A DNA stretch of 64,000 nt from Oidiodendron maius Zn (lineage: Eukaryota > Ascomycota > Leotiomycetes > Myxotrichaceae), in assembly GCA_000827325.1 (NCBI GenBank), contig KN832884.1:470953-534952 (forward strand), read 5' to 3'. How positions within the stretch are numbered: the first letter of the stretch is position 1; every line of letters begins with the position of its first letter. Positions 1 to 64,000 of the stretch are shown one piece after another. The position numbers were made by a program, and so were the translations under genes. The notes below the pieces were generated by a model. That model had not been told where the DNA came from. It ran no database searches and worked only from the letters and a program-made list of their open reading frames with translations.

Positions 1-1247
1 TGGAATGCATACCACTGCGATGTCAATGCAACAAAGATTTTGGCGGCTGCAAATTATGTCGTAAACCTTGGCCTCAAGGATGCTGGTTATCAATACGTGA
101 ATAGTAAGCTTTATCCACCGACTAAAACTCTGTATGCTGACAATACATAGTCGATGACTGTTGGGAAGTGCAGAGTGGCCGAGATCCTACTACAGGCGAG
201 CTCCTCCCTGATCCCACTACATTTCCAGATGGTATTTCTGGCGTCGCTGATGAGGTTCACGCCCTCGGTTTGAAACTTGGCCTCTACGGAAGCGCGGGCA
301 CTGAAACCTGTGCCGGTTATCCTGCGGAAATCGGTCATGAAAGCCTTGACGCTTCAACTTTCGCCGCGTGGGGTGTCGACTATTGGAAGTACGACAACTG
401 CAATGTCCCGTCAAACTGGACTGACCAGTACGATTTCTGCGTTCCTGACCAATCTGGATCTTTGCCCAACGGAACCTGCCCTGTGACGGACATGACTGCG
501 CCAGTCGGCTATGATTGGAGCACCAGTAACACTGCTAAAAGATACGATATAATGCGAGACGCTCTCCTTGCTCAGAATCGCACGATCCTCTATAGTCTAT
601 GCTGCTGGGGCGATGCGGATGTTGTGAGCTGGGGAAATAACACGGCCAATTCTTGGCGAATGTCCGGTGATATTCAGCCGAATTGGGCAAGTGTTGCCAG
701 CATCATGAACGAAAATTCCTTTTGGCTAGGCTATGTGGACTTCTGGGGACATAACGATGCCGACATGCTTGAAATCGGAAATGGGGATCTCACTATAGAA
801 GAGAATCGCTCTCATTTTGCTTTCTGGGCCGCTATGAAGTCGCCTCTCATCATCGGGACAGATCTCTCAGTTCTTCCGGCGGATCATGTCGATATTCTGA
901 AGAATCCATACCTTCTGGCATTTTCTCAGGACGAAGTTTTTGGCGCTCCGGCCATGCCGTACAAATGGGGTACCAACCCAGACTGGACGTTCAACAGTAC
1001 AAATCCTGCCGAATACTGGAGTGGAGAGTCTACACGAGGAACATTAGTCCTGGCTTTGAACACACTAGACGAAGCTGCAGATAGACAGATTACTTGGAGT
1101 GAAGTTCCGAGTCTCAGTGCAGTGGGCAATAGCTTCCACGTTATAGATATCTGGACTGGAGAGGACCTCGGTTGCATTTCCGACGGCATTACGAAGTCTG
1201 TAGGAGTTCATGATACGATTGGATATCTAGTTGGAGATAGCTGCTAA
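1..1247 (+). CDS. Alpha-galactosidase, GH27 (5' end outside window)
   Basis: Secreted glycoside hydrolase releasing terminal alpha-linked galactose from plant galactomannans and raffinose sugars. The window opens inside an exon (1-103); a 47-nt intron (104-150, GTAAGC..ATAG) follows, then exon 151-1247. Splicing gives YVNIDDCWE, a GH27 signature just after the first strand. KYDNC carries the expected catalytic Asp nucleophile and WRMSGDI the expected acid/base Asp; [11 protein letters not shown] and the TDLSVLP segment are also family-typical. At least 399 residues are present. The start and signal peptide lie upstream of base 1. Several N-x-S/T sites fit a secreted glycoprotein. The reading frame is intact to the TAA stop. 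The family call is firm; substrate preference cannot be read from sequence. Confidence 0.93.
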
Positions 1248-1950
1248 TCTGTTTGACGAGGGAGGAACTGCTAGCTGGGAATGAGAAGAAGAGCTTGCTT
1301 TTCCGTCTCCACCGTTTTTGCTTTCAGTCATATCACCTTGAACACCTTTGTAGCAATTGCGTGTACTACCAACCTCGCACTATGGAAATTATTCGGACCA
1401 TTTGAGCCCCTCAGTTTGGCCGCTGTATTTTGAGATATCGTTCAGGTAGTTTCCGCCAGTGTCCTGTCGGTTTCTAGAGAGGCTTGAGAGCCATTCCACA
1501 AAGCATAGTGTGAAACTAAACAAGTACTGCTATCTATTTCGGCCGGGGCTTCTTATATAGGTGGCTCTAACATTCGCTGAGCTTATGAACGAGTGCGACA
1601 TGCAACAAAAATTTTGTCCTAATTGCCTGGTTTTAACCTACAAAAGTAAAGAACGAACAAGGCGTATAAGACATCATCTTACCAAAAGGCGTACTTTTCA
1701 GAGTGGGATAAAGGTAGTTGGGTTCTTATCTTAACTGCGCTTGCTGACAACATTCCCCGCTTCGGACGTCCTCGTTTAGTGCGTAGCTCCTACTTCGGAT
1801 GGTAATTGCATCCCACCTTTATGGCAGGCCATGAGTGGGTTGACGCTAAAATGAGAGATAACCATATATTACACGACCATAGTCATTGTTTTCTTCATCC
1901 GAATAGAGTTTGTAAAGTTTTAGAATAAATGTTGGCTTGATCTCATCAAC
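1248..1950. other. Intergenic, 3' of GH27 and 5' of esterase
   Basis: No open frame of gene quality and no repeat that I could recognise. It should hold the GH27 3' UTR and the esterase promoter. Confidence 0.5.
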
Positions 1951-3138
1951 ATGGAAGATTCTCCATTGGTAAATGCCCTTCACCCATCTGTCGTGGACAG
2001 GATGGATCCCCAATTCGCAGAAATATACAATAAATATCAAGGTAGACGTTGTTCAAAACTGAAATTCAAGTCAATAAACAAGCTGATTAATAACAGCTCC
2101 CAAGCTGCGTGCGGATCAAGTCATGTACGATGAATACAACGCTGATCGACCTAAATACACCTTTCCAATAGTCCCTGGACCCAGCCCTGAAGTTGGAAGT
2201 GTCAAAATCTACAAAATCCCGGTCTCAGATCCAGCAGGCGAAATTGACGTGCAAGTTTACGTGCCGACCGTGGATGCTATAGCTAGAGGGGGACTAAAGA
2301 CCAAAGACGGAAAGCTGCCAGCGCACATGGACTTCCATGGCGGAGGATTTGTGATTGGAAATCTTAAATCAGATGAATCTTGGTGCAGACAAGCCTGTCA
2401 AGAAGTGGGCTGTATCATTCTCAACGTGGATTATAGACTTGCTCCGGATTTTCCTCATCCAGTGCCATTGACTGATTGTTGGACAGCTCTCAAGTGGGCC
2501 TTTAAGAATGCTGACGAGCTGGGAGTTGATTCGTCGAGAGTTTCAATCGGGGGTCTGTCGGCAGGTGGACAATTAGCTGCAGTTGTTGCATTATTGGCGA
2601 GGGATGAACCGAGCATGCCGAAGTTGGTTCTGCAAATGCTTATCGTCCCAGTCATTGATGTTCGATTTATCCCGCTAGAAGGATCTTGTGCTCCCGATGT
2701 GCCCTATGAGAGTTATATCAAGAATGAATTTGCTCCATGCTTGCCATTGAACCGCCTCCGTTGGTTCTATAAACTGTGGCTTGGCACCGATATGGGTAAG
2801 TATTTAGATAGTTACCGTCCCACAATTTACAGAGTGAGCTAATGAAGTTCCTAGATGCCCGAAAGAAAATGGCAGAAGACTTCAAAGCTTCCCCAATTCT
2901 CGCCCCTTCCCACGCCAATCTCGCGCCTGCAACGATTCACATTGCAGGCGTTGATACCCTTACTTCCGAAGGAATCGCATATCATTATGTGCTTGTGAAA
3001 GACGGGACTCCAAGTACTCTTAAGGTTTACGAAGGGTGTGGTCACCCATTTGGGCACTGGGATGGCCAACTTGATAAAGCAAAGGAATTTGTGCAAGACA
3101 CAATGAATGCTCTAAGAAAGGCCTATCATATAAAGTAG
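1951..3138 (+). CDS. Alpha/beta-hydrolase, HSL-type esterase/lipase
   Basis: Carboxylic ester hydrolase of the hormone-sensitive-lipase group (Abhydrolase_3), 357 residues. Exons 1951-2041, 2097-2795 and 2855-3138; introns of 55 and 59 nt restore one frame, and each unspliced frame hits a stop soon after its donor. The oxyanion-hole motif DFHGGGF is followed by a nucleophile elbow read as GLSAG in place of the usual GDSAG, so Ser is kept and the neighbouring residue changed. The Asp is probably in HIAGVDTL and the His in GCGHPFGHW. No signal peptide is evident, so it is probably cytosolic. The natural ester substrate is unknown; such enzymes occur in detoxification, catabolism and secondary metabolism. 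Confidence 0.88.
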
Positions 3139-3933
3139 AATTGATCTATCTGTAGCTAGCCTTTAAAATACCTCGGCAGTAAGAAATTATCACCAACTGT
3201 AATACAAAAAGAAGTCTTTTGCGTAGCATGAATAGTTATGCTCACAAATAGCAACAAGATTCCATCCCATTCTTTTCTGCCTCCCCAGCAGCGGGCCTTC
3301 TGGCCCTATTCTATCTTTTGATAGCCCACACGCCAAGAATCAGCATTTGTAGCAGAAGAGCTCACCACTTCGCCTCATTTTCACATTGCTCTACATCCTA
3401 TAACTGGGAATTGTATAGATATAACGTTGAATTTCATCAATTACTCCAATTTTCGAGTAGTTATCATATTTTATCATATAGATGGCCGTTTCTGGAGTAG
3501 AGCATTCTCCTTTTCCAATCCTGTAGCTCGCAGCTGACAAAGTCGCAAAACTAGCCACCACCAACAACTCGATAAATGACAGTAATGAAGTAAGGAGCTG
3601 ATAGCAAATAGCTGACATATTTCCACCGTATGATATTGAATACTTGTGTTTACTAGACGATGTGACGGTTAAAAGGTTGAGGAGAAAATGTATAAATCCA
3701 CAGCAGAGACAGTGTGTCGCCGCGAATCAAAGCAGCCAGTTCCCATTATCACCACTCTATGCATTGTCGGCCATGATCCAGGACAAGACGGGGTGAGGGC
3801 CATACTCTAAGTGAGCCGAGCGAAGAACAGCGATGAAGACGATAGCATGCACTAGATAAAATCATTACAAAAGTAGAATTTTCAGTCATTCTCTGCCGCT
3901 GACCTCTTCCCCACTCCGCAAATCCATGTTTGG
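3139..3933. other. Intergenic between convergent genes
   Basis: AT-rich spacer holding 3' ends of the esterase (+) and the regulator (-). Short open frames here have no family features. Confidence 0.5.
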
Positions 3934-6153
3934 CTAAAATCCCCCTTCACCAAAATCAACATTAGAAGAAAATAGATCCGCATCATAAGGCGTGTCATTA
4001 TTTTGGAGGTATTGATCTAATAAGGTCTATGCATAAATGTCAAAGTTTGCCTCAAGTGAGGAAGTATAGAGCTGTACTAACCCAGTCCAGGTTCTCTGGC
4101 CCATCGAGCATGTCTGACATGTGGTCGGCGTATTGTAAGCCACTCTCTCCTGTATTCAAAATATTTCCTCCAGTAACAAAAGAGTCAGATGACTTGTAGG
4201 CGTATTTGAGATTCTCAATCTTTTGGATCATTAGCGCCAGTACCTGCGCTGCAGTATTAGCGTCCTTCGAGAACGAACTAGCAAAAGCCCATATCCTATG
4301 CGACGTTTGTAAAGCATCAAGCTTTTTGCCTAAGTCTTTATCTCTTTTTGCGGAGGCAGTCCGCATAAGGACTGATAAGTCCAGACAAACGATCATTGCA
4401 GCCAAAAGGAAGTCATGTGCGTTTAGGGAAGATACCATCCATCGATCTTTGTATAATCGGCCACCTGACTGTGATGACTGATGTACATCTGCCTGTATGG
4501 CCAGAATTCGTAAAGCTGCGTCCAAACATACACTCCGTGAATTGGAATATTCTGGACTTCTCATTTCTGAATTAAGATATCGGCGATGGAGGACCACAAC
4601 GGCCTTTAAATAGAGGAGCTCAATATTGCATCTATTCATTATAGTGCTAGAAGTGTCCATGAATGATTGACTGATAGGTCTCATTTTAAAGCCAGTTGGA
4701 ATATTAGTATACGTCTCGCGCAGTTCCAGATCAAGCACCGTCATGGCCTCTGGCAAGCCTGGGGAGAGCGCTTGAGTGTGGCTCACAATCTTTTTAAACA
4801 CGTTCATTACCTTCCCTTTAACGATTGTATATGACACTGGAGTGTGATCGGACAGCGGTCGGGATGGCGGTAACACTGTGGTGTCTGGCGAAAAGTCCGA
4901 ATAGTTGAGATTTCTTGGGGCTGCTGTATCGCAACACTCACTCGGAATCATGCTAGGTAAACCTAGCTGAAACGATGTTAGTACATCCATTTGATATATA
5001 TTCGCCCATATCCGTCGTCGCATCTCGCCTTCGAAAGGTGAAATGGTGGAATGTATTTTCGAATCCCGGTGGTAGCCCAGTCGCATTGCAAGACGAATAA
5101 TAATGCCCAGGAGAAACCAGAGGCTGACGTTTGAATCTACAAGGCCCATGAAGTTACTCTGTAAATGCAAAACCAGCGTCTCTAAACCGTAGGATCGAGC
5201 ACTAGAGTACTTTCCAAGAACAATGCATTGCCGAGTCCTCAGCCGGAATACATCTGTTGAAATGGTATCCCCTATAGGATCTTCAGCGCTGTCATTGATC
5301 TGTCGGACGACTGCTGCTACGCTGAGGATAGAAAACAGGAGACCTATCCAAATTATGGGCGTTTTGGACGAATCATGCCAGAATTCTTCGTACTCTTTCT
5401 GGAACTTGGTTGGGTGAACAATGGCTGCAAAATGTAAGGTCAATATTTGGTTTAACGGTGCTGAACTCACGTAAAATCATAAATCTCAAATTGAAATACA
5501 GCGAAAGCAAGTTATCACAAACATGTCTTGGTGGGAGAGAGTGAAGAATTTCCCGAATTTCATGTGACGGCATTGGACTAAACATCAAATCTAGTTCTCT
5601 TTCCGGGCTTTTTCCTTCCACCTGTTGGTCCAGGAGAAGTTGGTTATTCGATAAACAAAACTGCTCGCGGACTTCTTTGATATCATCCAAAATTGACAGC
5701 CAATGATTAGAATCAACGTAAGTCATCTGGCTATTATCAACATGAAGCGATCCGCTTGTATCGGCTGATAATTTTTGGCCCGAGTCACCCAAAGCAGTTG
5801 TTACATCCCTAGAGTTTCTTGTTTCGCTTTCCCCAGAGTTTATTGTAACGCCGTGCTGCACAATCTGAAAGACGGCATTTTCCAAATTTTGCAATCGGTC
5901 TCCGAGACTGCTGCGCGCGGTCTTGTTTCGATTGGCATTTGCGGCATACTCGCAGGATGATTGCTTGTGACGTTGAATGCAAGTGCCACAAGGATAACCA
6001 CGATTACATCTTAATCTTTGTTGCCATTTCAGTATAATACTCCACATCGAGAGGAACCACTGACTTTCGAATACGGCAGGGCTCACAGGAAGTTGGCGGC
6101 CTGTTTCGCTTTCCAACCCTGCCGCCGTCAAAGTCTCCTGCAAAGCTTTGCAT
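3934..6153 (-). CDS. Zn2Cys6 transcription factor with Fungal_trans domain
   Basis: Nuclear regulator, 689 residues. Minus-strand exons: 6153-6065, 6015-5471, 5424-4082 and 4026-3934; introns 49, 46 and 55 nt. The first intron splits the zinc cluster, which after splicing reads C23-x2-C-x6-C-x5-C-x2-C-x8-C51, binding two zinc ions. The segment after it (SSLGDRLQNLENAVFQIV) looks like a short coiled-coil dimerisation helix. The Fungal_trans domain includes SLWFLLGIIIRLAMRLGYHRD and MRRRIWANIYQMDV. The last small exon gives a C-terminal tail starting TLLDQYLQNNDTPYDADLF, usual for this class. The gene is divergent from the SDR at 6656, with 502 bp between starts, so it may control that gene. 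The start at 6153 was chosen because it alone yields the complete cluster. Confidence 0.92.
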
Positions 6154-6655
6154 GTTACTTGAGAGCCTGGTAAGATTTGCTTGAAATATATAGAATAACG
6201 CGGCTCAGATTTATTCTTCCGCAGGTAACATAGCTACGTACGTTGCGAGTGGGGAGCGACGTAGTGTCTCTCTCCCGCTGTTTCGCCGACGGAGCGGATT
6301 TAATATCTCCGCAGTGGGGCACCGGCGCCTGTCTTGCGGAACAGCATGATCAAGCCGCATTTTGCAATACTGACTTAGAGGGAACAAGAATAGTCTTTGA
6401 TAGACGTAAATTGTGGACGCGTTTATTTATTAGCAATAGAGTTAATCCCGACTATATCTCCATGTTACCGACCGGAGAGGCCAGCCCGCTCCGCGCCATC
6501 AACCACAACAGAAGGTATAAGGTTGGTGACCGATCTACTTAGTACCAAAATTATGAACCAAATAATCCTCTGAAAGTCTTCGAGGAGAGAATTTTATTGA
6601 ATTTTGCCTTAGTTGGCAAGCAATCTGTCCCTGGATTCTCATCACAGCTTCCGCA
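6154..6655. promoter_or_regulatory. Bidirectional promoter with CCG/CGG palindromes
   Basis: This 502-bp gap lies between a Zn2Cys6 regulator (-) and an SDR (+). It contains CCGACGG at 6286-6292 and CCGACCGG at 6468-6475, plus further CGG triplets. Zinc-cluster factors usually bind CGG triplets in inverted, everted or direct order. The sites are seen; their use is inference. A 99-codon open frame at 6243-6542 is probably chance. Confidence 0.35.
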
Positions 6656-7725
6656 ATGTCCGTCCTCTCGGCAGCTCACGGGATTGCGTCTACAGTGTTC
6701 TCGAACTTCTTTATCCATCTACCATATCCCGATGCCAGCCTCCAAGGGCAAACTATCATTGTCACGGGTGCCAATACCGGTCTGGGCTTCGAAGCGAGTA
6801 GGCACTTGGCCCGTCTCGGAGTTGATAAACTCATCATGGGCGTGAGAAATATGAAGAAGGGCGAAAAGGCGAAGAGAGAAATCTTATCTTCTGAAAAACG
6901 AGACGAATCAACCATCGAGGTATGGCCATTGGATATGGATAGCTACAAATCGGTCAAAGAATTTGCCGATCGTGCGTCAAATCTTCCTCGACTGGACGCA
7001 ATACTAGCCAACGCTGGTATTCTCACTACCACCTACAGCGTGACTGAAGACAATGAGAAAACCATCACGACAAACGTGGTCAGCACGTTCTTGCTATCTC
7101 TTCTCCTTCTTCCGAAGTTGTGTCAGTCATCAGAGCAATTCAGCATCGTGCCAAGGATCGTCATTCCAAATTCAGCATTGCATTATATAGCACCCCTGAA
7201 GGAACTGGATATCAATGGAGAAGACATACTTGCAAGGTTGAACGACCAAGAAAAAGCAGACATGGCTAGTCGATATCCAGTCTCCAAGCTTCTCGTCATC
7301 TACGTTGTTCGCGAGCTAGCTGATCGGCTGAAAGCCTCCAAGAGACCCCTCGTCATCATTAATACTCCGAATCCCAGCTACTGCAAATCACAGCTTATGC
7401 ACGGCCCAGGCCAGTCGACCGGGTTCGGAATAAAAGTGGCTGAAAAGATTCTTGCTCGAAGTACAGAAGCGGGTAGCCGTACTCTAGTTCATGGTTTACT
7501 CTCAGGACGAGAGAGTCACGGACAATATATGACCAATTGTCATGTCCAAGCGTAAGATTTCCGGTTCGCACAGTGTTGAACCTAATGCTGACAGTTCCGT
7601 TAATCAGTCCAGCATCGTTTGTGACAAACACGAGAGGCACTCAGATCCAGAAGAAATTCTTCCGTGAGCTGATGGACAAATTGGAAGGGATTGCACCAGG
7701 GATATCATCGAATCTCGATGCGTGA
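6656..7725 (+). CDS. Short-chain dehydrogenase/reductase
   Basis: NAD(P)-dependent oxidoreductase, 337 residues, exons 6656-7551 and 7608-7725 around a 56-nt intron (GTAAGA..ATCAG). The cofactor motif TGANTGLG lies at residues 37-44, NAG follows in ILANAGIL, the active Ser is in IPNSALHY, and the catalytic Tyr-Lys pair is in YPVSK. Length and the C-terminal segment KKFFRELMDKLE match the large fungal SDR group often drawn into secondary-metabolite clusters or steroid-like reductions. The hydrophobic stretch near residues 12-22 may be a weak membrane contact rather than a signal peptide. It is divergent from the Zn2Cys6 gene, so co-regulation is likely. The substrate cannot be told from sequence. 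Confidence 0.9.
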
Positions 7726-9927
7726 ATTGTATGCTCGAGAGCCCTGTCATTGTTGCAAAATCATTACGGTTCTCCGATTTTATGTTGAATTGGGGATCTC
7801 ACCTAATTGAAATATGAGTTCTTGTTTGAAATGTTAGAGAAAATTAGAGAATCGACTCAGAAAAGAATCATAAGCCTGATATTGTGAGTTAAGTAGCAGG
7901 CGATGCTTGAATTTGGCTGTAATTCAGGAGAGCTACTTTAAATGCTATGTCTGTTTTGAACTTGTCATGGTTCATTGGAGAGATCAAGCTCGGAAAGAAA
8001 TATGCTCTTTGTCATTAATTAAACTCTTCTCCGGAGGCTGGCCAACTCAAAAAGGGATATCAATATAAAGCGAAGGAGGTTCCAGGAAAGAAGGAAGTTG
8101 ATTTGCTATTAGCTTTTACACGCTCCGAAGCTATACCCTGGCATCCAGTCAGTGCGAATTGTTTCTTAATTTAGCTGGGCCAACAAGAAGAGCATTATAC
8201 AAGCCCCCTTGTCATAGGGTCTATTAAATATTGCCCAATAAAAAGACTTACTTTCGGTGACTCGGCACATGGATTCAAGACTCGTCAGGCATCAGTGGTC
8301 TCTCGCACAGATACCAAGAGAACCTGTACTGCACTTGGAGAGCGAAGCTTCCTGTATGTCTCAGCCGATTATCTAATTTCATAGGTTGAAGATATTTTCT
8401 TAAGAAAATGGGCTGCAGGATGCATGCCACGGTCGAAGGGATGTTCCATGACGGCCATTGCTCTCCAAGGCATTAATCTTGTTAAGGCTTGCCAAGCCTA
8501 AGGCAGGGGTGCTTAAAACATATGCGTCGCCCACATGTCGATCAGTCATACAAAATGTACATGGGATTCAGCGGTGAAACCCAGCTGGCTGAAAAATAGA
8601 TTGTGGAAGGAGAGGAGAAAAGTCTGCTGTTCCCGGATAAGTTCGTCTGTAGCTAGACATGTAGTAAGGAAAAGATAAGTGGGTAGAAGAGTGCTGTCAA
8701 GAGAACAAAAGTAGAGCTGCTCAGCATAGGTAACAATACATGGGTATCGTCGTTGTCATAATTGTCGCAACTCTTCGTGTTTAATTTCCAGACTTTGACG
8801 ACCCGGTGTCAGATTTGCCTCGGGTTCTGTCGTTTTACCCAACAAGGAAAGGCGTACTAGCTCGGCCCGCGTTCCACCAACCACATATTAACCGGTGAAT
8901 TTTGAGCTGCGCCCCGCAATTCTACACTTTCTCCGGGGAGATTTCTGTGCGCTCTGTAAATAATCTTGAAATCTTTGGGCCAGCATGCGAAAAGCCTTAC
9001 ACCTTCGGAGATGGCCGATAATCTAGCGGGGATGGCCGATCTATCTTGTCAGAGAACTAGCAGCCCCGTTTTCCCTCCGACGAGGCACATGGCCTGCAGC
9101 TATCAATCCGAATGACCTCGGGATGCCACGTTGGCTTGCCTTAGGTGCCCGACATCTGTTTTATCCTTACCTGGGGACCACCACATCAGGCAATGGGCAC
9201 AAGTACAATATTACGGTCGCCTCGCTTTTCGCATCTGTTCATAGGGCAAAGCAGTTTCAAGCTCAACTGATTCACTCTCCAACTTTCCATTACCAATCAC
9301 GTCCTAGGCGAAGAATCACCACGAATTTTCCCGTGTCCATCGACACAGTTACCGTAGGATGGACCATGACCATATTCCGTCCAACTTTTCATTCTCTTGC
9401 CATGTGAATTTGTCTGCCTTGCTTGTCAAGCATCTCCATTGCTCCGTCCTTCGATGCGCGTGATGTCTTGTTGGCCCAAAGGAATGGAATCTCATGCTCC
9501 TTATCTCTGTGTAGCTAGCCAGAGGTTAATCGTTGGGCTTTAGGGCCATTCCGAAAACGCTCTCCGGACTGCAGCAGCATTTGGGCCTCCTTAAGTTGGG
9601 TTTCGACTTGGGCGTAGGGTTACGTCGTAGAGTTACTGGACGTCTCACCACCTTGGGCGAAATGACTTGTGCTACAGTTCTGAGGCAGACAGACTACTAT
9701 CACTGCCACGAATTAATTTAGAGAAGACAATTAGATTCGCTACAAATATGTCTCTAGACTACGTCTCTTCCATCACATAATATATAATAAGCAGAAGCTT
9801 ACTACCATGTGCCTGGACTACGTGACTTGATATTTGTCAGTTCCTCCGTATGCCTCTAGACATACCATCCCAGCCTTGTTTGTTCAAAATGCCTTTGTCA
9901 AATGCCTTTAACCCAGCTATTTAAGCT
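7726..9927. other. 2.2-kb gene-poor spacer
   Basis: No frame with family features in either strand. The 8.75-9.1 kb part is richer in CCGG/CGGGG-like words and looks promoter-like, but no adjacent start was found. Open frames near 9123-9407 and 9533-9721 lack codon structure or recognisable motifs. Confidence 0.45.
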
Positions 9928-12180
9928 ATGCCTGCAGATACACACAACGCATGCCGTGGAGCCCGGCAGTGTTCATGGCCGGCACTGTTCACACAAAGAA
10001 GGGAATTTGACGGAAAGGCAGAAAATACAACTTACATCGATTTTGTCCGGTCTCAGTCTAGCAATGGCAAGGAAGCGGAGAATGACGATGAAGAATTTGG
10101 AGAGAATGTGGATGAAGATGAGCATGAGAGTGATGAGGCTGTAGAACAAGATGGGTACAATGAGAGTGAGGAGCAAAATCCAGTCAAAGTTTTCATGGAA
10201 GGATGTTTTGGCGAGCAGAGGAAGTTGAAATACCACGATCAAGTTGATCAGGTATTAGGATTTTGTGACTGCAATGTAGGAAATGCACAAAAGCATGTTG
10301 CTTTACTAGACGACAGATGCAAGGGCGACTGCCGCTCTGAGCCACGGGGGTACAGCAGACCCTACCTGGGACCATTAACCGCACCAGGGTTGCAAGCGGA
10401 GTTGGAGAGAACGGTAATTTATCCTCAAGCTGCGCATTGGACTCCGAGTTGATATGTTTAATAGCGGTTCAAAGATCCTGACAAGGATTTCAATGAGAAA
10501 GTTGACGCCGAGAGGCGATTGATGTGAGTGGTCTGAAACCCGAAAGTACATCTTTGCCCGTGACTAATATTTTTAGATACATAACGGATTTGGATCCATT
10601 GTCTATCCATGCACTTCTAACCACGGCACCAACATCGCAAGCCCAAGTCCTGAAAGATCTCATATACAGGCATTTGATGGGCGAACTATCTCTCGGTGTG
10701 GATATTCCTGTAAGTTAAGGCCGCATAACTGAGGCAAAAATTTACCACCCCTGAAGCTAATATTATCAACGTAGTCGCAAGGATTCCGGAACTTTACCTT
10801 ACACTGCAATATTCCTTATTATGTGCTTAAATCGCACAAAGAACTCTGTAGGGATCACCGCAAAAAGGCCAATGGCGAACCGCTAAGGCAGTCATGGAAG
10901 TTTCCTTCAACCTCCAGAGAAGCACAGACACCAGAATCCACAGGCAACAGTGATTGTGTATATGAGGCACATGTCTCGATCACAGTTACTGGTATAGACC
11001 GATCGGTGTGGGTTGCATATGGGATTGTCGACACGTACTTTGACACTACACAGGACAGCGTGGATGTATATCACCAGCAGAAAGGAATGCGTAGAGGACG
11101 GGCCGATCCACTCGGATGTGGGTATATTGATGGTGATCAGCCTATTTGGGCACCGAGAGAATACTTTTTGAAAGTTGTGGAAATACGTATCAAGGATGTG
11201 GTGAGAGAATGGAGCGGGATTGTTCGCCGAATGCAGATGGAGATCAAACAGTGCGTACGCGCGAGTTATTGACCAAAATTTGTGAAATGGATAACTGACA
11301 TTGGGAAGTAACAGGTCTAGGAAGAGCAGCTTCTCACTCTTGTCTGGCGATCCAAAAACCAGACGTAACAAGCGACGGGGTGCCACGACATGGATTTCTG
11401 ATATTATGGAAATCTTAAGAGACTTCAAGGAGATTTTGTCTAGATATGACCTGGTTTGGGAGGCGTTCAATCGCCAGGCGATCGACCGTTTTATTGATGC
11501 AGAACCGTCCAAACTAAACAACTATGTTGAAGCTATCGAAATGTCATTTGGAGAGCTTCGAGGCTTCCTCCGGACAGTAGAGGGTATGATAAAGGAACTC
11601 GCTCAGGATTATCCCCAAGGTGTATGTTTAAATCGAACAGCATCTCCGATTCCCGAAATTGATAGGCTAATTAAAACAGCTCCGTGGTCAACTCCTCCTC
11701 GAAAACAATGAGGCTGCTCTCTGCCAACAGATAAGCGCCGACCGTATTCAAGTCTTGACATATTTATCTATGGTAAGCATCGCCGAATTTCAATTTAGAT
11801 AGTACAGACATGTGCCACGCAAAAACTGCAATACTAACTACTCTGATGCCTAGGCTTTTATCCCCTTAATTGTCGCATCATCCTTGTTCTCAATGCAGGG
11901 TGTTCTACCGTTCACCTCAAACTTCAGACATTTTACTCTCGTGCTGGTGGCCCTATCAATCTTTATTATGGGTACCCTGATAGTTCACTTTAACTGGGAG
12001 TTATGTCAACAAATCTTTGGGTCTTTATTCTCGGCCTGGAAACAACGAGCCTCAGTAGCCATGAAGCGACCACTCTTCTTTGGAGAGTGCAGAACTACTA
12101 TTGATATAGAAGCCCAAGTGGAGCAAGGTGGGATATCCTCTAATGGGCTTGGTGCTGGGCATCAGTTGGATCTTACGTGA
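9928..12180 (+). CDS. CorA-like fungal membrane protein
   Basis: Predicted 626-residue protein from seven exons: 9928-10413, 10465-10523, 10577-10709, 10775-11250, 11315-11621, 11680-11772, 11854-12180. All six introns (51-81 nt) keep phase. An acidic N-terminal stretch precedes a central region with RRLIYITDLDP and NFTLHCNIPYYVLKSH, found in a large family of uncharacterised filamentous-fungal proteins. A helical section follows, then two C-terminal membrane helices (about 512-534 and 544-566). The helix pair resembles the CorA/Mrs2 layout, but the loop after the first helix reads SMQ rather than the GMN of Mg2+ channels, so ion transport is unproven. The first exon start is the least certain part; an upstream exon is possible. 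Confidence 0.75.
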
Positions 12181-12547
12181 GTGAGATGTGTCTGCGGATC
12201 TGGATTTACCGTCTTTTGTGGAAGTAGGTGTTACCCCACAGTTATAGATAGATATGACAGCAATGCCAAATTATGACAGCCTATCAGGAATAAAAAGAAA
12301 TTTGATCGGATGATTCGTGGCCGCTTTGTGGTTTATGACGTGGCGTAGATAACTGAAGACGGGGCTGACGGGTAGCTATATCTAAACCAATGATCTGCTC
12401 GCGAAGAGTGATGCCCAACAGCTCGATAATCTCAGACTCTTCAAATACCAAATACTACAGTATGAGAAGTTTCGCATTCATAGCTTCAACGGATACAACT
12501 AAGTATCTCTGAGGCAGGCCTCTGAGTAATTGAAAACTGAACGCGTA
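12181..12547. other. Short intergenic promoter region
   Basis: Nothing recognisable beyond the presumed 3' UTR of the CorA-like gene and the promoter of the ArgRS-like gene. Confidence 0.5.
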
Positions 12548-14526
12548 ATGGCAACCGTCTCCCTTTCTGGCCTGCAAGCCTTTGTGGCGGAGATCGGGCT
12601 GGGTCCTATTCCCTCTTTCGCTGCAGCTGATGTTCTCCATAATCCTATTGATATCTATCACTCCTACCTCGCGGAGGTATTTCGAGCACTCGTCGAATGC
12701 GATCCGGACCTCGTTTATAATTCGATCCAGCCTGCGAACACTGTTGGAAATGGCGACCTGAATATTGTGCTTCCCAGACTCAAGTTACCCGGTACCACTC
12801 CAAAAGAGCTCGCCAGTGAGCTTCTGAAAAAGGTTTCTCGATTTTATTTCTATCATAGCCTTGACTACCTGTGAAGAGTTAACGCTTTATCCTCTACTAG
12901 TTCCAGCCCCATCCTTTGTTCGCCCTTCCATTTAAAGATGGTGTCCATATTCGCTTCTTTTTCTCTCCAAAATCAATTCCACGACTTCTATTTCCTTATA
13001 TTAACGATCGAAAAGAAAAATATGGTATGGATGCCTCACTTGGCATGCAAAATGATCAAGGATCTAGACAAAAAAAAGTGCTAATCGAATTTTCGTCTCC
13101 AAATATTGCAAGCGAATTCACAGAGGCCCATTTGCGAAGTACAATACTCGGAGCTTTTGTCGCAAATATGTATGAGGCCATGGGCTGGGAGGTTACCAGG
13201 ATTAATTACTTGGGCGACTGGGGAAAACATCTTGGCCTCCTCGGTGTTGGCTGGCAGAAGTATGGGTCTGAGAAGATTCTCGACAATCAGGCAGACCTGT
13301 TCAGATATATACATGACCTATATGCCAAGATGGAAGAAGAGTTACAGCCAGAACAAGACGCTAGAAAGAGGGCACGAGAAGACGGACAGGACTTTGCAAC
13401 GATGGAAAGTCAAGGCCTATTTGCCGAACGGGACGCAACCTTTAAGCGTATGGAGGATGGCGAACCAGAAGCAATAACATTATGGAAGAAGCTTCGAGAT
13501 ATCAGTGTCGAATACTACACCACTGTGTATTCGCGTTTGAATATTAAGTTTGACGAATATTCTGGGGAATCTCGAGTCAGTCTCGACTCGGATGCGGTGA
13601 CCGAGGTTGAAGCCGTTTTGAAAGACAAAGGTATTTATGAAGAGCAAGATGGAGCTTGGGTGATTGATTTTGACAAGCACGGAGCAAAATTGGGCACCGC
13701 TACTGTTCGCAAGAATGGATCCACAACATACTTGCTGAGAGACCTCGCGACTGTGTTCGACCGCCTCAAGTCACATGCGTTCGACAAGATGATATATGTC
13801 GTTTGCGAACAAGATGTTCATTTTCGACAAGTTTTCAAAGCGGTTGAGCTTATGGGACGGGTCGACATCTCAGATAGACTCCAGCATATTACGTTCCCGA
13901 AAGCCAGCGGACAATCTTCTGGAGGAAGTTCGCATTTACTTGGCGATATTCTCGACCAGTGCCAGTTTCGCATGCTAGAAGCCATGAACTCAAACCCAGA
14001 GGAGTATCAATTTGAAGACCCTGAAGGCATTAGCAAGGTCATGGGATTAAATTTTTTGATCGTGCATGAGCTCTCTCTGAGAAAGAACCATAATAGTAGT
14101 CTTGACTTTAACTTCATGGCATCTTCAGAAGGAGAAACAGGTATACGTCTGCAGATGTCTTATTCGAGACTCTGTTCAGCAATTTTGAAAAATGGAGTGC
14201 ATCCAAGGGAGGATGAGATTAACAACATCGATTACTCCTCGCTTTGGGACGAACCATGGAGCGAGTTACTTCGACTAATTGCACGCTATCCAGAGGTCAC
14301 TACCTCCGCCTTCAAAACCCTAGAGCCGGGAACTATCTTATCATATCTTTTCTGTGTTGTGGAGCAGATATCTTCTTGCCTCGACGACGCGGATGAGGAT
14401 GACTCAGAGGGAGAGGGCTCCACTGTTGGATCAAAGTATGCTGCTCGAGCTGTTCTCTATGATAGTGTGCGACAGGTATTGGAAAACGGCATGAAGCTGC
14501 TTGGAGCTACCCCCTTCAATAAATAA
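12548..14526 (+). CDS. Arginyl-tRNA synthetase-like protein with eroded active-site motifs
   Basis: 636 residues, exons 12548-12832 and 12901-14526 (68-nt intron with an unusual GTTTCT donor). It runs along the whole cytosolic ArgRS layout: N-terminal add-on domain, Rossmann catalytic core (NYLGDWGKHLGLL, YSGESRVS, TTYLLRD), and a DALR-type anticodon domain (LQMSYSRLCSAI) ending in VLENGMKLLGATPFNK. Two signatures differ from a working class I enzyme. The HIGH-type motif, HAGH in fungal ArgRS, is TEAH here (residues 169-172, bases 13120-13131). The MSTRK loop is replaced by QSSGG (433-437, bases 13912-13926). The frame is open and coding-like, so this looks like a retained paralog, not decay. 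Aminoacylation is doubtful; a changed or regulatory role is inference. Confidence 0.88.
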
Positions 14527-15694
14527 GCGGGTATGTCTCTGTCTCTAATTTAGAACTGAAGTCGATTCAACATCAGATATATCAAACTAAACACTCAATC
14601 GTGACGACTATCTATTTTATTCACAATCTAACCTTGATACCGTATATCATAATCTTACATTCCTGGCACTTGATAAGGCAAGGCTGACATCGCATTACAG
14701 TAACTGACAGTTCTTAATTACCATGCTAAAAATGAACAAGCCTCATTTATGGCCACAAAACGGACACAATGAAAAGTCCCATATAACTTGACTCCGACAA
14801 TTGATATAGTCACTTCAGGCGTGGAACGTCGGGGTATCCATTATTGTTGTACAAGACGAAAATGTCATGGGAACTCTAGCGTAGCTACGATTGGTCATAA
14901 CATGAGACACAACGTTCCGCAAGGTTGTCCATGTTATATTGTCATAACGGTCACAATATTTATGCGAAAGAATGCAATTTCCATACCAAATCAGGATACC
15001 TTTTCCTACAGGAAAGTTACTGCCCTCATCTAAACTTGGTCCAGATTGGTAGTCTGAAACCTTGTGTCTCAAGGAGAGAAGGTTTTCGCCATCTAACGAG
15101 CTGGATAATGTTTCTTAGCAAAATATGATTGGCAAATGAGATTCAAACAAGTTTTATTTCCCAGCAACAGTCGGTGAAGGTGGAGGTGTTAAAACCATTC
15201 CATTCTAGTACAATCACTGTCAAGCTCTCCGAACTCGGCCCGCTGTCCCTTGTGATGCTAACAGCCTAAGAGAGGGCTAGTGACTACAACAGTTTGGTGC
15301 CAATGCGAGACTGGCACAACGGGACATTCCCAGAAATTATAAAATTAAAGCAGACTGCGCTGCGAAATGGACGAAGCACCGTTGTGTACAATTCAAAAAT
15401 TCAAAAATTCAAAACTTTTAAGCTTTTCCCCGCAAGGTCAAACCTAGCTAAATTAGTAATCTGTCCTGAGACTGACCAGATGGTACTGTAATTTCGTTTT
15501 GAAGCATGCACCATATGCCAGCAATGGCAGCAAATAATCCTCGAGCTATTGTAGCCACTAGCAAGCCTCCCCAAGCAGTATTTGTCAATTTGTGATTATG
15601 GATGGCGAAAGCCGTGAACGTATGTTGAGGTGCTTGTTCGTAGTGGTTGAACGAGTCGTGTGGGCGCTGTCGACCACCGCCTGTAGTTCCAATT
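14527..15694. other. AT-rich intergenic stretch
   Basis: Contains a short AATTC-AAA tandem run near 15391-15420. No gene was seen apart from the zinc-ribbon piece that starts at 15695 on the minus strand. Confidence 0.45.
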
Positions 15695-15907
15695 TTATCG
15701 CGATAATTTATGAACATCGCAATCTATGCAGCGTGCAGCCCGACAATTTGGGCAGAATTCGATAAAGACAGTCATGCCGCTGGCACCGCATTGGCACTAG
15801 AAACATTAGCTGTTGATGCACCAAATATATCCCATCTTACTTACACAAATCCATACCCAGATTATCTTCTTCTTCGGCTGTGGCGGCAAGTCAATATTTT
15901 CTGCCTC
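15695..15907 (-). CDS. Small zinc-ribbon-like protein (3' exons only resolved)
   Basis: Two minus-strand exons, 15907-15845 and 15796-15695, are separated by a 48-nt GTAAGT..CTAG intron. Spliced, they encode 54 residues: a short Lys/Pro-rich lead, IIWVWICCQCG, then CPNC and CIDC, ending DVHKLSR and TAA. The three Cys pairs predict one or two bound zinc ions, a pattern I know from very small uncharacterised Leotiomycete proteins. The upstream exon is not resolved: exon 15845-15907 has no ATG and appears to begin at an ACGCAG acceptor. It may therefore be a gene with a remote first exon or a decayed copy. A related gene lies at 45241-45443. Function unknown. Confidence 0.5.
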
Positions 15908-17641
15908 CTGCGTTTAAGGAAAACGTCTCACCATGATAGGATCTGTAGAGTAGCATGAGGACAAGTGGGCCGTATGCAATTGACCCGCCTCGAATGTCTC
16001 CTGGCCCAGCAGCTTCGTACGCTTTTCGACTCAACAAATTCGTGTCACCTGCTCGTGCACTGTGTCCCTTTCCCTAGAACCAGGCTTCCACCGCACGCGT
16101 TTCCGCGAAATAGCATTGATCGCTGATCAATTGAACTATAACTATCACGGCGCTGTCGTGATGCTCGCAATTTGTTGTCTGGCTGGATTTTTCAGAAAGG
16201 AGGGCTGGCCATTGTGTGCTGAGAGATGTCGGTGAATGAACATACTTAAGCGATTCGATCAGGACCCGAACTCTCTTAAGAGTGAGGGGGGTAATTGCTA
16301 GGCTTTTGCATGCTCAATGGCTTGCCTCAACCCCAGCCATGTCTCTATGATTCTGCATAGTGCCACGACTTGGATAACGCTTATCTCCCAACAGCAGCCT
16401 ATCAGTAAGGATCCACATAACAGGAATTTGCCATGTTGTGTCCCTTGCGCAAAACCTGGGCAACGAAAGAATACCCCGAGGCTTCGAAGTGACCGCCCGA
16501 TTGCAAAGGAATTTCAGTGGCCGTACACCAGGATAAATGACGTGGCCAGCATAGCTCCGGATGCGCACCCGATTATCGTAGCAATGAGGGAACTAGTGCT
16601 GAGGTCAAAGAAGAATGAGAATTCTCTCTCCTTTTATGGCAATTCATGAGATCGAGAACCTAAAATGAGCCTAGCGTACGGGCCGATTTTGGTGCCCGAG
16701 CTATGGGTCCTGTGTCGCATATATTGAGATTGCTCATCTGGCCCCGCTACCATATACAACCTTCCAAGCCGAGAAAGATATATAACCCAAATGTAATACA
16801 GAACCACGATATGGATAAACCCAAGTTAATATATAGTCTAGAGGCATATAGAGCTACTTGTAACCGAGTTTCGCCGAATAGCTGCCATCTAGTGAGCTAG
16901 CAACTACCAAATCAATACAACCAAATATCGGGTGAAAACGGTTATCAGAAGAAGATGGGGGTGGTTGACCTTGGCAGTCACTTCCCATCCATGCACTTGG
17001 CAGCAACATTCTAATGAGTTAGCGCATACAGCTCGGCTGAGGTAGAGCTGCATCAGGAGGCTCTGCCGCTTGAAATGTTGGTGCCCGATCTATCCGCTGT
17101 TGCAGACGACAGTCCATACGGCCTTGAGCCTGAAGTATCATCCCGGCATGCCGCGAGGCCTTCACCAAATCAAGAGTCTTTAATCAAACACGATCGCCTC
17201 GTCGAGGCTGTGTACATCTAACCCTGTCCTTCGTCCAATTGACCAGACGCCGCTTCCCCACACGGATGAAGCTGCATAGTTGCGTCACTTTCAAGGGTAT
17301 ACAGACCATATTGACCTTAGACACCTGTGCATTGGCCTGTGAGGAGCTTCTTTGAGGGTCATCCTGCCCGCCTTATTGGTTCTAATCCGCGGCAGCCACC
17401 ACGCATCAAAAGGTGTGACAACGTAGAGCTCAACCTTGCCTGGTTGCAGAATTTAAAGTAACTGATACGTGCCTCTGCAGCGCCAACACACCTGAGTCAA
17501 TCCGAGCTTAGGTCACGGTAAGCAAGGCTGGCACACAAATAAGTATAATTGCCTCCATAGCCTCAAATATCCATCGGGAGGTGCTCTGAAAACTTGGTCT
17601 CATTTCCAATTTTATGAGACGTGTGTTTTGACCAAATCAAA
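15908..17641. other. 1.7-kb gene-poor spacer
   Basis: May contain the missing 5' exon of the zinc-ribbon gene near 15910-16100. The open frame at 16317-16649 has no family signature. Otherwise nothing is supported. Confidence 0.4.
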
Positions 17642-18962
17642 AATGCCGGCCTCATTTCAAGAGTATGTTCCACAATCTGCAGCGTTACTCGACAATTGCA
17701 AGCAAAGAAGTCGGCTGAGGAAGCAACCCACCCCCTAAATTACAAATGTTCCTCGTCTGACCAGGCCACGCGCTTCTTTGTGCCATGTTCAGCAGCTCTT
17801 TCGGCACACAGGTTTGTTGTGCTCTTTCTTGCCACAGTACTGACGATTCTATCTTAGAATTATCAATTCAAGACTTTTCAAGTTCATCGTTGGAGAAGGA
17901 GCATCGGAGTTCTCTGTCCACGAAGATGCTGTCGCCCATTTATCAAAACCACTCCATTCATTAACCAAAGGGAGCTCAAGCGAGGCACGAGCCGGTCGCG
18001 CAAGGTGGAATGATGTGAGCAAAGATACCTTTGAGAGATTTGTCCAATTTGCATACACTGGGGACTACTCGATACCAACCACCGAGAAAAGGGGCTCTGA
18101 GCCTCAGTTTGACCAAGTAGACACAAAGTCGGCCTCCGCTGCACCGAGTGCGACCAATGGAGTTCGAGAACGGATTGGATCTCCAGAGTCTGAAGATACG
18201 GTTGAGGTGAATGGTAGGCATATACCTGTAGTCGACAACATCGATCGTGACACCCTGCCCGAGAAAATTGAGGACGATGGGACCATCCTGAATTATCCTA
18301 GTATTTCGACTAAAAAGAACAAGAAGAAGAAGAGGAGAAAAGAATCGCTTCCAGCGGTACCAGAGCCGGATCCAGAACCAGAACCGGCAGATTTAGCACA
18401 AAATCATGTACAAGAGGAAGAAGAATCTGTGGCGGCACAATCTGAACTTCATCCCGAACAAGACCCTGCTCCAATACCGGAAGAGTCCAAATCTGCGGAA
18501 CAGACAACTCATATCCTAGTTGCGGATTTCGACACTCTCTCCTACCCTCTTCTCGCATCACGCGATAATTATGAAGGTACATGCGAGCCCTCAACAGATT
18601 TCAATAAAGACCACTGTTATTCGAACGTGCTCCTAAGCCACGCCTCTCTGTACCTTCTCGGTGACTCTCAACTCGTCGATTCGTTGAAAGCCCTAGCCTT
18701 ATTCAAACTTCACAAAACACTATGCACCTTCGAACTCGATGACGATAATATTGGAGATATAACAGATCTTGCGAGATATGCGTACTCTGACGGTGACAAG
18801 CCGGTGGATGAAGGGCTTGGTGGACTGCGGGAGCTTGTATGCCAATATCTTGCGATTCACGCAGTGGAATTGTCTTCGGATCCGAGATTTTTGAATCTTT
18901 TGGCTGGTGGTGGGCAGATCGTAAAGGACTTCTTCAAGTTCCAACTCCAAAGGATTCACTAG
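17642..18962 (+). CDS. BTB/POZ domain protein, fungal type
   Basis: 374 residues. A 20-nt first exon (17642-17661, MPASFQ plus two bases) is joined across a 196-nt intron (GTATGT..TTAG) to exon 17858-18962. The join gives FQEIINSRLFKFIVGEG, the standard opening of a fungal BTB family. The BTB core continues through FSVHEDAVAHLSKPLHSL and ETF-like DVSKDTFERFVQFAYTGDY. The middle (about 110-200) is low complexity, with a basic KKNKKKKRRK run that may be a nuclear signal and an acidic Glu/Pro run. The C-terminal third (HASLYLLGDSQLVDSLKALAL) resumes the BTB-associated helical fold. BTB domains mediate dimerisation and Cul3 adaptor binding; the partner here is unknown. Confidence 0.85.
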
Positions 18963-20919
18963 CTAAATGGAAACGGAAAAATCGACAGAAGGAAGGTTGG
19001 GTAATGTCAAGCCTTCTGATAACCTTAAAAACAGTAGAAAAAGTAACATTCGTTTAGTACGTAACCAACTTGGAAGATATGCATTTTATTATATCTCGTC
19101 TACTTGTTCATTAAGATGTAGATTCTCGACAGGAAACTGCCCTGCCCAAATAACAATCGACAGCAGAAAAGTTTGATATAGACTGCATGCTTTAAAGCCT
19201 TATATTTCCGAGCGTAAGAAGTAGTAGTCAGAGGTAGCTATAAAGTATAAAACCTAATTGGGAAAAATATCCCCAGTAGTGCGTTACTATAATATGAGAA
19301 TCACTACTCCTGATTTTCTTCCTGTCTCTTCTTTCAACTACCCTTCTGTCCATCCGTTCCTTCCACAGCCTGATTATTCACCTCCGTGTCTTTCATGTTC
19401 TAAACTGCATCAATACTATCCCAGATCAGCTGCAAGTTAGGTCGAGCTTCCTTATGATAATCTGGAAACCTCGGCTTACTGCTAAAACCAATCCAGTTTG
19501 TTGCTGTTAGTAGATGGTTAAATAGCTCTGTTCTTGAAGCCTTAACAAACCTCCTCGTCCTATATGCTAGGATATTATAACACGGTTTATGTACAGTTCC
19601 GGGCTAGTATAGTGCGGGAGTAATTAGGCAACCAGAGAGATCGTTGGAACCGTACCATTGTGTAAATTGACCTTTGATAAAGTGGATACTAGGAACGCAC
19701 GTTAATGGTATTTGCGGCTGCTTTGTTCTTATTACGGAACACAAGAAGGGAGAAGGTGGTATTTTGGCAACACCGCAAACGGACTTGAAAACTCCGAAGG
19801 AAACGATGAAAAAACGATAACAGCAGTGACAGTGTTCAGGAAAGCTGCGAAAAGTAATAGCGTGCTCACAATTTCTAAAACAGTAATCTACAGCGCATTA
19901 TTTTGTTAGCTGTAGCGTGTCACCTCAAACTATCTCGCCTCGCCTAAGGGCTGCTACTTTGTATCCCTGCCATCATTACCACTGAAGAATCATCAGGGGA
20001 TGGTACAAGGCTAAAACGGACGGGGATAGTGAGGGCCGAAGATCGGAGCTAGAGGAAACTAAGAGAGTCCGTTGGCTTCTATGTTGAACTTACCCCACTA
20101 CGAAGCGGCACGTGTATGAAAAGAACTGCCCGACAAGTGCCAATAGAGAGCCTATCGCATCTTGTCAGGTGATCCTACTTCGGAGGTGGAACTTGGATTT
20201 GAATACGAAGCCTTCGGACAGGAGCGTGGGGTAAGTTCTGACCAACCGCCAACCCTATCTCCCACCCAGCCTTACCTCCCGCCAGACCAAAGGCACACTG
20301 AATTAAACCACCCCATTCCAAACATCATCCGAGAAGAATTCACATCACACGGAATGAGACAACCCAATCATCAACATTTCTATTCCCAAAATAGAACTAC
20401 GTTTCCCGATTCCCTAGCGAATCCGGCGCTCTGGGAATGTGTGTTGGGTAGGGGCGGGAGGGAGGGATATAAATAAACCCCCGCACGTGGACGGAATGCG
20501 TCGGAGTGAATCAGCCTATTATGCTGCTCGTGGGCTTGGGTTCTAGGCCGTTCTTTATTCTCCGATGGAGGGGTTCAGCTGGTGACAGCGAGCGGACGCT
20601 AGGTGTAGGGCTTAGTCGGTTCGAAAGCGATTGAGAATGTATGAGGAAGGGTTTGATGGTGGCACTGGTAGTTTGATTTGCTCTTGAGTTGAATTTGGGT
20701 TTGTGTGGTGATTTGAATATAGCTTCAGAACGGCTTTTCTTCATATTCATCGAGACTAGGCTTAAAAAGTATATAATATTCTAAGAACGAATGGGATATA
20801 TCTCAACTCCAATAAACACCAAAGTTCCACGCGCCGTAGACATTATGCCCACAGAATTCCCATCCTAGCCAACTCCTCGCATCAGTTTATATTCCTAAAC
20901 CAAAGAGTCCATCCTTGGT
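18963..20919. other. Intergenic, 2 kb, no supported gene
   Basis: AT-rich near 19.0-19.7 kb. Open frames at 19712-19909, 20162-20476 and 20511-20750 (-) lack motifs and convincing context. The end near 20.5-20.9 kb should hold the 3' UTR of the minus-strand membrane protein. Confidence 0.45.
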
Positions 20920-22578
20920 TCATTTCTTCCGGCTCTGCATCCATTTAAATCCATAAAATGAGCGTTCCGAGCTGGATCCCGCATTAGATTTATCGAGTCC
21001 CGGGTCGGACTCCGAGAAGTTGCTTGACGCTTGGCTAAAGTTGCTTGTATTGCTGTCGCCGCTCCACTGCCTTTCATGTTGGGCGGGACGCGTGACGGAT
21101 CCGGGTTGGGGGATGTCGGGTAAGTGGCCGAATCGAAGGTTTTGATCGCGCAGGTCTGGGAGCGGCGTTGTGACATCAGAGGGTATGGTTGGGGAACCTG
21201 AAAAGGTATATTGGTCGCGTAGTGGAGGGCTTGGTGGTTCGGAGGTGGCCACAGGGGTATAACCACCGGTGTATTTATGATACTGAGGTGAGATAGGCGA
21301 TGGTGAGAATGGGGAGCTTTGAAGGGGGGGCGAAGCATCCATCTCATGTGCCATATGTATAGGAGTGGGTTCTGATGGATGGCGGGCGTGTTTGGGCTTA
21401 GAAAAATCGGAAGCAGTCATCATAGGATCGACTTGAGCTACTTCCACGCCACGTCCCTTTGGCGACTTTTTCTGTGAACGACCAGATTGAGACCAAGTGG
21501 CGTACGAACGGTACTGTTTCGAGCTGGCATCGACGGCCTTCTTTACCCTGTTCAGGCGAGCCAGGATGAGGTATGTCGCCACAACAATAATGACAAGCAG
21601 AATCACAGCTCCAGCTATGATCCCATCCAATTGAGGTTTTGTCAGTCCGCTACCGTTTGGAGAAGTTGCATCTACCTTCGCAATGGCAGCAGGGATTGTT
21701 GTGACCTTTGCGACGGTGGTCTCTGCTGTGGATGTAACGCCCGTGGTCGGTACTGACGGTACAGAAGGTGTTATTTCCGTCACTTTATTCGAGGTGATGG
21801 TTTTGACATGACCCGAGGATGTTGTGGTTATGGTATCGAGAAGTGTAAAGGTTACAACTTCAGTAGAATAGCAGTTAGTAGGTCCGCAGGCCAGCCCACT
21901 CTGGCAACATCCGTAATTGTAAGCTGCTGGGCAGAGGTAGGAGCCTGCGTTACAAGTCGAAGTTACGGGCACACCGGCTGATGGAGTGCAACCGTTCACT
22001 CCGCATATGTAATTTGTGGGACAACAGCCACCTGATCGTGTCAATTTAGCCCATAGAAGATCGATAGGGTACTCACCTCCTTCGTCAAATGCACACGCTG
22101 AATATCCTACTGTCCCACATGCTGAAGCTGGACCAGTAGTCGCCGGAAGGCAGCTCTGAGATCCGCACACTCGATCGGTTGGGCAACATCCTCCATTGAG
22201 CGATTGTGGACACAATTGGTAATTCGACGGACATATGGTGGCATCTCGTTTCTGGCCTTGAATCGCATCATGGACGAGGTTCCATTTGTTCGATCCGGCT
22301 TTTCGCTTTAAAATCGGCGCCTCGGTGATCCGAGGATACGATTCCGTGACTACAGTCTGGAGAATTTTCGTAACGATGAATTTTTGGACCAGAGCTTCCG
22401 CTGGGACTTTGCTCGATTTTTCTTGCCCTAGTACTCGCGGCCACCCAGCAAGGTTGTCGAAAGAGGAGTGTATCCAGCCCGCAGCCTTGTGATCGCCATC
22501 CACAGCTTCGCATATTCCTGGAACCGCGAGCGCAAGCACGCAGCCAGCGCAGCCCACCGAGCCCACCGCCAAACGCAT
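20920..22578 (-). CDS. Cys-rich single-pass membrane protein (receptor/sensor-like)
   Basis: 537 residues, exons 22578-22077 and 22031-20920 with a 45-nt GTGAGT..CAG intron. A cleavable signal peptide is likely at 1-25. An extracellular Cys-rich part spans about 116-221, with three similar blocks built on GGCCP/GCC and CG-x-N/S-x-C, which suggests tandem disulfide modules. A Ser/Thr-rich stalk (222-300) precedes one membrane helix (about 304-326, ending in a basic stop-transfer). The roughly 210-residue cytosolic tail is Ser/Pro-rich. This architecture is common in filamentous ascomycetes and recalls wall sensors, but it is not a classical WSC domain. The start at 22578 was chosen because it gives a clean signal peptide; upstream in-frame codons would bury it. 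Role inferred only. Confidence 0.82.
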   Translation of the reverse strand: MRLAVGSVGCAGCVLALAVPGICEAVDGDHKAAGWIHSSFDNLAGWPRVLGQEKSSKVPAEALVQKFIVTKILQTVVTESYPRITEAPILKRKAGSNKWNLVHDAIQGQKRDATICPSNYQLCPQSLNGGCCPTDRVCGSQSCLPATTGPASACGTVGYSACAFDEGGEYPIDLLWAKLTRSGGCCPTNYICGVNGCTPSAGVPVTSTCNAGSYLCPAAYNYGCCQSGLACGPTNCYSTEVVTFTLLDTITTTSSGHVKTITSNKVTEITPSVPSVPTTGVTSTAETTVAKVTTIPAAIAKVDATSPNGSGLTKPQLDGIIAGAVILLVIIVVATYLILARLNRVKKAVDASSKQYRSYATWSQSGRSQKKSPKGRGVEVAQVDPMMTASDFSKPKHARHPSEPTPIHMAHEMDASPPLQSSPFSPSPISPQYHKYTGGYTPVATSEPPSPPLRDQYTFSGSPTIPSDVTTPLPDLRDQNLRFGHLPDIPQPGSVTRPAQHERQWSGDSNTSNFSQASSNFSESDPGLDKSNAGSSSERSFYGFKWMQSRKK

Positions 22579-24236
22579 GGTCGTATGGTCCTCGGATATC
22601 GTGGTGAAGGCGAAAGGAAACGTCGAGGACTCGAAGGCCTTGCCTACTGGCAATATCTTACGCCTCTCATGAATAATCGAGTAATCGATGTGGCGCAGGA
22701 TAAAGCTTCCACGCAACTGATAGGGTAAGGCTGGTAAGCGCTTGTGACGCTGCGGTGCTCACTCGCCATGTAATTGCGACACTGGAACGGAGGAAAATTA
22801 TCGCAAAGAACGTAGGACTGGGGAAACAGGACGTCGCAAAAAAGAGAGGGAGGGAGGAAGGAAGAAGGAAAGGGCTGGAGCGGGCAGTCGAACAACAACG
22901 CGGCAGCTCACGGCCACCACCTGTCGAGCTGCACAGGACTTTCTGGGCTGATGCGCGCACAAACGGTTGGAACAACTGCAACCCTCACCCACCTCCGGGC
23001 CAGCCTTATCCACTCCGTTTTGGGAGCGGTGGACGTCGCATTGGCCAGACAGGCAGCCACTCATTGGCGCTGTTGGATTGACGGATGCGAGAAGTAAGCC
23101 CGACGACACACCAGCTCGGCCAGTTGGGGGCACAGAGGGAACCAGTCAGCTGGAGCGGTGCTGCAAGATCGATCGCTGTCGTGGCTGGGGCGGTAATCAC
23201 GTTGGTACCAGTCGCGTAACCTATCTGGCTGCAGATACATCTACGTGGAGGGTGCCCAGGCGGTCTGGTTGTCGGTCTGTACCTGGAGCCTACCTTTGTA
23301 CGTACTGGGGCTTGTGGGCGGTGCGGCGTGTAACCCAAGGAGGGTGACCGGACGAGGGGAACAATTCGTCGAGATAGCCGTGAATGATTTGAGCGTCGTA
23401 CCAACAAACTTTCACTCTTGCACTGAACATACTATTATTGACATGCTTTGTGGGCGCGGTTAAGTGGTGAAGGTGTGTGCACCGGGGAGCACCGGGGGTC
23501 TGGTAGGGTCCGTTTGTACCTTCGTACCTTCGTACGGAGATTCTAACCATATGTACGAAGGGAAGTTACAAATATCTACCGCGGTATTAGAGAACACATT
23601 GATGCGGGGAACATGACTAAGAACAGGCCTTCGAGCACGTTGCCCGCACTCCTCAGGCACGTCGCTTTCAAAGGAGAATCTCACGACATAGATGTCAGAC
23701 GCAATATACCTATGCCGATAAGTTTACCCGTGCCTCGACGCATCTCTGAGCACGTGGCGTTGAGCCTCGACTGTCTTTTCTCTTCCGGGACAATTCTCCG
23801 CCTCGCCGTCAAGGGAAGCTTCCAGCACTCGCTCACCGTCCACAATATGGACCCTCTGGACCTATACCGCACGAGATGGGGTGGGCCAATGCGTTACAGA
23901 ACGCCCATCATATGATCCAGCTTCTGTTCTTGTAGACCTTCCTTGTTGAGAATGCTGAATGAAATACGTCCGGCACCGAAAAATCCGGTATTCAGCACTG
24001 CGGAGAAGGCTCGTGTCGCGGCAAACCCCGCATCTATCAATAATGCCTGAAAACCCCACCGGAGATGAGATGATCCTCCCGTCATCCCTTATTCAGGGAC
24101 CGTTGCTTTCTTCCGTCTCTCAATATCGGACGGTTTATCATTAGCATCTCCTTGAAAACTTCCGACGACGACATTCAACAACTGCCGCGGAACAGAGAGG
24201 AGAAGATGCGTCGTTGCTACTTCTCCTCCAGGTACA
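22579..24236. other. GC-rich divergent intergenic region
   Basis: Serves as 5' region for the membrane protein (-) and the Zn2Cys6 gene (+). A purine-rich run lies near 22843-22876. Near 23516-23560 short CCTTCGTAC words are repeated and then inverted (GTACGAAGG). Many open frames overlap here because of GC content; none has family features. Confidence 0.45.
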
Positions 24237-26201
24237 ATGCTTGTATATGCTAGACGTGCGGCGCCCAAGGCGCCCAAGAGGAGGTCCCGAGCTGGTAAGG
24301 GCAAATCTCTTCTCGCGGAGAACTTACTAACGCAAGCGGCAATGAAGGATGTGTAAATTGGTGAGTTGCCCACTCCGAATATGATTTTCCGTGCTAATTT
24401 GAGCACAGTAAGGAGAAGGTGCACTCCCCCTCCACTCTTGAGCTGCTCATTTCCCTAACCAGCGCGCAGAAGAAGAAATGCAACGAGAAGCGCCCGCAGT
24501 GTGATCGATGCCAGGAGAGAGGTCTGGAGTGTGGATACGAGCCAGTCAAGCCGCGCAAGCGAAGACGATCATCCTTTATTGGATCAACGTTGTCCCCCGA
24601 CGGAATCCCGACGATATACTATAATGACGGGTGGTCGGCGGACTTTGACAGGTCTCAGGATGATGAATACGAGGTCCAGAAGTGGGAGACTGATTCGGGA
24701 TACCAGTGTGATGCTTCGGATATTGTTGCCATCCCTTGGGAAGGACCGTTCGAAGATGAAGATGCAGAAGAGCTGGTAAGGATGGAGCCAGACTCGAGCA
24801 TCGTCAGATCGCAAAGCCAACACCCAGACCTTGCGATGATTGCGCCCTGTCCAATTCCCTCGCCACTGCAGGAGTTCGGCGCTCCTCTGTATATGGAATT
24901 TGCACAGAAGCGCAATCGCAGAGCCCTGGTTGATCACTTCTGCAATGTATTGTCGCATCTTATTGTGTTCAAAGAGGACACCGGAAATCCTTTTCGACAA
25001 CTGGTCCTCCCTCTGTCACATGCCAGTCCTCCCGTCATGAATGCTATATATGCGCTTTCGTCTGCGCACCTGGAATACCGGGGTGTTGAGAATGAGGAGA
25101 AATCTCTCTACTTTCATAACAATGCCCTGCAGGGATTGGCGATGCTGATTGACCAGAAGGACCAAGCCACGCAAGAAGAAGTCCTTGCCGCCATCATGCT
25201 GCTTGTATATTACGAAGTGGTGAGTACAGCCCCTCCCCCTAACCTGCTCATGCATACTGACTAAAGCAGCTTGTGCAACGAAGCAACTCCAATATTGTCT
25301 ATGGCCACCTGAAGGGGGCTGTTACTGTCATGCAGTCAATGCACCAAAAGTCTACGCCAACTAGTCTCTTTCTTGAAAGGGTCAGTGGTTTGATCTTCCT
25401 TCTCCGTCGCTTTACTTACTCATACAGGCTTTCCGATTCTACGATGTAATCGCGGCCCTCTCACTTGGTACCACGCCAAACGCAAACATCCAATCTACGC
25501 CGTACCCTTCCCCCATCCCACCACTTCCTTCATTTCGCAGCTCGGCCTTGAGCGCTGTAGATACCCTTCTCGGCCTATCCACGGACCTCTGGCCTATAAT
25601 CCACCGCCTATCGCACCTCCTCTCCGTTAAAATGTCCCTTGACGCGGCCTACGCCGGAGGAGAAACAACCAAAGCCACCGTCCTCCGCACCGAACTCGAG
25701 AATAGCTCGCAGGCTATCGAGCTCGCCCTCACAAACTGGAAACCCACCCTGGACGAATCTGCGATAGACAACGCGGCAGAAGAGACGCGCATCCAAAGCA
25801 TCCTCAACAACGCCGAAGCGTACCGCCACTCTGCCTTCGTCTACCTCTACCGCACCATTCACACCTCAGCACGAAACCACCCCATGGTGCAGAAGCACGC
25901 GCACCTCTCCCTCCTCGCCTGCTCCAACGTCGTCAACCTCGCATCGCAGTGCCACAACGGGCCCATGTCTGCGCTGCTCTGGCCGCTGTTCGTCGCTTCC
26001 TGCGAAGCCATGACCGAGGAAGACCGCACCCTCGCACTGGATGCGTTTGGCGGAACGGAAAGGCGGCAGGGCATGAACAACATCATGTGCGCGTGGGAAG
26101 TGGTTCAGGAGGTCTGGGCCCGGACAGAAATATCTGAGAATGGGGACGTCAATTGGAGGGATATCTGCGACGAGAGGGGTCTGAATATAGTGTTTGGCTG
26201 A
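24237..26201 (+). CDS. Zn2Cys6 transcription factor with microexon-split zinc cluster
   Basis: 571 residues. Exons: 24237-24294, 24348-24360 (13 nt), 24409-24418 (10 nt), 24470-25219, 25270-25380 and 25428-26201; introns are 53, 48, 51, 50 and 47 nt with good GT..AG ends. Only this splicing rebuilds the complete cluster C21-x2-C-x6-C-x6-C-x2-C-x6-C48, preceded by a basic RRAAPKAPKRRSRAG arm and followed by KPRKRRR. The remainder matches the fungal-specific Fungal_trans_2 type: LVDHFCNVLSHLIVFKEDTGNPFRQLVLPLS is followed by repeated helices through the C-terminus (split quoted only for identification). The gene is monocistronic, and its targets are unknown. Confidence in the microexons rests on phase and the Cys spacing, both exact. 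Confidence 0.9.
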
Positions 26202-26899
26202 TTTCTGATGTGTATATGGGAAATTTGGAGTGTAAAATCCCCGGGGGGTATGGACTGATGATCTGGAGTAAATGTAGGCGGTTTGTGGACGTGTTTAAGA
26301 GTGGCTTATTGGCGTAGTGAGGAGTATGCACGAGGGAGTATTTGCCAATTTCTGTTGATGTATAGCCAGATTAAATTATCGAGTGGTTGCAAATACCCGG
26401 GGTAAAGAACTCAGCCAGTATCGGAATTAACGGAATATTCTGTTTCTAGATCTATATGGCTATGGCGGGCAATGACAGGCTATGCGGGTTATTACCACCC
26501 AATCCGCCATGAACATTTGACCTCACGCAAGCCCATTTCCGTCTCTTGGATCTGAACAACGGCTCCCAACCTAGACCGAACCCGGAGCGTTAAGCGCGTC
26601 GCCGATGAGCCGACCTGAGCACTCGTGGGGCATGGATCCCTAATTGAGCTGGTTTGATGTCTCTGGTACTGCAAAAGCGTGCGCGCGGAACCAAATTATA
26701 CTGGCGCCGTTGGCCCTGCACTAAAACCTTAGGCGACGAATTTTTTCGCAGGAACCCGGCCACACAATTATCAAGTAATGATGAAATACCGGCCGACACC
26801 GCAATTTTTGTGGGGAACCAGAAACCATCCCAGGATTTCTTCCCTTGCCTCAACGTCTTCCCTCCGAAGCTCGTTTCGGAACAGTCATCATCGTCCACA
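26202..26899. other. Intergenic upstream of threonine synthase
   Basis: No supported gene. Open frames 26590-26898 (-) and 26654-26998 (+) overlap the threonine synthase start and are shadows. Confidence 0.5.
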
Positions 26900-29151
26900 A
26901 TGTCGGAAGACTCAATGAGCCAGACTCATACCCCGTCACAAACATACCTCTCGACAAGAGGTGGTGACTACAGTGTGCGCCAGCTTCACGTGCGGTAGAC
27001 CTCGGCAGCGGGCTAATATCTCTCTCAGCTTTCCTTTGAAACCGTCGTCTTGAAGGGACTGGCTGCAGATGGCGGTCTCTTCTTACCTGAAGAGATTCCC
27101 GAAGTGAAGGATTGGGTACGTGTTCGCCATATTAAAATATCAATTGTGCAGCACAATTGTATATCTGATGAGCGAGCTGACGGGCGTACCCTAGCGGAGC
27201 TGGAAAGACTTATCCTACTCCGACCTGGCTTTCCGGATTCTCAGCTTGTATATATCGCCCCATGAGATCCCGAGGGATGATTTGAAAGCCATTATTGATC
27301 GAAGTTACTCGACCTTCCGTGCGGATGAGATCGCACCGCTGCGGCACCTGCATGACAATCTGTTTCTGCTTGAACTATTCCATGGCCCAAGTTATTCCTT
27401 CAAGGATTGTACGTTACGATGAGTCAACCTTGCATTATTCTGCTAACAGAGTGTCAGGCGCCTTGCAATTCTTAGGCAATCTCTTTGAATACTTTCTAGT
27501 CCGGAAAAACAAATCCAAAGAGGGCAAAGGTCAGCTCCCCGGATATTTTGAATCCGCGCCGGTGACTTTGGCGAGCTCAAGGTGCAGGGAACCATGAGAA
27601 CTGACAAGCAACTAGACAGACACCATCTAACAGTTGTTGGCGCGACGAGCGGTGATGTAATTTCAAATCTTACAAGTAGTGCTGTAGAAAAGATACTAAC
27701 ATATCTCTAGACTGGGTCAGCAGCGATTTATGGCCTCAGGGGCAAGAAGGATGTATCAGTGTTCATCCTGCATCCGAAAGGTCGTATTAGTCCTATTCAA
27801 GAGGCACAGATGACCACTGTCATGGACCAAAACGTCCATAATATGGCCGTAGAGGGAACATTTGACGACTGCCAAGTAGGCATTGAGCATGACAACATAA
27901 GGTATAAACTAACACCATAACTAGGATATCGTTAAGGCTTTATTTGGCGACCCTGATACAAACGATACGTTGAAGCTAGGAGCCGTAAATTCTATTAATT
28001 GGTCACGAATACTTGCTCAGATCGTTTACTACTTCTATTCATACTTTTCCCTTGCTAGAACGTCCTCATCGTTCAAGGTCGGAGATAGCGTCAGATTCGT
28101 GACTCCCACTGGAAATTTCGGAAATATCCTTGCAGGCTATCTAGCTACAAAAATGGGCCTGCCGGTGGATAAATTACTCGGTAGGTTCATTCTACCACTT
28201 TGATGCTACGTTGGTTAACATTTGATCCTTCCTTCCAGTTGCCACAAATGAGTAAGTGACATGATGAAATATTCCCTCGATGCTTTAGAGGGGCATACAC
28301 TGCGTTCTCGAAACACATGTCTGGAATATGCCTTGGTCTTGATTTCACTTCTGCTGATGGCAACTACTGACGCTCTATGTTGTAGAAACGATATCCTGTA
28401 CCGGTTTTGGCAGAGCGGCCGATATGAGAAGCATCCAACTCATGGCGAAGAGGCACAAGGTGGTCTGAAATCCGATGGTGCGCAAGCCCACCGAGACGGA
28501 TGCAAGGAGACTCTGAGTCCAGCCATGGACATACTTGTGTCTAGCAATTTCGAGAGACTTATGTGGTTTCTTGCAAAAGGTGCGCATTTTGCACCGCTAT
28601 TGGTGTCGCGTCTCCTCTACTAACTGGTGATAGACTTTGCCTCAACAACTGGGTTGAACGATCAGTTTAACAAGAAGCAGGCTGGGCAAGAAGTCCTGGC
28701 CTGGTTCAAATCACTAAAATCCACTGGTGGCTTCGGGCCTGTGCACCAGGATATCTTAGAAGCTGGTCGTCTTAGTTTTGAGAGTGAACGCGTGAGCGAT
28801 CCGGAGACTCTCGAGGCCATCAAATCTTGTTACGAACGGACCGAATACGTCCTAGATCCCCATTCTGCAATCGGCGTGGCTGCTGCCGAGAGATCTATCA
28901 GTCGTACTAACCCAGGCGTACCTCACATCTCGCTCTCAACTGCACACCCCGCCAAGTTCTCAGGAGCCGTCAAGTTGGCTTTGAAGGATAGTTCTAGTTT
29001 TAATTTCGAAGAGCAGGTGCTTCCCGCTGAGTTCGTTGCTCTCGCACAGGGGGAAAGGCGTGTTACATCAGTGGAGAATTCCTGGGAAAAAGTGAGAGAG
29101 ATTGTCAAGAAACAGGTTGACGAAGATTTGAAGGTCGAAGAAACTGGTTAG
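26900..29151 (+). CDS. THR4: Threonine synthase
   Basis: PLP enzyme converting O-phosphohomoserine to threonine, the last step of threonine synthesis; cytosolic. Ten exons: 26900-26974, 27029-27115, 27195-27408, 27458-27529, 27616-27656, 27711-27875, 27925-28180, 28239-28251, 28386-28579, 28634-29151. They give 544 residues, the usual fungal length, with no break. The N-terminus has YLSTRGGDYS then LSFETVVLKGLAADGGLF. The PLP lysine is in HGPSYSFKDCALQFLGN, followed by GATSGDTGSAA, SINWSRILAQ, TPTGNFGNI and the C-terminal WEKVREIVKKQV. Nine introns (49-134 nt) is many, and exon 8 is only 13 nt. I cannot tell whether it is the sole copy. Neighbours show no operon-like link. Confidence 0.93.
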
Positions 29152-29477
29152 CGATTTTCCACTTCAATCTGTTGAGTGGCTAATTTTTAGACACCCGGTA
29201 AGGGCTATCATCGGAGGTGGGAGCGCGGGATTGATGTGGTTGGAATTAAAAAGGAGAGATGGTAAAACAGGTTGACTAGACTACCACAACAAAACGGACA
29301 CTAGGCTTTCTTTACTTCTTCAACCAAAGGAAAACTCGCTTTCTCTCGATCCTTTATATTCTGCTGTGGTAGCGTACACTACTTGGAGATTGATATAATA
29401 AAACAATCTTAGCAAGCTTTCCGTAAGACCCCTCTCCCTAAGGCCTGACTGGCATGTGGAGACAAGATTTACAGATA

Positions 29478-29501
29478 CAGTAAACTCTGCGTAGTCCGGA
29501 A
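29478..29501 (+). repeat. MITE left terminal inverted repeat
   Basis: 24 bp, pairs with 29807-29830 at 21 of 24 positions. Confidence 0.75.
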
Positions 29502-29806
29502 CTGGTTATTCTGGAACTCCCTTTTATACAACCTCTAAAACCCCGATTTTTTGTATGGCTATCCGGAATCTCTTTTTTTACTGTAATACGAAATATTTCC
29601 TGGTTTTTCCGGATTAAAGAGAGTCTTTCACATATAATTATACCCTTTTTACAGGCAGCCACTTGTATTTTGACAATACATGTTTACGAGGTAGCTAGCT
29701 AAGGAATAGACTTAGCTATACCAATCCAAGGGAATAATTAGCTTGGTCGTACTCTTGATCATATAGAGCTCTCTTTTATCCGGAATCGATCATTTTGACC
29801 AAATAA

Positions 29807-29830
29807 TTCCGGATTATCCAGAGTTTACTG
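29807..29830 (-). repeat. MITE right terminal inverted repeat
   Basis: Reverse complement of the left end apart from three mismatches. Confidence 0.75.
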
Positions 29831-30410
29831 GTAGGTCACCTGACTTAATTAGTCAGTTCCATTTCGGCTGAACGGCTATTGGCACCATTCTCACCAGCAC
29901 GACCTAAAGCAAGCCGACAATCATAGAATATAAAAGTATCAGCCTGCCTCGCGTACTCCGGTGCCGTATCGAGCTCATCGTTAGTCTCAGCGACTTGAGA
30001 TATTCATATAATATGGTAACAATATTTGTTGATAGCTATCCCAGCCTCAAAACTCCAGCATTGCTGGCCTCGTAGATCTCTAGGAGCACAAGCAGTGCCA
30101 GCTGTCCTCCGAATTTACATCTCCTACACTACTGACGGAAGCCACCGTGACCCACCAAGTACCTGTATCCATTCCATGTACCAAGTCTCTACCATCTTCG
30201 AGGAAACTTAGGTCCATCCTACGGCAGTCGCGGTCAACTACTTCATTAGTGTAAACGAACGGAAAGGTCTTGTTGAGCAAACTATCCGGGAATGATTAAA
30301 CTTCCAAAGTCCCGGGGTCTCAGAAGAACGCGGTCTAGCAAGTACACTTGCCGGTAAGACGGAAGATATTCTGCAAAAGCTTCGACCTTGCATCTTCGAG
30401 CTCCATTTCA

Positions 30411-32390
30411 ATGGACGGGTTCATTCAGGCGGAGAGGGGAAGATCTATCTTAGGCCAAATTTCTAGCGAAAAAGTCATCACAACATCAATTATTGATTCA
30501 GTTTTCCGGCCAGTCTCACTCATCGAGGCCCTGCAACCAAGTCGGGACTACCGAGAATTAGACAAGGAGCGCAAAGAAATTCGCATACTTGAATTGTTTC
30601 CGAAGGAGTTCAGGGAGCAGACAAGAAGAGAGTGCGTTAGCTGCTACACTCGGACTATCTCAATCGAACCGAGTTCAGGCTCCTTTACGCCTTACACGGC
30701 GCTATCATACGCCTGGGGAAATCCAGAAAAGACAGTTCCTATATATCTGGATAACAAGCTCGTCCAGGTAACGCAGAACCTATCCGTGGCTCTCCAACAG
30801 TTTGAGCAGAATGATTTGGCACTCAGGATATGGGTAGATGCTGTATGCATTAACCAAAATGATGAAAAAGAAAAGAGTCATCAAGTTGGAATAATGTCCG
30901 AAATATTTAAAAGAGCTTCGGAAGTTCTTGTCTGGCTAGGACCGAGCGAAATCGGCTCTAAAGAGGCTCTTGAGGTCTTGAAGCAAATTGGGGATCAGGC
31001 ACTACAGCTACGTGGACATAAACAGAATAGCAGTGAACATACTAACACCGCTCTCGACAAGAAAATTGTTGACAGAGACGTATTTCATGCACTTCGGATT
31101 AGGTGGTTTCCTGACGGTGTACCGAATTTTGATCTTGAGTCGACGCAGAGAATATTACAGCGACCTTGGTTTCGTCGAGTTTGGATTTTGCAAGAGGCTG
31201 CACTCAACGAAAATGCCAATTTCTACTGTGGAAGTCATTCGATTTCGAAGCATGTTTTTCAAGCTGGAGCTCGTATGATCATTGCTTTGACAAACGAGAT
31301 TTTTACACACGGCCGAGCTATCTCCAACGATCTTCCAGTTTGGCAAACCCTAGCAGGGACGAATTTTATATCCCGTCGCACACTGCATTTTGTGGTGAAG
31401 GCGGATAAAAAGTTTTCTCTCGAAACTCTCCTACTAGGGATTACGATGAATCTAGGCGAATGGCCCTATGAATCTACTGATCCTCGAGATCGAGTCTTTG
31501 CGATCTTAGGTCTCGCATCAGACTCTACGGCACTCAATGTTCACTCTGATTATAAGAAAACATGTAAAGAGGTTTACCTAGAGGTGGCAGAAGCAATCTT
31601 ATCCAAGTCAAGCACTCTCGATATCTTATATGCGATCTCCGGGCCTAAAAACGTAAAAGCTATACCGTCTTGGGTCACAGATTGGTCCGTTCCAATCCCA
31701 TCCACTTTCGGACCCCGCTATCACCTTGGGAGATTTTGTGCGTCAGGTCTTGGATCTCTTGCATTTCCTGCATTCAAATCGGACGGGTTTGGAAATAGAC
31801 TTCTTGTTCTATCTGGTCACAAATTCGATACGGTTGATACTATCATGCAGTGGAAATGGGATTCACGTTGGGACGTGCGCTTTGAACATGATAGCCCTGC
31901 CTTTGCATTCATCCAGGCTCTTCAAATTTTCGGGCAGAGACAGACAACAGCGTACTCTTCAGAAGCGGCTAGGTATGAAGCACTATGGAAGACACCAATC
32001 GCTGATTGCGATGCTGTATTTAGTGTGGTGCAGAATATCCGTCCTGCTGCGTCTGCCCTCATGAAAGAGTCTTTCGAAGCATTCTTAGGAACAACTCAGG
32101 GAGATTCGAAATGGAGGAAGGCGGCCAGCAAGCCTTATATCCACGTTATGCAACTTGAGTCAGCCCGTAGACGCGTTTTTCTTTCCTCGCGAGGATACTA
32201 CGGACTAGGACAAGAAACACTGCGTGTTGGGGATACTATATGCCTACTTTTTGGTGGAGACAGTCCATTTATTATCAGAGACGCCGACCCTGGCTACTAT
32301 GAGTTAATCGGAGAAGCTTATGTCCACGGAATAATGCAAGGAGAGTACCTGAATACTAAACCTCCTGTTGAGCAGTTCACATTCTGTTAG
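30411..32390 (+). CDS. HET-domain protein (heterokaryon incompatibility type)
   Basis: 659 residues, single exon. The HET domain spans roughly residues 90-270, with its three usual blocks: YTALSYAWGNPEKTVPIYLD, LRIWVDAVCINQNDEKEKSHQ and IFKRASEVLVWLGPS, then RPWFRRVWILQEAAL. The C-terminal half, with STDPRDRVFAILGLASD and GDTICLLFGGDSPFIIRD, is the standard partner region of the large HET/Het-6 group in ascomycetes. Known members trigger cell death on non-self fusion; most paralogs are untested. The start was set at the ATG at 30411, since upstream in-frame sequence has no ATG. No NACHT, WD or ankyrin module is attached. The frame is intact. Confidence 0.92.
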   Translation: MDGFIQAERGRSILGQISSEKVITTSIIDSVFRPVSLIEALQPSRDYRELDKERKEIRILELFPKEFREQTRRECVSCYTRTISIEPSSGSFTPYTALSYAWGNPEKTVPIYLDNKLVQVTQNLSVALQQFEQNDLALRIWVDAVCINQNDEKEKSHQVGIMSEIFKRASEVLVWLGPSEIGSKEALEVLKQIGDQALQLRGHKQNSSEHTNTALDKKIVDRDVFHALRIRWFPDGVPNFDLESTQRILQRPWFRRVWILQEAALNENANFYCGSHSISKHVFQAGARMIIALTNEIFTHGRAISNDLPVWQTLAGTNFISRRTLHFVVKADKKFSLETLLLGITMNLGEWPYESTDPRDRVFAILGLASDSTALNVHSDYKKTCKEVYLEVAEAILSKSSTLDILYAISGPKNVKAIPSWVTDWSVPIPSTFGPRYHLGRFCASGLGSLAFPAFKSDGFGNRLLVLSGHKFDTVDTIMQWKWDSRWDVRFEHDSPAFAFIQALQIFGQRQTTAYSSEAARYEALWKTPIADCDAVFSVVQNIRPAASALMKESFEAFLGTTQGDSKWRKAASKPYIHVMQLESARRRVFLSSRGYYGLGQETLRVGDTICLLFGGDSPFIIRDADPGYYELIGEAYVHGIMQGEYLNTKPPVEQFTFC

Positions 32391-32833
32391 TCAGAGGTAA
32401 ACCGCTCTCGCCAAAGCGTGGCGCCCTGGCTTTGATTGAGCGTAGCGAGAAATTGGCCTAGTAAAGCACAAGTTGAATATAACATCGGGTTCCTAGATGG
32501 AAGGAGGCAGATTCGTATTGCACTACAGAGTAATATTCGAAATTGGCTTCACACTAAGCACAGTCATTTTATTTTTGACTCACATTCATCACGGCTACCT
32601 GAATTTTGCCCGGCATTAACCAATGACCGCCGTAATGTTATCGTCGGGCCGCCATGTTCGGATTTTACTACTTCCCGAGTACGATAGAAGATAAGCCGCG
32701 CCACTCTGTCTTCCCGTCAAGGCGTCAGGATATAAAATGCTACGGCAGAGCCCGCTGCCCATGATCGTGTCGCGGAGGGGTGTCAGAACTACAGAGGAAG
32801 AGGTGTTTCAAGACTATTTGATTGTCCCCACCA
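32391..32833. other. Intergenic, promoter of monooxygenase
   Basis: Nothing recognised beyond presumed 3' and 5' regulatory DNA. Confidence 0.5.
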
Positions 32834-34084
32834 ATGTCGAACCTCAACATCCTCATCTCTGGTTCTGGCATTGCGGGTAGTGTCTTCGCATTCTGGCTGC
32901 TCCGTGCCTATCCCAACGTCAACATCACTATAGTTGAGCGCGACCCTTCCCTCCGCTTAACAGGTGCCAGCGTCGATATACGCAGCTCAGCGGTGGACAT
33001 CATTAAATGGATGGGTACAGAAAAGGAGATCCGCAAGCAAACCACAAAAGAAGAGGGCATACAATTTATAGACGCAAATAGCAAACCTATAGCAACAATT
33101 AAAGCGACTGGCAGATCAGACATTCAGAGCATCACATCCGAGTTCGAGATCTTTCGCGGGGTACTAGCGAAGATCTTTATCGATCTAGTCATAAAGCGCG
33201 TGAAGCTCATCTTTGACGAGTCTATCGACCACTTTGAGCAGCGCGACGACGGAGTCGTCGTCACGTTCGCAAAGAGCAAAGAAGTGAAGGTGTATGATCT
33301 TCTTGTAGCTGCAGATGGCCTTGGCTCGAAGGTTCGCGGTATGATGCTAAACAGCAAACCGCAGGAGCAACTCTACGATGAGGGCGTTCACGTAGCATAT
33401 TTCACCATCAAGAGCGACCTGTTGCAAAGCAGCCGCATGGCAAAATGGTACAACTCGACGGGCGGGCGCGTTATCTTCCTCCGCCCCGATCCTGATCCTG
33501 CTGGTCGTACGAGATGCATGCTCATGAATGTGACCACGAATGGAGATATTGAGACGAAGGAGAGACTCAATAAAGCTATTCGCGAAGGCAATGAGAGCTA
33601 CATGAAGCTGATGGAAGAGATGTTCCGCGACGTAGGCTGGGTGGCACCAGAAGTGCTGCAAGGCATGCGCCAAAGCGATGACTTCTACTGCTCTCTATTC
33701 GGGCAGATTCGATCACCCAAAATACAAGATGGCCGCGTGGTACTACTTGGTGATGCTGCCTACGCGACACCCGGTTTTGGCACTAGTCTAGCAATCATTG
33801 GCGGCTACGTCCTTGCTGGAGAGCTATTAAGTCATGGCGAGGTCAAAACGGCCCTGGAGCGGTATGAAGAGATCATGCTACCGTTTGCAAAGAATTCACA
33901 GGGCGGGAATACTGCGATGCTGCTACTTAATCCGCAGACGCAGTGGGGCATTAGAATCCGGAATGGAATTTTAGGTATGGTGACATGGACGAAGCTGGAT
34001 AGGCTGGTGATGACTGCAGCCTCTGCGCTAGGCTTCACAGAGAAGAAAGTCTCTATGCCTGATTATCAATGGCCGGCTGAGTGA
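32834..34084 (+). CDS. FAD-dependent monooxygenase
   Basis: 416-residue flavoprotein of the aromatic-hydroxylase/TetX-like group, single exon. The N-terminal Rossmann fold has GSGIAGS with the closing acidic residue in TIVERDPS. The middle DG motif reads VAADGLGSKVR, and the ribityl-binding GD motif is GDAAYATPGFGTSLAI. Such enzymes use NAD(P)H and O2 to hydroxylate or epoxidise small molecules and are frequent in secondary-metabolite and detoxification loci. It has no transmembrane anchor; the C-terminal hydrophobic pieces are short. It is followed by a cupin protein and a DUF1203 protein on the opposite strand, which hints at a small metabolic locus, though no core synthase is present. The ATG at 32834 was chosen as the first in frame. 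Substrate unknown. Confidence 0.9.
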   Translation: MSNLNILISGSGIAGSVFAFWLLRAYPNVNITIVERDPSLRLTGASVDIRSSAVDIIKWMGTEKEIRKQTTKEEGIQFIDANSKPIATIKATGRSDIQSITSEFEIFRGVLAKIFIDLVIKRVKLIFDESIDHFEQRDDGVVVTFAKSKEVKVYDLLVAADGLGSKVRGMMLNSKPQEQLYDEGVHVAYFTIKSDLLQSSRMAKWYNSTGGRVIFLRPDPDPAGRTRCMLMNVTTNGDIETKERLNKAIREGNESYMKLMEEMFRDVGWVAPEVLQGMRQSDDFYCSLFGQIRSPKIQDGRVVLLGDAAYATPGFGTSLAIIGGYVLAGELLSHGEVKTALERYEEIMLPFAKNSQGGNTAMLLLNPQTQWGIRIRNGILGMVTWTKLDRLVMTAASALGFTEKKVSMPDYQWPAE

Positions 34085-35100
34085 AGATAATATCCCTACT
34101 TACTCAGAACCCAATATACGTTTCTCCCCTCTAATAACTGGAATATGTAGCCGTTAGAATTGGGCCTGTGGTCAACAAGGTGTTCAGGCCTGAACCAGAT
34201 TTTGAGAACTGCTATACAAAGAATTATGAACTAGTATTGGAAATCATGGATCAGAAGTTCTATGATTAATGCCTAGGCAAACTTTGGTCTACCAACTAAT
34301 TCTAGACTCAACAACTTGAGCTGAGTCATGAGCATCATTGCTTCCTGCAGCTAGCTAATGAGAGGAGAATGCGGATACTCTAGAGCACCTAGTCATGCTG
34401 CGGACTGCAAGAAATACCATGTAGCATACAGTGAAGGATATTCGGACATTCGGGTCCACGTGGATATTCAGCATATCCGTAACGGGCTGTAACGGAGCGA
34501 GCAAGAAGCGCACAGTATAAATAGAGTAGTTATATGCAACCTAGGATCTTAGACAATACAACGATTCCCACTAATTACCCGTATTTATCCTCACCGCAAT
34601 GAACCCACCAATCATGCAACCACTAACACATACTGTTCAGAGTGTCAAGCACATAAGCTCGTGCGAAAGTCAGTCGCGGGAATCCCTCAGCAGTAGTTTA
34701 GGGCCCATATTCTCGAGTTGAACAGTTAATTTCAATCTACGTTTACCATTTCCATATCCCATGAGCGAAATTGAAGGAATACCAGTTAATAGTTGGGATT
34801 GTCTTGTAGCTACAATGCCTCAAAGCCTGATTGCTCTCGGTATTAGGATGCTTTTTTCTGGTGTTGTTGGCTTTTGGTGATTTCAACACGCGAGTCAAGT
34901 ACCGCTCTGGCAAAAGCCCTTGCCTTTTATTGGAGCTGAAAGCCTTTTTTTTAATTCGTATACAATCATGTATTGTAATACTAGTTGTTTGTCAGATTTG
35001 ATGCTAGTATTATTTGTTGTCCTCGCAATTTTCCGAGTAGCCTTCAAGACTAAAATATATGACCACGTTAAAATCACAAAAACTCCTCTGTACTCATGCC
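34085..35100. other. Intergenic between convergent genes
   Basis: 1-kb AT-rich spacer between 3' ends of the monooxygenase (+) and cupin gene (-). Nothing recognised. Confidence 0.5.
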
Positions 35101-35792
35101 CTACTCCTTCTCCTTCTCCGGGATAATAACTTCATTTACCTTCGCGCCCTCGATGCCCAAACATACAGCTCCAAACCTTGCAATTTCTGTCTTGTTCAGG
35201 TTCTTCCAAGCATGCATGGACGCTCGTTGGATGCACACATCCCCTTTCTTCATAATCCGTTTCTCGCCGCTGTCGAGACTCAACTCGAATTCGCCGTCAA
35301 TTATGAAGACATAGTCAAGTGTATTGGTGCGGTGCATGAATCCGTCTTCATTGTTCGGATTAGGGGCGTACTGGTGTGGGATTAGTTGATACGGTATATT
35401 TGCACAGTAGGCCGAGGTGGAAGAGCAGGCAGGATATTGTAAATTGGGAAGAGTGATTTAATAACATCTTGTATCTAGCAATTTCATTCGAAAGTGATAA
35501 GGGTACAATGGCTTACAGTAACAACACAAGCTGCGCTGGCTCCCTCAACCGGAAATAAGATATGTGGGGGTATTGCGGAGACTTGTTGGTGTTCCTTGTA
35601 ATCGGCCCTATCTGTCAGGACAGGGCCAGTGGCTGAACCAAGAGCAGAGTATATGTAATCGATGCGATAATTTGGACGTTTGCCGTAGATTGGAGGTGGG
35701 TTAGGAGCATCGAGGTAAGTGGATTTACTTGTTGAGTCGTTGGTAGTGATGTAGTGAGAGATTTCGGGTAACAAAGGGGCTGCTATGGCTGT
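35101..35792 (-). CDS. Cupin-domain protein (first exon unresolved)
   Basis: Exons 35792-35517 and 35370-35101 are joined across a 146-nt intron (GTAAGC; branch AACTAAT; acceptor CACCAG), giving ACVVTYAPNPNNEDGFMHRTN. They encode 181 residues to the stop. The cupin barrel is clear: MHRTNTLDYVFIIDGEFEL, a Gly-Asp turn in KKGDVCIQRASMHAWKN. His and Glu at these places could bind a metal. The sequence from TAIAAPLLPEISHYITT resembles the usual N-terminus of fungal cupins, but no ATG exists in frame; the exon begins at a CAATAG acceptor, so a very short upstream exon carrying ATG is expected. ATGs at 35938 or 36185 are candidates. Likely cytosolic; may act on a small metabolite. Confidence 0.78.
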
Positions 35793-36351
35793 CTATTGAG
35801 ATCCGAGAAACAATTGATTAGACGATAAAGCTATTGTTTTAATTGATAGAGAGGGGGTCGAAGTTTCTTTAAATGCCCTACCCTGGGGAGATTGTAGTGT
35901 GTGCTACAACCTTAATCGACAAGCCCGAAGGTCAGCATCGGATTTAAGCCCCCGGGCAATTTCCATTTCGAGTAACAGCTGTCGCCGTGTGGAATTATGT
36001 TGGTGGATTCGTAACTAAATTATTATCGTGTAGTAGGAAAGAAAGGTTGATTGTGTATAATATTTATTTCCTCTCTTTAATCTTTGAATTACCTACTCTT
36101 GATATGGAACACTATCATGGGATCTGATGCTCTAATTACCCCGTCTTATCTTGATTCTTCGTACCGGCGAGCCAAGGGATACCATGACGCGTCGTAGGCC
36201 CAAGCTCAATTCTCACATGACATGACTGGAATCTACATAACTAGTCAAGTTCGCTAAAGCTTCATGAACTGCATTCTTGGGCCTACATTAAGTCTACACC
36301 ACAGACTCTTTGAGCTAAATTCCATCAATGCTACATATCCATACCAAACGC
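35793..36351. other. Upstream region of cupin gene
   Basis: Probably holds the missing first exon of the cupin gene and its promoter. Nothing else seen. Confidence 0.4.
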
Positions 36352-36867
36352 TCAATCTCTTTCAATCTGGACCGCAAAGCAACCCCTCTTTGCATTATGC
36401 ACATGGATATACTCGACATTCTTGTCTGTCAGTAGCTCCTTCGCCTTCTTATCGAGACCCACTCCTTGCAACACATCCGCATCGATCATCATATGCTCCT
36501 TATCGTATGCCCTGACTGAAAGTAGACGCCTTTTTTGCTGATCCGGTATTTCAGAATCAGAATATGGCTCACACTCAGTGGTGTGAACGAAAATAGGGCC
36601 CGCTCCTTGGTAAGGGCTTGATTTGGCAGCAGGATCAAAGGGGTTGTATGAGACGAGATACATCGTCTCCCCTATAAGACCATCCTTGAGGCAGCGACGA
36701 CAAGGGAAAGAGTGAAGTTCATCCACCACATATGTTGGGAGTGAGGCGGGATTAGGTAGGTTGACTGGTTGGGGAAGAGGGACAAGTTTCAGTCTTAGCT
36801 CTGCTGTCTACAATTATGTCAGATTGTGGGTGAGAGTATGTTCGAAATAGTCTGTGAACAATACCAT
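36352..36867 (-). CDS. DUF1203 family protein with ATG-only first exon
   Basis: 152 residues from exons 36867-36865 and 36807-36352. The only coding content of exon 1 is the start codon; a 57-nt intron (GTATTG..TTGTAG) follows and exon 2 opens TAELRLKLVPLP. Without splicing, the ATG frame stops within the intron, and exon 2 has no early in-frame ATG. The DUF1203 hallmarks are FPCRRCLK, ETMYLVSYNPF, GAGPIFVHTTECEPY, and the closing IHVHNAKRGCFAVQIER. The family is of unknown function, widespread in bacteria and fungi, with Cys/His residues that could bind metal. It lies upstream of, and in the same orientation as, the cupin gene. Cytosolic, no membrane segments. Confidence 0.82.
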
Positions 36868-38350
36868 TTTGACTTTTTGTTTGTAATGTCCTCGTAGAAC
36901 AAAATTCTGGCCTAGAATTATTCTTCGGATAAGTAGGGTAGGAAATAAAGATTATATAGTATTCATTTAGAGAAACCGCTGCTTTCAGTGAGTCACAATA
37001 GAATTAACAGCCTCTAAATTGCCGTCTCATCTCTTGAATTGAGATATCATTGCTTTTGAATTGACCTATTATTCTCATTATATCTGCTTAGGCTATGCTG
37101 CTTCGGCCTTGCTATTGGCTACTTCAATCACAAGTCCGATACCCTTACAAATGTCGGTACAGAATTGGCCTATGGATGTCAATTTTGAAGAAAAGAGCTA
37201 CGACCTGTACTTTGATGAGAATGGCCAAAGCGACAAGTTCCACATTAGCTAGCTAATATGCCTTGAGTGGTGTAGCGAGTCGTTATTCTAGCCAGTCCGG
37301 CTAACAGTTTGCATAACAACCCGAAACTATAAGGCTTACCTGAGTGTGAAACTAAGCTATAAAAGCTATCCCAACTATTTATTCCGACATGCAACAGAAT
37401 TATGTAGACATTTACAATCTTACTACCAATCTAGGAACGAACCTCCCAATAGCGGGAGAAGGCTTGGCAGAATGCGAAGCGCAACAAAATCTCTGTAATA
37501 AAAATGCATAATAACCAAGGCTCTGTCCAAATGACTGAATCTGCGATTTCAACCCAAAAAATTTTCAACTTTGATTCCCCCCGCCCGCGGACGGTATCAA
37601 CCCTTCTTTGCCGATCTTTTGTTGCAAGTCGCAGTCATTCATGGCTTTACGCCACAAGCCTCTTTGGACGTCCCCATGACGTAGGTGAACCTCCCGCCCT
37701 CGCACGGGATGAAGTTTTGTTGCACGTCGCAATACTTGACGTAAACTATTGCATGAAAGCTTCATTCTGGATCTAGACGTGTGTCCGGTGACTTGCATCC
37801 CAATTTATTCTGCATTACGTACTGTGTGGAGGAATAAAAGTACGTACAGTCCCTCCGCAACGCCGAACAGAAAAACTATATTATTGCTAGGGACCCGGTG
37901 ACGCACAGAATTGGTTCCCGGTAGCTTAATAATGCTCTGAGCGGAATATATAGGATTAATAATATAGCGTCTTTGTGCTTCCTGGCGATGTGGGAATCCA
38001 TCATGGCCAAAAAGGGAAGTACCGACGATGTCACGATCCTCCGCGGTCATGCATGCAAACGCTGCAAAGCATACATTCCAACAAAAATCTATCCCTTAAA
38101 AGGCAATTTATGGACAAGACAATCGAGATGCAAGCTGTATAACGAAACCTTTCGTTATTATTAATTCTTATAATTTATTATAATTCTAGAGATCTATGTG
38201 CGATGACAATTGTCGTCGTACCCCTGCCTGTTGATAACGGAGATTTTAAACGCCGACATACCCGGGTGGGGCCATGACATAATCGTAGTATTGACCTTCT
38301 TAAAGCTTCACTTGCTCCATTCTTCGAGACAACTCCAGCGCCCAGCAGCG
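36868..38350. other. 1.5-kb spacer with a diverged direct repeat
   Basis: No gene supported. Short open frames at 37061-37252 and 37504-37776 lack motifs. A short A/T-rich run lies near 38150-38190. Confidence 0.45.
37617..37731 (+). repeat. Imperfect 17-bp direct repeat, 98 bp apart
   Basis: Copies at 37617-37633 and 37715-37731 share TTTTGTTGCA-GTCGCA-type sequence with one mismatch. The meaning is unknown; it may be a relic of a local duplication. Confidence 0.5.
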
Positions 38351-39439
38351 ATGGACTCTGATTCCATCGCCTGGGATCCGGGCGAGAGGCTGGAGAAGGA
38401 CACAATGATTCCTCCAGCCCCTCTCCCAGCATCATTACAAGAAGTTCATACTCGTCCGGAGAAAATGGAGGATTGCGACGCTCCTTCCGCAGATCCCGAG
38501 AAAGAAGAACATTCCTCCCACTTCTCAAACCCTTTTCCCAAAAGGCACAATACTATACCCTCTGAGCCCTCCTCCAAATATACCTCACCTCGCCTCCCGC
38601 CACCCCTCTCCTTTGATCCCTGGACTAAGAAAGCCTCTATCGCAATCGCAATCCTCGGCATATTCTTCTTCGACCTCATTCTCCCTTGTCTCATATACTA
38701 TCTCCTTGAGACCCTCACTGATCTTGACGAAGCCGACGTTCTCGGAATCGCCTGCGCATCCCTCGGCCTCGGGGAGCTCCTTGAGCTCCCTTTACGCGGG
38801 TATCATCTCGTGCGAAACCGCGAGTCCTATGCTCCACTGGGGCAGACCGCAAAATGGGGATTCGATTTCTTCTTCTGGTGGTACGCTCTGGCGACCATCG
38901 TGGGTATCGTGCCATATGTGATGGCGACGGATCTGGATTATGCAATTGGGTGGCTGTTCCTCATGTCCCCTGGTTTGATTGTCGGGTTCGCAGTGCTCAC
39001 TGCGGGAGTGTCGGCAATACCGTTCAGGTTGCCGGTGAGGGTGAGCTCGGATGCGAAGGGGGAGAGATGTAAGCCTTTTGTGTATTATGTCATTGAGGAT
39101 TTTATTGCAGTGGATGCGCATCAGAAGAGGAGCTTTAGAGAGGAGTTGAGGGTGAGGTATACCTCGTCGAGGGGGTTCAGAGGTATGATTTGGGAGGTGA
39201 ATATGTGGTGGACAATTGGTGGAGTGTTGTTTATTGGGGGACTGGCAGGAATTACTTGGGGTGTGTCGTTCCCTGTTGCATATGGAGTGTCTTTGGGTTG
39301 GTTATTTGTGTGGATGGGAATATGGTCATGGGTGACGCTCTGGTGGGTCAAGCGGTCGCTGCGGATGGAGCGGGAGTGGTTTTTGCAGTCTGCAGCGAGT
39401 GCTGAGGGCATAAGTGGTCAGCCGAGCATGATGGTATGA
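38351..39439 (+). CDS. Multi-pass integral membrane protein, unknown function
   Basis: 362 residues, single exon, start at the ATG 38351. A polar Pro/Ser-rich N-terminus of about 95 residues precedes roughly six membrane helices: AIAILGIFFFDLILPCLIYY, the FDFFFWWYALATIVGIVPYV region, WLFLMSPGLIVGFAVL, and two or three after WWTIGGVLFIGGLAGITWG. A hydrophilic loop with EDFIAVDAHQKRSFREELR lies between helices 4 and 5. This looks like the fungal membrane-protein group in which that loop is conserved, but I cannot name a function. It is monocistronic. Codon use looks ordinary. Confidence 0.82.
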   Translation: MDSDSIAWDPGERLEKDTMIPPAPLPASLQEVHTRPEKMEDCDAPSADPEKEEHSSHFSNPFPKRHNTIPSEPSSKYTSPRLPPPLSFDPWTKKASIAIAILGIFFFDLILPCLIYYLLETLTDLDEADVLGIACASLGLGELLELPLRGYHLVRNRESYAPLGQTAKWGFDFFFWWYALATIVGIVPYVMATDLDYAIGWLFLMSPGLIVGFAVLTAGVSAIPFRLPVRVSSDAKGERCKPFVYYVIEDFIAVDAHQKRSFREELRVRYTSSRGFRGMIWEVNMWWTIGGVLFIGGLAGITWGVSFPVAYGVSLGWLFVWMGIWSWVTLWWVKRSLRMEREWFLQSAASAEGISGQPSMMV

Positions 39440-39886
39440 TACTTACCTAAAGTTATTGAGATGATGGGGCGCATTGTCTTGAACTATAGAGGGATTTCTC
39501 TTATATCCACCTCTCAATAGAATGCAAGTGCATTCTTCAAAACGAGGGTATGTTCCCTGGTCGATATGAATCTGCATTTATTAGACGCACAGGAGTTGGG
39601 TGACTGGAAACTTAGATACCTTTTGTTTTCTTTGATACTGGGCATTTTATACAGAGCAGAGGGTTAGTCATTGGGTGCATAATTAGACAGACCGGAGCTC
39701 CACGACAAGATACCCAAATATATACAGACTAAGTACAGCAACTTACAAATCATCTTTATACTCGTTTAGATTAAGATTTATTCGCATGTTTTCTCTAATG
39801 TAAATCCCAACGCCAAAAGCTCAACGTCTACGAGTTTGTCCGTATCAATACATTCCCGTCACTCACCTACTCCAATTATTCCATCC
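39440..39886. other. Intergenic between convergent genes
   Basis: 3' UTR space; nothing recognised. Confidence 0.5.
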
Positions 39887-40974
<1,088 letters not shown>

Positions 40975-41766
40975 CCTCCACCTTTACCTTTACCTTTACC
41001 TTTACCTCTCCTTCTATTTCCCTTGTCCTTTTGTGGTACCGAGGATGCGGGTCGCAATGTTCTGGTGCAACAGTCTCTCGTATAATTATTTTCGGGCGGT
41101 TTCACGATCTGCTGACGAGACTAAGGGTGGGGCCTAGATTTTGCCACTGGGGAAGAGAAAGAAGGAACGAGGATGGACGGGGAGCGAAAAGGGATGGATA
41201 TTGAGATGTAGTAAGTGGACGTGCTTGTTTGGCGACATGCTGGCTACAATTTTTCCCTATATTATATTTTTGGTACCATTTTTACACTTTTTATTCTTCC
41301 TTTCCTCGGTCCTTGCATCGCCCCGCCAGGGGTTCTCAGCTGATTACGCCCTGCACCCCGTGGAATTTTATACTCTCACATCCGTCTCTACAGCTCCTCC
41401 TTTCTTCTCAACCTAGATTTCCACCAACACCTTCGTTTCATCCTAATATTTGTTCCTTGACCTTTTGGCATTGTTGGTCGCCAACGGCTGGTGCTGAACT
41501 GCCAAAGCCTCTCCTTAAAGTCTCAATTGTTGTTCTTCACCACTCGCTCGCGACCACATTCACCTGCATCCCCCATACTCTCGCCATCCCCACTCTGCGA
41601 ACCCTACTACGACCATTCCAACAAACCGTTGGTTCGAGATCTTCACTCCAAGATCCTCTTTGTGCGCAACCCCCGACGCTGATCGTCGCCCTCCTCCTCC
41701 GGCACTCCCGCATGTAACTTCGACCTCTTCCTCTTCTCTCTTCTGTACGGCATCTCCACATCAGAC
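40975..41766. promoter_or_regulatory. Divergent promoter of PLP-protein and MscS genes
   Basis: Pyrimidine-rich on the plus strand, particularly after 41260, as in many fungal 5' UTRs. Four tandem CCTTTA units lie at 40981-41004, just upstream of the PLP-protein start. No coding frame of quality; those at 41141-41717 are low-complexity pyrimidine translations. Confidence 0.45.
40981..41004 (+). repeat. (CCTTTA)4 microsatellite
   Basis: Four exact hexamer copies, 7 bp outside the start codon of the minus-strand PLP-homeostasis gene. Confidence 0.9.
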
Positions 41767-44672
41767 ATGTCCCTCCGCTCCCCTAGAGCAAGCGGATTCC
41801 ACCAACTCCCCCTCGACCACACTCGCTACGACGATATGAACTACGAGACAGATATTCCACTCACGAACGTGCGGACGGCGGGCTCGTCTACTGGCGGGCG
41901 TAGGCAAGGCGACACCATCGCGCAGACCATGTCCCAGGCGCCCCTGACCGAGGAGAAGAGCGGGCTCTTCAAGCGCGGACCTGCTGGACGGCGGAAGACA
42001 AAGGGGATTGAGAGAAAGGGCACCAATGGGGAGGAGATGCACGTCAACTCCCTCGGCCGCATCTACCACAAGATCATCAACTTCTCAGTCGTAACGCGGT
42101 ATCTCGTTTACGTGCTACCAATTGCCTCCCTCATCGCGGCCCCCATCGTTATCTATGCCATTCTGAAACCCGACGCAGAGTTCGCTAATACGGGCGTTCG
42201 GGTGTACCTCTTCTGGACCTGGATCGAGATCGTCTGGCTCTCGCTCTGGGTCTCGAAGCTGGTTGCCAAGACCGTCCCTTTTCTATTCATGTTTTTATGC
42301 GGCGTTGTGAGCTCCGGCACGAGAAAATATGCCCAGATCCTGAAAGCGGTCGAGATACCACTGAGCCTAGTTGGCTGGGCCGTGACCGGCCTGGTTACCT
42401 TCACTGCGCTCACGGCCTCCCATCTCAACTTCGACACCCAACCTGGCTGGATCGGTGTTATGAAGAAGCTCCTCGCTCCGGCGCTGATCGCTGCCCTTAT
42501 CTATTTGGGAGAACAATTAGTCATTCAGCTGATCAGCGTGAATTACCATAGGCGATCATTCCATGGCCGGATCAAGGACTCGAAACACGCCGTGCACCTT
42601 ATAGGACTGCTTTTTGAAGCTTCTAGGACGCTGTTCCCTATGTACTGCCCGGAGTTCGAAGAAGAGGATTATGTGATTAATGATAGTATCGAAGCCATCG
42701 TGGCCAAGAATGTGGGACATCATATGGGACATCATAAATCCGGGTCTCTAAACCCCGTGAGGCTCATCGGCAACGTGGGACGCATGGGAGATAAAGTGAC
42801 GTCTGTCTTTGGGAACATTGCTTCCGAGATCACCGGGAAGCACGTCTTCAATCCCAATTCCGCCCACTCGGTCGTCGTGGAAGCGCTGGAGAAGACAAGA
42901 TCGTCTGAAGCACTGGCCAAACGATTGTGGATGTCATTTGTGGTTGAGGGGAAGGAGGCGCTGTATCCCGATGATATCAGAGAGGTGCTCGGCCCGGCGA
43001 ACAGCGAGGAGGCCGATGAGGCCTTTGTTGCTCTTGACACGGATGGGAATGGGGATATCAGTTTGGACGAGATGATTATGAAGGTCATCGAAATTGGAAG
43101 GGAGAGAAAGGCAATCGCGTCAAGCATGCGGGATCTGGGACAGGCCATTGGAGTCTTGGACCAGATTCTGACTGTTATCTTGTTTGTCATTATAGTCTTC
43201 ATCTTCGGTAAACCATACTTTTTCTTGGCCGCGCAAGATGTTTATTTCATTACTGACTATTCTCAGTTGCCTTCCAGAACACGAACTTCGTCACGACCCT
43301 CGCAACTGCAGGTACAACCTTGCTCTCTCTCTCCTTCGTCTTTGCTGTCACTGCGCAAGAATTCCTGGGATCTTGCATCTTCCTCTTCGTGAAGCACCCG
43401 TACGACGTTGGCGACCGCGTCGACATCACCGGGTCCTCCACGGCACAGAGCTTGGTAGTCGAGCAAATCTCCCTGCTCTACACCATCTTCAAGCGGATCG
43501 ACAATATGAAACTCGTGCAGGTCCCTAACATCGTGCTCAATTCTCTCTGGATTGAGAACGTGACTCGCTCCATAGCCATGATGGAACAGCTAGACATGTA
43601 CGTCTCTTTCGACACCTCTCTTGAGGACATCGAACTGCTACGCTCAGAGATGGAGGCCTTCGTCCGACACCCGGACAACGCGCGCGACTTCCACCCAGAC
43701 ATGGTCCTCGAGGCAACGGGCATCGGCAATATGGACAAGCTGCAACTTAAGATCGAGATCCGGCACAAGTCCAACTGGCACAACGAGACGGTACGCGCGG
43801 CACGTAGATCGAAGTTCATGTGCGCCCTTGTCCTCGCCCTTCGTAAGATCCCAATCTATGCCCCTGGCGGAGGCACTGAGACGCTCGGCGGGCCTAATAA
43901 CCCTGGATACTCCGTCTCGGTACCAGATGCCTGGGCCGCAGAAGCTCGAGAGAAGGCCTCGACAGCCAAAGAAGCTAAACGCCTTGTCCCTACAACCGCC
44001 CGAGCCCCCTCAATGCGCAGTAACAAGTATGACAGCACTCTTGGTCCCGTCCCAGAAGAAACTGCGGCCTCCGCACTCAACGCTCGCCGCCCGACGTTCG
44101 ATGCAGGGTACGACACTCTTATGCGCACGACATCTGCAAACTCCCGTTCCGATGATATCTCGCGGGACGATTCCCCCGGCCCGAAACGCTCAATGGACAC
44201 TTCCGACCCTTCGCTCATGACACGCAAGAGCACTCGCGGGAGGCGCAAACGTGGAGACATAGTGCCTACGCGTGCTGCCCCCCCAGCTGGCCCAGGACCG
44301 GCCTTCTCCCTAACGCAACCGAGTCCGCAACCGAGTCCCCGCCCAAGCCAACAGCAGGAGTATATGAGCCCTAGGGTAGGCGATGAGGAAGCGGAGGTAG
44401 GGATACATGAGTTGAGTGGACGCGGAAGGGAGGAGTTGGATTATGAGACGTATCGCGCCCAGCATGCGATGGGTGCCAGTCAGGGCCAGGCATTTGTGAG
44501 GTATCCGGGACAGGACGAGCAGATGCAGAGGGAGGAGCAGCAGTTGATGCCGACTGGGGGTGCGAGTGTTGCAGGAAGCCCGGTGACGCCGACGCAGAGA
44601 GAACAGACGAGACTACAGAGACTAAGTCTCGGGTTGGGGAATATGGAAGATCAGGAGGAGGGGTTTCTGTGA
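41767..44672 (+). CDS. MscS-type mechanosensitive channel with EF-hand
   Basis: 948 residues, exons 41767-43207 and 43267-44672 (59-nt intron). Belongs to the eukaryotic MscS group typified by fission-yeast Msy1/Msy2, which sit in ER or plasma membrane and release ions and regulate Ca2+ under hypo-osmotic shock. A polar N-terminus is followed by about four membrane helices from residue 110 onwards (YLVYVLPIASLIAAPIVIY and others). An EF-hand loop DTDGNGDISLDE lies near 424-435, with all Ca2+ ligands. Further membrane helices lead into the pore and MscS beta domain (CIFLFVKHPYDVGDRVDI). The last 250 residues are disordered, Pro/Ser/Gln-rich. The frame is intact and the usual order is kept. Confidence 0.93.
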
Positions 44673-45240
44673 GGTCGAAATTAAGGTGAGATTGTACGAT
44701 GGAGTGGAAATTTAGGTTGGGTTGCATTAGATTGGGACACATTTAAGGTATATTGTATAGCGCATTAGATGGATGGCAGCTGATACCAAGCTTCGATGGT
44801 GGCCTCGAAGCTGACTGCTATACTGGGTGGATACTTCGGGGATATTTCTGTTTAGACTGAGAGATCATGTCCCTATACTTGGGATAAATTGGGTTGAGAA
44901 TGGTGCAAAAGGCAGACGGACCTAGAGGTACGTGTGTGTATAGATGAGAAGTAAACATGACGGACATGGATAATGTATCGGTGCACGAATGGATATGCAG
45001 GAAAATACGAAAGCAAATGCAGTTGTATTCTCAGAGGCTATTAGTTAGGTACCACGTTGGATGGTGAACCCTGAACATCCCCGCATGGCCAAAGTGTCAC
45101 TTGCACTGGCAGGGTCGGAGTACAAGACAAAGTACCGGACTCAAGCGTAAAAGTATAAAGGTCCGAAGAGGACCATTGGTCGATAGTGACAGCTCGGTAA
45201 GTGTTGTACGGAGGGTGGTGTGTTTGACTGTATATACCCT
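44673..45240. other. Intergenic
   Basis: 3' region of the MscS gene; nothing else recognised. Confidence 0.5.
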
Positions 45241-45443
45241 TCATCGCAAGATCTTATGCATCTCACAATCAACGCAGCGAGGATGGTCACATTGGCAGCA
45301 GGTTTCAACGGAGAACTTGCCTCTTGTGACATTGACACTATGTACCAGGTTAGCTAAGCAACTAATGCGCCGGTGCGCCACGCCACCTGGTGCACGTCTC
45401 CACTTACACATAACCAGATCCAGATCACTTTCTTCGACGGCAT
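45241..45443 (-). pseudogene. Small zinc-ribbon-like gene, frame doubtful
   Basis: A relative of the gene at 15695. Exon 1 (45443-45408) encodes MPSKKVIWIWLC and ends at GTAAGT; a 70-nt intron ends ACATAG, and exon 2 (45337-45241) carries FSVETCCQCDHPRC and VDCEMHKILR then TGA. WIWLC, the CCQC/CVDC pairs and the EMHKILR end parallel WVWIC, CPNC/CIDC and DVHKLSR in the first copy. Exon 2 is 97 nt, one base more than phase 0 needs, so either one extra base has disrupted it, or a less usual splice is used (a GTGGCG donor upstream of the same acceptor would restore frame). Function unknown; a predicted zinc-binding microprotein. Confidence 0.5.
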
Positions 45444-46927
45444 TCCCTACTCGAAGTAAGTTATTGTTCTGACTTCCTAGACATAAATAAGAGTATGCGG
45501 AACTGTCAAAACTTATATTGCCAATATAACAAATTTACAAAACTCCAGGATTAAACCCAGTAAACTGGATCTAATCCTTTAGAAAATCCCCTCGGGGTAG
45601 GATTTTTAAAGCCTGTCGTGTCCACCACTGGAGTGCACGCTTCACTCATTGCCTTTGTTTTCCCGGCCGGTCCGGGGGTTGTTGTTTGCTTGCATGTTTG
45701 TTGTGACTTTCTCTTTATTTTTGAATATATACATGCAACCGTAGGGAGGGGGGGCTCGCTTATAAGCGAGCGAAATTAGGGGATGGCATTGTGTATTTAA
45801 TTTCTTTAGGCATATTGGAGATTTTATAGGTTTGGTATAAGGCTCAATTTCCAACTGAGGGGTTCTGGAGAGCACTTTACCATGGTGGGATAGGTGCTGG
45901 ACAATAAGGCAAGATCAAGGGCGCGGTCTACGATTGTTTGGCCGCCCGACTCAACCAACTTCGAGCCTCTGCGACTGAAACGATCTCTCTCCTCGACTAT
46001 TATACCCTCGATTCCTCCGCTCGCTCCTTCCCCAAGACCTAGCCTTGATATCCGATTTTGGCCCAGGGTAGCAGGTTAATAAACAGTTGTAAACTGGAGA
46101 GAGCTCGCTCATGAGCCAGAGGTGAAGATATACCTGCTTTTGTGATCGATGTCATGGATTGGAAAGGGTTCCTAAATAGTGTATAATTGAGTAAGGTATT
46201 GAGATTGATCATTCATGAAGAGATAAAAAGGAATCGGGTGTGGCCTCATGTTGCATACTGACCTGTACGAAGGGTTGGAACAATTTTTCGCATCTATCCC
46301 ACATAAGGACCCTTGTAACACCCCACCAAATTGCCCCTCTTTCCGCTTTTGTAACCCGACGTCACCAGAATTCAGAGCAAAACCCCCGAACAAAGCTATC
46401 TTGGTCCCACAACCTGGGAGCAAAGTAGAATATATGCAATTTAATAGGCAAAGCAAAAATCTTAAATAAGGCAGCTGTGAAATTAAATAAAAATTGGATC
46501 CTACGCGATTTAGCAAGGAAATAATCATCGTACTTGAATTCGAGCATCAGTTAGGTCACGCTTCTCAAGCAGTGATTTCTCCTGTAAGCTAATCTTTAGT
46601 TCTCAGTTAAAGATTGCTTTATATCGGGGATTGAGAAACCGACAACTATAGGGAGACTTCCATATCACATGTCCAATTTAGAATCACAATTTAATATGTA
46701 AGTCGAGTCATTCAACTGAGTTTGAAGAATATAAGCTCCAAAGGTGGTTGAATTATATATCTCACAAACTATGAACCATTTACCTAATGGCAATTATCCA
46801 TCCAACAGCAAAAAAGAGTGATTGTATCTCACGAAACATGGGGTATATCCTAATGCTCTTTAGTCCCTCGTGTACCATAGTTTATTCCCCCTCTCCATTC
46901 TAAACCCATGGGCGTTTGTGCCTCCGC
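45444..46927. other. 1.5-kb AT-rich spacer
   Basis: No gene supported. Short frames at 46172-46547 on both strands have no motif. A stem-like CCCCTCGGGG lies near 45588-45597. Confidence 0.45.
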
Positions 46928-47614
46928 CTAATTACTAACGAAGTAATTACTTGCAATCAACGGCCCCAGTTTTGCCTCCTTCTCGAATGCCGCATAGTCG
47001 TACCGTATGCGCTTGAAGTGGGTCATGGGCTGTCCACCCGGCATAAACTTCATTGCGTCGAAGTCCTCGGGCTGCTCGTAGAGGAGAAACACGTAGCGGT
47101 GTGGAGCGCTAGGAGGAGGAGGGCCTGGTGGGATGTATGATGCGATGGGGGGTGTTGTGCTAGCGGAGAGGACGGTTGTGCCGTCTGCGGCTTTGGTGGG
47201 GGCGAGACCCGGTTGGACCCCTGGGAGGAATAGTGTCAGTTCCGCGCTGGGGCGGGGCTGTGAGGATGTAGACAAGATGGTGGTGTATAAAAAATGGTAT
47301 TGGATACGTACAGTGAAGGATTGGACCCAAGAAGGGGAAGGAAGGGAAAGGCGCGTCGAGATCGATGTTCACACCGATGTAAGTGCCAGAGGGAACATCG
47401 AAGCTGAGTTCGGGTGTGTCTCTAGCCTCTGTAGCACAATAGAATAAGCATGAATTCAAAGGTACAGAAAGATTGATAGAAGGATAGAAGACTTACCAGC
47501 TTTAGGGATGTGTTCTCCTCGAGTGATCGTCTTCGCCCCAAGTTTAACGCCCAGAAGCTTGGACTCGTCCTTGCTCAGCTCGATGGCGGCCTCGATGCTC
47601 TTGATGTCAGGCAT
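46928..47614 (-). CDS. Phosphatidylethanolamine-binding protein (PEBP) family
   Basis: 175 residues, exons 47614-47497, 47428-47312 and 47220-46928; introns 68 and 91 nt. PEBP fold, related to yeast Tfs1, a carboxypeptidase Y inhibitor and Ras-pathway modulator. The ligand-pocket motif is DLDAP (DPDAP in most), followed by LGPILHW; the second motif is GPPPPSAPHRYVFLLYEQ. The end (HFKRIRYDYAAFEKEAKLGP) matches the closing helix. Length and exon joins are usual. No signal peptide, so intracellular. A Pro/Ala-rich stretch between motif one and two is longer than in the yeast protein. Confidence 0.92.
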
Positions 47615-48628
47615 GATGGATATGACTCTTAGCTTATGGACTGAATGGAAACCAATGTCGTATTCTCGCCGCACTGATTATTTTGTCGGATGGGGGTTGC
47701 GCTCAATTTATTTTCGAGATGTATTGAGGCGTATGGTGTTAAGCAGCTCTATATCCGTTGACCGGGCCGTTTAACTACCGACATGCGGCCTGCACGCCCG
47801 GTGCGGTCCGAGATGGATGAATAATGGGCGGGTCGCAAAATTTATTACCATCTTCTCATCAACAATGAACAATTATTGCTGCCACTGGAAGTTTGTACAG
47901 TTACGAAGGAGATCATACTTTTCACTGGATTTCGAGCATAATGGATAATTCTATACATGCTACCCACATGAGAAATATTCAGTTCCATTCAGTGGTTCCA
48001 GCCATATGACGAGTGCCTCGCGGTTTTACAATATTTTCCGGGGACCTTGCATCCTGGAGACCTCAAATACCTTAGGCAAGTTCTTTGATTATACCAACTG
48101 TGTCTACTTCGCCATGCTGGTATAGGAGACATCACATCTGCAGTTAACATGACGTGCTTCCCACAGGATTCGACGGATCAGTATCCCACCCCATGATGAA
48201 ACCCAACCTTAACGCCCGTGCATGAACTTATTCGAGTCATTCCGAACAAGGAATATGGTTTCTAACGCTGTCCTGCCAAGTCGGGATTTAGTGCCAAGGG
48301 GTAGGAATAAATCCGGGCGACCAGTTTCACATCCTGACCGTGCACAGGGTCTTTGAGGCTAGCGAACCGATGGTTGTATCGCCTCTAGTGGGGAATCAAA
48401 GTGAGGATTATATTCACATGTTGCGCAATAAAATTTAGTGTAATTTAAGGTCCTAGGAAAACGCCTGAACAACGCGATCTATGTGCCTAATATCCATGCC
48501 GAAGCTAAACCTTGCCCCGTGCCCAAATGAATATTATTCAAATCATGATTTAACACGGATTCCGCGTATATTTCTTCTCGTATGTAATTCGTTCGCTGTA
48601 TTTCAGCTTCATCAACGACTGCTATCAT
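47615..48628. other. Intergenic, 1 kb
   Basis: Promoter of the PEBP gene (-) is at its start; the rest is the 3' side of the acyltransferase. Nothing else seen. Confidence 0.5.
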
Positions 48629-50026
48629 CTAGCTCGTTATAAAATCGTAGAATTTGTGAGCAAAGACTTTACTCGGGACTTCTATAACTCGATGAAACAC
48701 TTCTGCAGCAGGGACTACAACGGCCAAGCAGGTGATCAATGTCACCGTGGCCGAGCCTGGAAAGGATATGCCATTGTCGCGGTGTAACTTGGAGAACACT
48801 TTGATTCCAACAATGTAGATCATGGTAGATTGGATGAGGAAGTAACCTGGTGGTAAGTTAGTAAAAATGCATCGCGAGTGTCAAAATAACTTACTTAAGG
48901 ATCTCTTGCCTAAAAAGACGAAAACTTTATTGTCGAAGATGCGTTGTACAACGTCGTAGCTCTCCAGTAAGAAGAAGAAACCGACTAGAATAAGATAGAT
49001 ATCTCCACGCGCAGGCGAGTGATTTGTCAAGTATTCATAGTTCAAACCGCCAGTATAGTATAGCCCACTATGGTACTCGTATTCTTTCTCAAGGAGGTCA
49101 GGGCGGAAATCGATCCAGAGATACTGCATCAGATACCCCGCCACCATAAGGAATCCAGCCGGAAGCCACACGGGCAGCCGGAAAGGTCTCCCATCGGCTC
49201 GTCGAAGGCGGGACATTGGGATGCTAATGGGAATACCACGCTGGGCAGCGGCTTTGAACTCCATCGTGATAACTATATCGCAAAAAAGCAGCCCAGTGAT
49301 TGTGTACCAGGCCCATGAATCGCACCACCACGCAGCCAACACGAAGAAAACGGCACCCTGTACCCGCCATTTCTTTCTTGTATATGGGATGATAACCATT
49401 GTCATGTAGACAGTATAGCTCTGCATGTAGACTGCAGTGATTATCCATAGCGTCTGAGAGGGAAAGGCCGTGCTGCCGGCTTGGATGGAGTAGTTGTGAG
49501 TGGTCCAAAATATGTTGAAGACAGAATTAAAGTACGCTAAAGCGTTGGGCAGGAAGTACGGGACTTGCATCGAGAAGTTATTCGTTCTCGTCTTGAAGTT
49601 ATAAATTTCTTGCAGCTCGCTTTGGGTCATAGAGCCTTTGGCAAGGGCAAGAGCAAACGCGACAGGGAACCATAGCGTGATTCCTCTACAGAGGACAGAC
49701 TGTGCAATGCGTTCTTTAGAAGGGTTCTTGATGAATGGGATGGCGATGGAGCGTGCAGACAGGAAGATGATTGCGCCGTAGAGGAAAGACTCGTTCCAGA
49801 AGAGGACCGAGAGGGTCTTCCTGATCATCACTTCGTAGAACTTCCCATTTGGATTTGCGGAAGCGGCGACTGTGGTAGGAACGAAGGTCTGGAGGAACAC
49901 CCAGAGGAAAGTCTCGATGACTAGCAATCCCCGGAAACCAAGGAGATATTGCTGATCATAGACGGTTGGTGGTTTGAGGCTCGCAGCCTTCAGGAGTAAT
50001 TGGGGAATACCCGTTTGGACACCCAT
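48629..50026 (-). CDS. Membrane acyltransferase-3 family protein
   Basis: 449 residues, exons 50026-48895 and 48846-48629 (48-nt intron). Multi-pass protein of the Acyl_transf_3 fold, about ten helices. Members move acetyl or other acyl groups onto sugars or lipids at membranes. The opening QYLLGFRGLLVIETFLWVF parallels the LDGLRGLA start of the family and keeps the Arg. Further signs are RSIAIPFIKNPSKERIAQS, LWFPVAFALALAKGS and the large LWIITAVYMQSYTVYM segment. It resembles the acyltransferase half of the fusion protein at 53921, with the same wide loop before HSGLYYTGG. The upstream neighbour in the same orientation is a GT2 synthase, suggesting acylation of its polysaccharide (inference). 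No separate signal peptide. Confidence 0.82.
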
Positions 50027-51145
50027 CCTGAAATCTCAGATATCTGAGCGGAATATTTTGAAAGGCTCAGAACTCTTGGGTTAATTAGGCTGGTCAGACC
50101 TCTCGCCAGCAGGGACGGCTTGATTCTGGACAGTGGCGTGATGTTCTCTCCAGGAGCAGAACAATGCCACGTCGTAGCGCAACAGAGTTTGCATTAATGA
50201 TACTGTAACAAGGCTCTGCTGATAAACTTTCACCCAGGTCGGCCCACGTATCGAATCCTTCGAGCCCGGCCTGCCCGGAATTCCCAGATTGGAAGCAGTG
50301 AAAACCCTAGCTGCTCAGCACCAACTCAGCACCAACACGATTCAAGTAATGCAGCTGCTCATCAATACGCGGAAGAGAGTACTGTCCCATTTGAGGAGCA
50401 AAGAATCCCTACCACCTACATCGGTCAAATATTCCCGCATCCGCTATTAAGCTATGACATCCCAAGAGGTTATCGCGCAGGGGTAGCCTGCTCTGCCAAG
50501 GCGGCTGCCTTTGTTAGCACCTTGTTAGCAAAACGCCATCAACCAGCCTCTTGCGGCTACCGTCCGGGCGATCCTACTGCAGGTCCGGTTGGGCTGAGTG
50601 ATATCGCAGTGGATCTCGTATCTGCTGGAAGAAGGTAGGTACTTTAAGGAGGTTGGAGATACGGGAGATCGGTTAAGGCTGCAATCTGGCATGCGACATG
50701 TTTAAACATGTGATGGAAGGTTATGGTTAAATGACTTGTCAAATTAATCTATATCTTGTCATCCTTTATCAATCTCGGACGGCATTCTCCTAACAATACT
50801 GGCTCTGTTGCTGTGCCTCTTATGACTTTCTATCCTTCGTATTACAACCAGGGCAGGTGTGGAGCGAAATGAAGTACCGGTAAGGCAGTCCGATCTGTAT
50901 TCTTTCCAGTGTCCCCATCTGTACATGCAAATCAAGGAACGGATCTTAACGCCAAATAGACATCCCATCCCGACCCTATCAAAAAAGCAAATGCTCGGCG
51001 TCAGCATCGGCATATGAGGCTTACCTACAACGCGCGACCCACACACCCGAAAAGAGCCCCTGCAGACGCTACAGTGAGCAGAGGACCCACCACGAGGAGA
51101 TAACAACGAGATAACTAGTCGACAATTCGTACGCAACTTCTCTGT
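50027..51145. other. Promoter of the acyltransferase and GT2 3' region
   Basis: No gene supported; the open frame 50759-51136 (-) has no family features. Confidence 0.5.
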
Positions 51146-52747
51146 TCATGTTCGTGGCGTGGGGTTCCACTTCATGTACTTGCTAACTTGTCGGGCATGC
51201 CCAAAAAGGCCCATAACAGCTGTGAGCACCAGCTGCGCTGGGAAGGTCATGGTGAAGACGATGATCATCCACCACCGAATGAACTCAGATCGCACGCGGA
51301 AAGTAATGTACAGGGTGCCGAAGAGGGAAACCAGACTGTAGTAGATTTAGTATGTTTCTTGTAGAGCGATGGGCTGAAGAACTCACCTAAGGATGAAGAG
51401 CCACCATGCAACGGGATATTGAAAGAAAACAAGTCGGTACAATTGCGAACCGGATTTGGGAAATTCCGTGACCACGATGCTGAAGACGAGGCAGAGGTAT
51501 TGCGTGATAAGGTAGTAACTCGACTCGCGAATGTAGAGAAGAGAAAGTAACCCAAATCGCTGAGTAAGAGTTCGGGTCTTTCCCTCAACCGTGCTCCGTG
51601 ACCAGACCAGATTGATATGTCGAATGCTGGCTTGGATCCATCCCTGAGACCACCGGAGGCGCTGCTTCCAGAACGCTGTCAAGGTGACAGGAGCGAGCTC
51701 GAAAGAGACAACATTTAGATCATGAACGGCCTTAGCGCCGTGTCCAAATGCTCGCAGAGCGGAATCGATGTCTTCAGTGAGCATATTTTCGTCCATTCTC
51801 AGTTCCTTGAGCAAGGATGTCCTCCAGAATCCATTGGAGCCGCAGAAAAGGCCAAAATCGAACATTGCTGAGCGCCCTGGATGGGAGACAGCGTAGATTT
51901 TATCGAATTCCACTGCGATCATGGCAGTCAAGGTGTTTTCATTTGCATTGAAGACGACGCATCGTCCCTGAACAATGTCGATGGTGCTATTGCCCGCAAA
52001 GCGTTCCATGGCCCATCGAGGTCCATACGGATGAGGGTAATGATCGCAATCAAAAATGGCAGAGACATCTGCTCTGGTATTGAGAGTGCAGTAGTAATTG
52101 ATATTATCTGCTTTTGATTTTGAATTGGGAACCTTGATAACTCTCAATTCTGCGCGCTTCAGCGCCAGATCGTGCATCTGGGCCTCCAAAGGTTCAATCG
52201 GGAAGGGAGTATTGTAGAGTACTGTGATGCAAAGTTTATCTCTTGGGTAGACAACTTTGTCGAGAAGATAATAAATCCTATCCATGATAATGCCTTGTTC
52301 ATTTGGCAAATAGGCGACGATGATGATATCCAGATTTTTGAGTTCCGAATCTGGCGTTGGAAACGTCCAATTCTTCTTTGCAACTTTGGCGGCTACCTTG
52401 TTTGCATCGTGGCAAGCCCCAATGCTCATCATGGCCTCGATGACTGTTGCGCCTGCGATATAGGTATTCGTCATCAGATAGACGAACCAAAACACCTCAG
52501 TGATCCCAGAAGTTGCAAGCATGTAAATACACACAGAAAAGATAAAGTAAGAGGCTACTAGAAGGAAGGGCGTCCAATCTTGAATCCCATCCGAGGCAAC
52601 TGTGATAGCCCAGATGATGTCCTTGTACGTTCTTTTGAGGCCAGAACCAAGTCGGCTTGCCCGTGATCGGTGCTGCTTTGGAACCTCAAATATCCCATCC
52701 TCTGATCCGCTGGTTATTGTCTCGGGAATTTCTTTGTCTTTCTCCAT
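51146..52747 (-). CDS. Processive glycosyltransferase family 2 (cellulose/hyaluronan-synthase-like)
   Basis: 516 residues, exons 52747-51387 and 51335-51146 (51-nt intron). A plasma-membrane synthase that would polymerise a UDP- or GDP-sugar and extrude the chain. All four processive-GT2 signatures are present: KADN (Asp 214), DCD at 233-235 for metal/nucleotide, TED at 324-326 for the base, and QRLRW at 362-366 for chain binding. Two helices lie before the catalytic domain (about 58-105) and three or four after (from 388). It is close in layout to fungal GT2 proteins needed for hyphal growth on surfaces, and unlike chitin synthases (no myosin or cytochrome-b5 parts). It is divergent from the GH16-acyltransferase gene. 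The polymer is unknown. Confidence 0.92.
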
Positions 52748-53920
52748 GTCTTAAAATTTGCAAGGTCAAATTGACGATAGAAGAACAATGCAGAGAATAA
52801 ACATTCACAGCAGTAAAGCAGAGAACTATAAAATCACCCACCCACCTAGTCGCCTACCGAGGTCTGCCTCTTCAGCACATACCTTGACAAGGGCCATGAC
52901 CCAGTCGACCAGTCAAGGTAATCAATTGGGAGCAGCTGAAAGAGCACGCTCCGCTTCCAGGGTCAAACATAGGACGTGAATATCACTTAAACCGGAGAAG
53001 GCAAGCCAGCACCCGCTAATGCTCTAGGACATGCCACCTGTGGTAGCCCCCTGTCAAGACTGCAGTTCCATGGATGGCTTGGTTGCCTTCGTCAAATCCT
53101 ACGAAACGTGCAGGAGAAGGCTCCGACCTGCTGTCTGCCACATTGACTTGTTGGCCGAGCATGGGACGGAGGTTGCTGCATGCAGAAGTTAGCGCGAAAG
53201 ATAAACTCTGCGAGGGCCGCCAGGCCTAGTACACGTGTATGGCTTACATTATGAGCTTACTCATCGGGGACATACCTATCACAGAATAGCCAGCAAAGGA
53301 TCGACCCGCCGGAAACTTCGAAGGAGGAGGTTTTTTGAGACACAGGAAAAGGGTCCGAGTATTTATGCCTGAGGCAATAAGGCTCCCAAACTCTATCGCC
53401 AAGCACCGGCACGGGATTCTCGGTCGGCTCGCGACATGTTCTCCAGTATACCCTCGGTATCACAGCTGCCAAGGGACGCTGAAGCGCCGTAGTAAGGGAG
53501 ATAGCTGATCAGTGGGCCATTTGCGATAGAGAACACAGCCCGCATCGTAGGCTGACTCCGGCCTTCCGCTTCTGTCTCATTTCTTCTTTTTGGTCCCGCT
53601 AAATCCGTGCTCCTTGCAAGCTACCTGCCGGTACTCAAAGGTGGCTGTGGTACTAGGTGCCAAGGACAATGGACATGGGAGTCAAGCAAGGTCTTGATAC
53701 CCTGGTAAAGATTAATAGATATCCTGTCGCCGCAAACTAGCTGCTGATAGCGATGCTGGGATGGTGCTCTGTCGAAAGTCCGTTTCGTGGTGTTGTATTC
53801 AACTCTCTACTCTCCTTTCACCTGTCCTCCTCTCTTACCAGACTCGAGTGCAGTAATTTCAGGCATGCCACCTTGATTTAGTTTATGCTCACGCCTCTGT
53901 TGTTTTGACTGACATTTACA
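52748..53920. promoter_or_regulatory. Shared promoter of GT2 and GH16-acyltransferase genes
   Basis: 1173 bp between the two start codons, with no coding frame of quality. Sharing one gap would permit joint regulation; no specific factor site was recognised. Confidence 0.45.
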
Positions 53921-56900
53921 ATGAACGTCCAAACATTCCTGCAACTTCTGTTCCTTCTTTCTTTTTGGCCACGCACTCAGGCAGCCCTGGAGCCCTCGAA
54001 GGATGTCTCCAGCTGCACATGTGGCTTTTATAACCAGGAGGCCAATATGGTCTTTACGGAAACTTCAATCGTGTACTTCAATGAAACTGATGGCCTCCCG
54101 GCAGACTATATTCCAGAATCTTTTGAAAACAAGTATGACCGGGGCTGGAATGCTATATACCGGCAGGGCGCAGCTGTGGAAAATGTTGCAATCGTTAATG
54201 ATACCACCGCCCGAAATCTCACCAGCATGGCACTTTATTGTGATCCAGCAGACGACAACGGATTGGTTATGGGAGCAAGTATGCGTACTGCCCGCCAGGA
54301 TATATTTTTTGGATCCTTTCGCGCGTCGATGAGAGCACCACGTCAATGGCTTAAGGGCTCAGCTGTGTCGATGCTGTTGAAGCACAATGTCACGGAAAGT
54401 TGGGACATCGATGTAATGAATACCGACAACAGCAGCTGGGCATGGGTTACCACACTTGCAAAGGGCCAGTTCTCGGATCTCTGGATGGGGACGAACTTTA
54501 CCAATCTGACTGAAGAGGGCTTGAATCCTTGGTACTATACAGAGTACCGCGTGGACTGGACTCCGGATGCTATCACGTACTATATTGGTGGGCAACAGCA
54601 CTATGCCTATACCAGAGCGTTGAATGGTTCTTTACCAAGCACTCCCGCCCCAATTCAACTACAGCACTGGTCTCTAGGTAACGTTTACAATACTCAGGGA
54701 CCACCTGGTCAGCAGTCTGAAGCGAATGTTGCGTGGACGAGGCTCTTTTTCAACTCGTCTGTCTGGACGACGGAGCAGCGGGAGGCTTTTGATGCTAGGT
54801 GTACGCCAGCTGACGCCTGTCAAATGGATGACAATACGCTCCGTGGCTCTTCAGCGTACCCAGTTGAGGCACTTTCTCCCTGGCAGCAGGCTCAGCCAGA
54901 GTACAAGATTCTTTGGATACCTCTTTTGATTGACATTGCCTTTGCCTCCCTGTTTGTTATTCTCACTACGAAGACGCTCTGGCGGAGATTATCCTGGGGA
55001 AAGCTTTATTTATTCTTAGGGATCACCAAGAGAAAACAAGAGCCATCTGGCCAAATGTCCCGGTTCGCGGCAAAATCTTCCGGCGACAGTTCTCCTAAGA
55101 CCAATTCAATCAGTTCTGTCCACCCAACTAGCGACAACGGCGGTGTACGTCTGCCAAGAGATACTTCTTATTCTAGTTTTGCTCCGCCAACTTATTCAGG
55201 GACTCAAACCCCTCTACCGCAATATCAGACACCCGCCGCTTCGCTGTGGCCGTCACGAGTCAATTCAACAGACGATCTGCCTATTGATCCACTACCTCGT
55301 AGAGCATCTGTGCAGTCAGACCTATACATGGCAGGTTCGCAAAGCCCTCATTCCAGCACTCGGCCCCCCATTCAGCCAGGAGGGTATCAGCACTACAGCT
55401 CTTCTAGCAATCCCTTTTTGCTAAGATCGGAGTCTGGCCCCTCCACGCCGGCACCTGAAGCGATCCCCCCACTTCCAACTATTCCTGGCATCCTATCGCC
55501 TACGCCATCATCATCAAATGTAATCACAACAACTATTCACCACCCGACGTCAGGAGAGAAGACATCCCAAGTCACTATTGCAGAAGAAAGCAAGCCTGGA
55601 GTCACAACGATCAGTGCTGTAGATCCCGCTAAGGGAAAGGGCGGGATTCCTCCTCAGCAGCGTGTAGACTATCTCGCAGGATTCGTCGGCATGAGTGCCA
55701 TTCTCGTGACTATGAATCACTTTGGCTTAACTTTCTGGGCTGCAGTTATCATTCCTTCCGTGCGTCCACACTACTCGAGTGAGATTTGGGCTCGAAAGAC
55801 GATTGCTTCCTATTTTCTTGATCCTCTGTGGATCGGACCATTCCTCATGATTTCCACCCGATTTCTTGTATCCAACTATCTCAGAACCGGTAAACTAGAT
55901 AACATGGCCCAAAAGATCGTCGCTCGACCATTTCGACTTTTAACTCCCGTTGCCTCGATTGCTATGTTGGAATACTTCCTTATGGATGCGGGAGCACTGA
56001 ATTGGCTTGAATACCTTCCTTCGGTTACGTGGTCTCCGTGGCCCTTCACAGCAATTGCTGCAAATCCTGGTATTTATATCAGTGAGATTATTCAACTTGC
56101 GTTCTTAATACCAAATGCTGCTCCCATGATCACATACAACTACTGCACCGGTGTTCTCTGGACTATCCCCGTTCAACTACAAGGAGCATGGCAGACTTTA
56201 CTCGGCCTCATTATGATCAAAGAATGCAAAACCCCTTGGAAGCGATTCGCATTATACACCTTCTGTATTGCTAATCACTGGTACGGGCTGTCATGGGGAA
56301 GCTATTACTATGCTGGTGTGCTACTCGCTGATCTTGACATAACTTTTAAGTACAGGAAGTGGCTCCATGCTAGACCTTTTGTGTACTACCCCTTCTTGTG
56401 GTTTCTGATATTGCTCGCCTTAGGCGGATTTACCATTGACATGGTCACGCAGTGGACAGGAGTTCAATATGCCGAGGTCGAATATGGTTGGCATCCCGAC
56501 CCTGGGAGTGGGCTTACAATCTCACAGTCCAGCCAGAGCGTATATCCAGACTACTTTATCCCGCGACTCAATGCTCTGTTGACTACTGTTGCCATGCAAA
56601 CAATTGTCGAGATCAACCCGACCGTCCAGAAAGTTCTCTCTACCAAGATCTTGCAGTTCCTGTTCCCACACATCTTCACCATTTACCTCATCCACGGCTT
56701 CATTTTCTGGTCGATCGGATCTTGGGCGATGGTTGGGTTCTTCTCGCATGGGCTACCTTACTGGCTCTGCATTCTGCTTACATTTATTGTCTGCTACGGG
56801 ACACTCTTCGCCAGCTTGCCTATCCTTACACCGCCTATTGAGGCATTGGGAAAGAAATTCACACTCAGCTTGTGGGAAAATGCGAGCCAAGAACCACCAC

Positions 56901-57097
56901 CCCGGAATCCCACCACGTTTCCCTTTGGTACGGATTTGCTGAAGAGAGATGTTGACTCTGCTAGGGTTATCCATGGCCAAGTCCCACCGCAGGAGAAGAG
57001 CAGGCAGTACCCTGAAGAGAAGGACGGAAAGCAAAAAGAAAGTGAAGCAGAAACCCAGAAAGGCGGGATCGTTGAGGTTATCAAAGAGACTGAGTAG
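53921..57097 (+). CDS. GH16-like domain fused to acyltransferase-3 domain
   Basis: 1058 residues, one exon. Signal peptide 1-21 (cleaved near TQA). A GH16-type jelly-roll occupies about 30-315, with many N-glycosylation sites and WTPDAITYYIGG and the DACQ end typical of fungal laminarinase-like members. The catalytic E-x-D-x-E becomes S160-W-D-I-D164, so both glutamates are replaced. A membrane helix (about 329-352) is followed by a Ser/Pro/Thr-rich cytosolic linker (360-580) and the second part (about 588-1000), a ten-helix Acyl_transf_3 domain opening VDYLAGFVGMSAILVT. The C-terminal tail is charged. The topology puts the GH16 part outside the cell and tethers it to an acyl-transfer channel. 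It is divergent from the GT2 synthase, so a joint role in a surface glycan is inferred. Confidence 0.9.
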   Translation: MNVQTFLQLLFLLSFWPRTQAALEPSKDVSSCTCGFYNQEANMVFTETSIVYFNETDGLPADYIPESFENKYDRGWNAIYRQGAAVENVAIVNDTTARNLTSMALYCDPADDNGLVMGASMRTARQDIFFGSFRASMRAPRQWLKGSAVSMLLKHNVTESWDIDVMNTDNSSWAWVTTLAKGQFSDLWMGTNFTNLTEEGLNPWYYTEYRVDWTPDAITYYIGGQQHYAYTRALNGSLPSTPAPIQLQHWSLGNVYNTQGPPGQQSEANVAWTRLFFNSSVWTTEQREAFDARCTPADACQMDDNTLRGSSAYPVEALSPWQQAQPEYKILWIPLLIDIAFASLFVILTTKTLWRRLSWGKLYLFLGITKRKQEPSGQMSRFAAKSSGDSSPKTNSISSVHPTSDNGGVRLPRDTSYSSFAPPTYSGTQTPLPQYQTPAASLWPSRVNSTDDLPIDPLPRRASVQSDLYMAGSQSPHSSTRPPIQPGGYQHYSSSSNPFLLRSESGPSTPAPEAIPPLPTIPGILSPTPSSSNVITTTIHHPTSGEKTSQVTIAEESKPGVTTISAVDPAKGKGGIPPQQRVDYLAGFVGMSAILVTMNHFGLTFWAAVIIPSVRPHYSSEIWARKTIASYFLDPLWIGPFLMISTRFLVSNYLRTGKLDNMAQKIVARPFRLLTPVASIAMLEYFLMDAGALNWLEYLPSVTWSPWPFTAIAANPGIYISEIIQLAFLIPNAAPMITYNYCTGVLWTIPVQLQGAWQTLLGLIMIKECKTPWKRFALYTFCIANHWYGLSWGSYYYAGVLLADLDITFKYRKWLHARPFVYYPFLWFLILLALGGFTIDMVTQWTGVQYAEVEYGWHPDPGSGLTISQSSQSVYPDYFIPRLNALLTTVAMQTIVEINPTVQKVLSTKILQFLFPHIFTIYLIHGFIFWSIGSWAMVGFFSHGLPYWLCILLTFIVCYGTLFASLPILTPPIEALGKKFTLSLWENASQEPPPRNPTTFPFGTDLLKRDVDSARVIHGQVPPQEKSRQYPEEKDGKQKESEAETQKGGIVEVIKETE

Positions 57098-58409
57098 GAC
57101 AGTTTATGCAAAAGATCGGTCGGCTCGTACACAAAAGAAATCATATATTGACGTATGCAATCAGGCCTTTGTTTTCTCACTTTGTCATAATGAGTGGAGC
57201 TCGGAATATTCCATGATCATGTCAAGAATTATTTATATATATGATATGTTAGTTTAAGCCTGAAATAGAATACGATGTTAAAACGCAAACATTTTGTTCA
57301 CAACACTTCGCCTCTCCGTGACCAATCACCAAAGTAAAAGGTGGAGACGCGACCAGAGCCCATGGTAAAGCAAAACGTGGCAGGATTTTCCTTATCTCAT
57401 GTATGGATCGCCAATAGAAAAAGAAATGGTTTCTAAAGGGATTAGCTACCCGCGTTCAGCTGAAGTATAACATGGATACCTGCTCCCATGCCACGGGCCA
57501 GACCGCCAAGACTTCACATGTTCGCACGAACTTGATAACCTTGAAGGCCTGGTCTGGCCCTTCGGCATTAACTGGAGACGAAGATCAAGCCAAGATACGA
57601 AGCCGACCGCCAAGCTAGGAAATTAGTGCGAGAGAGAATGAACGGAACTTGGCGTTGGAAATGCGGGCCCTGATCCCAGCAGTGGAATTTCTTATTCGGC
57701 CAGCTGAAGATACCAGGAGTTGTATCCTTTTGTTTGTTTTCTTTTTGTATACACTTTTGGCCTTGTTATCCTTGCTGGTTTTAAATCGCCACAATGGGTC
57801 CTTAAGAGGTGTGGAGCTACGGATAGAATACCTAATTTGAGAACGCGCCGTATATGGAACCGACCCACCACCCATGCAGCTGCGAATTTATGGTCTTCTT
57901 GCAAGTAGAGTTGCCGTGTGTGATTACCGGAAAGCATGACGACAATTCGTACTATATTTTATTATCCTATTTTCTTAACAGATAGGGTACGAATTCTCGT
58001 ATGAGCTATCAACAGGTGTCGCGACTAAGGCCCTGGTTCTTTGGTTCCTGCTGGATTTGATGTCACATTGTAGTTTACAGCTTGGAAATTCTCGCAGCTG
58101 AGGAAGCTCCAAAATAAGGGGCGGATATTACTCCTCTTATTCGTAGAATTATAAATCCCCATACGTCCTTCGTGATGCAAAGCATACTTCGAGCCCATAT
58201 TAATCTTGAACCAATGACTTCTACCGTACTGGGCAGTGCATTATTGCAGACGTTCATATCTCATTTGTTAAATTTCACGAGACAAATATTCTAAAGAACC
58301 TATGTACTTTACAATCATCAAAATTTTTGTTCGACCATGGTCAACACAGTCAAGCGCCATTCAGTATGGCTACAATAAATACAACAGCAGAATAAATCAT
58401 TAGCTCTCC
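57098..58409. other. Intergenic between convergent genes
   Basis: 1.3 kb containing 3' UTRs only. The frame at 57615-57875 (-) has no family features. Confidence 0.5.
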
Positions 58410-59898
58410 TTAAAAGGAAGTCATCCCCTGAGCATTGTCTGTGACACCAGACGGATTGAAGTTCTGGACTTCTTTCGCAGCTATAGCGCGTATTAGCAAA
58501 ATGTTTAACACAAACTGTCAGGTATCAACTTACTGCCCTGTCCTCCACTGACATCGAAAACTGTAACTGCTGCCTTCGTGGTCGCATTTCCGGGGCTCAG
58601 TGCATAGATGAAATTGCCTGCGCTTACTAAATCGATCATACCGGGATTCCCGTTTGTGGAATTCAATTCCCGAATAAGTTTCCCTGTAGTCGTATCCACT
58701 TCAACGAGATGATTAACTCCAACGTCTGTTACAAACGCGCTGTTCGTGACATCTGAGATTGCCGCCCAGCATGTCGCAGCTTGGTCAGCAATCTTCGTGG
58801 ACGCAGATACGTCAGCTGTGTTGTTTGCTGCTATGGAAAGAGTTGCCGATCCGAAGGAGGCATCCGTGACAAAGATATTGCTCGAGTTGGGAATGAGAGC
58901 AGAGCCGAAGAGAACTGCTGTTCCGGCTGGCGAGGAGCGTACATCCTGAGTAGAGACGGCATTATTGACAACGGGGAAAATAGACAGGAAGCCAGTGTTG
59001 TTGACTGTTGGATCACCTTTGACCGTAGTAATGAGGGCAGTCGAGTCAGCATTAAAGAAAGTTTGGGAGACGGTGTTTGTGGGGCCAACCGGAGGAGTCG
59101 TTTGATTTATGTCGAAGGCCCGAAGGGAAGTATCAAGTGCCTTGAGACCAGTGGTGGAGCACATGGAGAAGCAAGCTATACCGGCTTTGGCCCCAGAGTT
59201 CGCAACGCAGGCCTGCTTCAAAGTCGTGGAAAGACTAACACTCATGGGAAATTCCCCAAGCGTATCTGCTGGCTGACCTACAAGCGTAAGTTTGGTTGGA
59301 TCTGCGGAATCGATATTAAACATCGAGACGGTATTTGACCCCGGATTGACAGCAACCAGGTTCTATGCCAGTCAGTCACAAAACTATGAGGTTTATGGTT
59401 TATGACATTGATAAGGGTATCACTTACGCTTCCAGCAACTTTGACAGCCCCCTGGCTGAAAAGAGCATCTGGAGCAGCTGGGGCGCCTTTCTCGATGCCA
59501 TTCATGCCGGCCCCTCCAGTTGCAGTGATAGATCCATCTGAGAGAGTGCCATCGGCCGCCACCTTTAATGCCACTATGGAATTATTTGCGGCATTGGTCA
59601 TGAAGTAAATTGCTTTCGCATTTGTGGATGGTGCGGCTCCTCCTGACCCCTTCCCATGTCCATTTCCATTTCCACCACCGTGGCCCTTACTGCCGATTCC
59701 ATTTCCACTATTGCCGCAAACTTCAGAGAATGACATATCTTGGCCAATATCAATGGTTCTGCCTCCAATAGTGATACTCCCGCCATCTTCACTGATTGTC
59801 AGAGATCCCCCAGTTGCTCCCAATGGAACTGTAAGAGGTGCAGCTGATGCGATAATAGCAATAGCAAGGCCTGCCAAGAGGGATGAAGTATAAATCAT
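58410..59898 (-). CDS. Secreted protein, Gly/His-rich N-terminus and propeller-like domain
   Basis: 456 residues, exons 59898-59428, 59362-58534 and 58480-58410; introns 65 and 53 nt. Signal peptide at about 1-20 (LLAGLAIAIIASAAP). A short Ile/Gly region (GGSLTISEDGGSITIGGRTI) is followed by a Gly/His/Lys low-complexity stretch (about 83-110), which could bind metal. The rest repeats a strand-turn pattern (NSIVALKVAADGTL, NLVAVNPGSNTVSMF, VEVDTTTGKLIREL) like seven-bladed lactonase/YncE-type propellers. Similar secreted proteins are common in plant-associated ascomycetes and some are annotated 3-carboxymuconate cyclase-like, but no active site is proven. It lies next to the polysaccharide locus and could belong to the cell surface; this is inference. 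Confidence 0.82.
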
Positions 59899-60732
59899 GA
59901 TGAATGTGATGACTTTTATAATCAAGAGACGACACAATTGAGAAAGCTTGATAATGATATATAAAAGAATAGAATTGAGACCCGCTGGAGAAAGAATGAC
60001 TTGAAATGAAGGGAACAAGCCATCTTATAATGCCACACATATCCAAAGTAGACAGTATCTCACAGTTGACCTCTGAAACCTTGATTCCACATACATTTCA
60101 GACTTAGCCGGCATTTCTTCCAGCGTCAAGCTGGTAGCCTGACGCTGAAACTAAGCCCTATTGAACGATTTTTGCCAAGAGGAACTAAAACAAGGGGGAT
60201 CAGACGGGTCAATGTCGATTAACGAACCAGAGTTAGGACGAGACTATTGATTCCACATAGCGGGGGAGGCGGGTGTAATATGCGGCGTCTTTTGACACCA
60301 GAAGGGGCTCGTTTGAGCCCATGTTGCTGTCTGAGCACCATGTTATGGATCGGTTTCAGGACATACTATATCACGTGACAACTCCGACCATCCCATGTCC
60401 CGAAGTAGGCACTAACAGATGAGGAAATTAAATGCCGATGAATGATAGAAACTGTATGAATAACTATCTAACGAAGAATCAGAGCCTACTTCTGTCTCGG
60501 CGTTTGGCCACTGGTCAGGGTATCTCATATGCAATGTCCAATGCTTCCGAAGTATCCTGCTTTGACGGCACTTGCCAGACAGGAATGACCCTATCTATAT
60601 ATGGACAGTAGGAGATCTTAAGTAACATTTTAGAATACAAGAATATAATGCGACATTTTCGGCCGTCAAGGTATATACCCAATCCGTGGCCCAGCGAGGC
60701 CCAAAGATGGAAGAGACATGATAGAAACACAT
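59899..60732. other. Intergenic, promoter of the secreted protein
   Basis: Nothing recognised beyond presumed promoter (near 59.9-60.1 kb) and the 3' UTR of the BTB gene. Confidence 0.5.
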
Positions 60733-62426
60733 CTACCCAGCCAGAAAGCCTCTGCGAGCATTTCTCGAAGACTCCCCAGATATCGCATCGAGCTTCACGG
60801 CAACCAGAACACACTCAACGCCGCGTTTCACACCCAGCGCTTGCTGGACCCTTAATCTCCACTGTCCCGTCTTGATAAACCACGATTCATCTTCTGCAGT
60901 AACCAGCTCCACCCTCCTTCGCTTGATGGGCTGATGTCCTGTTGCGGAAGAAGCAGGGCTTTCAGCAACGCTGCTGCCTTCGATGTCTTCTCTCTCCTTC
61001 TTCCATTCTTTACCATCGAGTTGCACCCAGGCATCAGAGTCTATAACAACTTTGACTTGGTCCTCGCTGATCGGGGTGTTACCCGGACTGGCAGGCGCGC
61101 TGCTCGCGCCGCCACTCTTCATCAGCAAACCGAGCGGCTGCGTGGTTGGAAGATTTAATTTCGTCGCAATGACCTCGAATAATCTTGAGATGCGGGCCTT
61201 CCCATCTCCGCAGAATTCTGCTCGCATGTTATGGAGGTGTAATCTCGTACATTCGCCACCTATTTCTAGGATCAGCTCATACGCTCTGTCGTCCACGAAT
61301 GGACGAGCATAGTTAACCCATCCAAGCAGGCCATTGGTAGTTTCTGGTGACGGGGTAACTGAGATCCCAGATTGTCGAATATCTTCCAGTCTCAGGACTA
61401 TCTCATCCTTCTGCCGAGAGAGATTGAACGATATGTGATGTCGTATGAGTTTCTGCTCTAGGCCCTTCAGGTGAAAGTATCGACAATCACGCAGTAATTC
61501 CTCACGGTGCTCGTCATTTTTAATATGGACAGGGTATCCACGAAGGAGGTGAAGAATTTGCTCGAAGGTATCAGCTGAACGGTTTGGGACCGCTGGAGGA
61601 AGAATGGAAGGGGGACGTAGAAGTCCTTCACGACTAAGGCCAGGATAGAGCTCTGGGGGTGCGGTAAAGAAGACGGCAAAACCAAGAGAGAAGTAATTCG
61701 GAGTATTTCCCGGATCGGAGAAGAGCTCTCGTGGTATCTGGAAATCGCGATGTCCTATAGAGATGAAGATGCTCTCTTCATAAAGTTGAGACATCAAACG
61801 TGGCACTGCTCCGTTAGACAAATTTTGAAACCCGTGGAAGCTACTTACAGGAATAAAACTGCGCATCAGCGAACAACCGGACGAAATGGCCCCCGTCCCG
61901 TGGTCGCACATGATAACCCTGCAAGTGCAACGAGATATCCGTGAACGTCACGGGGTCGCGATCGATATAGAGTGTTCGGACGGTATTCGAGTGATCGCCA
62001 TTTTCTTCAGCAGTTTGCAACTGGCAAAGGAAAAATTGGGAGAAATATGAGGGTGCTCTAGGTTTCTCAGCAAGTTTCTTAAGAATTGTCTTCCGCGCTC
62101 AAATCTCTCTGCCTCATCCTCCCAGTGATTCAAGGTGGGTGTTTCCCACTGAGAATTGTTCAATCCTCCAATGGTAGAAGATTACAATACATACCATCAG
62201 AACTGATACTTGCCCCGCTCAATCGGAAAAGCTGGCTCCCAATCTGGATAGGAAAGACTCGTTCATGCGGCAGAAGGTGTGGAATATCTGTGTTGTACTT
62301 GCGCGCCCGCTCAATTGCGGGATCGTACACCAGTCCAGGCGGGTCAGTCGATCGCTTCTCGTCTCCGGGATTCGATGTCGACCGCGCTGTCTTGACCGGT
62401 CTGCTAGGGCCCGACGGAGTCGACAT
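60733..62426 (-). CDS. BTB/POZ (K_tetra-like) protein, YLR108C/YDR132C type
   Basis: 503 residues, exons 62426-62195, 62055-61849 and 61805-60733; introns 139 and 43 nt. Spliced sequence has FRLSGASISSDAPSYFSQFF, TLYIDRDPVTFTDISLHLQGY, FVRLFADAQFYSLPRLMSQLY then a second BTB-like half, ISIGHRDFQIPRELFSDPG and NTPNYFSLGFAVFF. Thus there are two BTB-like modules in tandem, then helical REELLRDCRYFHLKGLEQKL, with an acidic/Ser-rich C-terminal third holding PIKRRRVELV. This resembles the uncharacterised yeast pair YLR108C/YDR132C and their filamentous orthologs; I recall the resemblance and cannot check it. BTB folds usually oligomerise or act as ubiquitin-ligase adaptors. The start at 62426 is the first in-frame ATG. 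Confidence 0.85.
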
Positions 62427-64000
62427 CTCGAAGACGATGCGGGAGCTTCGCCCCGCAGGTCGGTCGAACTCTGAGGCAAAGCTCGAGTGCAACCAGTCTC
62501 GGAGGCCCTACTTCCTGACGTCAAATCTTTTTAATGTTTCAAATGGGCGCGCCTCTATTTGAATGCTACCCATAAGCTAGTCCACGTGATCCCCTTAACG
62601 CTGCGCCACACACCAATCATGCATCCAATGGTAAGCTCACTCAAGACTCCTCATGCATGATCATCGGGGGTTGGTTCCTAAAGGGTAAGTGAGCGCGAAG
62701 AACAGTGGTGTTTTGCCATTGCTGACGAGATCTGTTGTTGGCTGATTCGACTTGAGGTAACAGCTGAGGCTGAGATGTGCATAGAAGATTAACGCTGACA
62801 AAACATAAGCGATGAGCTAGTCCCCATGTGTTAATCACGTGATAATGTTATCCACTCTGTCCCGTGACTTACGGCGTGCAAAAATAGGTGGCTCATTGTG
62901 GTGCGTAACTTTATAATTGTACGTGGGATGGATGATTTCCATCATTCTTAAAGCATGGGTTCCAGAGGTGGCAGAATTTCTCTTGTTGAGCTTTCGGTGC
63001 AATCCTGCAATCCACTTTACACTATGGATTCACTACCAAGGGTCTAAAATAGACTTGTTTTGTTTTTGGAACCATTGGGTGAAATAAACTAAAGTACTGT
63101 AAATCAGAGATCTTGATAAATGATCATGTGGATGAACTCCATCTAAAATAAGGTAGGAAATCACCAGAAGTTGATTTATCTCATCGAATGAATTTTCTCG
63201 CTTAAGAACAAATTTACCAGACCATTAAGGCCTGCGACAAGCTTCAATTCTGAGAGGTAAATCAACGGAGCTCCTACTGCTCAGTAGTATACGAGGCATT
63301 ACATACATTAAGAGGCTTGTAACCAATTAAGCGGTGAAGAGCCATGACCCACTGCACGAAACCCCAACCTCAGTTATAAAAAAAAAAGTGGAAATGCCAA
63401 CACACCATTGGGGCAAAAGCATACAACAGTAGGAATTCGCTGATAGTCACCTACTCAACTACTAATCTACCGATCTGAGGCTTGTGTATGGCAGAGCGGA
63501 CGGGATGCCCAATGCTCCTCAGTCTGTGGTCGTATGTTACAGATAATTATTCAATTCAGTATATATACTAATTTTGCAACATTTGTGAAGAGTCCCCGCC
63601 CCGTAAGCTCCCATCATCTCCTTTAGTCTAAATCATAATAATTCAATGTAGAAGGCAAGATTCGGCGTTTTAATACATTCCAATATACCTTAGGTTGTGT
63701 TTATAATTCTGCGCTCAAAATGTTCCTTTGATTCAGGTTTTGCGACATCCGATAAATTAAAATTGATTTCGTCTACCCCGATTTGATTGCCAGACACTCA
63801 TCTGTAGATAATAAGCCATCTTTCCGGAAGGAGAGTAATGAAAGTGAATATATATTTCTGGAGCCGATCCTCCAAACACGCCCTATACGTGTTTTTTGGT
63901 TCTATTTTCCTTTCGGGGGAAGACCAGGCTCGCGTTACTTCCCTCATCCTCTTAGTGGACAATTTATAATTCGGCACATTTGAAAGAAAATTAATTAAAT
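62427..64000. other. AT-rich right flank, no gene seen
   Basis: Promoter of the BTB gene at 62.4-62.9 kb, then 1.1 kb of AT-rich DNA with an A10 run near 63380. The frame at 63783-63983 has no motif. It may be decayed repeat DNA, but I can show no ends. Confidence 0.4.

What the first reader, a model, noticed from the sequence alone, without database searches (positions are those of the whole stretch)
48629..57097. Candidate fungal surface-polysaccharide locus: GT2 synthase flanked by two acyltransferase-3 proteins, one fused to GH16
Seen: three neighbouring genes encode a processive GT2 (KADN, DCD, TED, QRLRW), a free Acyl_transf_3 protein and a GH16-like/Acyl_transf_3 fusion; the GT2 and fusion are divergent over 1.17 kb. 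Known: in bacteria, acylated exopolysaccharides are made by loci pairing synthase, hydrolase and membrane acyltransferase; in fungi, an unrelated-to-chitin GT2 is needed for hyphal growth on surfaces. Inference: this is a eukaryotic counterpart that builds and acylates an unknown extracellular glycan.
Basis: partly seen in the sequence, partly recalled or inferred. Interest (0 to 1): 0.82.

Follow-up and report, generated by a model that had tools for sequence, protein, structure and literature searches.

The report
Fungal gene trio for acylated polysaccharide
Three neighbouring genes in a mould look like a kit that builds a sugar polymer at the cell surface and hangs acyl groups on it; the closest bacterial versions of the polymer-making enzyme mostly sit beside, and once are fused to, the same kind of acyl-adding enzyme, which makes the idea testable.

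Summary
The GT2 keeps the catalytic residues of processive synthases, models like BcsA/HAS, and is not the Cps1/ZtGT2-type fungal enzyme. Both acyltransferase domains are true but very divergent AT3s, below Pfam's cut-off; neither keeps the full R-x10-H motif. The GH16 domain seems to have lost its catalytic glutamates: a binding domain is likelier than a hydrolase. New evidence: the closest bacterial relatives of this GT2 (up to 47% identity) have an AT3 gene beside it in 69 of 81 loci, mostly one actinomycete operon; in one cyanobacterium AT3 and GT2 are a single protein. The AT3s of fungus, actinomycetes and cyanobacteria fall apart in a tree (moderate support), so the pairing probably arose more than once. 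No GH16 was found beside the bacterial GT2s examined. Verdict: a PgaC/IcaA-like synthase plus AT3 module in a fungus, a new variant of a known kind; product unknown.

The parts
51146..52747 (-). Processive GT2 polysaccharide synthase, 516 aa, two exons (intron 51386-51336); 2 N-terminal and 3 C-terminal TM segments by hydropathy around a cytosolic GT-A domain
   Evidence: 48 of 57 columns invariant in 35 bacterial relatives kept, catalytic ones included; model of exon 1, pLDDT 78.6; Foldseek: cellulose, hyaluronan and chitin synthases
48629..50026 (-). Free AT3-like membrane protein, 449 aa, two exons (intron 48894-48847); R of R-x10-H kept, H lost, RxxR half lost
   Evidence: 38.3 bits with own-genome AT3 profile; 60.1 bits to the fusion's AT3
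53921..57097 (+). Fusion, 1058 aa, intronless: likely signal peptide, GH16-like ectodomain, one TM (residues 330-348), long low-complexity linker, AT3 domain, charged tail
   Evidence: 9 N-glycosylation sequons in residues 21-329, 1 in the linker, 1 in the tail
54266..54736 (+). GH16-like domain (residues 116-272); catalytic motif replaced (SWDIDVMN)
   Evidence: 33.2 bits; nearest solved relative: fungal 'probable glycosidase crf1', 6ibu
55628..56890 (+). AT3 domain of the fusion (about residues 570-990); H of R-x10-H and RxxR kept, R of R-x10-H lost
   Evidence: (model, pLDDT 66.6)
52748..53920 (.). 1,173-bp shared upstream region between the divergent GT2 and fusion genes

Best explanation
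A fungal surface-polysaccharide module. The GT2 polymerises a beta-linked sugar chain from a UDP-sugar and extrudes it through the plasma membrane (inferred from family, residues and model). The AT3 domain of the fusion, perhaps together with the free AT3-like protein, carries acyl groups from cytosolic acyl-CoA to the outer face and esterifies the emerging chain (inferred from AT3 biology and from the GT2-AT3 pairing in bacteria). The GH16-like ectodomain no longer cuts; it holds or presents the glycan to the acyltransferase, as SGNH or NRF ectodomains accompany other AT3s (inferred). Shown here: the gene set, GT2 catalytic residues, AT3 homology, loss of the GH16 motif, and recurrent GT2-AT3 association in bacteria. 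Not shown: product, acyl group, expression, or fungal conservation.
For: GT2 relatives: tblastn on plasmids gives one outlier, Streptomyces p1, 43.3% identity, E 2e-64, against under 28% for the other 24 of 25 records listed (269 matched). A scan of genome contigs found 206 relatives, best 80 kept, 36-47% identity. An AT3 gene lies by the GT2 in 69 of 81 loci; Pfam PF01757 is met by 24 of 24 bacterial AT3s scanned. One cyanobacterial ORF of 1341 aa is PAS + AT3 (90.2 bits) + GT2. Background is low: 10 AT3 matches in 9.9 Mb of S. noursei. In an AT3 tree with 13 unrelated bacterial AT3s as background, the window AT3s fall with the fungal AT3s (SH-aLRT 94), the actinomycete operon AT3s are one clade (99), and the cyanobacterial pair (100) lies apart from them with background AT3s between (85-89), so one inherited operon does not explain the pairing (one search agrees with fewer rows). 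Catalytic residues of the GT2 are kept. Topology fits: sequons lie in the ectodomain.
Against: No AT3 was found beside the GT2 in 10 loci of Acidimicrobiia, other Actinomycetota, Comamonadaceae, Acidobacteriota and Armatimonadota, and AT3 is linked in only 2 of 7 cyanobacterial homologues: pairing is common, not universal. Most of the 69 are one actinomycete operon, largely within Streptomyces. Neither fungal AT3 keeps R-x10-H, which 68 of 68 operon AT3s and 8 of 8 own-genome AT3s have. The AT3 model matched no solved structure at E <= 0.001. The window GT2 departs from its bacterial relatives at 9 of 57 columns invariant among them. No fungal relative could be examined.
Confidence: 0.58

Rival explanations
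1. Neighbours by chance or by tandem duplication: the GT2 makes its own polymer, and the two AT3-like genes are an old duplicate pair with an unrelated substrate such as a lipid, sterol or secondary metabolite.
For: The two AT3s are each other's best match among 8 own AT3s (60.1 bits) and sisters in one tree (90, long branches). Given duplication, an AT3 near some GT2 is expected in about 3% of random genomes. AT3s are common in this genome (at least 11 others).
Against: The same GT2 subfamily is beside AT3 in 69 of 81 bacterial loci and fused to it once. None of the 11 other AT3 hits lies within 100 kb of any GT2 hit in this genome. The sister relation dissolves when background AT3s are added. 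The glycan-related GH16-like ectodomain sits on the AT3 itself.
Confidence: 0.27
2. Pseudoenzyme version: the synthase is active, but one or both AT3s and the GH16 are dead and serve as scaffold, chaperone or gate for the extruded chain.
For: Catalytic glutamates are missing in GH16 in both registers tried. The free AT3 lacks the His of R-x10-H and one Arg of RxxR; the fusion lacks the Arg of R-x10-H. All four residues are reported essential in bacterial AT3s (PMC9833829, passages).
Against: The fusion keeps the TMH1 His, RxxR and a YLxH motif. GWT1, a working member of the wider superfamily, lacks the catalytic histidine of HGSNAT (PMC12423673, passage).
Confidence: 0.1
3. The GH16 domain is an active transglycosylase or hydrolase of unusual chemistry that trims or crosslinks the new chain.
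For: Clear GH16 score (33.2 bits); nearest solved relative is fungal crf1 (6ibu), a Crh-type crosslinking enzyme (type recalled).
Against: The phmmer alignment puts S and D where the two catalytic glutamates stand; the other register gives D and N.
Confidence: 0.05

Closest known systems
icaADBC / pgaABCD poly-N-acetylglucosamine systems (IcaA/PgaC synthase, IcaC AT3)
   Same: Membrane GT2 whose best NCBIfam match is PgaC_IcaA (58.6 bits), with an AT3 partner; 7 of 7 bacterial relatives scanned also rank PgaC_IcaA first. Two Gram-negative relatives have a PgaA-like porin gene upstream of the GT2 (56.9 and 55.9 bits, below the 366.65 cut-off). IcaC as an AT3 linked to PNAG: PMC12423673 passage.
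   Different: Far below the PgaC cut-off (422.3), as are the bacterial relatives. Fungal, not an operon. GH16-like ectodomain on the AT3. No deacetylase or accessory subunit identified (not systematically sought).
Actinomycete GT2 + AT3 operon (L050-L123; no name found)
   Same: Closest bacterial GT2s; AT3 immediately downstream in most.
   Different: Most of their GT2s have a long N-terminal extension: GGDEF over cut-off in L050 and response regulator over cut-off in L077, weaker traces in L051. Their AT3s are canonical (R-x10-H in 68 of 68) and form their own clade.
Succinoglycan exo genes (ExoH and ExoZ AT3s; exoK glucanase)
   Same: Exopolysaccharide acylated by stand-alone AT3s, with a glucanase-like gene on the exoH fragment (PMC9558356, passages and a reference title).
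   Different: Multi-enzyme lipid-linked repeat-unit pathway (recalled), not a single synthase; its glucanase is active (recalled).
Galactosaminogalactan (GAG) cluster of Aspergillus
   Same: Fungal exopolysaccharide gene cluster likened by its authors to ica/pga (PMC4817252, passages).
   Different: Epimerase, deacetylase, hydrolase, spherulin-like protein and a glycosyltransferase of another family (family recalled); 'acetyltransferase' does not occur in the text. Its genes were not sought in this genome.
ZtGT2 / Cps1 / CpsA fungal GT2
   Same: Fungal non-chitin GT2 thought to make an unknown outer polysaccharide (PMC5653360: abstract, two sections, passages; PMC9500679: one section, passages).
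   Different: No detectable similarity: own-genome Cps-like proteins L027-L029 give no BLAST match to the window GT2 at E <= 10 (Cps label recalled).
AT3 proteins with ectodomains (OafB with SGNH; DRD and NRF proteins with NRF)
   Same: AT3 membrane domain joined to another domain outside the membrane core (PMC12423673 and PMC9558356, passages).
   Different: Here the ectodomain is GH16-like, N-terminal, and joined through a TM and a cytosolic linker; no such fusion was seen in the listings of searches.

Membership tests
Processive GT2 polysaccharide synthase (BcsA, PgaC, HAS, CHS class) | Catalytic residues: K..N, DxD, TED, QxxRW | tested here: met
   K212, N215, D233, D235, T324-D326, Q362, R365 and W366 are identical in all 36 rows of A3; overall 48 of 57 columns invariant in the 35 bacterial rows are kept
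Processive GT2 polysaccharide synthase (BcsA, PgaC, HAS, CHS class) | GT-A domain with TM helices and synthase fold | tested here: met
   Model of exon 1, pLDDT 78.6; Foldseek top hits BcsA and HAS, chitin synthases lower
PgaC/IcaA (poly-beta-1,6-GlcNAc synthase) | NCBIfam equivalog cut-off 422.3 bits | tested here: not met
   58.6 bits; best-ranked model but far below the cut-off
ZtGT2/Cps1 | Sequence similarity to the family | tested here: not met
   No BLAST match at E <= 10 to L027-L029; their Cps identity rests on recalled motifs
Acyltransferase-3 (PF01757) | Pfam gathering score 31 | tested here: not met
   Fusion 10.3 bits; free protein (exon 1) no hit
Acyltransferase-3 (PF01757) | Homology to accepted AT3s | tested here: met
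   41.8 and 38.3 bits with a profile of 8 own-genome AT3s, hhalign probabilities 95-99%; best non-AT3 multi-TM ORF 4.7
Acyltransferase-3 (PF01757) | R-x10-H in TMH1 and RxxR in TMH3 | tested here: not met
   Fusion V-x10-H with RxxR kept; free R-x10-V with RxxT
Acyltransferase-3 (PF01757) | AT3 (TmAT) fold | tested here: inconclusive
   Model pLDDT 66.6; no PDB match at E <= 0.001; one unnamed viral model at probability 1.00, TM 0.46
GH16 | Pfam GH16 score over cut-off | tested here: met
   33.2 bits, cut-off 22
GH16 | Two catalytic glutamates in E-x-D-x-(x)-E | tested here: not met
   S/D or D/N at these places, by register
ica-type synthase plus AT3 system | GT2 synthase gene next to an AT3 gene | tested here: met
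ica-type synthase plus AT3 system | Deacetylase and accessory subunit | not tested
   Only selected window ORFs were scanned with Pfam
Conserved fungal gene cluster | Synteny in other fungi | not testable with these tools
   The tool states that the genome has no relatives held

The most novel reading that the evidence does not exclude
The locus is a eukaryotic counterpart of ica: it makes an O-acylated poly-hexosamine (PNAG-like) surface polymer. That would offer a candidate synthase for PNAG-like antigen on filamentous fungi. The GH16-like domain has become the acceptor-presenting ectodomain of a new AT3 architecture, and the two AT3s, one keeping the Arg and the other the His of the R-x10-H pair, may work only as a couple.
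Probability: 0.12. Interest if true: 0.85.

Novelty: new variant of a known kind. Interest (0 to 1): 0.58.

Why it matters
Fungal walls carry polymers whose makers are unknown, and acylation of fungal glycans is little explored. A three-gene locus with a bacterial-type synthase and membrane acyltransferases names candidate genes for such a polymer. The recurrent GT2-AT3 pairing in bacteria (operon, adjacent gene, single fused protein) also marks a synthase subfamily in actinomycetes and cyanobacteria, for which I found no name, with a clear prediction: its product is acylated.

Tried and rejected
Second GT2 + GH16 pair at C3:16-23 kb of the same genome: rejected as a copy of this locus. Its GH16 keeps an active-type motif (GEIDIAE), its GT2 has no significant match to the window's (E 0.036), and no AT3-like ORF was found in 40 kb. 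Scan of genome contigs with the fusion: no relative; of viral contigs with the GT2 alignment: none. tblastn of the fusion's AT3, the free AT3 (exon 1) and the GH16 domain against plasmids: no match up to E = 1. Fold of the fusion's AT3: neither proves nor excludes the fold. GT2 tree: the fungal branch is too long (5.5) to say where it joins, so neither direction nor age of any transfer is claimed. Own-genome search with the cyanobacterial AT3: nothing. Literature: the fusion or the trio was not seen in the listings of searches; for the actinomycete operon, one search listed one Actinoplanes paper (PMC13390465) whose passages describe other clusters. The fusion's ATG is at 53921, not 53924.
Full report
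Observation. The window lies at C15:470953-534952 of an unnamed 45.9-Mb genome in 58 contigs. The genes are eukaryotic in form, two with a short GT-AG intron. The three genes occur as described. GT2: 52747-51146 minus, 516 aa. Free AT3-like: 50026-48629 minus, 449 aa. Fusion: 53921-57097 plus, 1058 aa, intronless. GT2 and fusion diverge over 1,173 bp; 1,119 bp separate GT2 and free AT3. Residues of the fusion are counted from Met1; the queries used lacked it. Searched by protein in their own genome, each matched only itself at E <= 0.01, but that search is coarse: the free AT3 did not find the fusion.

GT2. Pfam gives GT2 families (62.6 bits). NCBIfam ranks PgaC_IcaA first (58.6 bits, cut-off 422.3), then cellulose synthase. 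In an alignment with 35 bacterial relatives the catalytic positions K212/N215, D233/D235, T324-E325-D326 and Q362/R365/W366 are the same in all 36 rows. Of 57 columns invariant among the 35 bacterial rows the window keeps 48; one of the nine others is only the end of exon 1. The model of exon 1 (pLDDT 78.6) matches cellulose, hyaluronan and chitin synthases. It is not the ZtGT2/Cps1 enzyme: the three Cps-like proteins of this genome (L027-L029; label from recalled motifs) give no match at E <= 10. What was read of ZtGT2 and Cps1: the abstract, two sections and found passages of PMC5653360, and one section and found passages of PMC9500679.

AT3 domains. Pfam alone would not call them: 10.3 bits for the fusion and nothing for exon 1 of the free protein. 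A profile of eight canonical AT3s of the same genome scores 41.8 and 38.3 bits. The fusion and free AT3 match each other at 60.1 bits without composition correction and 47.0 with it. Among 194 multi-TM ORFs no ORF that is not an AT3 scores above 4.7 (the fusion is listed there twice, as window and as L010; entries at 20.0 and 18.9 proved to be AT3s by Pfam, and L134 at 8.3 is part of one of them by position; the free AT3 was not in that set). Thirteen genuine bacterial AT3s from elsewhere in the relatives' genomes score at most 30.8, and two of them were not reported at all. R-x10-H and RRxxR stand in 8 of 8 canonical AT3s here, and R-x10-H in 68 of 68 bacterial operon AT3s. The fusion has V-x10-H with RxxR kept; the free protein has R-x10-V and only the first Arg of RxxR. 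PMC9833829 (passages) calls R-x10-H absolutely conserved and all four residues essential. PMC12423673 (passages) notes that GWT1 lacks the catalytic histidine of HGSNAT. Activity is therefore in doubt, most of all for the free protein.

GH16 domain. It scores 33.2 bits and its best solved match is fungal crf1 (E 0.00047). In the phmmer alignment the EVDWE motif becomes SWDID; read as EIDIME it becomes DIDVMN. The MAFFT alignment with own GH16s places a gap there and settles nothing. Both registers lose both glutamates. Nine N-glycosylation sequons lie in residues 21-329 against one in the linker and one in the tail, which fits an extracellular ectodomain, one TM (330-348), a cytosolic linker and then AT3.

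Bacterial relatives. tblastn of the GT2 against plasmids matched 269 records. The best is a Streptomyces plasmid at 43.3% and E 2e-64; the other 24 of the 25 listed are below 28%. In that record an AT3 gene overlaps the GT2 end (109.4 bits). A scan of genome contigs with the two-sequence alignment gave 206 relatives, of which the tool kept the best 80. With the Streptomyces record that is 81 loci. By an HMM built from 42 of these AT3s, 68 of 81 have an AT3 gene, directly downstream in all but L077, where it begins about 1.5 kb on. L130, a cyanobacterium, has one directly upstream, giving 69 of 81. Of the 12 without, L080 and L117 end at the GT2 and are uninformative. L086, L088, L102, L119 and L124-L129 (10 loci: Acidimicrobiia, other Actinomycetota, Comamonadaceae, Acidobacteriota, Armatimonadota) show none in the flank held, which is short in L088, L126 and L129. 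Most of the 69 are Streptomyces and kin, one inherited operon. Of the bacterial GT2s scanned whole, GGDEF passes its cut-off in L050 and the response regulator in L077; traces below cut-off appear in L051 and L124, and none in L102 and L119.

Independent cases. Among 386 cyanobacterial genomes seven have a relative at E <= 1e-25. AT3 is linked in two of the seven: adjacent in L130 (also one of the 81 loci) and fused in L139 (PAS + AT3 90.2 bits + GT2, one 1341-aa ORF). In a tree of 22 AT3s the window pair falls with fungal AT3s (SH-aLRT 96) and the two window AT3s are sisters (90, long branches). With 13 unrelated bacterial AT3s added (35 rows) the fungal grouping holds at 94, the sister relation is no longer resolved, the actinomycete operon AT3s are one clade (99), and the two cyanobacterial AT3s (100) lie apart from them with background AT3s between, at supports of 85-89 and with long branches. 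The likeliest reading is that AT3s were paired with this GT2 subfamily separately in fungus, actinomycetes and cyanobacteria; the fungal case is the best supported. AT3s are sparse in these genomes: 0 to 12 matches per genome in the eight searched.

Product. All seven bacterial GT2s scanned rank PgaC_IcaA first, all far below its cut-off, and two Gram-negative loci have a PgaA-like porin gene upstream (56.9 and 55.9 bits, below its cut-off of 366.65; Pfam PgaA_barrel over cut-off in L127 only). This leans towards a hexosamine polymer but does not show it. GH16 is not part of the bacterial arrangement as far as seen. An HMM from five own GH16s found none in the bacterial ORFs, though it is weak (13.4 bits for the fusion's domain itself). 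A Pfam search of 16 genomes found GH16 in 8. By coordinates and contig lengths no hit falls in the fetched flanks; for L113 and L129, where contig identity was unclear, no ORF of the reported length lies at the place in question.

Chance. Random placement of 13 AT3s and 18 GT2s in 45.9 Mb gives an AT3 within 2.9 kb of some GT2 in 2.9% of trials and on both sides in 0 of 20,000. The counts used are lower bounds, and the test is post hoc. If the two AT3s are duplicates the 2.9% applies. The case for a unit therefore rests mainly on the bacterial associations.

Known kinds. The GT2 + AT3 pairing resembles ica (IcaA with the AT3 IcaC; PMC12423673 passage) and, in being a fungal exopolysaccharide locus, the GAG cluster (PMC4817252 passages). 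A fusion of a GH16-like ectodomain with AT3 was not seen in the listings of the searches made (open-licence full texts only). A PNAG antibody that cross-reacts with Candida is mentioned in PMC7151206 (passages); wider reports of PNAG on fungi are recalled, not read.

Verdict. Observation confirmed, interpretation partly supported. Most likely a membrane synthase plus acyltransferase module with a non-catalytic GH16-like ectodomain. The decisive fungal synteny test remains to be done.

Noticed in passing
L139:3664-7686: A cyanobacterial ORF of 1341 aa joins PAS, AT3 and GT2 domains in one chain: a single-protein synthase-acyltransferase.
   Followed up: partly
L050:10558-14360 and L051-L123: Widespread actinomycete operon of a GT2, often with a long N-terminal extension (response-regulator or GGDEF-like in those scanned), followed by an AT3 gene; no name found in the one search made.
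   Followed up: partly
L127:5185-6792 and L128:5194-6801: PgaA-like TPR/porin genes directly upstream of the same GT2 subfamily in Ramlibacter and an acidobacterium.
   Followed up: partly
window 50026-48629 and 55628-56890: The two AT3s keep opposite halves of R-x10-H (Arg in the free protein, His in the fusion).
   Followed up: no
L047-L048 (own genome C3:16-23 kb): Another GT2 next to a GH16 with an active-type motif; GT2 without significant match to the window's, no AT3.
   Followed up: yes
L027, L028, L029 (own genome): Three Cps-like GT2s; L028 and L029 are 68% identical (label recalled from motifs).
   Followed up: no
L129:4577-7726 and 9345-11120: A Capsulimonas GT2 of this subfamily sits between a GH35 gene and a RicinB-lectin gene.
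   Followed up: no
window 41683-44672: Large membrane protein with an EF-hand-like stretch, possibly an MscS-type channel (recalled resemblance; Pfam gave only a sub-threshold EF hand).
   Followed up: no
window 141-1244 and 2087-2839: Alpha-galactosidase (melibiase) exon and an alpha/beta hydrolase exon at the window's start; no link to the trio seen.
   Followed up: no
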